DNA from: an uncultured Pelagibacteraceae bacterium
GTDB taxonomy: Bacteria > Pseudomonadota > Alphaproteobacteria > Pelagibacterales > Pelagibacteraceae
Length of the DNA: 64,000 nt
Direction: 5' to 3'
Assembly: GCA_902623395.1 (NCBI GenBank)
Contig: CACNTN010000004.1
Location: 50,313 to 114,312 of the forward strand
This document shows, piece after piece, positions 1 through 64,000 of this stretch. The stretch's first letter is position 1, and each line of letters begins with the position of its first letter. A model generated the notes under the pieces. It made no database searches. It saw only the letters and a list, made by a program, of their open reading frames with translations, and had not been told where the DNA came from. The position numbers and the translations under genes are program-made.

Positions 1-2462
1 TCATCACAACCTTTAGGTTTTTCTGGATGAGAGTAGTTTTCATTCATTGCAGTGATGTAGTAGAAGACATTCTCTTTCTTCTCATGCATTCTTCTTAAGC
101 CTTCTCTAAATATTGTTGCCATCTCATAAGCAAATGTTGGATCATAACTAATGCAGTTTGGAATATTTGATGCCAATAATTGGCTGTGCCCGTCCTGATG
201 TTGTAATCCTTCTCCAGCTAATGTGGTTCTTCCAGCTGTTGCTCCAATTAAGAACCCTCTAGCTTGGGAGTCACCAGCTGCCCATGCTAGATCCCCAACT
301 CTTTGGAATCCAAACATAGAATAAAAAATATAAACAGGTATCATTTCTATATCGTGATTAGTGTAAGCGGTTCCAGCTGCAATCCAGGATGACATCGCCC
401 CAGACTCATTGATACCCTCCTCTAATACTTGACCACTTTTATCTTCTCGATATGAACTTAATTGTTCGGAGTCCACTGGTTCGTATTTCTGTCCTTCATG
501 GGCATAAATACCAATTTTTTGAAAGAAACCCTCCATTCCAAAAGTTCTAGCTTCATCAGGAATGATTGGTACTAATCTTGAAGCAACGTTTTTATCTCTA
601 AGTAGCGCAGTCATCATTCTTACCAAAGCCATTGTTGTAGACATTTCTTTTTTGCCAGTTGATTTCATAAAAGCATCGAAAATATCTTTTGGAGGAGCTT
701 TAATTTGCTTAGCAAAAGATGATCTTTCTGGAATGAAACCTCCAAGTTTCATTCTCTTATCTTTTAAATATTTTATCTCTTCAGAATTTTCGCTCGGTTT
801 GTAATACTCTATATTTTTTACCTGTTTATCTGTTAACGGGACATTAAATCTATCTCTATAGTAAAGTAGATCCTCTTCATCTAATTTTTTTTGTTGATGG
901 GTTGTGTTTACACTTTCACCTGTTTTACCCATTCCATATCCTTTAATAGTTTTTGCCAAAATAACGGTAGGTGATCCAGTATGTTGAATTGCTGCTGCGT
1001 AAGCTGCGTAAACTTTGTGAGGATCGTGACCTCCTCTGTTTAGTCTCCAAATATCTTTATCTGTTAAAGAAGAAACAAGCTCAGTAAGTTCAGAGTATTT
1101 TCCAAAAAATTTTTCTCTAACATAAGAACCGCCTTTAGCTTTAAATGCTTGGTATTCCCCGTCTACACATTCATTCATTCTCTTTATAAGAAGACCTGTT
1201 TTATCTTTAGCCAATAATTGATCCCAATACGATCCCCAAATAACTTTTATTACATTCCAACCCGAACCTCTAAAGCTTCCCTCTAGTTCCTGAATAATTT
1301 TACCATTTCCTCGAACAGGACCGTCCAGTCTCTGTAAATTACAATTTACAACAAAAATTAAATTATCTAATTTTTCACGAGCGGCTAAACCAATTGCACC
1401 AAGGGACTCTGGCTCATCCATTTCACCATCACCCAGGAACACCCAAATTTTTCTACCTTCATCTTTAACTAATCCTCTATTAATTAAGTATTTTAAAAAT
1501 CTGGCTTGATAGATAGCCATGATAGGTCCAAGACCCATAGATACAGTTGGAAACTGCCAGAACTTTGGCATCAACCAAGGGTGAGGATATGAGGATAAAC
1601 CTCCGTTATTCACCTCTTGCCTAAAACCATCTAGTTGTTTTGAAGTAAGTCTTCCCTCTAAGAAAGCTCTTGCGTACATTCCTGGAGCCGAATGACCTTG
1701 AAAATAAATTAAATCTCCACCAAATTTATTGTTCTTTGCTCTCCAAAAATGATTCATTCCCACATCATAAAGAGTAGCCGCAGATGCAAATGTACCGATA
1801 TGACCACCTAGTTCAGGACTTTTTTTGTTAGCCTTTACAACCATAGCTGCCGCGTTCCACCTTACATATGCCCGTATTTTTTTTTCAATATTTTGATCAC
1901 CGGGTGACTTAATCTCAGCCTCTGGCGGAATAGTATTAATATAAGGAGTTGTTCTAGTATCTGGAAGAACAAGACCAGATTTATAAGCTTGATCGATAAC
2001 TTTATTTAATAAGTAACTTGCTCTCGAAGAACCATCATTTTCAATAACTGAATTTAAGGAGTCTATCCATTCGTTGGTTTCAACAGGATCTATATCATCT
2101 TTTGAGGCTGGTTCAGCAAAGACTTTCTTAACTTGTCTTACCTGATTTACCTCACCATTAGTTTTTGGTTTTTCTTGTGTTGGAACCTCTTTAATTATTT
2201 TCTTTTCTTTTGGAGCTAAGGCCGCTTGGCCATTTTCTATTGTTGCTAATATGCTTCCTTCAGAAACTTTATCTCCAATTTTAACTTTTAAATCTTTAAT
2301 TTCTCCAGCTGCAGGAGAAGGTATTTCCACACTTGACTTGTCACTTTCGATTGTAACTATGGGATCATTTTTATTTATGTGATCACCAGGCTTGACTAAA
2401 ACTTCTATTACCTCAACGTCTTTAAAATCACCTATATCTGGTACTGAAATATTCTGAGCCAT
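1..2462 (-). CDS. aceE: Pyruvate dehydrogenase E1 component (homodimeric AceE type) with N-terminal lipoyl domain; runs off the left edge (C-terminus missing)
   Basis: Reverse-strand reading from ATG at 2462 gives MAQNISVPDIGDFKDVEVIEVLVKPGDHINKNDPIVTIESDKSSVEIPSPAAGEIKDLKVKIGDKVSEGSILATIENGQ..., then E1-like ...DPVETNEWIDSLNSVIENDGSSRASYLLNKVIDQA... in the same frame; not in the ORF track because it has no stop in the window. Confidence 0.93.
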   Translation of the reverse strand, partial: MAQNISVPDIGDFKDVEVIEVLVKPGDHINKNDPIVTIESDKSSVEIPSPAAGEIKDLKVKIGDKVSEGSILATIENGQAALAPKEKKIIKEVPTQEKPKTNGEVNQVRQVKKVFAEPASKDDIDPVETNEWIDSLNSVIENDGSSRASYLLNKVIDQAYKSGLVLPDTRTTPYINTIPPEAEIKSPGDQNIEKKIRAYVRWNAAAMVVKANKKSPELGGHIGTFASAATLYDVGMNHFWRAKNNKFGGDLIYFQGHSAPGMYARAFLEGRLTSKQLDGFRQEVNNGGLSSYPHPWLMPKFWQFPTVSMGLGPIMAIYQARFLKYLINRGLVKDEGRKIWVFLGDGEMDEPESLGAIGLAAREKLDNLIFVVNCNLQRLDGPVRGNGKIIQELEGSFRGSGWNVIKVIWGSYWDQLLAKDKTGLLIKRMNECVDGEYQAFKAKGGSYVREKFFGKYSELTELVSSLTDKDIWRLNRGGHDPHKVYAAYAAAIQHTGSPTVILAKTIKGYGMGKTGESVNTTHQQKKLDEEDLLYYRDRFNVPLTDKQVKNIEYYKPSENSEEIKYLKDKRMKLGGFIPERSSFAKQIKAPPKDIFDAFMKSTGKKEMSTTMALVRMMTALLRDKNVASRLVPIIPDEARTFGMEGFFQKIGIYAHEGQKYEPVDSEQLSSYREDKSGQVLEEGINESGAMSSWIAAGTAYTNHDIEMIPVYIFYSMFGFQRVGDLAWAAGDSQARGFLIGATAGRTTLAGEGLQHQDGHSQLLASNIPNCISYDPTFAYEMATIFREGLRRMHEKKENVFYYITAMNENYSHPEKPKGCD

Positions 2463-2731
2463 AATTAGCTATTATAAACTGGGTGGAACATAATAAAAAA
2501 TAAATAATTAATAAACATTAAAGAATAGGGCAAATAGTCGGATAAGATCAATTTTTGTCACATTTTCCGCTTTTTTTCGTCAATTAGTTTTATTCATATG
2601 TGACATGCGTTGGTTAATAAATTTTTTATTTAAAAAAAGACAGATTAAAACTAATAGAGCAGTTTTAGTTCAGAAAATTATTCTTAAAAAATATCTGTTA
2701 AGATAAAAAAATAAAAGCTAAGCTAGCTTTT

Positions 2732-4660
2732 ATGGAAAAATTTTTGTGGGAGCCCTCTAGAAATAAGAAAGAAGAGTCTCTTCTTGAAGATTTCTCAAAA
2801 TTTATAAATCATAAATCAAATTACAATTTTAAAACTTTGTGGAAATGGTCGGTAGATCATCCTGAAGAATTTTGGTCAAAGTTTTGGGACTATTCAAAGA
2901 TTATAGGAGACAAAGGAAAAGAAATAATTAAACTTAATAAAATATTTAATAAGACTAAATTTTTTCCAGACTCAAAATTAAATTATGCTGAAAATATTTT
3001 AAAAAAAAAGTCATTAGATGCTGCAATAAGTTTTTTATCAGAGAAAGGGTTTGAGGAAGAAATTTCTTGGGAACAACTTTACAATAAAGTATGTAAGTTT
3101 TCTAATTACTTAAAATCTATAGGTTTAAAAAAAGGAGACCGTGTAGCAGCTTATGTTCCAAACAAAATTGAGTCTATTATAAGTTTTTTAGCATGTGCAA
3201 AAAATGGAATTATCTGGTCATCATGTTCTCCAGACTTTGGAGTCCAAGGAGTTGTGGATAGATTCAAACAAATTCAACCTAGTATTTTAATTACTAGCGA
3301 TCACTATTTTTATAATGGCAAGAAAATAAATATTCTTGAAAAAATCGAGAATATCTTAAGGGAAATTCCTTCAATTAAAAAAACTTTAGTATTTGCGTAT
3401 AATAAACAAGAGCATGTGAATTTTCAAAATTATATAAACTTCGATGAAGTTTTAAATCAGACAGAAGCAGATGAAAGCTTTGAACGGTTTGAATTTAATC
3501 ATCCTATTTATATTTTATTTTCAAGCGGTACAACTGGAAAACCTAAATGTATAACACATGGAGCCGGAAATGTTTTAATTGAACATAACAAAGAATTTAT
3601 ACTTCATTGTGATATCAGAGATAATGAAAAATTATTTTACTATACTACTACAGGCTGGATGATGTGGAATTGGTTAGTTGGCGGATTAGCAACTGGCTCA
3701 TCTATATTTTTATTTGATGGTGCACCTGTTTATCCAAAAATAGATATCCTTTTAGAGTACTGTCAAAACAAAAAAATTAATCTTTTTGGAGTAAGCGCTA
3801 AATACATCGATCATTTAAAGAATGAAAAATATAGTAGTAAAAACCTAGATCTAAGCTCAATAAAAATAATAACTTCTACAGGCTCTCCCTTAGCTGAGGA
3901 AAGTTTCAAGTATGTATATGACAATATAAAAAAAGATGTTCATCTCGCGTCTATTGCTGGTGGAACAGATTTAGTTGGTTGTTTAGTTTTAGGGAACCTT
4001 TACTCAAATGTATACATGGGAGAAATACAAGGTCAGAGCTTAGGTATTGATGTTGATGTTTTTACGGATGAGGGAAAAAGCGTAAAAGACGGAGAGAAGG
4101 GTGAGTTAGTAGTTAAAAAACCTTTTCCATCTATGCCAATAAAATTTTGGGGAGATGATGATGGACAAAAATATCGTAAAGCTTATTTCAATAAATTTAA
4201 AAATATTTGGCATCATGGTGATTTCATTGAGCGAACTAAAAATAATGGTTTTATCATGAGAGGAAGATCTGACGCTACGTTAAATCCTGGAGGTGTAAGA
4301 ATAGGAACATCAGAAATTTACCAACAAGTTGAAGACATTGATTTTATCACTGAAGGGCTAGTAGTTGGGCAAGATTATAACGATGATGTAAGGATTGTCT
4401 TATTTATTACTACAAAAAACAATCAAGAGTTAGATGATGAAAAAATACAATCAATTAAATCAAGAATAAGAAAAAATTGTTCTCCAAAACATGTTCCTTC
4501 AATAATTATTAAAGTTCCAGAAATCCCTAGGACAAAAAGCGGTAAAATAGTTGAATTAGCGGTTAGAAAAATAATTCATGGAGAAACTATCAATAATAAA
4601 GAGGCAATAGCTAATCCCGAGACTTTAAAATATTTCGAGAATATTCCTCAGCTAAAATAA
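2732..4660 (+). CDS. Acetoacetyl-CoA synthetase (acetoacetate-CoA ligase)
   Basis: 642 aa AMP-forming ligase: ILFSSGTTGKPKCITHGAG, GRSDATLNPGGVRIGTSEIY, PRTKSGKIVELAVRK; N-terminus typical of acetoacetate-CoA ligases. Confidence 0.9.
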   Translation: MEKFLWEPSRNKKEESLLEDFSKFINHKSNYNFKTLWKWSVDHPEEFWSKFWDYSKIIGDKGKEIIKLNKIFNKTKFFPDSKLNYAENILKKKSLDAAISFLSEKGFEEEISWEQLYNKVCKFSNYLKSIGLKKGDRVAAYVPNKIESIISFLACAKNGIIWSSCSPDFGVQGVVDRFKQIQPSILITSDHYFYNGKKINILEKIENILREIPSIKKTLVFAYNKQEHVNFQNYINFDEVLNQTEADESFERFEFNHPIYILFSSGTTGKPKCITHGAGNVLIEHNKEFILHCDIRDNEKLFYYTTTGWMMWNWLVGGLATGSSIFLFDGAPVYPKIDILLEYCQNKKINLFGVSAKYIDHLKNEKYSSKNLDLSSIKIITSTGSPLAEESFKYVYDNIKKDVHLASIAGGTDLVGCLVLGNLYSNVYMGEIQGQSLGIDVDVFTDEGKSVKDGEKGELVVKKPFPSMPIKFWGDDDGQKYRKAYFNKFKNIWHHGDFIERTKNNGFIMRGRSDATLNPGGVRIGTSEIYQQVEDIDFITEGLVVGQDYNDDVRIVLFITTKNNQELDDEKIQSIKSRIRKNCSPKHVPSIIIKVPEIPRTKSGKIVELAVRKIIHGETINNKEAIANPETLKYFENIPQLK

Positions 4661-5544
4661 TTCGCACAATTTTTATGTAACATTGAGTGAAGTTCAATAA
4701 GTTTTTCAAAACTCTTATTATAACCTCCTCCTAAAACACCACATAATGAGGTATTTCTCGAGTGAAAATTTTCTATTACTATTTGATCTCTTTTATTAAT
4801 TCCTTCATCAGTAATTTTAAGTTTACCCAAACGATCCTCATAATGAATGTCAACTCCAGCCACATAAAATACAAAGTCATATTTATTTTTATTAAGCACT
4901 TTTAAATTTTTATTTAGAATATTTAAGTATTCTTCATCTTCCATATGATCTTTAAGCTCAATATCAATATCACTTTTTGATTTCTTAGCAGGATAATTAG
5001 AAGCACAGTGCATACTAAACGTTAAAACGTCTTTATCACTTTTGAATATTTCTGAATTTCCATTTCCTTGATGAACATCTAGGTCGATTATAAGTATTTT
5101 TTTTGCGTATCTTTTATTTTTCAAGTAGTTGGCCGCTACTGCCACATCATTAAAAACACAATAACCTGCTCCACAGTCAAAGGTAGCGTGATGACTACCT
5201 CCAGCAGTGTTACATGCAAGTTTTGTGTCTAATGCTAACTTACTTGCTAAAACAGTTCCACCAGTTGCAACAAACGATCTTCTAACAACGCTATCGTTAA
5301 TCGGAAACCCAATTTTTTTCTGAAGTTTTATATTCAAAGTTTTATTTTTTATATGATTTATATATTCTAATGAGTGAGACGTTTTCATTGTTTCGATTGA
5401 GCATTCTTTAGGTATATGAAATTTTTTTACCACACCTTCTTTCAAAAGATGATTAGCAAGTGCACCAAATTTTTTTATTGGAAATTTGTTATCATCATTT
5501 ATTTTCGCAACATAATCAGGATGATTTATCACAGGTAATTCCAT
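4648..5544 (-). CDS. Histone deacetylase family protein (AcuC/deacetylase-like)
   Basis: 298 aa; GGSHHATFDCGAGYCVFNDVAVAANYL, IIDLDVHQGNGN, YVAGVDIHYEDRLG, GVLGGGYN. Confidence 0.88.
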   Translation of the reverse strand: MELPVINHPDYVAKINDDNKFPIKKFGALANHLLKEGVVKKFHIPKECSIETMKTSHSLEYINHIKNKTLNIKLQKKIGFPINDSVVRRSFVATGGTVLASKLALDTKLACNTAGGSHHATFDCGAGYCVFNDVAVAANYLKNKRYAKKILIIDLDVHQGNGNSEIFKSDKDVLTFSMHCASNYPAKKSKSDIDIELKDHMEDEEYLNILNKNLKVLNKNKYDFVFYVAGVDIHYEDRLGKLKITDEGINKRDQIVIENFHSRNTSLCGVLGGGYNKSFEKLIELHSMLHKNCANYFS

Positions 5545-5588
5545 AATTTTAACCTATACTGTAATATTATCTTTTTTAAAGAGGTCAA

Positions 5589-6134
5589 ATGGTGAAAAAA
5601 TATAGATGGAAATGTAGAGTTTTGTTAGTCAAAACTCCTGATTATAAAAATCTGAGGTATAAAAAAGTAAAAGATCTTTATCAAAAAGATATTAAGCATT
5701 TTCATAAAAGGATTATTAAATTAGTCTCTAAGAAGACTGGTAAAGATTTTTCAATTGAGCTCTTCGGCTTTGACGGCAAAAAAAAACAGACATTTAAAAA
5801 TTTTGATAGTCAAAAAATTTTTAAGACTATTGATCAAATGCCAATTTCTAAAATACTTCAAGATAAAAAAATTAAACCACTAAATTTATCTTTATTTTCT
5901 GATTATAATCCTAAAACAACTACTTTTGGTTTAGGGTTTAAGGACAAAGAAAAAGCCCTTCACACAGTTAAAGCCATAAAAAATAGAAATATAAAATATC
6001 AAGTAAATGTAATAGCGACTATGTTGGGAAGAGCAAAAAAACACCCGTACAAAACTAAAAACATGAAAGACGCGATAAAAGTTTTTAGTTTATGGATGAA
6101 AAACTACAAAAAAAATAAAGTAACTAAATTTTAA
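5589..6134 (+). CDS. Hypothetical protein, DUF4174-like N-terminus plus a basic C-terminal domain
   Basis: 181 aa ORF; N-terminal YRWKCRVLLVKTP...ELFGFDGKKK resembles the DUF4174 pattern (WKxRxLLV...G.DG..K). Confidence 0.55.
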   Translation: MVKKYRWKCRVLLVKTPDYKNLRYKKVKDLYQKDIKHFHKRIIKLVSKKTGKDFSIELFGFDGKKKQTFKNFDSQKIFKTIDQMPISKILQDKKIKPLNLSLFSDYNPKTTTFGLGFKDKEKALHTVKAIKNRNIKYQVNVIATMLGRAKKHPYKTKNMKDAIKVFSLWMKNYKKNKVTKF

Positions 6135-6307
6135 GCAGTTTGTTCAAGGCAAACATCTTTAATAATAGGAACTGTTGTACAATCTAAGCACTTGTTCTCT
6201 TTTACCAAACAACCTTCACCTACAATTTTAATATCAACAACCCTGTCACATTGAGAGCATGTAACTGGTATTGTTAAACCACATTTTTTACAGCTATAAG
6301 TTTTCAT
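6131..6307 (-). CDS. 58-aa Cys-rich microprotein (zinc-ribbon/rubredoxin-like knuckles)
   Basis: Translation MKTYSCKKCGLTIPVTCSQCDRVVDIKIVGEGCLVKENKCLDCTTVPIIKDVCLEQTA*; three CxxC motifs, 8 Cys; below the ORF-track length cut-off. Confidence 0.75.
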   Translation of the reverse strand: MKTYSCKKCGLTIPVTCSQCDRVVDIKIVGEGCLVKENKCLDCTTVPIIKDVCLEQTA

Positions 6308-6358
6308 AACTATAGCCTAAATAAAATTTATTGGAGTTCAACTAGTATGTTTAATAGT

Positions 6359-6410
6359 GAAAATCATTATCAAAAAAAACTGAAGAAATTGCTTTTAATG
6401 ATAATCATTA
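6359..6410 (-). promoter_or_regulatory. Fur-box-like operator pair
   Basis: TAATGATAATCATTA (6396-6410), perfect 7-1-7 palindrome identical to the core of the consensus GATAATGATAATCATTATC; second site GAAAATCATTATC (6359-6371). Confidence 0.6.
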
Positions 6411-6443
6411 GCAAAGATATTTTAATTAAATTAATCAAAAAAA

Positions 6444-7616
6444 TTATCTTTCTACACACATAGCAATACCCATACCCCCGCCAATACAAAGTGTTGCTAA
6501 ACCTTTTTTAGCATTTCTTTTTATCATCTCATGTATGAGTGTTACAAGAATTCTGGTTCCAGATGCTCCAATAGGATGACCTAAAGCTATCGCACCACCA
6601 TTGACATTTACTTTTTCATTAGGAATTGAAAGTGTTTTTATTACAGCTATACTCTGTGCTGCAAAGGCTTCATTAATTTCAAATAAATCCACTTCATCAA
6701 TTCTCCATCCAGCTAAGTCTATTGCTTTCTTCACAGATGGAATTGGTCCTGTTCCCATTAACGCAGGATCCACACCACAACTTGCCCAAGACTTTACAGT
6801 AACTAACTTTTCTAAGCCTCTTTTTTCTGCTTCTAAACTACTCATTAATGTAACAGCTGCAGCTCCATCATTAATCCCTGAAGCATTTCCAGCAGTCACG
6901 GTACCATCTTTTTTGAATACAGGCTTTAATCTTGATAAAGCATCCAAATTAATACCCTCTCTTGGATGCTCATCTTTATAAAAATCTGTCTCTGCTTTTT
7001 TTGATTTGATTTTAAAATTGATTATTTCCTCTTCAAATTTATTTTCTTTTTGGGCCTTAAGTGCTTTTTCTTGAGATTTTAAAGAAAATTTATCCTGTTC
7101 ATCTCTTGTTACCTGAAATTTTTCTGCAACATTTTCTGCTGTTACACCCATGTGATAACCATGAAAAGCATCCCATAATCCATCTTTAATCATCGTATCT
7201 ATTAATTCTCCATCACCTAATTTTTTTCCATCTCTTAAATGAATAGCATGAGGTGCTAATGACATATTCTCTTGTCCTCCAGCAATTAATATTTTTGAGT
7301 TACCAGCTTTAATACTTTGGAATCCCGAAGCTATAGATCTTATTCCAGAGCCGCAGACTTGATTAACAATATATGCAGGAACTTCTTTAGGAACCCCAGC
7401 ATGTATAGCAGCTTGTCTAGCTGGGTTTTGACCCGATCCACCTGTTAAAACTTGACCCAATATTATTTCGTCAAGATCAGTCGGTTTTATATTAGATTTC
7501 TTAATTGATTCTGATATTACAGCAGAACCTAAATCTTCAGCTTTTACATTCTTTAAAGATTTTCCCAGCGTACCAACCGCTGTTCTTATTGCAGAAGTGA
7601 TGTATACATTGCTCAT
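6444..7616 (-). CDS. Acetyl-CoA C-acetyltransferase (thiolase)
   Basis: 390 aa; VNQVCGSGIRSIASGFQSI, NVNGGAIALGHPIGASGTRI, TLCIGGGMGIAM. Confidence 0.95.
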   Translation of the reverse strand: MSNVYITSAIRTAVGTLGKSLKNVKAEDLGSAVISESIKKSNIKPTDLDEIILGQVLTGGSGQNPARQAAIHAGVPKEVPAYIVNQVCGSGIRSIASGFQSIKAGNSKILIAGGQENMSLAPHAIHLRDGKKLGDGELIDTMIKDGLWDAFHGYHMGVTAENVAEKFQVTRDEQDKFSLKSQEKALKAQKENKFEEEIINFKIKSKKAETDFYKDEHPREGINLDALSRLKPVFKKDGTVTAGNASGINDGAAAVTLMSSLEAEKRGLEKLVTVKSWASCGVDPALMGTGPIPSVKKAIDLAGWRIDEVDLFEINEAFAAQSIAVIKTLSIPNEKVNVNGGAIALGHPIGASGTRILVTLIHEMIKRNAKKGLATLCIGGGMGIAMCVER

Positions 7617-7631
7617 TTTTTTAATGTATAA

Positions 7632-8972
7632 TTATTGATATTTATTTTCAATTGAATTTTCTTTTCTAATCATACCAATCAAAATTCCAATAATTAGAAA
7701 CAAATAAGTTGAATTACCAGTAGTAAAAAAGCTTCCTGTGCTTTTAATAGGAAAAATTTCAGCAATAAAAACAAATATAAAAGGGATAATTATTATATTA
7801 TTCTTAAATAACGATGTTGATATATATTTTTTGTAAAATGAATAATATAATATTATTAAAAATATAGTTGAAATAATAAAAAATCCTAAAATACCTGTCT
7901 CAGTCAAAATTTCTAAGTAGTAATTATGTGGATGCATATTACAAATAAAATCTTTATTTTTATCAATATTAGGTCTGTGATGACAATAAAATCTAAAATT
8001 TTTAATTCCACCACCTATAAATTTGTTCATTAACCAAGTGTCATAAAATGAAGAAAATTCTTTTAGATATTGGGGAGCGCTTTCATTAAAAAAATCTTTT
8101 TTAGCAACGTAAGTTGCAGTTTTTTTTATCTGATCAAAGAATCCCATGAAATTTACTCTAATAGGTTCGTTTGATTTGAATATAATCGTAAAAATAATAG
8201 AAAAAACAATTACAAAAGGTATTAAAAATTTTCGTGTTTGTTTGTTGAATAGAATTACTAAAAAAACAGTTAGCAAAAAAATAAGCGCAGGCATTCTATT
8301 ACCAGATAAAATTATACCTGAAAAAATAATTATAAATAAAGAGACAACTAAATATTTATTTAAATTTTTTGGAATTTTATTACTAAAATACAAAGGAATT
8401 AAAAAAAAAAGAAATAATGAGAATCTTTGAATAAATCCTCCGGCGATAAGTTCATCTCCGAAAGGTCCTGATAATTTTCTTCCTTGGGCAGTAAATCCAA
8501 ATATATCTTTGCCTGTGATAAACTGTAATATAATATCTAAAGATACAAATAAAACAGAAATAGAGCAAAAAATAAAAAAAAGTTTTAAATTAATTATATC
8601 CTTTTCAATTAAAAATCTAACAACTAAATAAAAGACTAAGTATTTTATAAAAAAAATTGATTTAAGAGGGGAAGCTAAATAGCTAATTATACCCTCTAAA
8701 TCAAAAAAGAAATAATTATAAAATCCTGTGAATAAAATAAAAATAAAAAAACAGATTATTAGTTTATCTAAAAAATGAAAATTTATTTTAAAAACTTTTC
8801 CTTTATAAAAGATAAATGATGTAACTATAAGCAGGATTAAATTAATATTAATTAACATATTTCCAGCGATAAAACTAAAAGGCATTATAGCTAATAAAAT
8901 ACTCAGCAAAGATGTCTTCGAAATATTAAAAGTTGAAAGTAAATGCATAATTTTAAGTTGTATGATAACCAA
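7632..8972 (-). CDS. O-antigen ligase/polymerase family membrane protein (Wzy/WaaL-like)
   Basis: 446 aa polytopic; GNRMPALIF and MHPHNYYLEILTETGILGF motifs typical of O-antigen ligases. Confidence 0.8.
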   Translation of the reverse strand: MVIIQLKIMHLLSTFNISKTSLLSILLAIMPFSFIAGNMLININLILLIVTSFIFYKGKVFKINFHFLDKLIICFFIFILFTGFYNYFFFDLEGIISYLASPLKSIFFIKYLVFYLVVRFLIEKDIINLKLFFIFCSISVLFVSLDIILQFITGKDIFGFTAQGRKLSGPFGDELIAGGFIQRFSLFLFFLIPLYFSNKIPKNLNKYLVVSLFIIIFSGIILSGNRMPALIFLLTVFLVILFNKQTRKFLIPFVIVFSIIFTIIFKSNEPIRVNFMGFFDQIKKTATYVAKKDFFNESAPQYLKEFSSFYDTWLMNKFIGGGIKNFRFYCHHRPNIDKNKDFICNMHPHNYYLEILTETGILGFFIISTIFLIILYYSFYKKYISTSLFKNNIIIIPFIFVFIAEIFPIKSTGSFFTTGNSTYLFLIIGILIGMIRKENSIENKYQ

Positions 8973-9024
8973 TTATAACATGGATAATTTTAAAAAAAAA
9001 AATTATATATGTTTACAATAAATT

Positions 9025-9101
9025 GCGCCTGTAGCTCAACTGGATAGAGCGCTTGGCTACGGACCAGGAGGTTCTGGGTTCAAATCCTAGCAGGCGCGCC
9101 A
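9025..9101 (+). tRNA. tRNA-Arg (anticodon ACG), CCA encoded
   Basis: Acceptor GCGCCTG/CAGGCGC, anticodon arm CTTGG-CTACGGA-CCAGG, T-arm GGTTCAAATCC, 3' GCCA. Confidence 0.97.
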
Positions 9102-9104
9102 GAT

Positions 9105-10346
9105 ATGATTAAAATGAACTTAAATTTATTAATTCCAACATTAATTTTATCAACACTTGCCTCTAGAATTATTGCACTAATATTTTTTGGTGACACCAGT
9201 TTAGAAAATGAGTGGAAAGTTTTAGTTCATAATCTTTCAGAAAAAGGAGTTCTTGGTTATTATTTAGTTAATGATGAGTTTTTAGCTTCCCCGGGCCTAG
9301 CAGGTATAAATGATAATGTTTTACCCTCAGCATTCATGCCCCCACTTTATGCCTTTTTTATTTTCGTAATAAAATATATTTTTTCTAGTTTTGTAAATTT
9401 TGTAAATATAGTTATTATAATTCAAATTTTAATCAGTTTAATCGCGACATATATATTTTTTAAGATATTACAAATAAGCGAAAAACCTGTTGTTTCATTT
9501 TATACGGCGCTTATTTTTTCTTTAGTTCCTATAAACATTTATGCCAGTGTTCAAATCTCATCAATAAGCATTCAAGTGTTTTTATTAATTTACTTTTTTT
9601 ACATATTAAAAATATTTTCAAAAGATAAAATAATAAGTCAAAAAAATTTACTTATATTTTCTATTCTGTCGGGCTTATTAATATTAATAAGGGGTGAGTT
9701 TATTCTCTTTTATATTTTAACAATACTTTATTTTTTCTTATTTTATACAAGGAACATTAAATCTATTTTAATTTCTTTATTTATCACTTTATTAGTTATA
9801 AGCCCGTATCTTATAAGAAACTATAATCAATTTAATACTTTTACCATTACAAAATCAATTGGGTATAATTTACTCAAGGGCAATAACCCAAGTTTCAAAA
9901 TTGAAGGTAATCCTAGTTTCATAGATGAAAAATTTAATAGGGAAAATCTTCTAATTAAAACAGATAAAGATTACGAAATAAAATTAGACAATTTTTATAA
10001 GGATAAAGCTCTGGAATACTTAAAAGATGAACCAGTTTTTTATTTAAAAAATTATTTTATAAAAGTTTTATCTTTTTTGACATTTGATCCCTATTCTTCT
10101 TATGACAAATATTTTAATATATTTCACTTAGCTCCAAAACTAGTTTTGTCAATTTTTAGTATTTTAGGAGGAATAGTCGTAATTAAAAAAAAAGGATTTT
10201 TACAATATTTAAGTATTTATTTTTTTTCAAACGTTTTTTTCTTTTCAATTTTTTTTATTTTACCACGATACAGTTTAATTTTACTTCCAATACAAATTTT
10301 ACTATCTTTAGAATTTATTAAATTTCTTATTAAGAAAATTCTTTAA
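9105..10346 (+). CDS. Glycosyltransferase family 39-like/dolichyl-phosphate-mannose mannosyltransferase-type membrane protein
   Basis: 413 aa polytopic protein with N-terminal E/D after TM1 and an RGEFILFY...PYLIRNY region seen in GT39-like proteins. Confidence 0.6.
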   Translation: MIKMNLNLLIPTLILSTLASRIIALIFFGDTSLENEWKVLVHNLSEKGVLGYYLVNDEFLASPGLAGINDNVLPSAFMPPLYAFFIFVIKYIFSSFVNFVNIVIIIQILISLIATYIFFKILQISEKPVVSFYTALIFSLVPINIYASVQISSISIQVFLLIYFFYILKIFSKDKIISQKNLLIFSILSGLLILIRGEFILFYILTILYFFLFYTRNIKSILISLFITLLVISPYLIRNYNQFNTFTITKSIGYNLLKGNNPSFKIEGNPSFIDEKFNRENLLIKTDKDYEIKLDNFYKDKALEYLKDEPVFYLKNYFIKVLSFLTFDPYSSYDKYFNIFHLAPKLVLSIFSILGGIVVIKKKGFLQYLSIYFFSNVFFFSIFFILPRYSLILLPIQILLSLEFIKFLIKKIL

Positions 10347-11379
10347 TTAACTCTTTAATAATTCTAAAAGTAGAATATTTTTGTTTCCATGATGGATATT
10401 TTTTTTTAAATTTTTTTAAATCAGAAATATACCATATGTGGTCACCAATTCTATTCTGAGAAATAATTTTACGTTTGATTTTTATTTTTGAAATTTTTTC
10501 TATTGTATTTAATGCTTCAATTATTGAGCAATTAGAATATCTTCCGCCTCCTATATTATATACTTCACCAACACCTGGTTTTTTAAAAAATTCCCAAAAG
10601 CAGGAAACTAAATCTTGGCTATGGATATTATCCCTAACTTGCTTACCTTTATAACCAATTAAAGTATACTTTTTATTTTGCAGGGACGATTTTACTAAAT
10701 AAGATAAAAATCCGTGCAGTTTCGCTCCGGAATGATTTGGACCAGTAATGCAACCTGCTCTAAAACATGCAGTTTTTAATCCAACATTTTTTCCATATTC
10801 TTGAACAATTAAGTCAGCGTAAGATTTAGAGGCTCCAAAAAAACTATGTGTACAATTATCTATCGACATAGTTTCATCAATACCATTTTGATATTTATGA
10901 GATTTTTTTAGTTCCCACCGAGTTTTTTTTTCTATTAAAGGCAATTTATTTGGATTATCTCCATAAACTTTATTTGTAGACATAAATATAAATGGAGCCT
11001 TCGGCGCATAAAGTTTCGTTAGTTCCAAAAGATTTAATGTTCCTTTTGCATTAATATCAAAATCAATAAATGGTTGGTTTTTGGCCCAATCATGAGAAGG
11101 TTGAGCAGCAGCGTGTATAACGATTTTAATTTTATTTCTATATTTATAAAAAATCTTTTTCAATTTACTGTAATTTCTTATATCTGTATTGAAATGGTTA
11201 TAATTTTTTAGATTTTTCTTTAGTTTCTTTTTTACCCAAGTTATGTCTCCATCATTACCAAAAAAAAATTTTCTATAATTATTATCTATACCAACTATTT
11301 TAAAACCTTTTTTTGAAAAATAGAGACTAGACTCTGATCCTACAAGTCCACATGATCCTGTTATTAAAGCAATTTTCAT
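10330..11379 (-). CDS. NAD-dependent epimerase/dehydratase (CDP-paratose 2-epimerase-like)
   Basis: 349 aa; MKIALITGSCGLVGSE Rossmann, IHAAAQPSHDWA, FGASKSYADLIVQEYGK. Confidence 0.8.
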   Translation of the reverse strand: MKIALITGSCGLVGSESSLYFSKKGFKIVGIDNNYRKFFFGNDGDITWVKKKLKKNLKNYNHFNTDIRNYSKLKKIFYKYRNKIKIVIHAAAQPSHDWAKNQPFIDFDINAKGTLNLLELTKLYAPKAPFIFMSTNKVYGDNPNKLPLIEKKTRWELKKSHKYQNGIDETMSIDNCTHSFFGASKSYADLIVQEYGKNVGLKTACFRAGCITGPNHSGAKLHGFLSYLVKSSLQNKKYTLIGYKGKQVRDNIHSQDLVSCFWEFFKKPGVGEVYNIGGGRYSNCSIIEALNTIEKISKIKIKRKIISQNRIGDHIWYISDLKKFKKKYPSWKQKYSTFRIIKELIKEFS

Positions 11380-12404
11380 TAAAAAAAATTCCTAACATTT
11401 TTAAATTTATTCAGCCAGATGTAAATATCTTCAAGGATATCGTCTATATTTTTTGATGGTTTCCATTTATAAAATTTGATAATTTTTTTATTGTCGCTAA
11501 CATAATAAGGAATATCAAATTTTGAGGTTTTTGATATTTTTTTTATTATAATTTTATTTTTTGTTAATTTTTCACATTTAGAAGTTAAATCCAAAAGTGA
11601 AATTGCGTTAATTTTTCCTCCACCAATATTAAATATTTCATTATTAATTTTTTTAAATTTTTTAATTTGAAGCGCTAATATTTCACAAACGTCTTTAATA
11701 TGTAAAACATCTCTTATTTGATGACCTTTCCCTCCAAATCCAATATAAAACAATTTTTTTTTCAAATAATGTTTAGCTACCCATAATGGTATAAAACCTT
11801 GATCTTGCTTTCCAAACTGCCAAGGACCAGCAATTACTCCAAATCTATTAATTATATATTTAAGATCCTTTTTAAAGAATATTTCTTGAATTAATTTTTC
11901 CGAAGCTAACTTTGTAAAACCATAGAGGGAGCTCGCAGAAAAAGTTTCAAATTTTTCATTAATTACTTTTTGAATTTTTATAGGTCTATTTAAGTTGTTT
12001 TTATTAATAAGTTTTTTGAGCTTTTCTATTGAATAGACTCTACTCGAAGATAAAAATATTATATTTGATTTATCTTTAATACATTTTTTTAAGATATTAT
12101 AAGTTCCTACTAAATTTGTCCTAAAAACTTTATCTGGACTCTTTTCCGAGGCTTCTATTGCAGGCTCTGCGCAGCAATCAATTACTAAGTTAAATTTTGG
12201 TAATGAAATTACATTTTTAAAATTTTCAATATTTACTCGAAAATTTTTTATATTGTAACTCGAAAGCCTTTTTTTGTTGATTATCGAGCCCTTACGAGAA
12301 AGATTATCTAAACTATAAATTTTCGCTCCCTTAAGATTTTTTTTTAGATAAATAGCGATATTTGAGCCAACGAAACCACTACCGCCAGTAATTAGTATTT
12401 TCAT
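11379..12404 (-). CDS. NAD-dependent epimerase/dehydratase
   Basis: 341 aa; MKILITGGSGFVGSNIA, SLYGFTKLASEKLI, GHQIRDVLHIKDV. Confidence 0.85.
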   Translation of the reverse strand: MKILITGGSGFVGSNIAIYLKKNLKGAKIYSLDNLSRKGSIINKKRLSSYNIKNFRVNIENFKNVISLPKFNLVIDCCAEPAIEASEKSPDKVFRTNLVGTYNILKKCIKDKSNIIFLSSSRVYSIEKLKKLINKNNLNRPIKIQKVINEKFETFSASSLYGFTKLASEKLIQEIFFKKDLKYIINRFGVIAGPWQFGKQDQGFIPLWVAKHYLKKKLFYIGFGGKGHQIRDVLHIKDVCEILALQIKKFKKINNEIFNIGGGKINAISLLDLTSKCEKLTKNKIIIKKISKTSKFDIPYYVSDNKKIIKFYKWKPSKNIDDILEDIYIWLNKFKNVRNFF

Positions 12405-12447
12405 TACAATTTAATTATCTTACTAATAGAAAAAAATAAACATATTT

Positions 12448-13158
12448 ATGCTTTCTATAATAATACCAGTCAGGAATGAATCCGATAGCTTAAAAGGCTT
12501 AATGGAACATTATTCCAAAAACTTAAGTAATATAAATTACGAAGTTTTAATAATTAACGATTTTAGTAAAGATGATACATTAGAAAAAGCAAAAAATTTA
12601 TTTAAAAATCAAAATTTTAAAGTTTTAGACAACAAAAAAAAAGGACTTGGTGGTGCAATCAATTTAGGTATTAAAGAGGCCTCAGGATCATTCGTAGCAA
12701 TTATGATGGCCGATCAGTCTGATGATATAAATGATTTAATAAAGTATAACACTTTAATTAATACTGGTGATTATGATGCTATTTTAGGTTCGAGATTTAT
12801 AAAAGAGTCAAAAGTTTTAAATTATCCAATTCAGAAATTAGTTTTAAATAGAATTTTTAATTATTTTGTTGGTTTAATTTTTTGGAATAATTATAACGAT
12901 TATACAAATGCTTTTAAGATTTATAAAAAGAAGACATTAAACGAAATAAGCCCGCTTATTTCAGAAAGTTTTAATATTTTTTTAGAGATACCTTTAAAAA
13001 TTATTTCAAGAAAATACAAATATAAAATTATTCCCATAAATTGGACTGGAAGAACAAAAGGTGTTTCTAAGTTTAAAATCAAAGAGCTTAGATCAAAATA
13101 TTTATTTACATTAATTTATTGTTTTATAGAGAAAAATTTATTAAATTTAAAAAAATGA
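12448..13158 (+). CDS. Glycosyltransferase family 2 (DPM1-like)
   Basis: 236 aa; LSIIIPVRNESDSL, LIINDFSKDDT, GLGGAINLGIKEASG, MMADQSDD. Confidence 0.88.
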   Translation: MLSIIIPVRNESDSLKGLMEHYSKNLSNINYEVLIINDFSKDDTLEKAKNLFKNQNFKVLDNKKKGLGGAINLGIKEASGSFVAIMMADQSDDINDLIKYNTLINTGDYDAILGSRFIKESKVLNYPIQKLVLNRIFNYFVGLIFWNNYNDYTNAFKIYKKKTLNEISPLISESFNIFLEIPLKIISRKYKYKIIPINWTGRTKGVSKFKIKELRSKYLFTLIYCFIEKNLLNLKK

Positions 13159-13250
13159 AATTCCTATCAAATTTATCTTTACAAAAATCAGTTATTGTTT
13201 TCTTTTTTTTTGTAGTGATTATATTACTTGGATTGTCAATGATATTATGA
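13155..13250 (+). CDS. 31-aa single-TM microprotein, translationally coupled to the preceding glycosyltransferase
   Basis: ATGA stop/start overlap at 13155-13158; translation MKFLSNLSLQKSVIVFFFFVVIILLGLSMIL*. Confidence 0.5.
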   Translation: MKFLSNLSLQKSVIVFFFFVVIILLGLSMIL

Positions 13251-14000
13251 ATAAGCTATTATCATAAGGATTAATCCTAATAGTACTCTATAGTAAACAA
13301 AAATGTTTAAACTGAATTTATTTAAATACTTTAAAAAAAATTTAATAGTAATTAATGAAAAAATAAATGCGAATATAATTGCGGAAAAATTCATTTTAGC
13401 ATCAAACAAACTTTCTGAAAAAAAAATATTTTTTAATCCATAAATAGAAACTGCTCCTAGAATTGGAATTGAGATCAAGAAAGATATTTTGGCTGAGTCA
13501 ACTCTACCAAATTTTAAAAGTCTTGCAGCGGTAATAGCTATACCAGACCTACTTACTCCAGGTATTAAAGATAATATTTGTAAGATACCAATAAATATTG
13601 CCGACTTAAAACTGAAATTATTTTCGATATTTTTTTCTAGCTTAAATTTATCGCTAACAAACAACAAAATACCAAATATTATAGTTGTCCACGCTATCAT
13701 TTCTATGTTTCTTATTTTTTCGATATAATTTGTTTCAATCAAAATTATCCCACATAGCATAACTGGTATTGAAGCTATTATAATTTTAACAAAAAGAATT
13801 TTATTTTTATAAAAATTAAGAACGTCTTTGTAAAAGTAAACTAAAACTGCTAGGAAAGAACCTATGTGTAAGCTGACATCAATGGAAAGATTTTTCTCGT
13901 TTTTTAAATATTCAGAAGCAATAACTAAATGTGAGGAAGAACTGATTGGTAAAAACTCCGTTACGCCTTGAATCAAAGATAAGATAAAAATTTCAATCAC
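13245..14000 (-). CDS. uppP: Undecaprenyl-diphosphatase (UppP/BacA)
   Basis: 251 aa; LIQGVTEFLPISSSSHLVI and LIPGVSRSGIAITAA signatures. Confidence 0.95.
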   Translation of the reverse strand: MIEIFILSLIQGVTEFLPISSSSHLVIASEYLKNEKNLSIDVSLHIGSFLAVLVYFYKDVLNFYKNKILFVKIIIASIPVMLCGIILIETNYIEKIRNIEMIAWTTIIFGILLFVSDKFKLEKNIENNFSFKSAIFIGILQILSLIPGVSRSGIAITAARLLKFGRVDSAKISFLISIPILGAVSIYGLKNIFFSESLFDAKMNFSAIIFAFIFSLITIKFFLKYLNKFSLNIFVYYRVLLGLILMIIAYS

Positions 14001-14047
14001 TTTTTAAAAATAAAATTAAAGGTTGTTTTTTTATTGGCAATACATAA

Positions 14048-14064
14048 TGCATATCAGGTATGCA
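14048..14064. promoter_or_regulatory. NtrC-like dyad upstream of gltDB
   Basis: TGCATA-tcagg-TATGCA, perfect 6-5-6 inverted repeat with the geometry of NtrC sites (TGCACC-N5-GGTGCA); TATAAT at about 14093-14098 downstream. Confidence 0.4.
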
Positions 14065-14164
14065 ATAAAAGACATTATTTTTTTAGGGTTTTTATAATAT
14101 AGGTAACTATTATTGACCTTTAAAAACTATCATTCAATAAAATCTTAACTTATTTAACTCTGGT

Positions 14165-15610
14165 ATGACAAAAAAAATGCTTAAGTTTATAGATCTAAAA
14201 CAAGAGACACCTGAAAAAAGAGGCACAGAAAAGAGAAAAGGTGATTTCAATGAGATCTATAAAGAATACATTACTAACAAAGCCACTGAGCAGTCTAGTA
14301 GATGCTCTCAGTGTGGAGTGCCTTTTTGTCAGATTCATTGTCCATTAGGTAATAATATTCCAGATTGGTTAAAACTGACTGCCGAAGGAAGACTTAAAGA
14401 AGCCTATGAAGTCTCTCAAAGTACAAATAACATGCCTGAAGTTTGTGGAAGAATTTGTCCACAAGACAGATTGTGTGAAGGAAACTGTGTTATAGAACAA
14501 TCAGGCCACGGAACTGTTACCATTGGATCAATAGAAAAATATATTACAGATACAGCTTGGGATAAAGGATGGGTTAAACCATTCAGAGTTAAAAAAGAGT
14601 TAAAGCAATCTATTGGTATAATAGGTGCTGGACCAGCAGGATTGGCATGCGCTGAAGAACTAAGAAAATCAGGTTATCAAGTTACAATATACGATAGATA
14701 CGATAGACCAGGAGGTCTTTTAATCTATGGTATCCCTAATTTTAAATTAGAAAAATTTGTTGTTGAGAGGAGAACTAAATTATTAAAAGACTGTGGAGTC
14801 AAATTTGTTCAAAATTTTGAGGTAGGTAAAGATAAAAGCTTATACGCACTTAAGGAAAATCATGATGCAGTTCTGATTGCAACTGGTGTGTATAAACCAA
14901 GAGAAATAAATATTCCCGGAAAAAATTTGAAAAATATTTTTCCAGCAATGCAATTTTTAACTGCGTCAAATAGGAAAGGCTTAGGTGATAAAGTCAAACT
15001 TTTTGACGATGGAACATTAAATGCAGAAGGAAAAAATGTAGTTGTAATCGGAGGAGGTGACACAGCTATGGACTGTGTAAGAACATCAGTAAGGCAAAAA
15101 GCTAAATCAGTAAAATGCTTATATAGAAGAGATAGAGAAAATATGCCTGGCTCTGCAAGAGAAGTTGGAAATGCAATAGAAGAGGGAGTAGAATTTGTGT
15201 GGTTAACCAGCCCCAAAAGTTTTATTGGAAATTCAAAAGTTGAGTCAGTTGAAGTTAACAAGATGAAATTAGGTGAACCAGATTCTTCAGGTAGAAGAAG
15301 ACCTGAAATTGAAAAAGGCTCAGAGTACAAGATTCCTGCAGATCTTGTAATCAAATCTTTAGGTTTTGACCCAGAAGATTTGCCTAAATTATTTAATGCT
15401 AAAGAATTAGTTATTTCGCAATGGGGGACAATTAAAATTGATTTAAAATCTATGCAGACTAATTTAGATGGAATTTTTGCAGCAGGTGATATTGTCAGGG
15501 GAGCCTCTCTTGTTGTATGGGCAATTAGAGATGGTAGAGATGCCGCTATTCAAATAGAGAAATATCTACAACAAAAAATTAAAAAACAAAAAACTGTAGA
15601 AGCTGCTTAA
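14165..15610 (+). CDS. gltD: Glutamate synthase small subunit
   Basis: 481 aa; CSQCGVPFCQIHCPLGNNIPDWL, GAGPAGLACAEELRKSGYQVTIYDR, CxxxC clusters. Confidence 0.96.
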   Translation: MTKKMLKFIDLKQETPEKRGTEKRKGDFNEIYKEYITNKATEQSSRCSQCGVPFCQIHCPLGNNIPDWLKLTAEGRLKEAYEVSQSTNNMPEVCGRICPQDRLCEGNCVIEQSGHGTVTIGSIEKYITDTAWDKGWVKPFRVKKELKQSIGIIGAGPAGLACAEELRKSGYQVTIYDRYDRPGGLLIYGIPNFKLEKFVVERRTKLLKDCGVKFVQNFEVGKDKSLYALKENHDAVLIATGVYKPREINIPGKNLKNIFPAMQFLTASNRKGLGDKVKLFDDGTLNAEGKNVVVIGGGDTAMDCVRTSVRQKAKSVKCLYRRDRENMPGSAREVGNAIEEGVEFVWLTSPKSFIGNSKVESVEVNKMKLGEPDSSGRRRPEIEKGSEYKIPADLVIKSLGFDPEDLPKLFNAKELVISQWGTIKIDLKSMQTNLDGIFAAGDIVRGASLVVWAIRDGRDAAIQIEKYLQQKIKKQKTVEAA

Positions 15611-15617
15611 AATTATA

Positions 15618-18600
15618 ATGAAAAATTATTTTAAAAATAAAAAAATTTTAGAAAAAAGTTTTAATTACGATGTAAAAATGGAGCATGATGCTTGTGGTGT
15701 AGGCTTAATAGCTTCTACAAATGGAAAAAAATCTAGAAAAATTGTCGAGTATGGTATTGAGGCATTAAAAGCTATATGGCACAGAGGAGCTGTAGATGCA
15801 GATGGAAAATCGGGTGATGGAGCAGGAATTCAAATTGAGATAGCACCAGATTTCTTTAAAGAGAAAATTTCCACAACTGGACATACCCTTGACGAAAATA
15901 AAAGAATTTGTGTTGGAATGATTTTTCTTCCAAGAACAGATTATTCAGAACAAGAAAAATGTAGAGAGATTATTGAGTCCGCACTATTAGCTGAAAATTA
16001 CTACATATATGGATGGAGACAAGTCCCAATAAATCCAAGTGTTTTAGGAAAAACGGCTGATCAAAACCGTCCAGAAATTGCTCAAGTTATGTTTAAAAAA
16101 AATGAGGCATTGCAAACAAATGATCTTGAAAGAGATTTATTTGAAACAAGAAAGAAAATTGAAAAAGTTGCAAGAGATAAGCAAATAAAGGATTTTTATA
16201 TTTGCTCTTTCAGCTCAAGATCCATTGTTTATAAAGGTATGTTTCTAGCTGAAATGTTATCTGAATTTTATCCAGATCTTCATGATGAAAAGTTAACTTC
16301 AAGATTTGCAATTTTTCATCAAAGATATTCAACTAACACCTTCCCAAGTTGGGATTTGGCTCAACCTTTTAGAACTTTAGCGCACAACGGAGAGATAAAC
16401 ACAGTTAAAGGAAATATAAACTGGATGAAAATTCATGAACAAGACATGTCTAGTCAGCTTTTCAAAGATGTAAAAAATTTAAAGCCAGTAATAAGAAGTT
16501 CTTCGGACTCTGGTGCACTTGATAATGTTTTTGAACTTTTAACTCATTCAGGAAAATTAGCACCACTAATAAAATTAATGATGATCCCCGACTCATGGTC
16601 AAAGAGAAGCAAAACAGTCCCAAAAAACCATCAAGACTTATTTAATTTCCTTAACAGCACTATAGAGCCATGGGATGGTCCAGCAGCTATTTGTGCAACT
16701 GATGCGAAATGGGTTTTGGCCTCTTCTGATAGAAACGGACTAAGGCCATTAAGATATTCAATCACCTCAGATGATCTATTTTTTGCGGGTTCAGAAACTG
16801 GAATGATTAAAATTCCAGAGGAAAAGATTATTGAAAAAGGAAAACTTGGTCCAGGTCAAATCATTGCAATCGATTTAAAAAAAGGAAAACTATACAAAGA
16901 TAAAGAAATTAAGGATCTTTTGGCAAAAGATTATAAAAAATACAATAAACAGATTATTGATTTGGAAAAAAAGATTTCATTTGGAGGAGAAAAGCCAAAT
17001 TTCTTAGGAGAGGATTTAAGGAAAAGACAATTTTTATCAGGATTAAGTTTAGAGGACTTAGAGTTAATTCTTCACCCAATGGCAGAGGAAGGAAAAGAAG
17101 CTTCAGGCTCGATGGGTGATGATACTCCAGTTGCTGTACTATCAAGTCATTATAGACCTGTATCACATTATTTTAGACAAAACTTTAGCCAAGTAACCAA
17201 TCCACCAATTGACTCTTTAAGAGAAAATAAAGTAATGAGTTTAAAGACAAGATTTGGGAATCTAGGCAACATTTTAGATTTTGATAATCTTACTGAGGAA
17301 AATATTTATGTTTTAGATAGCCCTATACTCACCAACTCACAATTTAAAAAATTTAAAAAATTTTTTTCAAAAAAAGTTAAAGTAATTGACTGCACATTTA
17401 ATATTGAAGAGTCTCTCAAAGAAAGAATTGAACTAATTAGAGAAGAGGCAGAAACAGCTGTTAGAGAGGGAAGCACTTGCTTAATATTATCTGATAAAAA
17501 TATTACAAATCAAAAAGCAAGCATCCCAAGTATATTGACTGTAGGAGCGATACACTCTCACTTAGTAAAACACGGATTGAGAGGTTATTGTTCTTTAAAT
17601 GTTGAGTGCTCTGATGCAATGGATACACATTCTTTTGCTATTTTAATTGGAGTCGGAGCCACTACAGTGAACCCATATCTTGCAATAGATAGTATTCATC
17701 AAAGATTTGAAAAAAAATTATTTGGCAAATCTGATTTTGAAACATGTGTAAACAAATTCAAAAAATCAATTGATGCTGGTCTTCTTAAAATTATGTCAAA
17801 GATGGGAATATCAGTAATAAGTTCTTATAGAGGCGGATGTAACTTTGAAGCAGTAGGTTTAAGTAGAGCTATTGTTTCAGATTATTTTCCAGGTATGTCT
17901 TCAAGGATTTCAGGAATAGGTATAATCGGAATCGAGAAAAAGATTAAAGAGCTTCATAAAAAATTTAATGCAAAAAATGTATTCACTTTACCTATCGGAG
18001 GATTATACAGATATAGGAAAAGTGGAGAAGATCACCAATACCAAGGAAAGTTAATTCATTTATTGCAAAGTGCTGTAACTAGTGGCTCATATGAACTATA
18101 CAAGAAGTATTCAGCTGGAATTCATAATTTACCTCCAATAAATATAAGAGACTTACTAGAATTTAAAAAACAAAGAAAACCTATTGATATTAAAGAAGTA
18201 GAGCCAATTGAAGAAATTTTAAAAAGATTTGGAAGTGGAAGCATGTCTCATGGAGCACTATCAGCAGAAGCTCACGAAACTTTAGCAATGGGAATGAACA
18301 GAATTAAAGGTGCCTCTTGTAGTGGAGAAGGTGGCGAGGACGCAAAAAGATTTAAAATATTACCTAACGGAGATAGTGCAAACTCAAGAGTGAAACAAAT
18401 TGCGTCCGCTAGATTTGGAGTAACTGTTGATTATTTAAATAACGCTAACGAAATAGAAATTAAAATTGCTCAAGGAGCTAAACCAGGTGAGGGAGGACAG
18501 CTACCAGGTTTTAAGGTTACAAAAGAAATAGCGCGATTAAGACATTCGACGCCAGGTGTAACTTTAATATCACCACCACCACATCACGATATTTATTCTA

Positions 18601-20114
18601 TAGAAGACTTAGCCCAACTAATTTACGATTTAAAACAAATCAATCCAGGTGCGAGAGTTGGAGTAAAATTAGTTGCATCAACTGGTATTGGTACAATAGC
18701 AGCAGGTGTAGCAAAAGCAAAAGCAGATATCATTTTGATCTCAGGACATTCTGGAGGAACTGGTGCTAGTCCTCAAACAAGTATTAAATACGCAGGTATC
18801 CCATGGGAGATGGGTTTAACAGAAGCGAACCAAATTCTTACATTAAATAACTTAAGACATAACGTTACTTTAAGAACAGACGGAGGATTAAAAACAGGAA
18901 GAGATATTGTCATGGCAGCAATGATGGGAGCTGAAGAGTATGGAATGGGAACGTCATCTTTAGTTGCTATGGGTTGTATAATGGTAAGACAATGTCACTC
19001 AAACACTTGTCCAGTTGGAGTTTGCAGTCAAGATGAAGCATTACGAGAAAAATTTACTGGTACTCCGGAGAAAGTTGTAAATTTGTTTAAGTTTGCAGCA
19101 AAAGAAGTAAGAGAAATTCTCGCTTCTCTAGGATTTAAATCAATCAATGAAATTATAGGAAGAACTGATTTATTAACCCAGGTAAACAAAGGTGCATCTA
19201 ACTTAGATGATTTAGATTTAAATCCACTATTAGTTCAAGCTGATCCAGGTGAAAATCTTAGATATTGTAAAGACAAACATATAAATGAAGTACCAGATAC
19301 TCTTGATGAAAAGATTTGGTCCGAGATAAAAGATAAGATTAATACAAACTCAGAAAATAAATTTAATTTCGAGATAGAAAACACATCAAGATCAGTAGGA
19401 ACAAGATTATCTCATCACATATATAAAAAATTTGGTAATAATAAATTAGAGGAGAATACGGTACATATCAAACTAGAGGGATCTGCGGGACAATCTTTAG
19501 GAGCTTTTTTAACTAAAGGAGTTAAACTTACTGTTGAGGGAGATTGTAATGATTATGTAGGTAAAGGATTGTCTGGAGGAACTATTGTTGTGTATCCATC
19601 TTCAAAAAGTTCATTAGTTTCATATGAAAATACAATAATTGGAAATACAGTTCTTTACGGAGCGACTTCTGGAAAATTATTTGCATCAGGGCAAGCTGGA
19701 GAAAGATTTGCGGTTAGAAACTCTGGAGGTTTTTCAATAGTTGAAGGATGTGGAGCCCATGGTTGTGAATACATGACTGGTGGAACAGCTATAATATTAG
19801 GAGAAGTAGGAGATAATTTTGGAGCAGGAATGACGGGTGGAATGGCCTTCGTTTATGATGAAAAAAATACTTTTGAAAATTTTGTTAATCCGGCTTCAAT
19901 TATATGGCAAGATGTTGAAACAGATTATTGGAAGAAGTTTTTGAAAGAAAGTTTAAATACTTTTGTCAAAGAAACTAATTCAAAAATTGCTCAAAAAATA
20001 TTAAATGACTTTGCTAATGAACTCAAAAAATTTAAACAAATTTGCCCGATAGAAATGCTTGATAAATTAGACAATCCTATTAGTTTAAGATCTCATACTA
20101 AGAAAGCAGGTTAA
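15618..20114 (+). CDS. gltB: Glutamate synthase large subunit
   Basis: 1498 aa; MEHDACGVGLIA amidotransferase start, FMN-binding synthase domain, C-terminal GXGXG domain. Confidence 0.97.
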   Translation: MKNYFKNKKILEKSFNYDVKMEHDACGVGLIASTNGKKSRKIVEYGIEALKAIWHRGAVDADGKSGDGAGIQIEIAPDFFKEKISTTGHTLDENKRICVGMIFLPRTDYSEQEKCREIIESALLAENYYIYGWRQVPINPSVLGKTADQNRPEIAQVMFKKNEALQTNDLERDLFETRKKIEKVARDKQIKDFYICSFSSRSIVYKGMFLAEMLSEFYPDLHDEKLTSRFAIFHQRYSTNTFPSWDLAQPFRTLAHNGEINTVKGNINWMKIHEQDMSSQLFKDVKNLKPVIRSSSDSGALDNVFELLTHSGKLAPLIKLMMIPDSWSKRSKTVPKNHQDLFNFLNSTIEPWDGPAAICATDAKWVLASSDRNGLRPLRYSITSDDLFFAGSETGMIKIPEEKIIEKGKLGPGQIIAIDLKKGKLYKDKEIKDLLAKDYKKYNKQIIDLEKKISFGGEKPNFLGEDLRKRQFLSGLSLEDLELILHPMAEEGKEASGSMGDDTPVAVLSSHYRPVSHYFRQNFSQVTNPPIDSLRENKVMSLKTRFGNLGNILDFDNLTEENIYVLDSPILTNSQFKKFKKFFSKKVKVIDCTFNIEESLKERIELIREEAETAVREGSTCLILSDKNITNQKASIPSILTVGAIHSHLVKHGLRGYCSLNVECSDAMDTHSFAILIGVGATTVNPYLAIDSIHQRFEKKLFGKSDFETCVNKFKKSIDAGLLKIMSKMGISVISSYRGGCNFEAVGLSRAIVSDYFPGMSSRISGIGIIGIEKKIKELHKKFNAKNVFTLPIGGLYRYRKSGEDHQYQGKLIHLLQSAVTSGSYELYKKYSAGIHNLPPINIRDLLEFKKQRKPIDIKEVEPIEEILKRFGSGSMSHGALSAEAHETLAMGMNRIKGASCSGEGGEDAKRFKILPNGDSANSRVKQIASARFGVTVDYLNNANEIEIKIAQGAKPGEGGQLPGFKVTKEIARLRHSTPGVTLISPPPHHDIYSIEDLAQLIYDLKQINPGARVGVKLVASTGIGTIAAGVAKAKADIILISGHSGGTGASPQTSIKYAGIPWEMGLTEANQILTLNNLRHNVTLRTDGGLKTGRDIVMAAMMGAEEYGMGTSSLVAMGCIMVRQCHSNTCPVGVCSQDEALREKFTGTPEKVVNLFKFAAKEVREILASLGFKSINEIIGRTDLLTQVNKGASNLDDLDLNPLLVQADPGENLRYCKDKHINEVPDTLDEKIWSEIKDKINTNSENKFNFEIENTSRSVGTRLSHHIYKKFGNNKLEENTVHIKLEGSAGQSLGAFLTKGVKLTVEGDCNDYVGKGLSGGTIVVYPSSKSSLVSYENTIIGNTVLYGATSGKLFASGQAGERFAVRNSGGFSIVEGCGAHGCEYMTGGTAIILGEVGDNFGAGMTGGMAFVYDEKNTFENFVNPASIIWQDVETDYWKKFLKESLNTFVKETNSKIAQKILNDFANELKKFKQICPIEMLDKLDNPISLRSHTKKAG

Positions 20115-20992
20115 TGAGTAAAACTAAAGTCTTTTGCTTTGGCTTTGGCCAAGTCGCGGAAAGTTTCATTAATAAGTTAATTAACGAAAAAAAGGACTTA
20201 GATCTAAGTGTTACTTCTAGACAGGAAACTCATCAGATAGAGTTTAATAATATTAAAATAAATTCATACCAATTTACTGAAGACAAGTGTGATGACTCTA
20301 TTAAAAAAAAAATAGAAGAAGCAGATTACATTTTAGTTTCTATTCCGCCTATTGATGGCCAAGATATTGTAGCAAATTACCTTAATGCAAATATTAAAAA
20401 AATAATAAATTGTAAATGGATCACATATTTATCGGCAACTAGTGTATACGGAGATCATAAAGGTGGTTGGGTTAATGAAGATAGCGTTACTCAACCTACC
20501 ACAGATAATGGGATGAGTAGATTAGAAGCAGAAAAAACCTGGAAAAGTCTATCGAATAAAAAAAATTATCCGCTCCAAATTTTTAGATTAGCTGGCATAT
20601 ATTCAAATGAGTTTAATATTTTGAAAAGATTAAAATCTGATAAAGTACAAATTGTAGATAAAAAAAATCACTTTTTTTCAAGAATTCATGTCGAGGACAT
20701 AGCTAACATTTTATTTAAGTCCCTTGATAATTTTAAAAATAATGAAATTTATAATATTTGCGATGATAAACCTGCTTCGCAAATCGAAGTAGCGGCCTAC
20801 GGTGCAAAGTTACTAAAATTAGAGAAACCTAATTCAGTAAAACTCGAAGAAGTTGAAAGTCAAATGTTAAGAAATTTTTATAAAGACTCAAAAAAAGTAG
20901 ACAATAAAAAAATGAAAGAATTTTTTAATCACAAATTAAAGTACCCAACTTATGTTGAAGGACTAAATTATATCTTTAACAATACTTTTTAA
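20114..20992 (+). CDS. NAD-dependent epimerase/SDR family protein (YeeZ-like)
   Basis: 292 aa; FCFGFGQVAESF, TYLSATSVYGDHKGGWVNE, RLAGIYS. Confidence 0.8.
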   Translation: MSKTKVFCFGFGQVAESFINKLINEKKDLDLSVTSRQETHQIEFNNIKINSYQFTEDKCDDSIKKKIEEADYILVSIPPIDGQDIVANYLNANIKKIINCKWITYLSATSVYGDHKGGWVNEDSVTQPTTDNGMSRLEAEKTWKSLSNKKNYPLQIFRLAGIYSNEFNILKRLKSDKVQIVDKKNHFFSRIHVEDIANILFKSLDNFKNNEIYNICDDKPASQIEVAAYGAKLLKLEKPNSVKLEEVESQMLRNFYKDSKKVDNKKMKEFFNHKLKYPTYVEGLNYIFNNTF

Positions 20993-21718
20993 TTCTTTAA
21001 TTATTTTTTTTAAGGGATCTTGATTTGATAAACTATGGTCCCCGTTTTTAATGACTACTAACTTTTTTTGCGCATTTGGAAATACCGAAAGAACTTTTCT
21101 TGAAAAGGATACCGGCACAACTTCATCTTTGCTGCCGTGAACCACTGTTACTTTAATTCTAGATCTTATTTTTTTAGATAGGATTTTATTTTTTCGTCCA
21201 TCTTTAATTAGCTGGAATGTAATAGGATACTCATATTGCCCATTTTTAATAACACTTAATCCTTTAGTAATAATTTCATTTTTATTTTTTTTTGGAAATT
21301 TTTTCCACATTAATCTTTCAAGAAATTCTGGAGCTGAGCCTATACCAACAAAACCTGCAATTTGATTTTCAAAATATTTAAATTGATTTAAAGAGATCCA
21401 TGCTCCCATGCTAGAACCAACAAGTATAAATTTATTTTTTTTAACAATTTTTTTAATTGAATTCTTAGCATCATTTGACCATTTGGTTATATTTCCTTTT
21501 GTAAATTTGCCCGATGACTTACCGTGTCCTGAATACTCAATAGCTAAAAATCCTAATTTATTTTTTACAGCATATTTTTTAAACGCTTGAGGTTTTTTTC
21601 CATCAATATCAGACATAAAACCAGGAAGAAAAACGATATAAAGATTTTTTTTATAATAATTGTCAATAAATCTAAGTTTTTTTGTCTTCGAAATTTTTAA
21701 ATATTTGAATTTTTTCAT
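20963..21718 (-). CDS. Alpha/beta hydrolase
   Basis: 251 aa; FLPGFMSDIDGKK, EYSGHGKSSG, LVGSSMGAWISL, VVHGSKDEVVP, NGDHSLS. Confidence 0.9.
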   Translation of the reverse strand: MKKFKYLKISKTKKLRFIDNYYKKNLYIVFLPGFMSDIDGKKPQAFKKYAVKNKLGFLAIEYSGHGKSSGKFTKGNITKWSNDAKNSIKKIVKKNKFILVGSSMGAWISLNQFKYFENQIAGFVGIGSAPEFLERLMWKKFPKKNKNEIITKGLSVIKNGQYEYPITFQLIKDGRKNKILSKKIRSRIKVTVVHGSKDEVVPVSFSRKVLSVFPNAQKKLVVIKNGDHSLSNQDPLKKIIKELKSIVKDII

Positions 21719-21754
21719 ATAAGAATGTTTTAGTGCTATTATATAACAAAATAC

Positions 21755-22912
21755 ATGACTACTAAATTAAATGTTCTCCAGGTTATTCCTAAACTAGGTT
21801 ATGGTGGAGCTGAGACTGGATGCTATGATATCGCTCATTTTCTTCCAGAAAATGATTGCGGATCTTTTATTGCAACGTCTGGAGGTGAGTTGTTAAAATT
21901 CGTAAAAAAAGATAAAGTGAAAATATTCCGTTTGCCTGTTCACTCTAAAAATCCCCTTTTAATAATTTTTAATACTTTAGCTTTGGTTATCTATATAATT
22001 TTTTTTAAGATTAATATTATCCATGCAAGAAGTCGGGCGCCAGCCTGGTCATGTTATTTTGCCTCTTTATTAACCAGAAGAGTTTTTGTTACTACTTTTC
22101 ACGGAACTTATAATTTTAAAAGTAAAATTAAAAAATTTTATAATAGCATAATGCTTAGAGCGAAACTAACAATTGCTGGATCAAATTTTATTTTTACTCA
22201 TATCAATGAAAATTATAGCGAATATTTAAATAAAGAAAAAAAACTTAGAGTAATTTTTAGGGGTATAAATATTGATTATTATAATGCAAAAAATATTTCT
22301 ATTCTCAAAAAAGAAAAGCTGAAACATGAATGGAATTTGTCATCAAATAAATTTACCATTCTTTTACCAGGTAGGCTCACTTATTGGAAAGGACAGGAAA
22401 AATTTATTGAATCGTTAAATATTTTAATTGAAGACTATAATATATCAAATTTTCAAGCAGTAATACTCGGATCCGACCAAGGTAGGAAAGTATATGCAAA
22501 AAAATTAGAAAATTTGGTCCAAAGATATAGTCTGAATAAAAAGATTAAATTTATTTCAGGTTGTAAGGAGATGCCTTTAGCCTATTCTTTGGCAGATGTT
22601 GTGGTTTCAGCCTCTATTGAACCAGAGGCTTTTGGAAGAGTATCAGTTGAGGCTCAGTCTATGGGTAAACCAATAATTGCAAGTAATATTGGTGGCTCCA
22701 AAGAAACAGTGATAAATAAAAAAACTGGCTTCTTATATCAGTACGATGATCCAAGAGAACTTGCTAAAAGTTTAAATACTGTTATTCAATTATCACAAGA
22801 TGAATTAGAATCTTTAGGAAATGAAGGAAGAAAAAATATTACTAAAAAATTTGATATTGAAACGATGTGTCAATCTAATTTAAAAGAATATAAAAAATTA
22901 ATCAAAAATTAA
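21755..22912 (+). CDS. Glycosyltransferase family 4
   Basis: 385 aa; LQVIPKLGYGGAETGCYDIA, PGRLTYWKGQEKFIES, EAFGRVSVEAQSMGKPIIASNIGG. Confidence 0.9.
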   Translation: MTTKLNVLQVIPKLGYGGAETGCYDIAHFLPENDCGSFIATSGGELLKFVKKDKVKIFRLPVHSKNPLLIIFNTLALVIYIIFFKINIIHARSRAPAWSCYFASLLTRRVFVTTFHGTYNFKSKIKKFYNSIMLRAKLTIAGSNFIFTHINENYSEYLNKEKKLRVIFRGINIDYYNAKNISILKKEKLKHEWNLSSNKFTILLPGRLTYWKGQEKFIESLNILIEDYNISNFQAVILGSDQGRKVYAKKLENLVQRYSLNKKIKFISGCKEMPLAYSLADVVVSASIEPEAFGRVSVEAQSMGKPIIASNIGGSKETVINKKTGFLYQYDDPRELAKSLNTVIQLSQDELESLGNEGRKNITKKFDIETMCQSNLKEYKKLIKN

Positions 22913-24831
22913 TGCCTCAAATACAATTATTAGATGGAAAGAAGATAGATTTTGAAAAATCAATTAACGGTTTTGATTTAGTAAAAAAAATAAGTAAGTC
23001 GCTTGAAAAAATTGCATTAATCATGGAAGTTGATGGTGATTTAAAAGACCTAAGTTATAAAATTATCAAAGATGCAAGAGTAAAAATTATTACACCAAAA
23101 GATAAAGAGGGTTTAGAGGTTATCAGACATGACGCTGCGCACATAATGGCAATGGCTGTTCAAGAATTATTTCCAGGAACACAAGTAACTATAGGACCAG
23201 TTATAGAAAATGGTTTTTATTATGATTTTGCTAGAAAAGAACCTTTCACAAGTGATGATTTAAAAAAAATTGAAAAAAAAATGTCAGAAATTATTGATAG
23301 AGATGTAAAAACTAAAAGAGAAGTCTGGAAAAGGAGTGATGCTATAAAACATTTCAAAAAAATTGGAGAAAAGTATAAAGCAGAAATTATAGAGAGCATA
23401 CCTGAAAATGAGGAGCTATCTGTCTATCATCATGGCGACACTTGGCATGATTTATGTAGAGGACCACATTTAGCCTCTTCTGGAAAAATTGGAAAAGCAT
23501 TTAAATTAACAAAAGTTTCAGGCGCATATTGGAGAGGTGACTCAAATAATGAGATGCTTCAAAGAATTTATGGAACGTGTTGGAGTACAAAAAAAGAGCT
23601 TGATGATTATTTACATCGGCTTGAAGAGGCTGAAAAAAGAGATCATAGAAAACTTGGTAAAGAAATGGATCTTTTTCATTTTAGAGAGGAAAGTCCAGGT
23701 GCAGTATTTTGGCACGAAAAAGGTTGGCTCTTATTTCAAAGACTTGTAGAATATATGCGAGCAAAACAAAGACTCGCAGGTTATAAAGAGATAAACACAC
23801 CTGAATTGTTAGATAAAAATCTTTGGGAAAAATCTGGACATTGGGATAAATTTGGAGAACACATGTTTACATCTGAAACTCCTGACGAAAAAACATTTGC
23901 AGTAAAGCCAATGAATTGTCCAGGTTGTGTTCAAGTTTTTAATCAAGGGTTGAAAAGTTATAGAGATTTACCTCTAAAGTTATCTGAATTCGGTAAAGTC
24001 CACAGATATGAACCATCGGGTGCACTACATGGCTTATTGAGAGTTAGAGCATTCACTCAAGATGATGCACACATTTTTTGTACAGAAGATCAAATAACTG
24101 AAGAGTCATTATCAGTAACGAATTTAATCTTAGAAATATATAAAGACTTGGGCTTTAAAAATGTAGTTTTAAAATATTCTGATCGACCAGAAAAAAGAGT
24201 TGGAGATGATAAAGTTTGGGATAAATCTGAAGCCGCACTTCTTGCAGCAATCAAACAATCTAAACTTGATTATACAATTAACAAAGGAGAAGGTGCCTTT
24301 TATGGTCCTAAAATTGAATTTGTATTAAGAGATGCTATAGGTAGAGATTGGCAATGCGGAACTTTGCAAGTAGATTTAAATTTACCAAATAGACTTGGAG
24401 CAACTTATGTCGCTAAAGATGGAACAAAAAAAGTTCCTGTAATGTTACATAGAGCATTATTTGGATCTTTAGAAAGATTTATTGGAATTTTAATTGAAAA
24501 TTATGCTGGTAAGTTACCTTTTTGGCTTTCACCAGCACAAGCTGTTGTGTGTCCCATAGCTGAGGAAAACAACGACTATGTAAAAAAGTTATTTAAAGAT
24601 TTATTTAAAGAAGGTATAAAATGTGAAATGGATTTAAGAAATGAGAAGATAAACTATAAAATTAGAGAACATTCTCTGGCAAAAATACCATTTATAATTG
24701 TCTGTGGTAAAAAAGAAGTTGCAGAAAATACAGTCACAGTTAGAAAACTTGGTTCTGACAAACAGGAAGTTATGAAAAAAGATGATCTATTAAAAAATAT
24801 GCTTGCCTCAAATAAGTTGCCCCTAAATTAA
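22912..24831 (+). CDS. thrS: Threonyl-tRNA synthetase
   Basis: 639 aa; HIMAMAVQELFPG, MNCPGC, GALHGLLRVRAFTQDDAHIFC. Confidence 0.98.
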   Translation: MPQIQLLDGKKIDFEKSINGFDLVKKISKSLEKIALIMEVDGDLKDLSYKIIKDARVKIITPKDKEGLEVIRHDAAHIMAMAVQELFPGTQVTIGPVIENGFYYDFARKEPFTSDDLKKIEKKMSEIIDRDVKTKREVWKRSDAIKHFKKIGEKYKAEIIESIPENEELSVYHHGDTWHDLCRGPHLASSGKIGKAFKLTKVSGAYWRGDSNNEMLQRIYGTCWSTKKELDDYLHRLEEAEKRDHRKLGKEMDLFHFREESPGAVFWHEKGWLLFQRLVEYMRAKQRLAGYKEINTPELLDKNLWEKSGHWDKFGEHMFTSETPDEKTFAVKPMNCPGCVQVFNQGLKSYRDLPLKLSEFGKVHRYEPSGALHGLLRVRAFTQDDAHIFCTEDQITEESLSVTNLILEIYKDLGFKNVVLKYSDRPEKRVGDDKVWDKSEAALLAAIKQSKLDYTINKGEGAFYGPKIEFVLRDAIGRDWQCGTLQVDLNLPNRLGATYVAKDGTKKVPVMLHRALFGSLERFIGILIENYAGKLPFWLSPAQAVVCPIAEENNDYVKKLFKDLFKEGIKCEMDLRNEKINYKIREHSLAKIPFIIVCGKKEVAENTVTVRKLGSDKQEVMKKDDLLKNMLASNKLPLN

Positions 24832-25377
24832 GTGTCAAACTTTAAACCTAATTATTTTCAAAGAAGGAGTAAACCTCAAGGTCCAAAAGCCAACGAGAGA
24901 ATTAGAGCTTTAGATGTTCAAGTTATAGGAAGTGATGGAGGAAATCTTGGAGCTATGCCACTTAACAAAGCCATCGAACTTGCTAAGCAAGAGGGATTAG
25001 ATCTCATAGAAATATCACCTAACGCAAATCCACCTGTTTGCAAAATTATGGACATGGGAAAATATAAATATGATTTACAAAAGAAAGCTAATCAGGCTAA
25101 GAAAAAACAAAAAACAGTTTCACTGAAAGAAATTAAATTAAGACCAGGCACTGAAACTCATGATTATAATTTTAAAATAAAAAATGCTAAAAAGTTTATA
25201 ACCAAAGGCAACAAGGTAAAGTTCACTGTAAAATTTAAAGGCAGAGAAATGCAACATACTGACCTTGGTAAAGACTTAATGGATAAAATTATTGAGGAAA
25301 CTAAAGATGTTGCTAAAGTTGAAAGCAAGCCAAAATTTGAAGGTAGACAGATGGTTATGATAATTCAACCTCTGTAA
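24832..25377 (+). CDS. infC: Translation initiation factor IF-3 (GTG start abutting the thrS stop)
   Basis: 181 aa; NERIRALDVQVIG...IDLGKYKYDLQ-type motif, KEIKLRPGTETHDYNFKIKNAKKF. Confidence 0.97.
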   Translation: MSNFKPNYFQRRSKPQGPKANERIRALDVQVIGSDGGNLGAMPLNKAIELAKQEGLDLIEISPNANPPVCKIMDMGKYKYDLQKKANQAKKKQKTVSLKEIKLRPGTETHDYNFKIKNAKKFITKGNKVKFTVKFKGREMQHTDLGKDLMDKIIEETKDVAKVESKPKFEGRQMVMIIQPL

Positions 25378-25437
25378 ATCACCAATAATATAACCTTGTA
25401 AACATTTATTATTGCCTATATAAGTCCGAAATATTTT

Positions 25438-25644
25438 ATGCCAAAACTTAAAACAAAAAGCTCTGCAAAAAAAAGGTTTAAATTTACAGCCTCAGGAAAA
25501 ATTAAGATGCCCCAAGCTGGTAAAAGACACGGTATGATTAAACGAACAAATTCACAAATTAGAAAACAAAGAGGCACTACAATTATGACAAAACAAGATT
25601 CTAAAATTGTTAAATCGTATATGCCATATAACTTAAGAGGATAA
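25438..25644 (+). CDS. rpmI: 50S ribosomal protein L35
   Basis: [23 protein letters not shown]. Confidence 0.98.
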
Positions 25645-25645
25645 T

Positions 25646-26002
25646 ATGGCCAGAACAAAACGTGGAGTTATTACTAGAGCTAAGCATAATAAAGTTCTAA
25701 AGTTAGTCAAAGGACAAAGAGGAAGAAGAAAAAATACTATCAGGATTGCCCGTCAGGCAATGGAAAAAGCAATGCAATATGCTTACAGAGATAGAAAAGC
25801 AAAAAAAAGAGAATTTAGATCTTTGTGGATACAAAGAATTAACGCTGGTGTGAGAGCTGAAGGCTTAACTTATGCAAAATTTATCAATGGTTTAGCTAAG
25901 TCAAAAATTAAATTAGACAGAAAAGTTCTAGCAGAGCTTGCTTATAATAATCCTGAAGTCTTTAAATCAGTGGTAAAAAAGGTTCAATCCTCCCTAGCTT
26001 AA
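25646..26002 (+). CDS. rplT: 50S ribosomal protein L20
   Basis: [28 protein letters not shown]. Confidence 0.98.
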
Positions 26003-26050
26003 AAGGGTCTTTGATTTAATCGCAACTTAATATAAAAAATCAATAACCTA

Positions 26051-27118
26051 ATGAGTGATTTAGATAAAATAAGTTCTGTATTTAATGCAAAGATAGACTC
26101 TGTAAAAACAAAAAACGAGCTTCAAAATATTAAAACTGAATTTTTTGGAAAAAATGGTCAAATTACTCAGCAATTCAAAACTTTAGGTTCTCTTGATCCT
26201 GATAAAAGAAAAGAGTTTGCTACAAATTTAAATAAAATTAAAGACGATATAACCCATCAATTGGAACAAAAAAATATAGAAATCGAAACAATTGAAATAA
26301 ATGAAAAACTTAAAAATGAAAAAGTAGATATTACTTTACCAATAAGACCCCACCGACTAGGAAAAATTCACCCAGTCTCACAAGTTATAGATGAGATATC
26401 TTCTATATTTTCAGAAATAGGCTTTTCAGTTGCAGAGGGACCCGATGTTGAAACTGAATATAATAATTTTACAGCATTAAATACTCCTGAGGAACATCCT
26501 GCTAGGGATATGCACGACACTTTTTATTTAGAAGAAAATAAAAAATTATTACTTCGGACTCATACATCACCAGTTCAAATTAGAGCAATGTTATCTAGCA
26601 AACCACCTTTTAAAATAATTGTACCTGGAAGAACTTACAGATGTGACAGTGATCAGACTCATGCTCCTATGTTTCATCAATTGGAAGGTCTTCACATAGA
26701 TAAAAATATCACAATGGGACATCTTAAAGGTTGTCTTGATTATTTTATAAAAGAATTTTTTGAGGTTAAGAATGTAAAAATGAGATTCAGACCAAGTCAT
26801 TTCCCTTTTACAGAACCATCAGCAGAAGTTGACATTGGATACAAAATTGAAAAAGGAAAAATTGTTATCGGAGAAGGTGATAAATGGTTGGAAGTTTTAG
26901 GATGTGGAATGGTCCATCCAAACGTTTTAAAAAATGTAAAAATAAACCCGAAAAAATATCAAGGTTTTGCATTTGGAATAGGTATTGATCGTTTAGCAAT
27001 GTTAAAATATGGAATCAATGATCTTAGAGCTTTCTTTGAGGCAGATTATAGGTGGCTAAGTCACTTTGGATTCGATCCATTAGATGTTCCAACAAATTAT
27101 AGAGGGCTAAGCAAATGA
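26051..27118 (+). CDS. pheS: Phenylalanyl-tRNA synthetase alpha subunit
   Basis: 355 aa; [47 protein letters not shown]. Confidence 0.97.
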
Positions 27119-29517
27119 TCATTACAATTCCTTGGCTTAAAGAACATCTTAAAACTTCAGCTAAAGAAAGCGAGATCATCGACCAGCTTACAAATATTGG
27201 ACTTGAAGTTGAAGGTATAAAAGAAAATTCTGGAGAGATGAGTAAGTTCAAAATTGCAAAAGTTTTACGAACGGAAAAACATCCTAATGCTGATAAATTA
27301 AAAGTTTGTGATGTTGCTATTGGCAGAAAAGAGGTTTTAAAAGTTGTCTGCGGAGCACCTAATGCTAGAGAGGGATTAATTACCATTTATGCTCCTCCAG
27401 GAGCAGTGATACCTAAAACTAATTTTGAATTAAAGGTAGCAAAAATAAGAGGCGTAGAGTCCAGAGGGATGCTTTGCTCAGAAAGCGAACTCAATTTATC
27501 AGATGAGAGTGAGGGGATAATTGAACTTAAAAATAAAGAGAAAGAGATAGGAAAAAGTTATTTTAAAAATAATTCACAAAAAGCTATCGATATTTCTATA
27601 ACCCCTAACCGTGCTGATTGTTTAGGCGTTAGAGGTATAGCAAGAGACCTTTCATCAGCAGGTATTGGAAAATTAATACAAACAAAAAGAAAAAAAATTA
27701 AACAAAGCACCTTCCATCAGATTAAAATATCAATTACAAAAGAAAAGAACCAAGGGTGTGATACCTTTGGAAGCTGTTATATTAAAAATATTACTAATAA
27801 AGAAAGCCCCGAATGGCTTAAAAATAAATTAATTGCATTAGGTTTGAAACCCATCTCTGCTGTAGTTGATATTACTAATTATGTAATGTTTGATCTAAAC
27901 AGGCCACTGCATGCTTATGATGCAGATAAAATAAATAAAGAAATTATAGTCAGGAACGCTAAAGAAGGTGAGACATTCGAGGCATTAGATAATAAAAAAT
28001 ATAAATTAAAAAAGGACATGTGTGTTATCTCTGATAAATCCGGCGTTTTAGGTTTGGGCGGAATTATTGGAGGAACAACTACCTCAACTGAATTAGATAC
28101 AAAAAATATACTTTTAGAAGCTGCTTATTTCAGCCCATCCTCAATAAGAAAAACAGCTAGATTACTTAATATTAACACCGATGCGAAATATAGATTTGAG
28201 AGAGGAATTGATCCTAACTCGATCAAAGAGGGTTTAGAGTTTGCTACTGAGCTTATTTTAAAAATTTGTGGAGGAGAAGCCAGCAAGTTTCAAATTACTG
28301 GAAAGACGAAGCAAAAAAATAAGGTTATTAACTTTCAAGTAGAAAAATTTCAAAAATTGATTGGTATTTCAATCACCGCTAATGAAATTGATAAAATTTT
28401 ATCTTCTCTAGGTTTTAAATGTAAAAAAAGTCAAAAAAATATCAAAGTAGAAGTTCCAAGTTGGAGACCAGATGTAAATTTGGATGAAGATTTGATTGAG
28501 GAATTAATTCGGATCAAAGGATTTGATAATATTAAATTAATTGAACCTAGCAAAAATAGAACCCAAGATACTTTAAACTTTAAGCAAAAACTTTTCCATT
28601 TATCACAGAGATCTTTAGCTTCGAAAGGATATATGGAAATAGTAACTTGGTCTTTTACAGATTCAAAAATTGATAAACAATTTTCTAAAGGAGAAAAAGA
28701 AATTCCAATATACAATCCTATTTCTTCTGATCTAGATGTTTTAAGACGATCAATTTTCTCAAATTTAGCAATCTATTTAAAAAAGAACCAAGATAGAGGA
28801 TACGAGGACTTATCTTTATTTGAAATTGGTCCAACATTTTTTGGAAAAAATCCAGGTGAACAACAAGTTGTAGTTGGAGGTTTAAAATCTGGAAAAATAA
28901 ATAGAAAGAGCTGGCTAGATAAAGAAAGAGACGTAGACGTTTTTGATATTAAAAGTGATGTAATTAAAACTTTGATCGAACTTGGAATAGAGGAAAAAAA
29001 TCTTTTTGTGAGCGAAAATACAAAATACAGTTATCATCCAGGCAGATCAGGATCGATAACTTTAAAATCAGAAAAAGGACCTCATCTAGCTTATTTTGGA
29101 GAAATACACCCAGCTATTATTAAAAATTTAGATTTTAAAGACAAAAATATTTTTGGATTTGAGATATTTTTAAAGAATATTCCAGAACCTAACAAAAAAT
29201 TAAGACTTAGCAAAAAAAGTTTTCTAGCTTCAGATTATCAAAAATCAGAAAGAGATTTTGCTTTTATTATTGACAAAATTTTTAAAATTGGTGAACTTGA
29301 GAAGATTGTAAAAGACGTAGATAATAATCTAATTCAAAACGTATCTACGTTTGATGTTTATGAAGGGGAAAATATTCCAAAAGATAAAAAATCAGTTGCT
29401 ATTAATGTAACTTTACAAGCCATCGATAAAACACTTACAGAAAATGATTTAGAGGAAATTAGCAAAAAAATTATTGAAACAGTAAGTAAAAAAACTGGCG
29501 CTACAATTAGGTCCTAA
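27115..29517 (+). CDS. pheT: Phenylalanyl-tRNA synthetase beta subunit
   Basis: 800 aa; B3/B4, B5 and anticodon-binding domains; N-terminal tRNA-binding OB domain. Confidence 0.97.
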
Positions 29518-31325
29518 TGTCAGATATAAAAAGAATACGTAATTTTTCTATAATTGCGCATATTGATCATGGTAAATCAACGATTGCAGATCGTATCATT
29601 CACAAATGTGGAGGTCTTTCTGATCGAGAAATGAAACAACAAGTTCTCGACTCAATGGATATTGAAAGAGAAAGAGGAATTACAATTAAAGCTCAAACTG
29701 TAAAGCTCAACTATAAGGCAAAAGATGGTGAAAATTATATATTAAATATTATCGATACTCCTGGCCACGTAGACTTTGGCTATGAAGTAAGTAGGTCTCT
29801 TTCAGCATGTGAGGGATCTCTTTTAATTGTTGATAGCACTCAAGGCGTAGAGGCTCAAACTTTAGCAAATGTTTATCAAGCTTTAGAGATTAATCATGAA
29901 GTTATACCAATTTTAAACAAAATTGATTTACCCGCTTCAGATATTGAAAAAACAAAAAAAGAAATAGAGGACGTTGTTGGAATTGAGACGGCTAACGCTA
30001 TTTCTTGTTCAGGAAAAACAGGAGAAGGAATTGATGAAATTTTAGAGGCGATTATTAACAAATTACCTGCTCCAAATGGGATTATTGATGAAAAATTAAA
30101 ATGTTTACTAGTTGATAGTTGGTATGACAGTTATCTCGGCGTAGTTATCCTAGTCAGAGTCATTAATGGTAAATTAAAAAAAAATATGAGAGTAAGATTA
30201 ATGTCTAACGATAGAGAATATGTGGTTGAAAAAGTAGGGGTATTCACACCCAAACCAAATGATATTGAAGAATTAAACTCTGGTGAAATTGGATTTATAA
30301 TTACAGGCATTAAATCTCTATTAGAAACAAAAGTTGGCGATACTATTTGTGATGCCAGTGCCCCAATTGACTCACCCCTGCCAGGTTTTAAACCAAGCAA
30401 ACCCGTAGTATTTTGTGGACTGTTCCCTGTCGATAGCTCTGAATATCAAAAATTAAAAGATGGGCTAGCAAAATTAAGACTAAATGATGCAAGTTTTTCA
30501 TACGAACCTGAGTCATCAAGCGCGCTAGGATTGGGTTTTAGGTGTGGTTTTTTAGGTTTACTACATTTAGAAATTATTACCGAGAGGCTTGAAAGGGAGT
30601 TTGATGTTAATTTAATCACAACAACTCCAGGAGTAATCTACAAAGTTCATAAAACTAAAGGTGAAGTTTTAGACTTACAAAATCCGTCAAACATGCCTGA
30701 CCCGTCTCAAATTGAAAAAATAGAAGAACCATGGATTAAATCAACAATTATTACTCCAGATGAATATTTAGGATCGATTATAAAAATTTGTCAGGATAAA
30801 AGAGGTATACAAACTAATTTGAGTTATTCAGGTAAAAGAGCAGTTTTATCATATGACTTGCCGCTTAACGAAGTTGTGTTTGATTTTAATGATAAACTGA
30901 AATCTATTTCTAGTGGATATGCCAGTTTTGATTATGAAATTTCTGGTTATAGGGAAGGGGATTTAGTTAAACTAGGTATCTTAGTAAATTCTGAGTCAGT
31001 TGATGCTTTAGCAATGATTATTCATAAAGATTTTGCACAAACGACAGGTAGACAAGTTTGTGAAAAATTAAAAGATTTAATACCAAGACATAATTTTATG
31101 ATACCGGTTCAAGCTGCAATTGGTGGTAAAATAGTTGCACGAGAGTCCATAAAAGGTTTTAAGAAAGATGTTTTGACGAAAATTCATGGTGGAGGCGCCA
31201 CTGATCGAAAAAGAAAACTCTTAGAAAAACAAAAAAGAGGTAAAGCAAGATCAAAACAATTTGGTAAAGTTGAGATTCCTCAAGAAGCCTTTATTGGAGT
31301 TTTAAAAATAAATAAAGATACATAA
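29517..31325 (+). CDS. lepA: Elongation factor 4
   Basis: 602 aa; [29 protein letters not shown]-terminal [20 protein letters not shown]. Confidence 0.98.
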
Positions 31326-32347
31326 TGAAAAAAAAATTGTTTATTTTCTCCAATGAAAGTATCTCTATCGAAGATAATAAATATTATTGTGATAATTTAG
31401 ATTTAAAATCAACACCTGAAGGTCTAAATAAAAAGTTTGAAGTTAATCTTCTTGGTAGAAAATCAATAAAAAAAAGATCTCATGAAATAAAGATTAAAAG
31501 AGTTAAAGTATTTAATAATATTTTTTCATATTTATCAGAGGTTAAGAGAGCATCAAAGAATAATGATTCTAAATTTTTAATCATTTCAATTTCCCCTTAC
31601 ACTTTTTTTATTTCTCTATTTATCAAAATTTTAGGACGAAAACCTATTGTTTATTTGAGAAGTGACGGCTATGGAGAATACAAGGCGATTCTTGGAAAAA
31701 TCGGTCCAATTTTTTATCATTTTATGTTTAGTATTACTGGGGCAATTTCAAATTTAATTAGTTGTAGAGACTATATTCTTCGAGGGAAAAAAGGAAAAAT
31801 TTTAAGCCCATCCCAACTCGACTCTGTTTGGCTAAGACAACCTAAAAATGGTGAGATTAAAAATTTTAAACTATTATATGTTGGGAGATTAAGAGTAGAA
31901 AAAGGAATCTACGCTCTATCTGAGTTGATTAGGAACAAAAGAGATATTTCATTAACAATAATTGGCGCGGAAACAGGAAGTTCTAATAGAATAAATCAAA
32001 GTAATATTAAAATCCTTCCTACACAAAGTAATAAAACTAAATTAATTAAATATTATGATGATCATAATATTTTTGTTTTACCATCTTTCACAGAGGGTCA
32101 TCCAATGGTTTTACTTGAGGCTCTAGCAAGAAGAAGACCAGTTGTTATTTTTGATGAAATTAAACATGTCATAGGTGATAAAAAAGGAATTTTTGTTACA
32201 AAAAGAAATTTTTTAAGTTTCCTAGGAACTTTAAATAACATTAAAAAAAATTATAAAAAAATTCAAAAAGATATGAAAAAAAATAAACTTCCGACAAACA
32301 AAGAGTTCTTAGAGAAATTTATAAAACTTATAGATGATTTTAATTAA
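31325..32347 (+). CDS. Glycosyltransferase (GT4-like)
   Basis: 340 aa; LLYVGRLRVEKGIYAL, VLPSFTEGHPMVLLEALARRRPVV. Confidence 0.85.
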   Translation: MKKKLFIFSNESISIEDNKYYCDNLDLKSTPEGLNKKFEVNLLGRKSIKKRSHEIKIKRVKVFNNIFSYLSEVKRASKNNDSKFLIISISPYTFFISLFIKILGRKPIVYLRSDGYGEYKAILGKIGPIFYHFMFSITGAISNLISCRDYILRGKKGKILSPSQLDSVWLRQPKNGEIKNFKLLYVGRLRVEKGIYALSELIRNKRDISLTIIGAETGSSNRINQSNIKILPTQSNKTKLIKYYDDHNIFVLPSFTEGHPMVLLEALARRRPVVIFDEIKHVIGDKKGIFVTKRNFLSFLGTLNNIKKNYKKIQKDMKKNKLPTNKEFLEKFIKLIDDFN

Positions 32348-32364
32348 GATAGAAAAATTTAAAA

Positions 32365-33063
32365 ATGAGCAATAAGACATTAGTTTTTACAGCTACTTAT
32401 AATGAGTCAGAAAATATCGAAAAATTTTTAGATATTGCACTCAAAGTTAGAAATATAGACTTGCTTATTATAGATGATAATTCACCTGATTTAACATTTA
32501 AAATAGTGGAAAATTATCAAAAAAAATTTCAAAATTTGTTTCTAATTAAAAGAGACACAAAATTAGGATTAGACACAGCTCATAAACTTAGCTTTGAGTT
32601 CGCAAAGAAAAATAATTATCAAAATCTCATTACACTTGATGCAGACTTATCACATGATCCTAATCAAATTGAAAAATTTATCTCAAATCTTGAAAATTAT
32701 CCTTTTGTAATTGGCTCAAGGTATATTGAGGGTGGTAAAAATAATATGAAATTATCAAGATTATTTTTAAGTTATTTTGGAAATAAATTGATCAAATTTA
32801 TTCTAAAAATTCCTTGTGAAGAATTTACTACATCGTTTAGAGGATTTAATCTCAACAAATTAAATAAATTTAATATTAATAATGTGCAGTCAAGAGGATA
32901 TAGTTTTTTTATGGAAACAATTTATTGGATTGATAAAGCTGGTTATGAAATTAAACAACTACCAATTATTTTTGAAGATAGAGATAAAGGCCGATCAAAA
33001 ATTTCAAAGGTTGAGTCATTTAGAACACTCAAAAATTTATTTATAATTAAAACTAGATATTAA
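32365..33063 (+). CDS. Polyprenol-phosphate glycosyltransferase family 2 (DPM1-like)
   Basis: 232 aa; TATYNESENIEKFL, LIIDDNSPD, TLDADLSHDPNQI, GSRYIEGG. Confidence 0.92.
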   Translation: MSNKTLVFTATYNESENIEKFLDIALKVRNIDLLIIDDNSPDLTFKIVENYQKKFQNLFLIKRDTKLGLDTAHKLSFEFAKKNNYQNLITLDADLSHDPNQIEKFISNLENYPFVIGSRYIEGGKNNMKLSRLFLSYFGNKLIKFILKIPCEEFTTSFRGFNLNKLNKFNINNVQSRGYSFFMETIYWIDKAGYEIKQLPIIFEDRDKGRSKISKVESFRTLKNLFIIKTRY

Positions 33064-34308
33064 ATGAAAAAATTTATGAATGAAAAAAACTATTATCTTG
33101 CAGGTATGGTTTTATATATTTTTTTTTCAATTTCCATTTTTTTTGGTCTTTTAATTAATGAGGATGCATCTGGAAAAGGTACCTCGAATGATTTCAAAAA
33201 TACTTGGGAGTATGTATTATTATTAAAAGAAAATTATTTTATCGATAGCTCTGAGTGGACAAGACTTTTACCTTTTCATTATATTTTTTTGTCAATTCTT
33301 TACGAATTACTAGGAAGTGAATTTTTAGTAAGAGTATTATTTTGCATTTTTTCCCTATTCATACCTTTCATTTTTTATAAAAACTTAAGATTAAAATTTA
33401 AAGATATAAATAAGGGAAAGTTGCTTATTCTAGCTTCTATAATTTTTATTTTACCTTATTTTAGGTCTTCTGCTATTTGGCCCAATCCCCATATTACAGC
33501 AATTTTTTTTTTATTGTTTTCAGTTTATTTTTTTCAGAAATGGTATCAACTTAAAGTAAAGAAAATAAATTTAAACTTTATTTTACATTTAATTTTTTTA
33601 GCATTAACAGTTTATACTAGAAGATATTATGTTTTCTTTTTTCTATATTATTTTTTAATTTATTTTAAATATTTAAATTTTAAAGATTTTGTAATTACCT
33701 CCCTTTTTGTTTTATTGTTGTCTATTCCTGGTTTCATTCTCATTATAAATTTTCCTTTTTATCTAGACTCTACAGGATATAATTTAAAATTTTATAATAC
33801 TTTTTTAATTATAAACTCAATTTTTTTTTTTTATATTATTTCCTTTATAGATTTAGAAACATTGAAATTGAGTAATTTCCGAGCGAAATTGATTTTATGT
33901 TTAAGTATAATTTTGACTATCATATTGTCTTATTTTTTTGATTATGATCCAAAGCTCGGTGGAGGTTATATTATGAAACTTTCAAATATATTTTTAGGAA
34001 GTAATTACCTTTTTTACCTATCTTCAATTTTAGGGTTATATTTGATGAGTAAAACTTTTTTTAACAATAAAAATAGTTCTTTTCTAATAATCTTAATCTT
34101 TTTTATATTTAGCAATAATTATATGTTCCAAAAATATTTTGAGCCATTATGGCTAATAATTTTCTTTCTCATACTAGATTTAAATTTCGTTAAAAAATTT
34201 TTGAGAAGTAATTTTCAAATTTTCATAGTTTTGTTTTATTTTTCAATATATTCTATCACTGCTTTGATAAATAGTTTTTATTCAATCTCTATTAATCACT
34301 TTTGGTAG
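33064..34308 (+). CDS. Polytopic membrane protein, probable glycosyltransferase/mannosyltransferase-like
   Basis: 414 aa with many hydrophobic segments, next to GT2/GT4 genes. Confidence 0.5.
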   Translation: MKKFMNEKNYYLAGMVLYIFFSISIFFGLLINEDASGKGTSNDFKNTWEYVLLLKENYFIDSSEWTRLLPFHYIFLSILYELLGSEFLVRVLFCIFSLFIPFIFYKNLRLKFKDINKGKLLILASIIFILPYFRSSAIWPNPHITAIFFLLFSVYFFQKWYQLKVKKINLNFILHLIFLALTVYTRRYYVFFFLYYFLIYFKYLNFKDFVITSLFVLLLSIPGFILIINFPFYLDSTGYNLKFYNTFLIINSIFFFYIISFIDLETLKLSNFRAKLILCLSIILTIILSYFFDYDPKLGGGYIMKLSNIFLGSNYLFYLSSILGLYLMSKTFFNNKNSSFLIILIFFIFSNNYMFQKYFEPLWLIIFFLILDLNFVKKFLRSNFQIFIVLFYFSIYSITALINSFYSISINHFW

Positions 34309-34324
34309 GTATACATTGTTTTAA

Positions 34325-34414
34325 GGAGAGGTGGCCGAGTGGTTGAAGGCGCACGCTTGGAAAGCGTGTAAACGGGAAACCGTTTCGAGGGTTCGAATCC
34401 CTCTCTCTCCGCCA
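34325..34414 (+). tRNA. tRNA-Ser (anticodon GGA), CCA encoded
   Basis: GGAGAGGTGGCCGAGTGGTTGAAGGCGCACGCTTGGAAAGCGTGTAAACGGGAAACCGTTTCGAGGGTTCGAATCCCTCTCTCTCCGCCA; long variable arm, GGA anticodon. Confidence 0.97.
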
Positions 34415-34479
34415 TTAATTTAACCCAAATAGGACATCGACTACTTTAGTTAGATTTTGATTGATCTATAAATAAATTT

Positions 34480-36291
34480 TTGATGATGAAATTACTTAAA
34501 ATATTTTTAATCTTTATTTATTTGACATCGCTAAGGCAAGTTAACGCTGCCAATATAACAGGCGCCAACACAATAAATAGTGATTCAACTACCCAACAAG
34601 TTTACAATGCAGATGATACTTCATTAACAATCACAAATTCTTCGACTCTTTCAAGAACTGGACAGGCACCAGTTAATATAAATGGAAAGGATGATGGCAC
34701 CTTAACAATAAACTCTGGCTCATCAATTACGGCGACTTCTCATAATACCGTTCAAGGAAAAGACCAGGCTGGGTTAACTGTAACTAACTCAGGAACAATT
34801 AGCTCTGGTGGATCTAAAGCAATTAATTTATTAAATGCTCAGAACTCAACCGTAACTAATAATTCTGGAGGAATAATAAAAAGTAATACTAACACTGTAA
34901 CTCTTACAGAAAATTCAGGAACGGGTAATAATGTAACAATTAATAACTCAGGACAGATCTTTTCCGAAGCTGTTAGCTCAGGAACAACTAATAATAATGC
35001 TGTAAAATCTGAGGACGATACAAACAATATGACTCTTATAAATAATGTTGGGGGCCATATATATAACAATAATTCCTCTGCGACAGCTTTACAACAAGCA
35101 ACAGTTTTTATTGCAGCCGAGGACACCGCAACTTTGACTAACAGTGGAAAAATAGAAAATAAAGCAGGTCCAGAAAATTGGGCTATTGGAATAGCAGGAA
35201 GTGGAGTAACTGTAACTCTTAAAGACGCAGGAAAGGTAATTGGTAAAATTAATGTAGCTGACTCAGGTCATACTATAAGGTTACAACATGGAGCCGGACA
35301 AGCTTACTACTACGACATTACTGGAAATGGCACTTACACTTTGCAAGATTTAGATGGTAATCCAGTTGTTAAAGGTTCAGCAGGATCTATTGGTCAAGGT
35401 GGAAATGAAATGGTAGATGAGGAACTAGGATATAAATCATTAAGCCTAAGAAAATCTCTTACAAGATATCAACAAAGTGATGAATTTTCTGAAAGAGATA
35501 AGGGATGGGGTGAGATCACAACGTCTTTTTTAAAAAGAGATGGAGATAATAGCACTTTAGCACTGGATAACGAAAAAATAGGTATAGGAGCAAATATTTT
35601 TGAACCAATTTCAAATAATAAAACTTTAATTTTGTCTTTTGAAACTAGTTTGCAAAATATTTCCAAAAATCATGACATTAATAAGTTTAGCTTTTTAACA
35701 GGAATGAATTTTGACAAAATTGAAATTAGTGAAGGTGTAAATTCAGAGATATATTTTTTAGGTGGTGCTAGTTTTAATAAAAGTGACAGAAATATTTTAA
35801 CAAATACTACATCAACTGGATTACTAGATATATCTGATGAATATATGAGTTATGAGGCTTTAATTGGAAACAAGATAATTTTTAACAACTTATTACCTGA
35901 TCTAAGTTTTAATTTTGGTTATTCACACACACCGTCTCATGAAGAAAGTAAATTTTACAAGTGGGAAGATAGAGATGTTTATAACGGATCTTTAGCTCTA
36001 AGTAATGAACATCAAATTTTAAAAGATAATAAAAAGAATATCTATTTTTCTTGGATAGCGGATGCCAGAACAATATTAGACGATAATGTGCAAATCTTTT
36101 ATGTAAATGGTACAAAAGGATCTTATACTCAGAACAATGATTTAAAGACTGAATTTAGTTTATCTGCTGGTTTAAATTATAATTACAATTTTTCAAAAAA
36201 TAGTAAATTTTCAATGAGTCTTGATGGACTTCAAACATCCCAAGACACAAGCGGTATTAAAGCAAATTTAAAATATAGTCACAAGTTTTAG
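34480..36291 (+). CDS. Autotransporter-like secreted protein: signal peptide, Ser/Thr/Asn-rich beta-helix-type repeats, C-terminal beta-barrel
   Basis: 603 aa; N-terminal MKLLKIFLIFIYLTSLRQVNAA, repeats of TLTNSGTI/VTNSGGI type, C-terminal barrel-like alternation ending ...NLKYSHKF. Confidence 0.75.
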   Translation: MMMKLLKIFLIFIYLTSLRQVNAANITGANTINSDSTTQQVYNADDTSLTITNSSTLSRTGQAPVNINGKDDGTLTINSGSSITATSHNTVQGKDQAGLTVTNSGTISSGGSKAINLLNAQNSTVTNNSGGIIKSNTNTVTLTENSGTGNNVTINNSGQIFSEAVSSGTTNNNAVKSEDDTNNMTLINNVGGHIYNNNSSATALQQATVFIAAEDTATLTNSGKIENKAGPENWAIGIAGSGVTVTLKDAGKVIGKINVADSGHTIRLQHGAGQAYYYDITGNGTYTLQDLDGNPVVKGSAGSIGQGGNEMVDEELGYKSLSLRKSLTRYQQSDEFSERDKGWGEITTSFLKRDGDNSTLALDNEKIGIGANIFEPISNNKTLILSFETSLQNISKNHDINKFSFLTGMNFDKIEISEGVNSEIYFLGGASFNKSDRNILTNTTSTGLLDISDEYMSYEALIGNKIIFNNLLPDLSFNFGYSHTPSHEESKFYKWEDRDVYNGSLALSNEHQILKDNKKNIYFSWIADARTILDDNVQIFYVNGTKGSYTQNNDLKTEFSLSAGLNYNYNFSKNSKFSMSLDGLQTSQDTSGIKANLKYSHKF

Positions 36292-36295
36292 AGAT

Positions 36296-36357
36296 GCGCA
36301 CGCTTGGAAAGCGTGTAAACGAGTAACCGTTTTGAGGGTTCGAGCCCCTCTCTCCGC
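36296..36357 (+). pseudogene. Partial tRNA-Ser(GGA) copy (anticodon arm to 3' acceptor strand), second att-like repeat
   Basis: GCGCACGCTTGGAAAGCGTGTAAACG identical to 34349-34374, followed by diverged variable arm, T-arm (GAGGG-TTCGAGC-CCCTC) and 3' end; no D-arm or 5' acceptor strand. Confidence 0.85.
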
Positions 36358-36368
36358 TATCTAAAAAA

Positions 36369-36460
36369 GACTCATAATGCACACATAAAAAGAGTTAATG
36401 GCTTGTAAAACGAGTTCATTATGAGTCGTTAGGTTCCTTTTCTAGTGTCGGCAGACTCAT
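36369..36460 (+). promoter_or_regulatory. Leader region with mutually exclusive inverted repeats
   Basis: GACTCATAATG (36369-36379) pairs with CATTATGAGTC (36417-36427); the same ATGAGTC can also pair with GACTCAT at 36454-36460. Confidence 0.4.
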
Positions 36461-36484
36461 GAAATGATAAAAGTGCGTAATTCA

Positions 36485-36503
36485 AAACGAATATGATTCG
36501 TTT
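36485..36503 (+). promoter_or_regulatory. Perfect 8-bp dyad (operator, or weak terminator/hairpin)
   Basis: AAACGAAT-ATG-ATTCGTTT followed by CGATTTTTTATT, upstream of the 36536 ORF. Confidence 0.4.
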
Positions 36504-36535
36504 CGATTTTTTATTAATAAAAAAAGGGGGATAAC

Positions 36536-36751
36536 ATGAAAGCAATCTCAGGATTAACTTCAATGTTTGACAGCTTAACAAAAGTAGTAGTTTCATTACT
36601 TGCGTTAGGTATCGCTGTAAGCCTACTTGGTGGAAACGTTCCATTCGTAGGTGAAATAGCTGGTAACATTATTGGTTTAGTACAATCTTTAGGTGATGCA
36701 GGTATAGTTGGGTTAATCGCAGCTATTATCATCCTAAACTTGTTTAAGTAA
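36536..36751 (+). CDS. 71-aa hydrophobic small membrane protein (paralog 1)
   Basis: MKAISGLTSMFDSLTKVVVSLLALGIAVSLLGGNVPFVGEIAGNIIGLVQSLGDAGIVGLIAAIIILNLFK; GGGGG Shine-Dalgarno-like tract 6 nt upstream. Confidence 0.8.
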   Translation: MKAISGLTSMFDSLTKVVVSLLALGIAVSLLGGNVPFVGEIAGNIIGLVQSLGDAGIVGLIAAIIILNLFK

Positions 36752-36791
36752 TAAACAACTAAGGCTACTTCCCTCGAATTAGCTTTTTAAA

Positions 36792-36823
36792 TAGTCGCCC
36801 TAAGTTTATAGTTAGGGCGGCTA
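36792..36823 (+). repeat. Strong intercistronic hairpin between the two paralogs
   Basis: TAGTCGCCCTAA-gtttatag-TTAGGGCGGCTA, 12-bp stem with one G-T; no U-tract on the + strand. Confidence 0.7.
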
Positions 36824-36839
36824 AAAAAAGGAAAAAATT

Positions 36840-37076
36840 ATGCTAAATTGGGTTTCAACACTAACAAAATATTTAAATAAATTTTTAGAATTAGGAATAT
36901 TGTTATTAGCAGTTTCAGTAATTGCAGAGATTATTTTTGGACCAAATGTAGCTTTTTTTGGTTCTCAAGTAACAAAAAATTTAATTAATTTACTTAATGC
37001 ACTAGGTGAACAAGGAATAGCAGCTTTAATAATAGTCTTTGCTGTAATTTTTGCTTATAGGAAAATATTAAAATAA
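36840..37076 (+). CDS. 78-aa hydrophobic small membrane protein (paralog 2)
   Basis: MLNWVSTLTKYLNKFLELGILLLAVSVIAEIIFGPNVAFFGSQVTKNLINLLNALGEQGIAALIIVFAVIFAYRKILK aligns along its length with 36536-36751. Confidence 0.8.
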   Translation: MLNWVSTLTKYLNKFLELGILLLAVSVIAEIIFGPNVAFFGSQVTKNLINLLNALGEQGIAALIIVFAVIFAYRKILK

Positions 37077-37147
37077 AACTTATTTTAATATCCACATACA
37101 ACTAAAAAGAGTCTTAATTAATTTTTAAGAATCGCTTAAATATACTT

Positions 37148-37182
37148 AGGGCAGTGGAGGGAGACTGAAGCTGCCTTTTTTA
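37148..37182 (+). terminator. Rho-independent terminator for the small-protein pair
   Basis: GGCAG...CTGCC stem followed by TTTTTT. Confidence 0.6.
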
Positions 37183-37183
37183 T

Positions 37184-37921
37184 TTATAGCCTTTTAATTC
37201 CTATCACCTTTAGTTTTGCAGTTCGGGCTATTAAATCTATGGTTTGATTTATTTCCATTATCACTGTTTTCTTCATAGGACCATAAGCATGAATTAGTTT
37301 TTGCTTTGAAAGAGCCACTGCTACATGGCCATTCCAATAAATAATATCATTTTTTTTTATATTTTTTAATTTTATGTTTTTTTTGAAATATTTGACTTGA
37401 TCCTTGGCATCTCTTGGGCAAAATTTATTATTAAAATTTAAAAATACTTGCACAAGCGCTGAACAGTCAATTCCTTTAAAAGATTTGCCACCCCATTTAT
37501 ACTTAACATCTTTAAATGAAGTTATCCTTTTAAAGGGATTTTTTTCTTTAAAAGAAATAGGTTTTACATCTGATTTATTAATCCACCCATTAGCAATTTT
37601 TAAAAATTTTGAATTATTTCCTATAACTCTTATTTTAGAACCGTACGTAATTTCATTCTTTTTAACTTTATTAGGAAATTTAAAAATTTTTGCTTTTAAA
37701 CAATTTACTTTATGAGTTGGTTTTAAAAAATTAGAATATTTTTTATTTTTAATGTATCCTTTATAATTATCTTCTTTAATTTTTATTTTAAGCCATTTTT
37801 TTGATTTTTTAAAAATTGAAAAACTATCTCCGTATATCATCTGAGTTATAGTTTCAGATTTAGTAGAAGGTTTTTTATAAAGATTTATTTCTGGATAGAT
37901 ATTAGTGAAATATTTAGTCAT
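37184..37921 (-). CDS. NlpC/P60 family peptidoglycan hydrolase with bacterial SH3 domains
   Basis: 245 aa; KWGGKSFKGIDCSALVQVFL, NDIIYWNGHVAVALS, HAYGPMKKTVI. Confidence 0.9.
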   Translation of the reverse strand: MTKYFTNIYPEINLYKKPSTKSETITQMIYGDSFSIFKKSKKWLKIKIKEDNYKGYIKNKKYSNFLKPTHKVNCLKAKIFKFPNKVKKNEITYGSKIRVIGNNSKFLKIANGWINKSDVKPISFKEKNPFKRITSFKDVKYKWGGKSFKGIDCSALVQVFLNFNNKFCPRDAKDQVKYFKKNIKLKNIKKNDIIYWNGHVAVALSKQKLIHAYGPMKKTVIMEINQTIDLIARTAKLKVIGIKRL

Positions 37922-39287
37922 TCAACTTTAGTTTATCTTTAATTATGTAAAGAAAGATAAGAGATGGTATTACCATTACGGCAGTAAGTATAAAAAATAT
38001 ACCCCAATCTCCATTTAGCCAATCAACTAAAGCTCCTGATGAAGCTGCTAATGTAGTTCTCCCAGCTGTTCCAATTGATGAAAGAAGTGCGTACTGAGTA
38101 GCAGTGTAGGTCCTGTCAACTAACATAGAAATAAATGCAACAAATGCTACAGTAGCAAAGGCTGCTGCCATATCATCAAATATAACAGCTAATGCAAATA
38201 ATAATTCTGATTTTCCTGACCAAGCTAATAGAGAAAATAAAAGATTGGTGGAGGCCATTAATATACCAGATACAAACATTGCTTTAATTACCCCGGAGCG
38301 AATTGCAAACAAACCTCCCAATAAAGTAAAAATTACTGTTGTTATCCATCCCAATCCTTTTGAGTAAAGAGCTATATCAGATTTAGTAAATCCAATTTCT
38401 TTGTAAAATATTACCGACATTCTTCCTAAAAAAGCCTCTCCTATTTTAAAAAGAAAAACAAATCCTAAAATTCCTAAAGCGATTTTGAAACCATTTTTTT
38501 TAAAAAAACTCATCACAGGACCAATTATTGTCCCAGTCAACCAAGCAAGAGTTTTTGCAATTAAATTTGAAGAACCAAGCTTATCTTGTATCATTTTGTC
38601 AGTCTGTTTCTGTTTTTCAGCTCTATCAATAGGCTGGGGTTCTTTTATAAATAGAAGACCAATATTGCAGGCTATAATTATTATACCCAAGATTAAAAAA
38701 GTGATTTGCCAATAGTTTTCAAAACCTGCATTTTCAAAAAATTCTGCTGCATTAAGAGCAACAACTCCACCCAGTTTATAACCTGTCCACCATCCAACAA
38801 CAGCCATCGCAGCACCAGCTTGCATTGATCTGCCCTCATGTTCACCAATCTGTTCTATTCTTAATGCATCAACAGTAATATCTTGAGTAGCTGAAGCGAT
38901 GGCAATAATAAGTCCTACAGTTATCACTAGCGCTAAATTTGTAGTTGGATTAATCAAGCTCCAACAAACAAGACAAAGTATTATCAACGTTTGCATAGTA
39001 ATAATCCAACCTCGTCTATGTCCGACTTTAGCTGTAAGCCATGGAATTCTTATTCTGTCGATAATTGGAGCCCATAAGTAATTAAAAGCGTAAACAGCAA
39101 AAATTAGTCCAGCCCATCCAATAGTACTTCTACTTAGTCCATCTTCTTTTAACCAAAGACTTAAGCTGCTTCCAATTATAACCCAAGGAAAACCACTAAT
39201 GGCGCCAAGTAATAATATTTTGATCATTCTACGATCAAAATAAACAGAAAAAGTTTCTGCAAAAGTTTGTTTTTTATAAATTTCCAT
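37914..39287 (-). CDS. AmpG-family muropeptide MFS transporter
   Basis: 457 aa; GFPWVIIGSSLSLWLKEDGLSRSTIGW, ATQDITVDALRIE. Confidence 0.88.
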   Translation of the reverse strand: MEIYKKQTFAETFSVYFDRRMIKILLLGAISGFPWVIIGSSLSLWLKEDGLSRSTIGWAGLIFAVYAFNYLWAPIIDRIRIPWLTAKVGHRRGWIITMQTLIILCLVCWSLINPTTNLALVITVGLIIAIASATQDITVDALRIEQIGEHEGRSMQAGAAMAVVGWWTGYKLGGVVALNAAEFFENAGFENYWQITFLILGIIIIACNIGLLFIKEPQPIDRAEKQKQTDKMIQDKLGSSNLIAKTLAWLTGTIIGPVMSFFKKNGFKIALGILGFVFLFKIGEAFLGRMSVIFYKEIGFTKSDIALYSKGLGWITTVIFTLLGGLFAIRSGVIKAMFVSGILMASTNLLFSLLAWSGKSELLFALAVIFDDMAAAFATVAFVAFISMLVDRTYTATQYALLSSIGTAGRTTLAASSGALVDWLNGDWGIFFILTAVMVIPSLIFLYIIKDKLKLND

Positions 39288-39290
39288 AAA

Positions 39291-40739
39291 CTAGTTTCTC
39301 CAAAAAGATGGAAAGAAAAGAACTAAAACTGCAAACAGCTCTAATCTTCCTAGCAACATCCCAGTTGCTAAAATCCATTTAGATAAATCTGGTAAACTTT
39401 TGTAATTTCCATCCGGTCCAATTATGTCACCTAATCCAGGCCCCACATTTGAAATTGAACTAGCTGCACCAGAAATTGAAGTTACAAAATCCAACCCACT
39501 TATCGAAAGGAGCATAGCAATGATCAAAAATATAAACAAGAAAGAAAAAATGAAAATAATTACTGATCTTATAAAATCATCTGAAATTTTATGATTATTG
39601 TACTTAATTATTATTACACTATTAGGATAAATTAATTTCTTAACTTGATTTTTTAGAAAAATTAAAAGCATTTGTAATCTAAAAATCTTAATTCCACATG
39701 CTGTTGATCCTGCACAACCACCTATAAACATTAAAAACAAGAAGAAAACCAAAGAAAACTTTCCCCATAAACCAAAATCATCGGTTACATATCCCGTACC
39801 CGATAAAATGGAAATTACATTAAAAGATGAAATTCTGATTTTATCAAATAGATTGCTCTCATAATCAATGAAAAGCAAATAAAAAAACATTACTGCTACT
39901 GATATAGCTAATAAATAAATTAGACCTTTAATTTGAACATCTTGAAAGAAAATTTTTCTATTTCCTTGAGAAAATTTTAAATAAGAAATGAAGGGTATAC
40001 TTCCCAAGATAATAAATATACTTGCTATAATTTCTATATTAGAATTTTTAAAAAAACCAATCGAGTCATTATGGGTAGAGAATCCTCCAGTTGCAATTGT
40101 TGTCATTGCGTGACAGAGGCTGTCAAAAACTGTCATACCAAATGCCCAATAAAAAAATCCACATAAAAATGTAAGAATTACGTAAGTTGAAATTATAATA
40201 GCTGCTACCTCGATAGTTCTTGGTAAAATTTTTTCTGTACTATCAGGACCTTCCATTTTAAAAAGCTGCATTCCACCTACTTTTAATAAAGGTAAAATTG
40301 TAATAGCCATTACAACTATTCCTATTCCTCCTAGCCATTGCATTATTGCTCTCCACAATAAAATACTTTTTGGGCTATTATCTAAATCAGAAATAATGGT
40401 AGCACCAGTCGTTGTTATACCTGACATACTTTCAAAGAATGCATCACTAAAAGAAAATGTCTGATTTGATAACACAAAAGGTAAGCTTCCAAAGATTGCA
40501 ACAGTGACCCAAGCAAGTGTAGAAAATAAAAAAGTTTGTCTTAAGTTAAGTTTTAAATCTTTTTCAAGATTGGCTAAAATACTTAAAATTCCAATAAATA
40601 TTGTAACAAAGGAAGATGATAAAAAACTATGACTGTTTTCTTTATATAATACTTGCATGAAATAGGGAGCCAACATTGATAGCCCTAAGACGATGAGCAG
40701 TACTCCAATTAAGAAAAAAACCGTTTTGTTACCAATCAT
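39291..40739 (-). CDS. trkH: TrkH family potassium uptake protein
   Basis: 482 aa; FESMSGITTTGATI, QWLGGIGIVVMAI, GGCAGSTACGIKIFR. Confidence 0.94.
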   Translation of the reverse strand: MIGNKTVFFLIGVLLIVLGLSMLAPYFMQVLYKENSHSFLSSSFVTIFIGILSILANLEKDLKLNLRQTFLFSTLAWVTVAIFGSLPFVLSNQTFSFSDAFFESMSGITTTGATIISDLDNSPKSILLWRAIMQWLGGIGIVVMAITILPLLKVGGMQLFKMEGPDSTEKILPRTIEVAAIIISTYVILTFLCGFFYWAFGMTVFDSLCHAMTTIATGGFSTHNDSIGFFKNSNIEIIASIFIILGSIPFISYLKFSQGNRKIFFQDVQIKGLIYLLAISVAVMFFYLLFIDYESNLFDKIRISSFNVISILSGTGYVTDDFGLWGKFSLVFFLFLMFIGGCAGSTACGIKIFRLQMLLIFLKNQVKKLIYPNSVIIIKYNNHKISDDFIRSVIIFIFSFLFIFLIIAMLLSISGLDFVTSISGAASSISNVGPGLGDIIGPDGNYKSLPDLSKWILATGMLLGRLELFAVLVLFFPSFWRN

Positions 40740-40832
40740 TAAAAATGAGATTATTTAAATTGTTTTAAAATTCAACTTAATATGACGTAATTATATCTGT
40801 ATTTTGCATATAAAATTTAATAAACCATTACT

Positions 40833-42402
40833 ATGCTGGATAATAACTTAATTCAATCAACTTCCTCATGGCCTTTTGTCGAAATAAGAAAGCTTTTAAG
40901 CGACAGAAAAGAAATAATTAAAAAAAAAAATAAAATTACTTTTCAAACTGGATATGGACCAAGTGGTTTACCACATATAGGAACTTTTGGTGAGGTAGCC
41001 AGGACTACTATGATGATAAATGCGTTAAATCACATAAAAAAAATTAATCATGAATTGATTACGTTTTCTGATGATATGGACGGCTTAAGAAAAGTGCCTG
41101 ACAACATCCCTAACGATAAAGTATTAAAAGATAATTTGGGAAAACCTCTTACAGATATTCCAGATCCATTTAAAAAATATAAAAGCTTTGGTCAACATAA
41201 CAACGAGATGCTGAAAAAATTTCTAACAAAATTTAATTTTAAGTTTATATTTAAAAGCTCAACAGAAAATTATAAGAAAGGTGTTTTTAACAAATCATTA
41301 TTAAGAGTTGCAGAAAAATATGAAGATGTAATGAATATTATCCTTCCAACACTGAGAGAAGAACGAAGAAAAACATATTGCCCATTTTTACCAATTTGCC
41401 CAAAAACAGGAAAAGTATTAGAAATACCTCTTTTAGAAGTAGACCAGAAAACTGGAAGAGCTATTTTTGATAATGATGGAAAAAAAATAGAAACAAGCCT
41501 TTTAGACGGTAACTGTAAATTACAATGGAAAGTTGACTGGGCAATGAGATGGTTTACTTTTGATGTTGACTTTGAAATGTATGGTAAAGATTTAACTGAA
41601 AGTGCAATCTTATCTAATAAAATTTGTAAAACTCTTGGAAAAAAACCTCCTAATGGTTTTGCTTACGAACTTTTTTTAGACGAAAAAGGAGAAAAAAATA
41701 TCTAAGTCAAAAGGCAATGGAATCTCAATTGAACAATGGCTAAGATATGCGTCGCCAGAAAGTTTATCTCTTTATATGTATCCTAATCCAAAAAGAGCCA
41801 AAAAACTTTACGCTGAAGTTGTACCTAAAACAGTAGATGAATATTTAACTAGTATTGAAAAATACCCAAGTCAAAGTAAGAAAGATCAAATTTTAAATCC
41901 AGCTTGGCATGTACACAATGGAAAACCTCCGTCTGAAAAAATTGTGATGCCATTTTCAATGTTGTTAAATTTAGTTGGATCTAGTAATGCAGAAAATAAA
42001 GAAATTCTTTGGAAGTTTATTAATAGATTTCATCAAGACATTAAACCAGAAAATCACCCAATTTTAGATGGCTTAACTGAATTTGCAATTAATTATTTCA
42101 AAGATAAAGTTGAACCGAATAAAAAATTTAAGAAACCCTCAGCTAATGAAAAGAAAGCCTTAGAAAATCTTGTTTTAAAATTATCTGAAATTAAAACCAA
42201 TTTAAAACCAGAGGAAATCCAAACTATTGTTTACTCAACTGGTAAAGAAAATGGATATGAACAAAACTTGAGAGATTGGTTTAAATTAATTTATCAAGTA
42301 GTATTTGGTGAAGAAAATGGACCTAGAATGGGATATTTTGTCAGTTTTTTTGGATTGAATGAGACAATTGAATTAATGAAAGATAAAATAAATAATAACT
42401 AA
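40833..42402 (+). pseudogene. lysS: Class I lysyl-tRNA synthetase, interrupted by a +1-nt frameshift at an A7 run (41692-41698); ORF fragments 40833-41705 and 41776-42402
   Basis: N-part has the HIGH-type motif (SGLPHIGTFGEVART); with one A removed, [41 protein letters not shown] reads through. Confidence 0.88.
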
Positions 42403-43448
42403 TGTTTTCAATTTTAAGACCATATATATTCTCGTTAGACCCAGAAGTAGCGCATGATTTAGCCATTAAATCTTTGAAAGCTAATATTATTCCAAAAAGT
42501 TTTTTTAGCGTAGAAAATGAGGAAATGCTTGAAACAAATCTATTAGGAAAAATAATTCCAAATCCAATTGGTTTAGCAGCAGGATTTGATAAAAGTGCTG
42601 AAGTTTATAATTCTCTTTTTAAATTTGGTTTTGGTTTCATTGAGGTAGGTACAGTAACTCCAAAACAGCAATTAGGAAATCCCAAGCCAAGAATATTTAG
42701 ATTAGAAAAAGATCAAGCCTTAATCAATCGTCTGGGATTTAATAATCATGGTTCAGAGACTGTCTCAAAAAGAATATCAAATAATCATCCAGATGGTTTT
42801 CTGGGTATTAATATTGGTCCAAATAAAGATACAAAGAATAAAGAGGAGGATTATTACATTTGTTTATCAAAACTTGGAATGTATGCAGGATATTTGACAA
42901 TTAATATATCTTCCCCAAATACTGAGGGTTTAAGAAATTTTCATGATCAAGAAGAAATGAAAAAACTTTTATCTGGGATCAACAAAATCACAAAAGAAAA
43001 AAAGATTAATTGTCCAATAGCAATAAAAATCTCACCTGATATAAATGACAAAGAGATTGAAAATATCGTTAAATTAGTGAGCAGTCATCAAATACACGGA
43101 ATAATAGTTTCTAATACGACAGACAGTAATCGAGATAATCTTTCTGATGTTAAAAAACACGAAGTTGGAGGGCTGTCAGGAAAGCCACTAAAAGATATTT
43201 CAACAAATTTAATAAAAAAATTTTATAAAGAAACTAAAGGAAAAATTAAAATAATAGGTGTAGGTGGGATAGATTCTGGAAAAAGCGCTTTTGAAAAAAT
43301 AACAGCTGGAGCTGATGCTGTTCAATTATATACAGGTATGGTTTACAAAGGTCCTGGCATTGTGAAAAAAATTAAAAAAGACCTAATATCAATATTAAAA
43401 AAAGAAAATCTTAAAAATGTAAGTGAAGCGGTTGGAATTAACGCTTGA
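42402..43448 (+). CDS. pyrD: Dihydroorotate dehydrogenase (quinone)
   Basis: 348 aa; NPIGLAAGFDKSAEVYN, FGFIEVGTVTPKQQLGNPKPRIFRL, NISSPNTEGLR, IGVGGIDSG. Confidence 0.97.
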   Translation: MFSILRPYIFSLDPEVAHDLAIKSLKANIIPKSFFSVENEEMLETNLLGKIIPNPIGLAAGFDKSAEVYNSLFKFGFGFIEVGTVTPKQQLGNPKPRIFRLEKDQALINRLGFNNHGSETVSKRISNNHPDGFLGINIGPNKDTKNKEEDYYICLSKLGMYAGYLTINISSPNTEGLRNFHDQEEMKKLLSGINKITKEKKINCPIAIKISPDINDKEIENIVKLVSSHQIHGIIVSNTTDSNRDNLSDVKKHEVGGLSGKPLKDISTNLIKKFYKETKGKIKIIGVGGIDSGKSAFEKITAGADAVQLYTGMVYKGPGIVKKIKKDLISILKKENLKNVSEAVGINA

Positions 43449-43489
43449 CCATACTTGATACAAGAATTATATAACACCAGGAAAAAATT

Positions 43490-43768
43490 ATGACTAAAAG
43501 ATGTGAATTAACAGGGATATCACCTTTAAAAGGTCACAACGTTAGCCACGCTAAAAATAAAACTAAAAGAAGATTTTTACCAAATCTAAAAAAAGTTACT
43601 TTTAGAAGCGATATCTTAAAGAAAGATATTAAATTGAATGTAGCCAACGCAGCGTTAAGAACTGTTGATTTTAAAGGCGGTCTGGATAAGTTTTTAATAT
43701 CTGCAAAAAAAGCAAAACTGTCGAAAAAAGTAAAAAAACTTAAGGCATCTATTTCAGCGAAATCATAA
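43490..43768 (+). CDS. rpmB: 50S ribosomal protein L28
   Basis: MTKRCELTGISPLKGHNVSHAKNKTKRRFLPNL. Confidence 0.97.
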   Translation: MTKRCELTGISPLKGHNVSHAKNKTKRRFLPNLKKVTFRSDILKKDIKLNVANAALRTVDFKGGLDKFLISAKKAKLSKKVKKLKASISAKS

Positions 43769-43775
43769 TTCAAAA

Positions 43776-44354
43776 ATGAATTTATTTTATAAACTCTCTA
43801 TTTTAATGGGTTTAATTGTAGTTTTATCTAACTACTTAGTACAATTTCCTATTCAATATTTCGGATTAAAAGAAGTTTTAACTTATGGAGCTTTTAGCTA
43901 CCCAATAACATTTTTAATTACAGATTTAGCTAATAGAGCCTATGGAAAAACAGTAGCAAGAAAAATTGTATATTTTGGCTTTTCGATTGGAATATTTTTA
44001 ACATTATTTGTATCAACAAATTTTTCAGATGTTATTTCAATAAGAATTGCAATTGGTTCGGGTTTCGCATTTTTTATTGCTCAAAACTTAGATGTTCTAA
44101 TATTTGATTTTTTAAGAAAAAAAATATGGTATGTCGCGCCTCTTGTATCTTCAGTAATAGGATCTGTGACCGACACTTTTCTATTTTTTTCAATCGCCTT
44201 TTATGCAACAGGTATACCCTGGTTAACATTAGCTTTTGGTGATTTAGCGGTTAAATTATTTATAGCTTTAGTAATGTTAATTCCATTTAGAATATTTATT
44301 AATAGAATTGGAGATTTTTCAAAAAACACGATTACAGAAGCAAAAAATCAGTGA
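43776..44354 (+). CDS. Queuosine precursor transporter family (VUT/YhhQ) protein
   Basis: 192 aa; [27 protein letters not shown]. Confidence 0.88.
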
Positions 44355-46147
44355 ATTGTTTTTTTATTCTTTTCTACAAATAAATCAGTTAATTGATTAA
44401 TCATGACATCCCCTAAATCTTGAACATCCGTAATTTTAACAGCTTGATTATAATATCTTGTAACATCATGACCAATTCCAATTGCAAGCAACTCAATGTT
44501 TGACTTATTTTCAATCCACTTAACTGTCTTTTTTAGATTAGACTCTAAATAATCACTGGTGTTTGTAGAAAGAGTAGAGTCATCAACTGGAGCCCCATCA
44601 GAAATAACCATTAAGATTTTTCTTTCTTCTTTTCTTCTGTTCATTTTGTTGTAAGCCCATTTTAGTGCTTCACCATCTATATTTTCTTTTAACAAACCCT
44701 CTTTAAGCATTAGACCCATATTATTTTTGGCTTGTCTCCAAGGTGTGTCAGCAGATTTATAAATAATATGTCTAAGATCATTTAATCTACCTGGAAAAGT
44801 TGGCTTTTCATTCTTCATCCATTTTTCTCTAGAAGATCCTCCCTTCCAGTGTTTTGTAGTGAAACCAAGTATTTCAACTTTAACGGCACATCTTTCCAAC
44901 GTTCTTGAGAGAATATCAGCACAAATTGCTGCAACGGAAATAGGTTTTCCTCTCATAGAACCTGAATTGTCAATTAATATACTTACTAAAGTATCTTTAA
45001 ATTCAATATCTTTCTCTTTTTTAAAAGAAAGAGAATTAAACGGATCCATAATTATCCTTGGTAATTTTGATGTATCTAACAATCCTTCCTCTAAGTCAAA
45101 ATTCCATGATCTATTCTGTTTTGCTAAAAGTTTTCTTTGTAATTTATTTGCTAGTTTAGAAATAAAGTTTTTCAATTGTAATAATTGTTGATCTAAATTC
45201 TTTCTGAGTCTCGTTAATTCTTCAGCACTCTCTAACTCCTCTGCTTTTATTATTTCATCAAACTCCTCAGTGTAGGTTTTATAATTTAGGTCTCCAAAGG
45301 TACTTTTGCCCTTCTTTCTTAAATCTGGCTGAGAACTATCCTCTATTTCTACTTCTTCTTCAGCCTTATCCGACTCTTTTGCCTCACTTTCAAGGTCTGG
45401 CATTCCAGAGTCTATTGACATCTCTTCTTGCTTATCTTCTTTTTCTTTTGCCTGTTTTTCTTGGTTATCTGGTTTGTTTTGCTTATCATCGTTATTTTGA
45501 TTATCATCCTTTTTCTCTTCTTCATCTAAATTTTCGTCAAGATTCATGTCTGCGATAAGCTCAGAAATTAAAGAATTAAATTTTTCTTGATCTAAAGTAA
45601 AATCATTTAGTTGATTAATCTTGTCTTTGAACTTCTCATTCAGGTCTCGTTTGTAAGATTTTAACTTTTTATCAATTTCACTATTATTTTTAAAATCAAG
45701 AAATTTTGTTCTCAAGTAATTTTCAAAAGATTCGACAATTTTATCTTCGCTACTTTTTAAATCTAAGCCAGATACTCTTTCTTGATAGAAGGTTTCAATA
45801 TTATTTTTCACTCCTTTGAAATAAGTAGTTCCAATTTTTTCACATCTTATTTTTTCTGAAATTCTATATAATTGTTTAGATATATTTCCTTCTGGTTCAT
45901 ATTGTTTAAATGTTTTTGAATTTGAAAATCTATGCCTAAGAGATTTAGAATCTGCTATTGCTCTTATTTGATTGTAGTTTAGTTTATTATTAATTGGACT
46001 TAATTCTGGAAGTCTTATGGAGTTTTTTCCAGGTTTTGCAATGTCATTTCCAAACGATACTTCAATTTTTTCGGAATTTGATAATGACCTAACTGTTGAG
46101 CTTATTGCGGTTTTAAAATCAGCTATTTTCTCTTTTTTATTTTCCAC
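44348..46147 (-). CDS. cobT: CobT-like protein (cobaltochelatase subunit family, VWA domain); likely GTG start at 46147 rather than ATG at 46192
   Basis: [19 protein letters not shown], acidic linker, [14 protein letters not shown]; the 46149-46192 extension overlaps the cobS 3' end. Confidence 0.9.
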
Positions 46148-46148
46148 T

Positions 46149-47126
46149 TTATAAAGTGATATTAATAGATGATTCGGGCAGGTCTTCCCCAAAACATCTT
46201 TGGTAGTATTCAGAAATGATTTTTTTTTCTAGTTCATCACATTTGTTTAAGAAGGTAATTCTAAAAGCGTATCCTTGGTCTTTGAATATGCTTGTATTTT
46301 CAGCCCAATGTAAAACTGTACGAGGGCTCATAACTGTTGAGATGTCTCCATTAACAAAACCTTTTCTTGTTAGATCAGCAACTTTTACCATATTTGATAA
46401 TAGTTCCTTTCCCTCTTTGTTATTATAGTCTTTATTTTTTGCTAAAATTATTTCTAATTCTTTTTCAAATGGCAAATAATTTAAAGTTGAAACAATATTC
46501 CATCTATCCATCTGACCTTGGTTAATTTGTTGCGTGCCATGGTATAAACCAGTTGTATCACCTAATCCAACAGTGTTTGTTGTGGCAAATATTCTAAATA
46601 AATCGTGTTGTTGCAAAACTTTATTTTTATCCAACAACGTAAAATTTCCCTCACTTTCCAAAACTCTTTGAATCACAAACATTACGTCGGGTCTTCCGGC
46701 ATCATACTCATCAAAAACTAGTGCAACTGGGTTTTGAATTGACCATGGTAAAATTCCCTCTTTAAATTCTGTAATTTGTTTACCATCTTTTAATACAATT
46801 GCATCCTTACCAATTAAATCTATTCTACTAATATGACTATCTAAGTTAACACGAACACATGGCCAATTAAGTCTTGCAGCAACTTGTTCGATGTGGGTAG
46901 ACTTGCCAGTTCCATGGTATCCTTGAATAAGCACTCTTTTATTAAAAGAGAAACCAGCTAAGATTGCTAAAGTTGTATCTTTATCAAATTTATAGTCGGG
47001 ATCCAATTTAGGAACATACTCATTTTTTTTTGAGAACGCACCAACTTCCATATCACTTTCAAATCCAAAAGTTTGCTTTACTGAAAGTTTAATGTCAGTT
47101 TTTTGCAAAAGTTGTTCTGTACTCAT
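46149..47126 (-). CDS. cobS: CobS-like AAA+ ATPase (cobaltochelatase subunit family)
   Basis: 325 aa; [62 protein letters not shown]. Confidence 0.93.
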
Positions 47127-47638
47127 TTTTTTCCTAAAGTTTTTTTCAGCTGACTATATGCCAAAGTAATTTTTTTTAATCTATCTTCAAATTTTTTATT
47201 ACCTTGGTTTTTATCAGGATGATATTTTTTTACAAGCTCTTTGAATTTTGAGTGAATTTGCTCCCATTTTACATCTTCGTTTAAGTCCATTACTTGTAAA
47301 GCATCCTTATCCTGCTGTGAGACTTTTGTTTTTTTAAAATCTCTAAAATTTGAACTTTTAAAGATGTTTAATTTATCGTCAAGTGCATTATTCCATAAAA
47401 TATTAAAAAAATTATCAGAGGAGCCAAAAGTTTTAGTTGATTTGTGCCAGACGAGATCAGACTTTATAAAAAACTCAATTTCTTGATCATTCATGTTTTC
47501 AAAATAATTCCAATTTTTATTAAAAATTTTGATGTGATTTAGACAAAGTAATCTATATTTTTTACTATTGTCCTTCTCTATGGGTGCTTTATGAGCCCCA
47601 ATTTCATTACAATTTTCCCAATCACAAATAATTTTCAT
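47123..47638 (-). CDS. DnaJ-domain protein
   Basis: 171 aa; C-terminal J domain with [21 protein letters not shown]. Confidence 0.92.
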
Positions 47639-47668
47639 TGGATAATTCTATATAGTAAAATCGAATTA

Positions 47669-47926
47669 ATGAATAATTATTTACGAGAAATAATCGATAA
47701 ATTAAATAAAGAATTTAAAATTAATGATATTAAAATTGTTGATAATTCTTACAAACATAAGAGTCATAAATCTTTTTCACCAGAAAAATTCCATTTACAT
47801 TTAAAAATAAAATCAACGCATTTAAATTCATTACCAAGAATACATGCACAAAAGTTAATAATGAATGTTTTAAAAGAAGATCTCAAAACAAAAATTCATG
47901 CATTAGAAATTAGTATCGAGAAATAA
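47669..47926 (+). CDS. BolA family protein
   Basis: MNNYLREIIDKLNKEFKINDIKIVDNSYKHKSH...FHLHLKIKS...RIHAQKLIMNVL...IHALEISI; start moved inward from ORF-track 47591. Confidence 0.9.
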   Translation: MNNYLREIIDKLNKEFKINDIKIVDNSYKHKSHKSFSPEKFHLHLKIKSTHLNSLPRIHAQKLIMNVLKEDLKTKIHALEISIEK

Positions 47927-49022
47927 TAGTACAATATTTTTCTAGTTGTTTTACTGAAATTTTGAATTTATTTGGCAGGCTAGTTTTTCCAACTTTATTT
48001 AAAAGAAGAAAATTTATTTTTTCATCGTCATTTTTTTTATCCTGTTTTAAAAATGGAAGAAGACTTTTTATCCATTTTGAGTTAGAAATATTTTTCAGAG
48101 TGTAAGTTAGATTATTTTTATCATAAAAATTCTTGATTTGTTTCAGTGTTTTTATTTTACAGTATCTTTTAATAACAGAAAGTTTAATTGCTAATATCAT
48201 CCCAGTTAATACTGCTTCACCGTGGGTAATTTTTTTTGAATAATTATTTTTTATTTCTATAGCATGTGCAAATGTATGACCAAAATTTAAAATCATTCTT
48301 AAATTTTTTTCATTCACATCTTGGGTTACAAAATGCATTTTAATTTCACAACTTTTTTTTATTGCGTAAATTAACTCTTTACTATTTTTTCTAAGAATAA
48401 ATTTTGTATTCTTTTCTAACCAATTAAAAAATTTTTTATCATAAATAAGTGCGTGTTTTAAAATTTCAGCGTAACCACATATTATATCTCTTTTGTTTAA
48501 AGATTTAATAAACGCTGTATCGCTAATAACTAATTTTGGTTGATAAAATGAGCCTATTAAATTTTTACCAAACTTAGAGTTAACGCCAGTTTTTCCTCCT
48601 ATAGCCGAGTCAGCTTGGGCTAATAAAGTTGTGGGAATATTTATAAAATTAATACCTCTTTTAAATATACTAGCGATGAAACCAGAAACATCACCTGTAA
48701 TTCCACCCCCTAATCCAATTACTAAATCTGATCTATTAAAGTTTTTTGAGAGGAGTACATTTAAATAATAATTTACAGAATTTATAGATTTACTTTTTTC
48801 GGCCGCAGCAAATTGCAAAAATATCAGTTTATAATTTTTAAGTAATTTCCTTAAATTTTTTTTAAATTTGGCAGGTACGTTTCTATCAGCAATAAGCGCA
48901 ATCTTTTTTGTTTTTGGACATAATACTCTTATTTTCTTTGGTAAAATATTAAGTGAATTTTTACCAATGATTATTGAATAATTATGATTTTTATTTTTAA
49001 ATTTAATTTCTTGATTTTTCAT
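47910..49022 (-). CDS. aroB: 3-dehydroquinate synthase
   Basis: 370 aa; GLGGGITGDVSGFIASIFKRGINFINIPTTLLAQADSAIGGKTGVN. Confidence 0.96.
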   Translation of the reverse strand: MKNQEIKFKNKNHNYSIIIGKNSLNILPKKIRVLCPKTKKIALIADRNVPAKFKKNLRKLLKNYKLIFLQFAAAEKSKSINSVNYYLNVLLSKNFNRSDLVIGLGGGITGDVSGFIASIFKRGINFINIPTTLLAQADSAIGGKTGVNSKFGKNLIGSFYQPKLVISDTAFIKSLNKRDIICGYAEILKHALIYDKKFFNWLEKNTKFILRKNSKELIYAIKKSCEIKMHFVTQDVNEKNLRMILNFGHTFAHAIEIKNNYSKKITHGEAVLTGMILAIKLSVIKRYCKIKTLKQIKNFYDKNNLTYTLKNISNSKWIKSLLPFLKQDKKNDDEKINFLLLNKVGKTSLPNKFKISVKQLEKYCTIISRY

Positions 49023-49518
49023 AAATTTTTAATATTTCTTCAACTATCTCCTCAGATTTAAAAGAATGACATCTGATTCTAAAATCTGCCTCATTATAAA
49101 TTTTTTTTCTATCAAAATAAATTTTTTTTAATGCTTCATTTAAGTTTTTTTTATTTAGTAAAGGCCTGTGCTTACTTTTTCTCAATCTTTTTATTAATAC
49201 ATCAACCGGTACATCTAACCAAAAACTAATCGACAATTTTTTTGCACTTTTTCTAATAGCATTATTTAAAAAAGCTCCTCCACCTAAAGATATTACTGAA
49301 TTATTCTTTTTTAATTCACTCAAAGTAATTTCATTTTCAATTTTTCTAAAATAGTTTTCGCCTTTATTTTTAAATATAAGGTTAATTGATGTGCCTTCTT
49401 TAGCTTCTATCGTTTTATCAACATCAATAAAATTATATTGAAGCTTTTTAGCCAAATATTTACCGATAGTAGTTTTTCCCACTCCCATCATTCCGGTCAA
49501 AGTAAGGCTTTTTCCCAC
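49003..49518 (-). CDS. aroK: Shikimate kinase
   Basis: 171 aa; LTGMMGVGKTTIGKYLAKKL, SLGGGAFLN, KSKHRPLL. Confidence 0.95.
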   Translation of the reverse strand: MGKSLTLTGMMGVGKTTIGKYLAKKLQYNFIDVDKTIEAKEGTSINLIFKNKGENYFRKIENEITLSELKKNNSVISLGGGAFLNNAIRKSAKKLSISFWLDVPVDVLIKRLRKSKHRPLLNKKNLNEALKKIYFDRKKIYNEADFRIRCHSFKSEEIVEEILKIYEKSRN

Positions 49519-49590
49519 TTTAGCTTCTTTTTTGATTTTGAATTTTCATAAATATGTCTTATTTATTGAGTTTAAATTAATTCTAATTGT

Positions 49591-49770
49591 ATGCAACTTA
49601 AATACAACAGACAACCAAGTTTAGGAAGTTCAATAATAAAAATTTTATTCAAAATATTATTGGTGATCATAGTTTTTATTATTGCAATTTTTTTAATAGA
49701 AAAAATTAGCTTCCCTAATCCAGAAAAAAAATATCAAATCGATGTAACAAATGAAATTAAAAAGCTTTAA
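49591..49770 (+). CDS. 59-aa single-TM small protein
   Basis: MQLKYNRQPSLGSSIIKILFKILLVIIVFIIAIFLIEKISFPNPEKKYQIDVTNEIKKL*; overlaps the start of the 49751 ORF; just below the ORF-track cut-off. Confidence 0.6.
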   Translation: MQLKYNRQPSLGSSIIKILFKILLVIIVFIIAIFLIEKISFPNPEKKYQIDVTNEIKKL

Positions 49771-51490
49771 TTATCTAGTTGGCTTATTAATTATTTTTCT
49801 AAATTCACCTGTGGTCAGTGAGGAAAAAATTGATATTTGGAATAATAAAAATAAAACAGAGACTCAAAAAGAAACGAACATACAGGAAGAAAAGAGCGAT
49901 CAAAAAAAATTAAGCATTGCACCAAGTCAAACAATAGAAGCCATCGAAAAAATACAAATTCAAGAGGGATCTGAACTTAAATCAGAAACACAAAAAGTTT
50001 ATGGGATTTTTGATCCAGCGAACTTTAATTTTAACTTAAATATGTGGTCAACAACAAAGGCTGAAGATTTAAGGTCTAGTTTAAAAAGAATAGAAAAAAT
50101 AAATCTTTCAAAATCATCTGAGGAAATTCTAGAGGGAATCTTATTTTCTTTCTCATATCCTCCAGTGGGTATGACCGAAAAAGAATTTGCTGACATAAAA
50201 ATTAATTGGTTAATTAAAAATGATCGAGTTGATTTGATAGAAAGTTTTTTAAAGCAAAATGAACAATTTGAAAGTAAAAGTAAAGCTGTTCAATATTTAG
50301 TTGATAAAAATATTGCAAGCGCAAATATAAAGGAAGGGTGTGAGAAAATTAAATTTATAGATGCAAAGATTAAAGATGCATATTTGGAAAAATTCAAAAT
50401 ATATTGTTTAATTTTTAATAACAAAAAATCAGAAGCACAGTTGTTATTAGATCTTTTGCGTGAACAAAATCAATCAAGCAAATTTTATGATGATAAGATT
50501 AATTTTCTTTTAAAAGTTACTGAAAAAACTAGCAATAAGATAAACGAAAAAAATCTTCTAAATTTTTATCTCTCAAGCATCACTATTTCTGATTTTAAGT
50601 ACGAGCCATCTAAAAAAACAAAACCGGAGATATGGAAATATTTAAATGCTGCAAATCTAATTAATCTTGAGGACTCATCAGATAAAGAGAAACTTAGAGA
50701 ATTAGAATTAGCAGCTAACGCCAATCAATTAGACAAGAATAAAATTTTTGATATTTATAAACAAGTTCCTTTTAATTTGAATATTTTGATAAGTGCCAAA
50801 AATAATTATCAAACTTTAAATGAGAGTGATGCAAGAGCATTAATATATCAAAAATATTTATTATCGGAAGATATCGAGTCTAAGATTGAATACCTTTTAT
50901 TACTTGAGGATCTATTTAAAAAAGCAAACTTGATCAATATATATTCAAAATTTTTGAGCGACAAAATAGAGGAGATCGGAATAGAAAATTTGCCAGAAAA
51001 ATACCAAGAAGTCGCATCATCTAAAATTGTCACAGGAGAGGATGTGCTCTTAGGGAAAATAAAATATAACGATAAAATTTTACATCAATCCAAAATTATA
51101 AAATATTTCGTAGATGGTGAGGACAAAAATAAAATCCAAAAAGATATTGATAGAATATTTAAAAAAATAACTAAAAATAAAAAATATTTTGTTTCCGCAA
51201 AAGATTTAGCGCTTGCAGACACATTGATCACTGACGGTTTTTCATTGCCTCAAAATTTTAAATACAATGATCTTTCATCAAAATTTGATGTGCCGAAAAA
51301 TTTATTACAGTTAATTGATAATGACCAAAGAGCATTTTTGGCATTAAAAATTGTTGAAATTATTGGTGAAGATGAACCTTATCAGCTAGATCCAGAGACC
51401 ATATATTTTGTTACTAATCTTTTAAATAAAATGAATTTGGTGACCATACGAAATAAAGTTCTTAATTCTGCTCTACCATTAAGAACTTAA
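49751..51490 (+). CDS. Hypothetical exported protein, 579 aa, alpha-helical
   Basis: N-terminal signal peptide MKLKSFNYLVGLLIIFLNSPVVSEE; intact ORF upstream of def-fmt-truA. Confidence 0.75.
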   Translation: MKLKSFNYLVGLLIIFLNSPVVSEEKIDIWNNKNKTETQKETNIQEEKSDQKKLSIAPSQTIEAIEKIQIQEGSELKSETQKVYGIFDPANFNFNLNMWSTTKAEDLRSSLKRIEKINLSKSSEEILEGILFSFSYPPVGMTEKEFADIKINWLIKNDRVDLIESFLKQNEQFESKSKAVQYLVDKNIASANIKEGCEKIKFIDAKIKDAYLEKFKIYCLIFNNKKSEAQLLLDLLREQNQSSKFYDDKINFLLKVTEKTSNKINEKNLLNFYLSSITISDFKYEPSKKTKPEIWKYLNAANLINLEDSSDKEKLRELELAANANQLDKNKIFDIYKQVPFNLNILISAKNNYQTLNESDARALIYQKYLLSEDIESKIEYLLLLEDLFKKANLINIYSKFLSDKIEEIGIENLPEKYQEVASSKIVTGEDVLLGKIKYNDKILHQSKIIKYFVDGEDKNKIQKDIDRIFKKITKNKKYFVSAKDLALADTLITDGFSLPQNFKYNDLSSKFDVPKNLLQLIDNDQRAFLALKIVEIIGEDEPYQLDPETIYFVTNLLNKMNLVTIRNKVLNSALPLRT

Positions 51491-51507
51491 TTAAAATATA
51501 ATTAATA

Positions 51508-52032
51508 ATGTCCCAAAGAAATATAGTTATTGAGCCTGATCCAATTTTAAGAAAAAAAAGTGAAAGTTTAGAAAAAGTTGACGATGAACTTAGAACATTA
51601 TTAGATGATATGTTAGAAACTATGTACGCTGCGCCAGGTATAGGTTTGGCTGCTGTGCAAGTAGGTATTCTAAAACGACTGATTGTAATTGATATTTCAA
51701 AAGAAAAAGAGAAAAAAAATCCTATTTTTTTAATAAATCCAGAAATAATTTCTTTATCTAAAAATACCTCAATTTATGAAGAAGGTTGCTTATCGTTGCC
51801 AGGACATTTCGCAGAAATTGAGAGACCGACAGAGTGTCAAATTAAATATATTGATTACAATGGAAAAAGAAAAGAATTAAAAGCAAATGGTCTTTTAGCA
51901 ACCTGCATACAACATGAAATTGACCATTTAAACGGTATATTATTTATTGATTACTTATCCAAACTTAAAAAAGATATGATAATAAAAAAATTAGTAAAAC
52001 ATAAAAAAGAACTTAATAAGATTGTTCTGTAA
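51508..52032 (+). CDS. def: Peptide deformylase
   Basis: 174 aa; GIGLAAVQVG, EEGCLSLPG, QHEIDHLNG. Confidence 0.97.
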   Translation: MSQRNIVIEPDPILRKKSESLEKVDDELRTLLDDMLETMYAAPGIGLAAVQVGILKRLIVIDISKEKEKKNPIFLINPEIISLSKNTSIYEEGCLSLPGHFAEIERPTECQIKYIDYNGKRKELKANGLLATCIQHEIDHLNGILFIDYLSKLKKDMIIKKLVKHKKELNKIVL

Positions 52033-52037
52033 ATTTA

Positions 52038-52961
52038 ATGGCTTTAAAAATAATTTTTATGGGAACCCCCGAATTTGCTGTTCCGATATTAAAATCTATT
52101 TACAATTCAAATTATGAAATTTTAGAAGTTTACACTCGACCTGCTACCAAAAAAAATAGAGGACAAAAGATCCAACTTTCACAAATTCATGAATATGCAA
52201 AGAAACTTAATTTAAAAGTAAGATGTCCAATCTCACTAGATACAAATGAAGAGTTAGATCATATAAAAAAATTAAAGCCCGATTTAGTTATTGTTGTAGC
52301 TTATGGAAAAATTTTACCTAAAAATTTTTTAAATTTAGAAAATGTTCTTTTCATCAATGTTCATGCTTCCTTGTTACCTAAATGGAGGGGAGCAGCACCA
52401 ATTCAAAGATCGCTTATGAATCTGGATAACGAAACAGGAGTATCTATTATGAAAATTGTACCCAAATTAGATGCTGGTCCTGTTTTAATCCAATCTAAAA
52501 TTAAAATTTCTAATGATATTAATTATCAAGAATTGAGTATAAAAATGTCAAATTTAGGGGCAAAATTAATTTTAGACTCTCTTAAATTAATCGAGGAAAA
52601 TAAAGCAGACTTCATTGAACAAAATGAAGCCGAAGCAACATATGCTAAAAAAATTGATAAATTGGAAGCAAAAATAAATTGGAGACAGAGTGCATCTAAA
52701 GTTATTGCTAAGATTAATGCTTTTCACCCAAATCCAGGGAGCTGGTTTAGTCTTTTTAATAAAAGGATTAAGATTATTAGAGCTAAAGAGGTGTTTATAC
52801 AAGGTGAACCTGGCACAATATTAGACAAAAAATTAACTATCGCATGTTTAAATAACGCAGTTCAGATTTTAGAATTAAAAAAAGAAGGCAAACAAATTAT
52901 GACAGCTGAACAATTTCTGAGAGGAAATAAAATAAAAATAGGGCAACAAATAAATGTATAA
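52038..52961 (+). CDS. fmt: Methionyl-tRNA formyltransferase
   Basis: 307 aa; FMGTPEFAVPIL, NVHASLLPKWRGAAPIQ. Confidence 0.97.
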   Translation: MALKIIFMGTPEFAVPILKSIYNSNYEILEVYTRPATKKNRGQKIQLSQIHEYAKKLNLKVRCPISLDTNEELDHIKKLKPDLVIVVAYGKILPKNFLNLENVLFINVHASLLPKWRGAAPIQRSLMNLDNETGVSIMKIVPKLDAGPVLIQSKIKISNDINYQELSIKMSNLGAKLILDSLKLIEENKADFIEQNEAEATYAKKIDKLEAKINWRQSASKVIAKINAFHPNPGSWFSLFNKRIKIIRAKEVFIQGEPGTILDKKLTIACLNNAVQILELKKEGKQIMTAEQFLRGNKIKIGQQINV

Positions 52962-53694
52962 TTATCTAATTAAAATTGAATATGATGGAACTAATTTTGT
53001 TGGATGGCAAAGCCAAAAAAACGGAAAATCTATTCAAGATATAATTGAGAGAGCATTAAAAAAGGTTTTAAAAAAAAAAATTAGAATTACAGGGGCAGGG
53101 AGGACAGACAAGGGCGTTCATGCTTACTCGCAATTCGCAAATTTTAAAGTAAAAAATAAAATAGAAAACAAAATAATTTTTTTAGATTCAATAAATTTTT
53201 TCTTAAAAAAAAATTTAGTTTCTATTCTAGATTTAAAAAAAAAAAATTTATCTTTCCACGCAAGATATAAAGCTAAATCTCGTACATATGAATATTTGAT
53301 AATTAACAGGCATGGAACAATATCAATTAATAAAAATAGAGCGTGGCATGTAAAGAAAAAAATAGATTTAAATTTATTGGAGAAAGGATCTAAAATATTT
53401 CAAGGAACACATGATTTTTCAACTTTTAGAGCAGCATCTTGTTCAGCTAAGTCCCCAATTAAAAATATGAAAAAAATAAAAATTACAAAAAAAAATGATA
53501 TCATAAAAATTTCTTTAAGCTCAAAATCTTTTTTACAAAACCAAGTTAGATCTATGGTTGGATGTTTAATTTATTTGTCTACTAATAAGTGGAGTTTTGT
53601 TGACTTTAATCGAGCTTTTAGATCAAAAAAAAGAGTTAATTGTGCTCCACCTGCGCCAGCCTGTGGCTTATATCTTAAGAAAGTAATTTACTAG
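52954..53694 (+). CDS. truA: tRNA pseudouridine(38-40) synthase
   Basis: 246 aa; IEYDGTNFVGWQSQ, GAGRTDKGVHA, FLQNQVRSMVGCLI. Confidence 0.97.
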   Translation: MYNYLIKIEYDGTNFVGWQSQKNGKSIQDIIERALKKVLKKKIRITGAGRTDKGVHAYSQFANFKVKNKIENKIIFLDSINFFLKKNLVSILDLKKKNLSFHARYKAKSRTYEYLIINRHGTISINKNRAWHVKKKIDLNLLEKGSKIFQGTHDFSTFRAASCSAKSPIKNMKKIKITKKNDIIKISLSSKSFLQNQVRSMVGCLIYLSTNKWSFVDFNRAFRSKKRVNCAPPAPACGLYLKKVIY

Positions 53695-53730
53695 AATAAA
53701 ATAGAAAAATGATATATTAAAATTTACTTT

Positions 53731-54711
53731 ATGAAAAAAGCACTTATCACAGGCATATCTGGTCAAGACGGGTCTTACCTATCAGAATTATTATTAAAAA
53801 AAAACTACGAAGTGCATGGAGTAATAAGAAGGGTAGCCTTAGAGGACGAAACTCATAGATTGTGGAGATTAAGAAATATTAGAGATAAAATAAAATTACA
53901 TAGCGGTTCCTTAGAAAGCTTCCCGAGTCTCGCAAAGATTATAAATAAAGTTCAGCCAGATGAAATTTATCATCTAGCAGCTCAAAGTTATGTTGCTAAT
54001 TCGTTTGAAGATGAATTTTCCACTTTAAATACAAATATCAATGGCACTCACTATGTATTAGCGTCAATGAAGGAATTTTCCCCAAAGTCAAAATTTTATT
54101 TTGCAGGCTCTTCAGAAATGTTTGGAAAAACTGTTGAAACACCTCAAAATGAAAATACAAAATTTTATCCTAGATCTGCCTACGGAATATCAAAAGTAAC
54201 AGGATTTGAATTAACTAGGAATTATAGAGAAGCGTACAATTTTTTTGCAAGCACAGGTATATTATTTAATCATGAATCACCGAGAAGGGGTTTTGAATTT
54301 GTCACAAGAAAAATTTCTTTAGCAGTAGCAAGAATTAAAAATCAACTTCAAAAAGAAATAAGATTAGGAAATATTAAAGCAATGAGAGACTGGGGCCATG
54401 CAAGAGATTACGTTGAAGCAATGTGGTTAATGCTTCAACAATCAGAACCTGCAGATCATGTGATAGGCACTGGAGAACAACATTCAGTCGAAGAATTTTT
54501 AAATATCGCTTTTAAGCATGTGGGACTAAATTATAAAGATTTTATTAAAATTGATGAAAACTTTTTTAGACCTGCTGAAGTAGAAACTCTTTTAGCAGAC
54601 CCATCTAGCTCTAAAAAGAAACTTGGATGGGAACCAAAAATAAAATTTGAAGATCTTGTAAGAGAAATGGTGGAGTCAGACTTAAAAAATATTAAAGATA
54701 AAGTATATTAA
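53731..54711 (+). CDS. gmd: GDP-mannose 4,6-dehydratase
   Basis: 326 aa; ALITGISGQDGSYLSELLLKKNYEVHGVIRR, LFNHESPRRGFEFVTRKI. Confidence 0.94.
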   Translation: MKKALITGISGQDGSYLSELLLKKNYEVHGVIRRVALEDETHRLWRLRNIRDKIKLHSGSLESFPSLAKIINKVQPDEIYHLAAQSYVANSFEDEFSTLNTNINGTHYVLASMKEFSPKSKFYFAGSSEMFGKTVETPQNENTKFYPRSAYGISKVTGFELTRNYREAYNFFASTGILFNHESPRRGFEFVTRKISLAVARIKNQLQKEIRLGNIKAMRDWGHARDYVEAMWLMLQQSEPADHVIGTGEQHSVEEFLNIAFKHVGLNYKDFIKIDENFFRPAEVETLLADPSSSKKKLGWEPKIKFEDLVREMVESDLKNIKDKVY

Positions 54712-55880
54712 TCAAAAACTTTTCTGAAACGTTTTATAACATTTCTCCACATAAATTTTCTAATATAAATTAAATTTGTTTTTGAAACTTTCAAGCTGAA
54801 TATCTTGTCATTTTTTATTCTGAAAATTTGATTAATTAATTCATTATTATTTTTGTAAACTGGAATAAAACGTTTATTAATTTCATCGAAACTATTAGCT
54901 ACTTTTTTAGTAGCAACAAAAGGTAATCCATATGACATGTAGGTTAAAATCTTTGTTTGTATACCTGAGGCTATTTCTAAGTTTGCTAAGGCACAAAAGG
55001 ATTTTACAATTATTGGTGACAAATTTTTTACTTTTCCATGAACTGTAACGTATTTTTTTCTCTGCCATATAAATTTATCATAATTTGAAATTTCACCCAC
55101 AATATGAAATTCAATTTTAGGGTCAATTTTTGTAATTTTAGGCATTACATTATTTATAAAAAAACTACACGCTAACTTATTTGGTAAATACGTTAAGTTT
55201 CCAATAAATAAAATCCTGTTATTTGCTTTTTTATATTTAAATTGATTTGATATCATATCTATACCAAAATTAATTTTCACAATTTTATTTTTAAATATTC
55301 TTTGAGAACTTATTTCACTACTAGAAAACAAAAGTATTTGATTAAAGTTTTTAAAACATAATCTTTCATACCTTTTCATCAAAATACTCTCAAAAAAATA
55401 AATGTACTTAATTGGATTTAAAAAACTTGTGTAGCTGAAGGTTTGATAATAATTTTTTGAATATAGGTCACCCATATCAAGAATTTTTTTTTTAAATTTT
55501 AGAGTTTGCACATATTGTGCAGCTCTAACTGATTGACAAAAAACAACATCAAAATTTTTAAAATTTTTTACAATGTAATCTTCCATCTTAGTTGAATAAA
55601 AATATCCCATTTGCATAGGTCTGATTTTTAATAATGATTTTAAGATACTTAGAATTTTATAAAATAATTTTTTTTCTTCAAAAGTAATTAATTCAATATT
55701 TCCAATTTTCTTTTTTAAATTATGTTTATCTAATGCTACCACTGTGACTTTATATTTTTTGTCAAAACTTTCTAAAAATTTTTTTGCTCTTATTACATCA
55801 CCAGAAAATCTTCCTGAAAAAGGATTTCTTGGTGATATAAATATTATTTTTTTAAATTTGCTCTTTTTTTTATTCGCCAT
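54708..55880 (-). CDS. Glycosyltransferase (GT4-like); probable internal start MANKKK at 55880
   Basis: IIFISPRNPFSGRFSGDVIRAKKFLESF, ILFIGNLTYLPNKLA, GIQTKILTYMSYGLPFVATK. Confidence 0.85.
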   Translation of the reverse strand: MANKKKSKFKKIIFISPRNPFSGRFSGDVIRAKKFLESFDKKYKVTVVALDKHNLKKKIGNIELITFEEKKLFYKILSILKSLLKIRPMQMGYFYSTKMEDYIVKNFKNFDVVFCQSVRAAQYVQTLKFKKKILDMGDLYSKNYYQTFSYTSFLNPIKYIYFFESILMKRYERLCFKNFNQILLFSSSEISSQRIFKNKIVKINFGIDMISNQFKYKKANNRILFIGNLTYLPNKLACSFFINNVMPKITKIDPKIEFHIVGEISNYDKFIWQRKKYVTVHGKVKNLSPIIVKSFCALANLEIASGIQTKILTYMSYGLPFVATKKVANSFDEINKRFIPVYKNNNELINQIFRIKNDKIFSLKVSKTNLIYIRKFMWRNVIKRFRKVFD

Positions 55881-56302
55881 CTTGATCCCTCCCTCACAAT
55901 ATACCCGCAGCAATTTTTTGAACCACATTTACAAGGATAGTTTCTATAGTCTTTGTCAAAACTAAAACCATAGTCATATGAAAATTCTTCACCTTTTTTT
56001 ATATCCTTAATTGAATGAACCCAAACTTTTAAACCTTTGCCAGTTACCTCACAGTTTGGATCACAGGAATGATTTATCAATCTTGCAATATTAAATTTGA
56101 AATCTCCATCGAGATCATACTTTTTATTTAAATTAAAAAGATAGATTGCTTTATCGTTATCATACTTTGGATTTTCTTCTGCTTCTTTTCTAGTAATTAC
56201 TTTGCCTTTATACTCAATTATTTTTGAACCCTTTTTAATATTTTTAGCAGCATAAAGACCTAAATTATCAATATTAGATCTTCTTATTTTATAAGACTTC
56301 AC
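55844..56302 (-). CDS. SET domain protein (putative lysine methyltransferase) with post-SET Cys cluster
   Basis: 152 aa; LGLYAAKNIKKGSKIIEYKG, RLINHSCDPNCEV, GEEFSYDYGF, CKCGSKNCCGYI. Confidence 0.93.
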   Translation of the reverse strand: MKSYKIRRSNIDNLGLYAAKNIKKGSKIIEYKGKVITRKEAEENPKYDNDKAIYLFNLNKKYDLDGDFKFNIARLINHSCDPNCEVTGKGLKVWVHSIKDIKKGEEFSYDYGFSFDKDYRNYPCKCGSKNCCGYIVREGSRWRIKKRANLKK

Positions 56303-57462
56303 TTAAAATAATCCTCAAGGATATTTTGATATATTTTAGTTAAATTTTTTAAATCTTTTAATGAAACACATTCATCTATTTTATGCATTGTTTTATTAAC
56401 CAGACCAAATTCTAGACAAGGAGAAATTCTTTTTATAAATCTTGCATCTGATGTTCCACCAGTCGTGGAGAATACAGGTGTAATTTTGGTAATTTTTTTT
56501 ATTATATCTTTAGCCATATAAATAGTTTTATTTGGTTTTGTAAGAAAAGACTCACCATTTACATGAAAATCTATTTTGAATTTACATTTATTTCTTTTAC
56601 TCAAATTCTTAACTACAGAATAAATTTTTTTCTTTAAACTGCCAGATGTATGAAGATTGTTAAATCTTATGTTAAAGTTGGCTTTAGCCGAAGCCGGAAT
56701 AACATTTGCGGCCTTATTATCTACATTTATAGATGTAAACTCTAAATTAGATGGTTGAAAATTTTTGTTACCTTTATCCAATTTTTGCTCGCTTAGTTTT
56801 TTACATATTTTAACAATTGTATTTATAGGATTATTTGAAAGATGAGGGTAAGCAACGTGACCTTGCGATCCAAAAATAAATATTGTTCCTGATATGCTAC
56901 CTCTTCTTCCTATTTTAATCATCTCCCCAAGTTTATTTGGGTTTGTAGGCTCACCGACGATACAAAAGTCTATTTTCTCATTCCTCTTTTTTAAATAGTC
57001 TACAACTTTTTTAGTCCCATTAATTGCCATACCTTCTTCATCACCAGTGATCAAAAAGCTTATAGATCCATTAAATTTTTTTCTTTTTTTAATAAATTTT
57101 TCTACTGCAGAAACAAAGCAAGCGATTGAACTTTTCATATCATTAGCGCCTCTTCCAATTAGATGATTATTTTTTATTGTTGGTTTAAAAGGATTAACGG
57201 TCCAATCTTTTATGTTACCTGGGGGCACAACATCAGTATGACCTGCGTAACATAAATTTGGCCCTTTTTTTCCAAGTCTTGCATAAATATTTTTGATTGG
57301 CTTACTAATTCTATTTTTATCTTTAAATTCTAAAATTTTGCAATCAAAACCTAGCTTTCTTAACTGCTTTGCTAAAAATCCTATGGCACCTGCATCCACT
57401 GGGGTAACACTTGGAAATTTAATAAGCTCCTTTGCTAATGTAAGTTCATTATTGTTAGGCAT
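56299..57462 (-). CDS. dapE: Succinyl-diaminopimelate desuccinylase
   Basis: 387 aa; CYAGHTDVVPPGNIKDWTVNPF, ITGDEEG, TGGTSDARFI. Confidence 0.96.
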   Translation of the reverse strand: MPNNNELTLAKELIKFPSVTPVDAGAIGFLAKQLRKLGFDCKILEFKDKNRISKPIKNIYARLGKKGPNLCYAGHTDVVPPGNIKDWTVNPFKPTIKNNHLIGRGANDMKSSIACFVSAVEKFIKKRKKFNGSISFLITGDEEGMAINGTKKVVDYLKKRNEKIDFCIVGEPTNPNKLGEMIKIGRRGSISGTIFIFGSQGHVAYPHLSNNPINTIVKICKKLSEQKLDKGNKNFQPSNLEFTSINVDNKAANVIPASAKANFNIRFNNLHTSGSLKKKIYSVVKNLSKRNKCKFKIDFHVNGESFLTKPNKTIYMAKDIIKKITKITPVFSTTGGTSDARFIKRISPCLEFGLVNKTMHKIDECVSLKDLKNLTKIYQNILEDYFK

Positions 57463-58289
57463 TAGTCTCTTAATAAATCATTTATAGATGTTTTACTTCT
57501 TGTTTTCGAGTCAACTTTTTTAACAATCACTGCGCAATACAAAGAAGGACCATCAGGATTAGATTTATTTGGTAAACTTCCTGGCACGACTACAGAATAT
57601 GCAGGCACTTTTCCAAAAGTGATTTCACCAGTTGATCTATCTACAATTTTTGTTGAAGCCCCTATATAAACTCCCATTGAAATGACCGCTCCTTCCTCAA
57701 CTAGAACGCCTTCAGCTATTTCAGATCTAGCGCCTACAAAGCAATTATCTTCGATAATTACTGGACCAGCTTGTAGCGGTTCAAGCACGCCACCAATTCC
57801 AGCTCCACCTGAGATATGACAATTCTTTCCAACTTGTGCACATGAACCAACAGAAGCCCAAGTGTCAATCATTGTACCTTCATCCACATATGCTCCTAGA
57901 TTTACAAACGATGGCATAAGTACAACATTTTTAGCAATAAAGGATCCTCTTCTAACTACTCCATTTGGAACATGTCGGTAACCAGCTTTTTTCCAATCTT
58001 TTTCTTTCCACATTACTGTTTTGCCTGGGACTTTATCATACCAGGTAGTGTAGGGCCCTTTTGACATTGTCATTTTATTTACTCTAAAGCTTAAAAGAAT
58101 TGCTTTTTTAATCCACTGATTAACAACCCAAGATCCATTAACCTTATTCGCTACCCTTATTTTACCTGAGTCTACTAAATCTATTGTTTCATTAATCGCT
58201 TTGATTAGTTTTTTATCTGATTTCGGTCCTACTTTTTCTTTAATTTCAAAACTATCATTAATTATATTTTCTAATTTATCTAACTTCAT
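57462..58289 (-). CDS. dapD: Tetrahydrodipicolinate N-succinyltransferase
   Basis: 275 aa; left-handed beta-helix; [46 protein letters not shown]. Confidence 0.97.
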
Positions 58290-58941
58290 TTATCTCCTTT
58301 AAAAATTTTGCCAAGTTATCTGTTTTATAATTAATAAAATCTTCATCTGAGTATTTTGCTGCCCAGGGTTCATTATTTTTTATCCAAACTGTTTTCATTC
58401 CTAATTCATGAGCTGGTTTTAAATTTCTAGCTATATCTTCAAAGAATATACAGTATTGTGGCTCAATTTTGTAATTTTCTATTAATTTTTTATAAGGTTC
58501 TTTAGATGGCTTTGGAATAAATTCACAATCACGAATATCAAAGATTCCATCAAAAAGTCTATCAATTCCAATTCTTTTTGTAACATTTAAGGCGTGAGCC
58601 TTTGATCCGTTTGTAAAAATTATTTTCTTTCCATTTAATCTCTTAATTTCTTCCTCTAAAAACTTATTTTTATCTAAAAAACTAAGATCAACATCATGTA
58701 CAAATTCTAAAAATTCATCAGCGTCAATTTTATGGTTTTTAATCATTCCATTTAAAGTAGTGTTATATTCTTGAAAATAGCTTTTTTGGATTTTTCTTGC
58801 TTCTTCTAAACTAACACTCAGTTTTTCAGAAATAAATTTTGACATTTTTTTGTCTACTTGTTCAAAAACTTTAGTTGCACCATCGTATAAAGTGTTATCC
58901 AAATCAAATAACCAAAATTTTATTTTTGATAAATCTTTCAT
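58276..58941 (-). CDS. HAD family pyrimidine 5'-nucleotidase
   Basis: 221 aa; [44 protein letters not shown]. Confidence 0.93.
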
Positions 58942-59807
58942 TCCCTTATTAAAGTCCCAGAACCTTTATCAGAAAAAATTTCATATAGTATTGAATGTGG
59001 TTTCCTTCCATCAAGAATAACAACACCCCTCACTCCGTTCTCGACTGCATCAACACAATTTTGTATTTTTGGTATCATGCCACCTTGAACAACTTTCCAT
59101 TTGATAAGGTTTTCTAAATCAAAGGGTTTAATCTCTGTAATCAGTTTTTTTTGATCATCATAAACACCTTCAACATTAGTCATTAATAATAGCCTTCTGG
59201 ATTTGAGTTTTTTGGCTATAGCACTGGCCGCAGTATCTCCGTTTATATTATATGTTTGTTGATTTTCTCCTAAACCAAGAGGTGCAATTATTGGAATTTC
59301 GTTTTTATTAATTGCGTCGTTAATTAATTGAGTATTAATTTTATTTGGTATTCCCACAAATCCCAGCTCTTCTCTTTCAGGCTTAACTTCAATAATATTA
59401 TTTTCCTTTGTATGAAAAGATGTTGCATTTGTCCCTAGTTCTTTTAAATTTGAGACTATATCGTTATTAAATTCAATTAAGACCTCTTCAACCACATTAA
59501 TAATATTTTTATCAGTTACTCTTAATCCATCAATAAATTTTGACTCAATTTTTTTTTTGTCTAACTCTCTCTTAATTCTAGGCCCTCCACCATGAACAAT
59601 AATAACTGATAGACCCAACTTATTTAAAATATTAATGTCTAAAATAAAGTTATTGAATACATTCCTATCAATTAAAACATTACCTCCATATTTAATTACA
59701 ATTTTTTCGTTCTTATATTTCGAAACATATTTTTGAACATTTATAATTTCTGGAGCGTCTTTTGGCCAAAACTTTTTAATTTCTTCAAGAGAAATATTTT
59801 TAGACAT
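58938..59807 (-). CDS. argB: Acetylglutamate kinase
   Basis: 289 aa; IVIKYGGNVL, VIIVHGGGPRIKREL, NINGDTAASAIA. Confidence 0.97.
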   Translation of the reverse strand: MSKNISLEEIKKFWPKDAPEIINVQKYVSKYKNEKIVIKYGGNVLIDRNVFNNFILDINILNKLGLSVIIVHGGGPRIKRELDKKKIESKFIDGLRVTDKNIINVVEEVLIEFNNDIVSNLKELGTNATSFHTKENNIIEVKPEREELGFVGIPNKINTQLINDAINKNEIPIIAPLGLGENQQTYNINGDTAASAIAKKLKSRRLLLMTNVEGVYDDQKKLITEIKPFDLENLIKWKVVQGGMIPKIQNCVDAVENGVRGVVILDGRKPHSILYEIFSDKGSGTLIRE

Positions 59808-59811
59808 TAAA

Positions 59812-61506
59812 TTAATTTGTTTTTACAGTAGTTTGTTTCACGATTACGTACTGTTGAGCAATTGTTAAAATATTGTTTACCGTCCAGTAAACAACTAGAC
59901 CTGATGGAAAAGATGCCAAAATGATCGTTAAAAATAACGGGAAGAATGCAAAAATTTTAGCTTGAATTGGATCTGCAGGAGCAGGGTTTAATTTTTGTTG
60001 AACCCACATAGAAGCCCCCATTAAAATTGGCCAAATACCAATAATCATAAAACTTGGAGGATCCCATGGTATTAATCCAAATAAATTAAAAATTGAAGTT
60101 GGGTCGGCAGCTGATAGATCTTTTATCCAACCAAAAAAAGGCTGGTGTCTCATTTCCAAAGATATAAACAACATTTTGTATATAGCAAAAAAGAATGGAA
60201 TTTGTATTAATACTGGCAAACAACCTGATGCAGGATTAATCTTCTCTTTTCTGTATAAAGCCATCATTTCTTGCTGAAGTTTAACTTTGTCATCTTTATG
60301 AAGCTCTTTAAGTCTCATCATTTCGGGTTGAACGGCCTTCATTTTTGCCATGGATTTAAATGAGAAGTTTGCTAAAGGGTAAAAAATTAATCTTATTGCT
60401 ACTGTAAGTAAAACTATAGCATAACCAAAATTTCCTGAAATTTTAAAAAGATAATCTATCACAAAAAATAATGGTTTTGTGAAAAAGTAAAACCAACCCC
60501 AGTCTATTACTAAATCAAATTTATTAATTTTTTGATCAGCAGCGTAACCATCAATAGTTTCAACCTCTTTAGCTGAAACAAACAATCTGAGTTCATTTAT
60601 ACCTGTAGAAGATTTATTTATTTTTGTAGGATTATTAATTATATAATTGGCTTTATAGCCGTTATCATAAAGAAAGGTTGATTTAAAATTCTTTCCTTTT
60701 TCAGGAACAAAAGCTGTCATCCAATATTTATCAGTGATACCCAACCAACCTTCATTCGACTCTCTAACAATTTTCTTTTCTTTTATATCATCGTAATCAT
60801 CTTCTTTTAGTTCATCATCAAATACTCCGATAAATCCCTCATGCTGAATGTAAAAATTCTGAATATCATCAGGAATTTTATTCCTAGTCATTTGAGCGTA
60901 TGGATACAAATCAATTGTAGAATTAGAATTATTTTTAACTTGCTGGGTAATTCTAAATAAATAATTATTATCTAATTCTATTTTTTTTTCAAAGATAATT
61001 CCTTCTCCGTTATTCCATTGTAATACTACTGGAGAATTATCACTTAAAATATTATTACCTTTTACCGACCAAGTGCTCTCTTTTGTGGGTATTTTAATTT
61101 TATTTCCAACACTGGTCCAACCAGTTTCAATATAAAAACCGTTTTCTGTTTCTGCTGGATTTAAAAAAATAATATTTTTGTCCCCCTCAACTTTTTGTTT
61201 ATGATTTTTAAAAGAAATATCATCAATCTGTGCACCTTTTAAATTTATTGATCCTATAATACTATTATTTTCAATTTTTACTCTTTCATCTTTTTTAATT
61301 GAGTCCTCCCTAGAAATATTTTTAACTATCGTTGGTTGATTTATTGTTGGAGCTATTGACCCTGTTTCAGATTTCTGCTCAATTTTTTGATTGCCTTTTG
61401 GATCAATAGGTTTTTTTGGAGTTTCAAAAAAAGCTCCCCAGAATAGCAAAACAGACATTGAAAGAGCGATAGCTACGAAAACGTTTCTGTTATCCATTTT
61501 TACCAT
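59812..61506 (-). CDS. yidC: Membrane protein insertase YidC
   Basis: 564 aa; MDNRNVFVAIALSMSVLLFW, NFGYAIVLLTVAIRLIFYPLANFSFKSMAKM. Confidence 0.98.
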   Translation of the reverse strand: MVKMDNRNVFVAIALSMSVLLFWGAFFETPKKPIDPKGNQKIEQKSETGSIAPTINQPTIVKNISREDSIKKDERVKIENNSIIGSINLKGAQIDDISFKNHKQKVEGDKNIIFLNPAETENGFYIETGWTSVGNKIKIPTKESTWSVKGNNILSDNSPVVLQWNNGEGIIFEKKIELDNNYLFRITQQVKNNSNSTIDLYPYAQMTRNKIPDDIQNFYIQHEGFIGVFDDELKEDDYDDIKEKKIVRESNEGWLGITDKYWMTAFVPEKGKNFKSTFLYDNGYKANYIINNPTKINKSSTGINELRLFVSAKEVETIDGYAADQKINKFDLVIDWGWFYFFTKPLFFVIDYLFKISGNFGYAIVLLTVAIRLIFYPLANFSFKSMAKMKAVQPEMMRLKELHKDDKVKLQQEMMALYRKEKINPASGCLPVLIQIPFFFAIYKMLFISLEMRHQPFFGWIKDLSAADPTSIFNLFGLIPWDPPSFMIIGIWPILMGASMWVQQKLNPAPADPIQAKIFAFFPLFLTIILASFPSGLVVYWTVNNILTIAQQYVIVKQTTVKTN

Positions 61507-61741
61507 CCTTATGATTTGTTTCTGGGATAAAATCTATTCCATGACTACCGCCAAGTGTTTTGAATGGATGACATTTTAAAATTCTTTTTACACCTAATGT
61601 AAATCCTTTAGTCAAACCTTGGGTTTTTAAAGCTTCTATAAAATATTCAGAACAGGTAGGAAAGAATCTACATCTACTTCCTAATAATGGAGATATAAAA
61701 TATTTATAAAATTTAATAATTAAAATTAAAATTTTTGTCAT
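61490..61741 (-). CDS. yidD: Membrane protein insertion efficiency factor YidD
   Basis: 83 aa; YKYFISPLLGSRCRFFPTCSEYFIEAL. Confidence 0.97.
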   Translation of the reverse strand: MTKILILIIKFYKYFISPLLGSRCRFFPTCSEYFIEALKTQGLTKGFTLGVKRILKCHPFKTLGGSHGIDFIPETNHKDGKNG

Positions 61742-61742
61742 T

Positions 61743-62093
61743 TTACTTTTTAAGTTTACTAAAACTTTTCTCCATTAATGGCAAAAGCACATCATGTTTT
61801 TGAGCATAAGCATTAGACTTTCCGAAAACTATATAAGTGTAATCCTTATTAATTGCACCTCTTTTTTTTATTAATTTTTGAACTATTGCTTTTAATTTTC
61901 TTTTGATTTTGTTTCTTTTAACAGCATTTCCAATTTTCTTTTTCATAACAAAACTTATAAGTAGGTTGGTTTTTTGTTTAGGCTTAAAAAAGTTTTTAGC
62001 CGCAAAAAGGGAAAAATAATCGGTGTGAATTTTTTTTTCCTTAAGAGCTTTTTTGAATTGGTAGCTTTTCTTTAAACTTTCAAGCTTTACCAT
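61743..62093 (-). CDS. rnpA: Ribonuclease P protein component
   Basis: 116 aa; FVMKKKIGNAVKRNKIKRKLKAIV. Confidence 0.95.
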   Translation of the reverse strand: MVKLESLKKSYQFKKALKEKKIHTDYFSLFAAKNFFKPKQKTNLLISFVMKKKIGNAVKRNKIKRKLKAIVQKLIKKRGAINKDYTYIVFGKSNAYAQKHDVLLPLMEKSFSKLKK

Positions 62094-62098
62094 TAAAT

Positions 62099-62233
62099 TT
62101 ATGTAGATAGAGTTTTTCTACCTTTAGCTCTTCTTCGAGCGATAAGTTGTCTCCCGGTTTTAGTAGCCATCCTTGCTCTAAATCCGTGTCTTCTTTTTCT
62201 TACTAAATTGCTTGGTTGATAAGTTCTTTTCAT
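62099..62233 (-). CDS. rpmH: 50S ribosomal protein L34
   Basis: [44 protein letters not shown]; too short for the ORF track. Confidence 0.98.
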
Positions 62234-62283
62234 AAATATTTTAAGGTATATATTTTAATTGCTGTCTATTGTACAGGTAAATT

Positions 62284-62994
62284 ATGAGTAAAAATTTGAA
62301 AATATTTTTAGGTATTTCTTACTTACTCTTACTGTTTGCTTTCTTATATTTTATTTTCACTGGTATAGAAGTAAGTAGGCTAGATGATTTTTCTTATTAT
62401 AAAGAACTTCAGTCGGATCTAAATATTTATGTAAGTAAAAATATTATATATAATTTAATCTACTTTTTTTTCTTTTCAATTATATGGGTAGCGCTTCTTG
62501 GTTTTGGATCGCCAATTTTAATTATTTCCGGAATATTATTTGGTCAATGGCTTGGAACATTTGCTTCGATAATTTCTTTTTCTGTTGGAGCTTTAGTTTT
62601 ATACTCAATAGGAATTTTCTTTTTTAGAGATCTAGTTACGAAAATCTTAGAAAAAAAATTAGGTAAATATATTCTCTTATTCCAGAAAAATGAATTTTAC
62701 TATTTCTTCCTGTATAGATTTGTTGGTGGACTAGGAGTCCCTTTTGGATTACAGAATTTAATTCCAATTTTATTTGGCATGAAAAAAATAAATTATTTTT
62801 TTGCAAGTTTTTTTGGTTTTATACCGAGTTTTTTTATTATGAACACAATAGGTGCAGGATTGAATTCATATATAGAACAAGCCCAGACATTTAATGTTTT
62901 TGAATTAATGCTTTCTCCAGAAATATATTCTCCAATTTTAATGTTTGCTACTTTGATGATCATATCTTTAATAATCAAAAAGAAATTTTTTTAA
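62284..62994 (+). CDS. TVP38/TMEM64 (VTT/DedA-like) membrane protein
   Basis: 236 aa; GSPILIISGILFGQWLGTFASIISFSVGALVLY, RFVGGLGVPFGLQNLIP. Confidence 0.8.
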   Translation: MSKNLKIFLGISYLLLLFAFLYFIFTGIEVSRLDDFSYYKELQSDLNIYVSKNIIYNLIYFFFFSIIWVALLGFGSPILIISGILFGQWLGTFASIISFSVGALVLYSIGIFFFRDLVTKILEKKLGKYILLFQKNEFYYFFLYRFVGGLGVPFGLQNLIPILFGMKKINYFFASFFGFIPSFFIMNTIGAGLNSYIEQAQTFNVFELMLSPEIYSPILMFATLMIISLIIKKKFF

Positions 62995-64000
62995 TGACAA
63001 AAATTAATGAAAATGTTTTATCAGGATATCCAAGCCCTTATCTCAAACAACATCAAAGTAATCCTGTTAATTGGCAAATATGGTCAAAAGAGATCTTAGA
63101 TTTCTCTAAACAAAATAAAAAACCCATTCTATTAAGTATCGGGTATGCAAGTTGTCACTGGTGTCACGTTATGGCCCATGAAAGTTTTGAGGATAAGGAA
63201 ACAGCAAAATTAATGAATCAATTATTTGTGAATATCAAAGTTGATAGAGAGGAAAGGCCAGACTTAGATTTTATATTTCAAAGTTCATTTCAATTATTTA
63301 ATCAAACTGGTGGTGGTTGGCCATTAACTATGTTTCTTGATGAAAACGGAGTTCCGTTTATGGGAGGAACCTACTTTCCAAAAAATTCTAAAAATGGGTT
63401 ACCATCTTTTAAAGAAGTTTTAGTTAAAGTTGCAGAGGCATATAAAAGTCAAAGAGAGAATATTATTAAACAAAAAGAACTAATTACTAAAAATTTAGAT
63501 TTAAAAAAAAATTCTGTTTTAAATCAGGATCTCGAACCAATACTAGAACAAACTCTTAGTTATTTAGATCCAATTAAAGGAGGATTTAAAGGTTCACCTA
63601 AGTTTCCAACTTTTAATTTATATGAAACTCTTTTTTATTTTTATAATAAATCAAATGATAAAAAGTTTTTAGATTGTATTGAATTAGTTATTAAACAACT
63701 TTGTTCTAAAGGTATCTATGATCATGTAGAAGGGGGGATAGCGCGATATACTGTGGATGATGATTGGGTTGTGCCCCATTTTGAAAAAATGCTTTACGAC
63801 AACACTCAATTTATTTTGTTATTATCAAAGTACTGTAAAGTAAATTCAAAAAATTATTTTAAGGAAAAACTAGAACAAACAGTAGAATTTTTAAAAAAAG
63901 ACTTTTTAAATAAAGATGGATTATTAGGATCCGCCTATGACGCTGATAGCGATGGAGAAGAAGGTAAATACTATGTTTTTAAATACGATGAAATTAAAAA
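62994..64000 (+). CDS. Thioredoxin-domain protein (DUF255/YyaL-like), runs off the right edge
   Basis: MTKINENVLSGYPSPYLKQHQSNPVNWQ...SIGYASCHWCHVMAHESFED...NVKVDREERPDLD-type...GGGWPLTMFL. Confidence 0.95.
   Translation, partial: MTKINENVLSGYPSPYLKQHQSNPVNWQIWSKEILDFSKQNKKPILLSIGYASCHWCHVMAHESFEDKETAKLMNQLFVNIKVDREERPDLDFIFQSSFQLFNQTGGGWPLTMFLDENGVPFMGGTYFPKNSKNGLPSFKEVLVKVAEAYKSQRENIIKQKELITKNLDLKKNSVLNQDLEPILEQTLSYLDPIKGGFKGSPKFPTFNLYETLFYFYNKSNDKKFLDCIELVIKQLCSKGIYDHVEGGIARYTVDDDWVVPHFEKMLYDNTQFILLLSKYCKVNSKNYFKEKLEQTVEFLKKDFLNKDGLLGSAYDADSDGEEGKYYVFKYDEIK

Follow-up and report, generated by a model that had tools for sequence, protein, structure and literature searches.

In 'Ca. Actinomarinales', flexible genomic islands are additive, and tell-tale tRNA repeats mark the ends of the small cassettes inserted there (PMC7771536). 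In 'Ca. Methylopumilus', the recurring repeat corresponds to the last 20 nt of tRNA-Lys and the islands range from 330 bp to 42 kb; tycheposons, known from Prochlorococcus and reported also in Methylophilaceae, are described as spanning 4-200 kb and carrying a tyrosine recombinase (PMC10872708). In SAR11, HVR1 of HTCC1062 has autotransporters and HVR2 an integrase gene, and no attC sites are reported in the HVRs (PMC2217521). The locus considered here lies between lepA and an NlpC/P60 gene in a 64,000-nt stretch of a Pelagibacteraceae contig (the window), and we found no description of this lepA/tRNA-Ser locus or its tRNA-fragment cassettes in the literature searched, which covered few subscription journals. 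Our preferred explanation, to which we give a probability of roughly 0.78, is that the tRNA-Ser gene acts as an attB for recombinase-free cassettes that are mobilized in trans and later erode. The features of the window on which the argument depends are as follows.

29517..31325, + strand: lepA, left anchor of the conserved frame (located in 54 of 61 genus genomes)
34325..34414, + strand: intact tRNA-Ser(GGA), the putative attachment site (ARAGORN)
34341-34414, + strand: tRNA positions 17-90, the segment repeated at cassette ends (fragments in relatives match 17-90)
34486..36291, + strand: cargo gene for an autotransporter-like protein of 601 aa (ATG start at 34486; 603 aa from a TTG at 34480)
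36296..36354, + strand: degenerate, presumably displaced tRNA 3' fragment, tRNA positions 25-83 (5 mismatches in 59)
36536..36751, + strand: small hydrophobic protein of 71 aa, gene 1 of a probably older two-gene module (from the sequence and relatives)
36840..37076, + strand: small hydrophobic protein of 78 aa (paralogue), gene 2 of the module (from the sequence)
37089..37183, no strand: conserved chromosomal flank, which adjoins the tRNA directly in empty sites
37184..37921, - strand: NlpC/P60 gene, right anchor (PF00877)
37914..39287, - strand: MFS transporter gene, right anchor (located in 54 of 61 genus genomes)

The 26-nt sequence GCGCACGCTTGGAAAGCGTGTAAACG occurs at 34349-34374, inside the tRNA-Ser gene, and again at 36296-36321 (chance expectation 0.00); both copies reported in an earlier note on this DNA were recovered, and the window contains no third copy with up to 3 mismatches allowed. 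The stretch 36296-36354 aligns to tRNA positions 25-83 (91.5% over 59 nt, E 2e-18), keeping the variable arm, the T-arm and most of the 3' acceptor and having lost the D-arm and 5' acceptor, in agreement with its description as a partial tRNA lacking the 5' part. The genome's other tRNA-Ser match is at a separate place on contig C3 and is 77% alike. A single sizeable gene, an ORF of 601-603 aa, lies between the repeats and its stop codon (36289-36291) is 4 nt ahead of the remnant, again as first noted. The AlphaFold model of its product (mean pLDDT 63) predicts a signal helix, short-strand repeats and a C-terminal barrel, and the top PDB matches of the model are the autotransporters EstA and EspP (E ~3e-5, low TM), but the protein matches no Pfam or NCBIfam family; the original label 'autotransporter-like' (AT) is supported by predicted fold only, which is compatible with the classical (type Va) architecture of signal peptide, beta-helical passenger and 12-strand C-terminal barrel. 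The AT c1 family is present in 24 loci. Approximately 730 nt with the two small genes (71 and 78 aa, neither protein with a Pfam family) lie between the remnant and the flank at ~37089. The islet bounded by tRNA and remnant, as initially proposed, is therefore correct in that the repeats bracket the AT gene, but the variable interval extends further, to ~37089. The two-small-gene module (36536-37076) is up to 98-99% conserved at the amino acid level and is found directly behind the tRNA in several genomes.

For comparison, lepA and the MFS gene were located across 61 genomes of the genus, and the stretches studied come from them as well as from 76 others; the sample holds one genome per species and consists of drafts only. 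The gene order is conserved: lepA, usually glycosyltransferase genes, tRNA-Ser(GGA), a variable interval, NlpC/P60 and MFS. We counted 121 same-genus loci having both the tRNA and NlpC (the window and 120 others) and scored a site as empty when fewer than 150 nt separate the tRNA end from the NlpC stop. By this definition 51 of the 121 sites are empty, with a recognizable conserved flank as their spacer (TATCCACATACAAC..AAGAGTCTTAA..GGGCAGTGGAGGGAGACTGAAGCTGCC), and 70, window included, are filled, with intervals of 174 nt to 8.4 kb and many alternative cargos. The loci do not show the purely vertical divergence, with neither empty sites nor alternative cargo, that the earlier note had named as the pattern at odds with an islet. 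A tRNA fragment covering positions 17-90 (in one case 19-90) and 96-100% identical is held by 21 loci besides the window, and in 11 of them the last fragment abuts the empty-site flank, at 105-156 nt from NlpC. A recognizable fragment is missing from 50 of the 70 filled loci, which indicates that other routes (homologous recombination) also act or that fragments are often lost. The stretch between lepA and the tRNA (31325-34308 in the window; equivalents in L027-L081) is itself variable, with differing sets of glycosyltransferase and membrane-protein genes, so that the glycan genes and the tRNA cassettes together make up a composite variable region.

The fragment-bounded units contain one or two genes each; counted from the tRNA end or the preceding fragment, they are 514-2074 bp long. 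The fragment boundary (17 or 19 to 90) is uniform behind different cargos. The cargo includes autotransporter-like genes, a trypsin-like lipoprotein (c9, PF13365) and a DUF2846 lipoprotein (c47); short cargo (c32/33, c39, c40/41, c51 and c56) whose N-termini look signal-like or lipobox-like by eye; c26, which is weakly nucleotidyltransferase-like at a score below cut-off; and, in L077, a homologue of methyl-directed type II restriction enzymes together with a second gene (c42/c43). PADLOC matches this homologue to mREase_II (E 1e-30), a defense-type cargo that lies with the second gene at 54-1242 nt past the tRNA end of L077 (lepA-left orientation). Among the cargo proteins scanned, which are a part of all cargo, no phage or satellite hallmark gene was recognized between the repeats. 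Units also stack: L063 has two fragments in tandem, further cargo lies beyond the first fragment in L027, L032, L042, L070, L071, L077 and L092, and the GT unit that is directly behind the tRNA in L059 sits behind an AT gene and fragment in L092. What is repeated between tandem units is the tRNA 3' segment, and an Rfam scan of four loci returned the tRNA alone and nothing else.

Units with different cargos have their ends in common as well. In fifteen distinct right ends, the ~75 nt that precede the fragment are alike (consensus ..TGACTCCGYATGGNCGTCAGYAGCTCAACTTTTTTAAAATTTG..CTAATCAATAAYTCTAGAAGGCTA|GGTTGAAGG), with a mean ungapped identity of 60% versus 29% when shuffled; TTTTTTAAAG.TCTTGCACAACCT..TAAAAT..TTTGGTCGTCATATGGGCGTCA is common to most left ends. 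GGTCGTC-type repeats are located at +42/+53 after the tRNA and at -86/-75 before the fragment; a lag of 11 scores best for 16 of the 19 distinct left ends and, with weaker scores, for 11 of the 19 right ends. Left and right arms match better within an element than when swapped (p 0.0005, with a statistic that ignores cassette relatedness). These end repeats resemble the attP arms of tyrosine integrases, and in a circular cassette the right arm, 74-nt core and left arm would together make an attP some 220 bp long. The left end has a promoter-like look too, and several cassettes have an ORF starting inside it (MIWSSYGRQQMKK..), so expression may account for a part of what is shared; the left-end repeats overlap this possibly translated leader, and some of the conservation of the ends may reflect expression. 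When 169 genomes were queried with a right end, strong matches appeared only beside fragments at this tRNA-Ser, and the exact end pattern, searched over a collection of 85,488 species, was found at 11 loci, all in Pelagibacteraceae. Run against all fetched loci, the right-end profile matched strongly only cassettes at this tRNA-Ser, and we thus saw no second docking site.

Outside the genus, in a draw of 298 genomes of the order, the segment was present in two or three copies in members of genera g3 and g6 and of family f2. In G382 (g6) and in G306 and G413 (g3), units have 11-bp-spaced repeats at corresponding positions and left and right arms that match within the element; the arm sequences differ from those of the genus, being TGCCGTC in G382 and TTGTCGTC in G413. 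In G413 and G235, lepA is directly upstream of the tRNA. Judging from the sequences, cassettes of this type appear to be a recurring, order-wide family in Pelagibacterales with shared ends, and the islet reading, which is supported, has to be enlarged from a lone islet to one member of this family.

Cargo has spread between genomes. AT genes with DNA identities of 99.7% and 99.1% occur in genomes with MFS flank identities of 77.8% and 78.8%, respectively, and near-identical AT genes beside flanks of ~78% mean that AT genes moved horizontally. Across AT pairs, AT and MFS identity are unrelated (r = -0.07); cargo and flanks diverge independently, which supports the earlier suggestion that a surface protein is exchanged at the tRNA. 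For the window's AT type the transfer signal is weaker than for other AT types (AT 0.79-0.89 versus flanks 0.77-0.84). The loci with lepA most similar to that of the window (L103, L147, L031, L113 and L034) have no AT gene, and in L142, L103, L087, L148 and L101 the two-small-gene module follows the tRNA with nothing in between. From the 3' end of the remnant onward, the window aligns with the latter five and therefore corresponds to their pre-insertion state plus AT gene and fragment. The window copy shows no end arms: it has neither the right arm (~95 nt in the AT cassettes of L029 and L051) nor the first 8 nt of the fragment, and the remnant carries five substitutions. Comparable loss is seen in L041, L064, L128, L099 and L107, which have an AT gene and no fragment before the flank; L029 and L072 retain both arm and fragment. 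We infer that the window copy is an old docking, a decayed member of the family that eroded after insertion. Since the window's AT type was never seen with arms, it is the remnant that points to its delivery as a cassette, and insertion of this AT type by a route other than cassette docking is possible. In L094, a start like that of the window's AT type is directly behind a fragment.

A plausible scenario for the locus as a whole is that: (i) the tRNA-Ser(GGA) between lepA and the NlpC/P60 gene would act as the chromosomal attB; (ii) a cassette, made up of an attP-like region and one or two genes and encoding no recombinase, would insert by site-specific recombination with a tyrosine recombinase supplied from elsewhere; (iii) the crossover would presumably fall in the anticodon arm (CACGCTT-GGA-AAGCGTG), where we place it from general knowledge of tRNA-targeting integrases; (iv) the cassette would bring its own copy of tRNA 17-90, which would keep the tRNA whole, and the 3' part that it displaces would stay at the far end; (v) each new cassette would come in next to the tRNA and shift its predecessors outward, so that tandem arrays build up; and (vi) deletions would wear away the distal arm and fragment, leaving the cargo trapped. 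The window would then hold one such trapped cassette (AT gene and remnant) in front of the older two-small-gene module. Sequence comparison thus suggests that cassettes are exchanged at the tRNA-Ser by addition, stacking, swap and loss.

With regard to the recombinase acting in trans, there are two candidate helpers, and we favor the integrase of a visiting phage or satellite over a resident recombinase. The locus had been called integrase-less, and there is indeed no PF00589 match on the stretch studied, with 101 draft genomes searched; in these incomplete drafts, 74 of the 101 have PF00589 matches, mostly one per genome. A phage-type helper is a plausible class, and we give the integrase of a temperate phage or satellite using the same tRNA-Ser site slightly less than an even chance. 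Our reasoning is that two IMG/VR contigs, L213 (IMGVR_UViG_3300010153_000056, 3228-4245) and L217 (588-1582), have tail-like genes and, next to a tRNA-Ser(GGA) segment, an integrase (307 and 303 aa, respectively), and that the segment in L213 (positions 29-88) has ACTTGCC repeats ~10 bp apart on both sides. Consistent with this idea, other integrases of the genus sit at other tRNAs, six additional ones being near tRNA-Leu(TAG) (twice), Glu, Met, Val and Leu(CAA). However, L213 and L217 are viral contigs with no SAR11 host link, and neither their tRNA segment nor their arms are the same as in SAR11; when relatives of their integrase were searched for, just those two were returned. Searches of a phage collection and IMG/VR with the tRNA core (64, 48 and 30 nt; megablast), the arm motif and the AT protein yielded no SAR11-type carrier. 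A 21-nt core matched nine viral contigs: six are phages with tRNA arrays, L218 has a full tRNA-Ser and no integrase detected, and the remaining two are L213 and L217. In L158 (7339-8799) and L159 (6877-8497), a prophage-like stretch has an integrase abutting tRNA-Leu(TAG), and L159 has this tRNA-Leu in two copies.

We consider it rather doubtful that the helper is the resident tyrosine recombinase of 304-318 aa, acting in trans in an integron-like manner from beside another glycan region. This protein, the common recombinase of these genomes, is encoded beside glycan genes and scores far below the XerC/XerD cut-offs, which counts in its favor, as does the recurrence of the right-end motif ATCAATAATTCTA ~1 kb upstream of its gene, a suggestive motif only. 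It is the sole PF00589 protein in most of the genomes in which we recorded it (L164, 3199-4152, and L186-L205), and canonical XerC/XerD were not seen in these draft genomes. Also in its favor, TCAATAAYTCTANRAG matches in only 9 of 61 genomes, and five of the eight non-cassette matches are the site upstream of the recombinase gene. On the other hand, these matches represent a single orthologous site that was noticed post hoc, the right-end profile as a whole finds no match there, and the protein has SAM-like and catalytic domains only, with no evident arm-binding extension. The recombinase is also near-universal, which leaves nothing with which the occurrence of cassettes could be correlated. 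We are similarly doubtful of a broader proposal, namely an order-wide integron-like system in which 'attP plus one gene' cassettes at a single tRNA-Ser, with the recombinase elsewhere (possibly a resident non-Xer one), would swap surface, lipoprotein and defense genes singly.

Somewhat less likely again is a scenario in which no recombinase acts now and old cassettes are exchanged by homologous recombination after DNA uptake, with lepA, the 74-nt repeats and NlpC/MFS as anchors. The lack of an integrase at the locus, the many filled loci without fragments and the variability of the lepA-tRNA stretch all agree with such exchange, and identical repeats of 74 nt are long enough for some of it. 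It is harder to reconcile with near-identical AT cassettes whose flanks are just 78% identical, as the tracts would have to end inside the tRNA copies, with a fragment boundary and end arms that are uniform over unrelated cargo, or with paired arm repeats that co-vary. Vertical inheritance, with a chance partial duplication of the tRNA next to an old AT gene, is contradicted for the locus by empty sites, alternative cargo, tandem arrays and incongruent divergence, and the degenerate state of the remnant (92%) and the occurrence of its AT type in few loci leave it remotely conceivable for the window copy only.

SAR11 are the most abundant bacteria in the ocean and have extremely reduced genomes with few mobile elements. 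The proposed docking of cassettes at a tRNA gene bears on how SAR11 acquires and swaps niche genes, which is an open question. For other streamlined lineages, the literature compared invokes tRNA cassettes without a defined element structure; the SAR11 cassette is a defined element, with core, arms, cargo and an empty site, and comes with a short list of candidate recombinases. The tRNA-Ser site may also be of use in SAR11 genetics, as a compact natural site for insertions.

The SAR11 HVRs, like the lepA/tRNA-Ser locus, are variable and rich in surface genes. Tycheposons resemble the SAR11 cassettes in being cargo-bearing integrative elements at tRNA genes in ocean bacteria, but the SAR11 units, at 0.5-2.1 kb, are ten times smaller and encode no tyrosine recombinase. 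There is also a likeness to integron cassettes, in that both are single-gene units in a tandem array at one site with a recombinase encoded, for SAR11 presumably, outside the cassette. However, the SAR11 repeat is a tRNA 3' segment instead of an attC, the newest unit would enter at the tRNA gene, and the PF00589 search and cargo inventory revealed no integron integrase beside the array at this locus. The additive islands of Actinomarinales and Methylopumilus share with the SAR11 cassettes a streamlined aquatic host and variable, additive content, and differ from them in that the SAR11 units are of one or two genes and 0.5-2.1 kb, with a fixed-boundary 74-nt repeat, common end sequences that carry 11-bp-spaced repeats, and an empty site that has been mapped. 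The SAR11 cassettes are thus of the same kind as the additive cassettes of Actinomarinales, but minimal, integrase-less and with defined ends.
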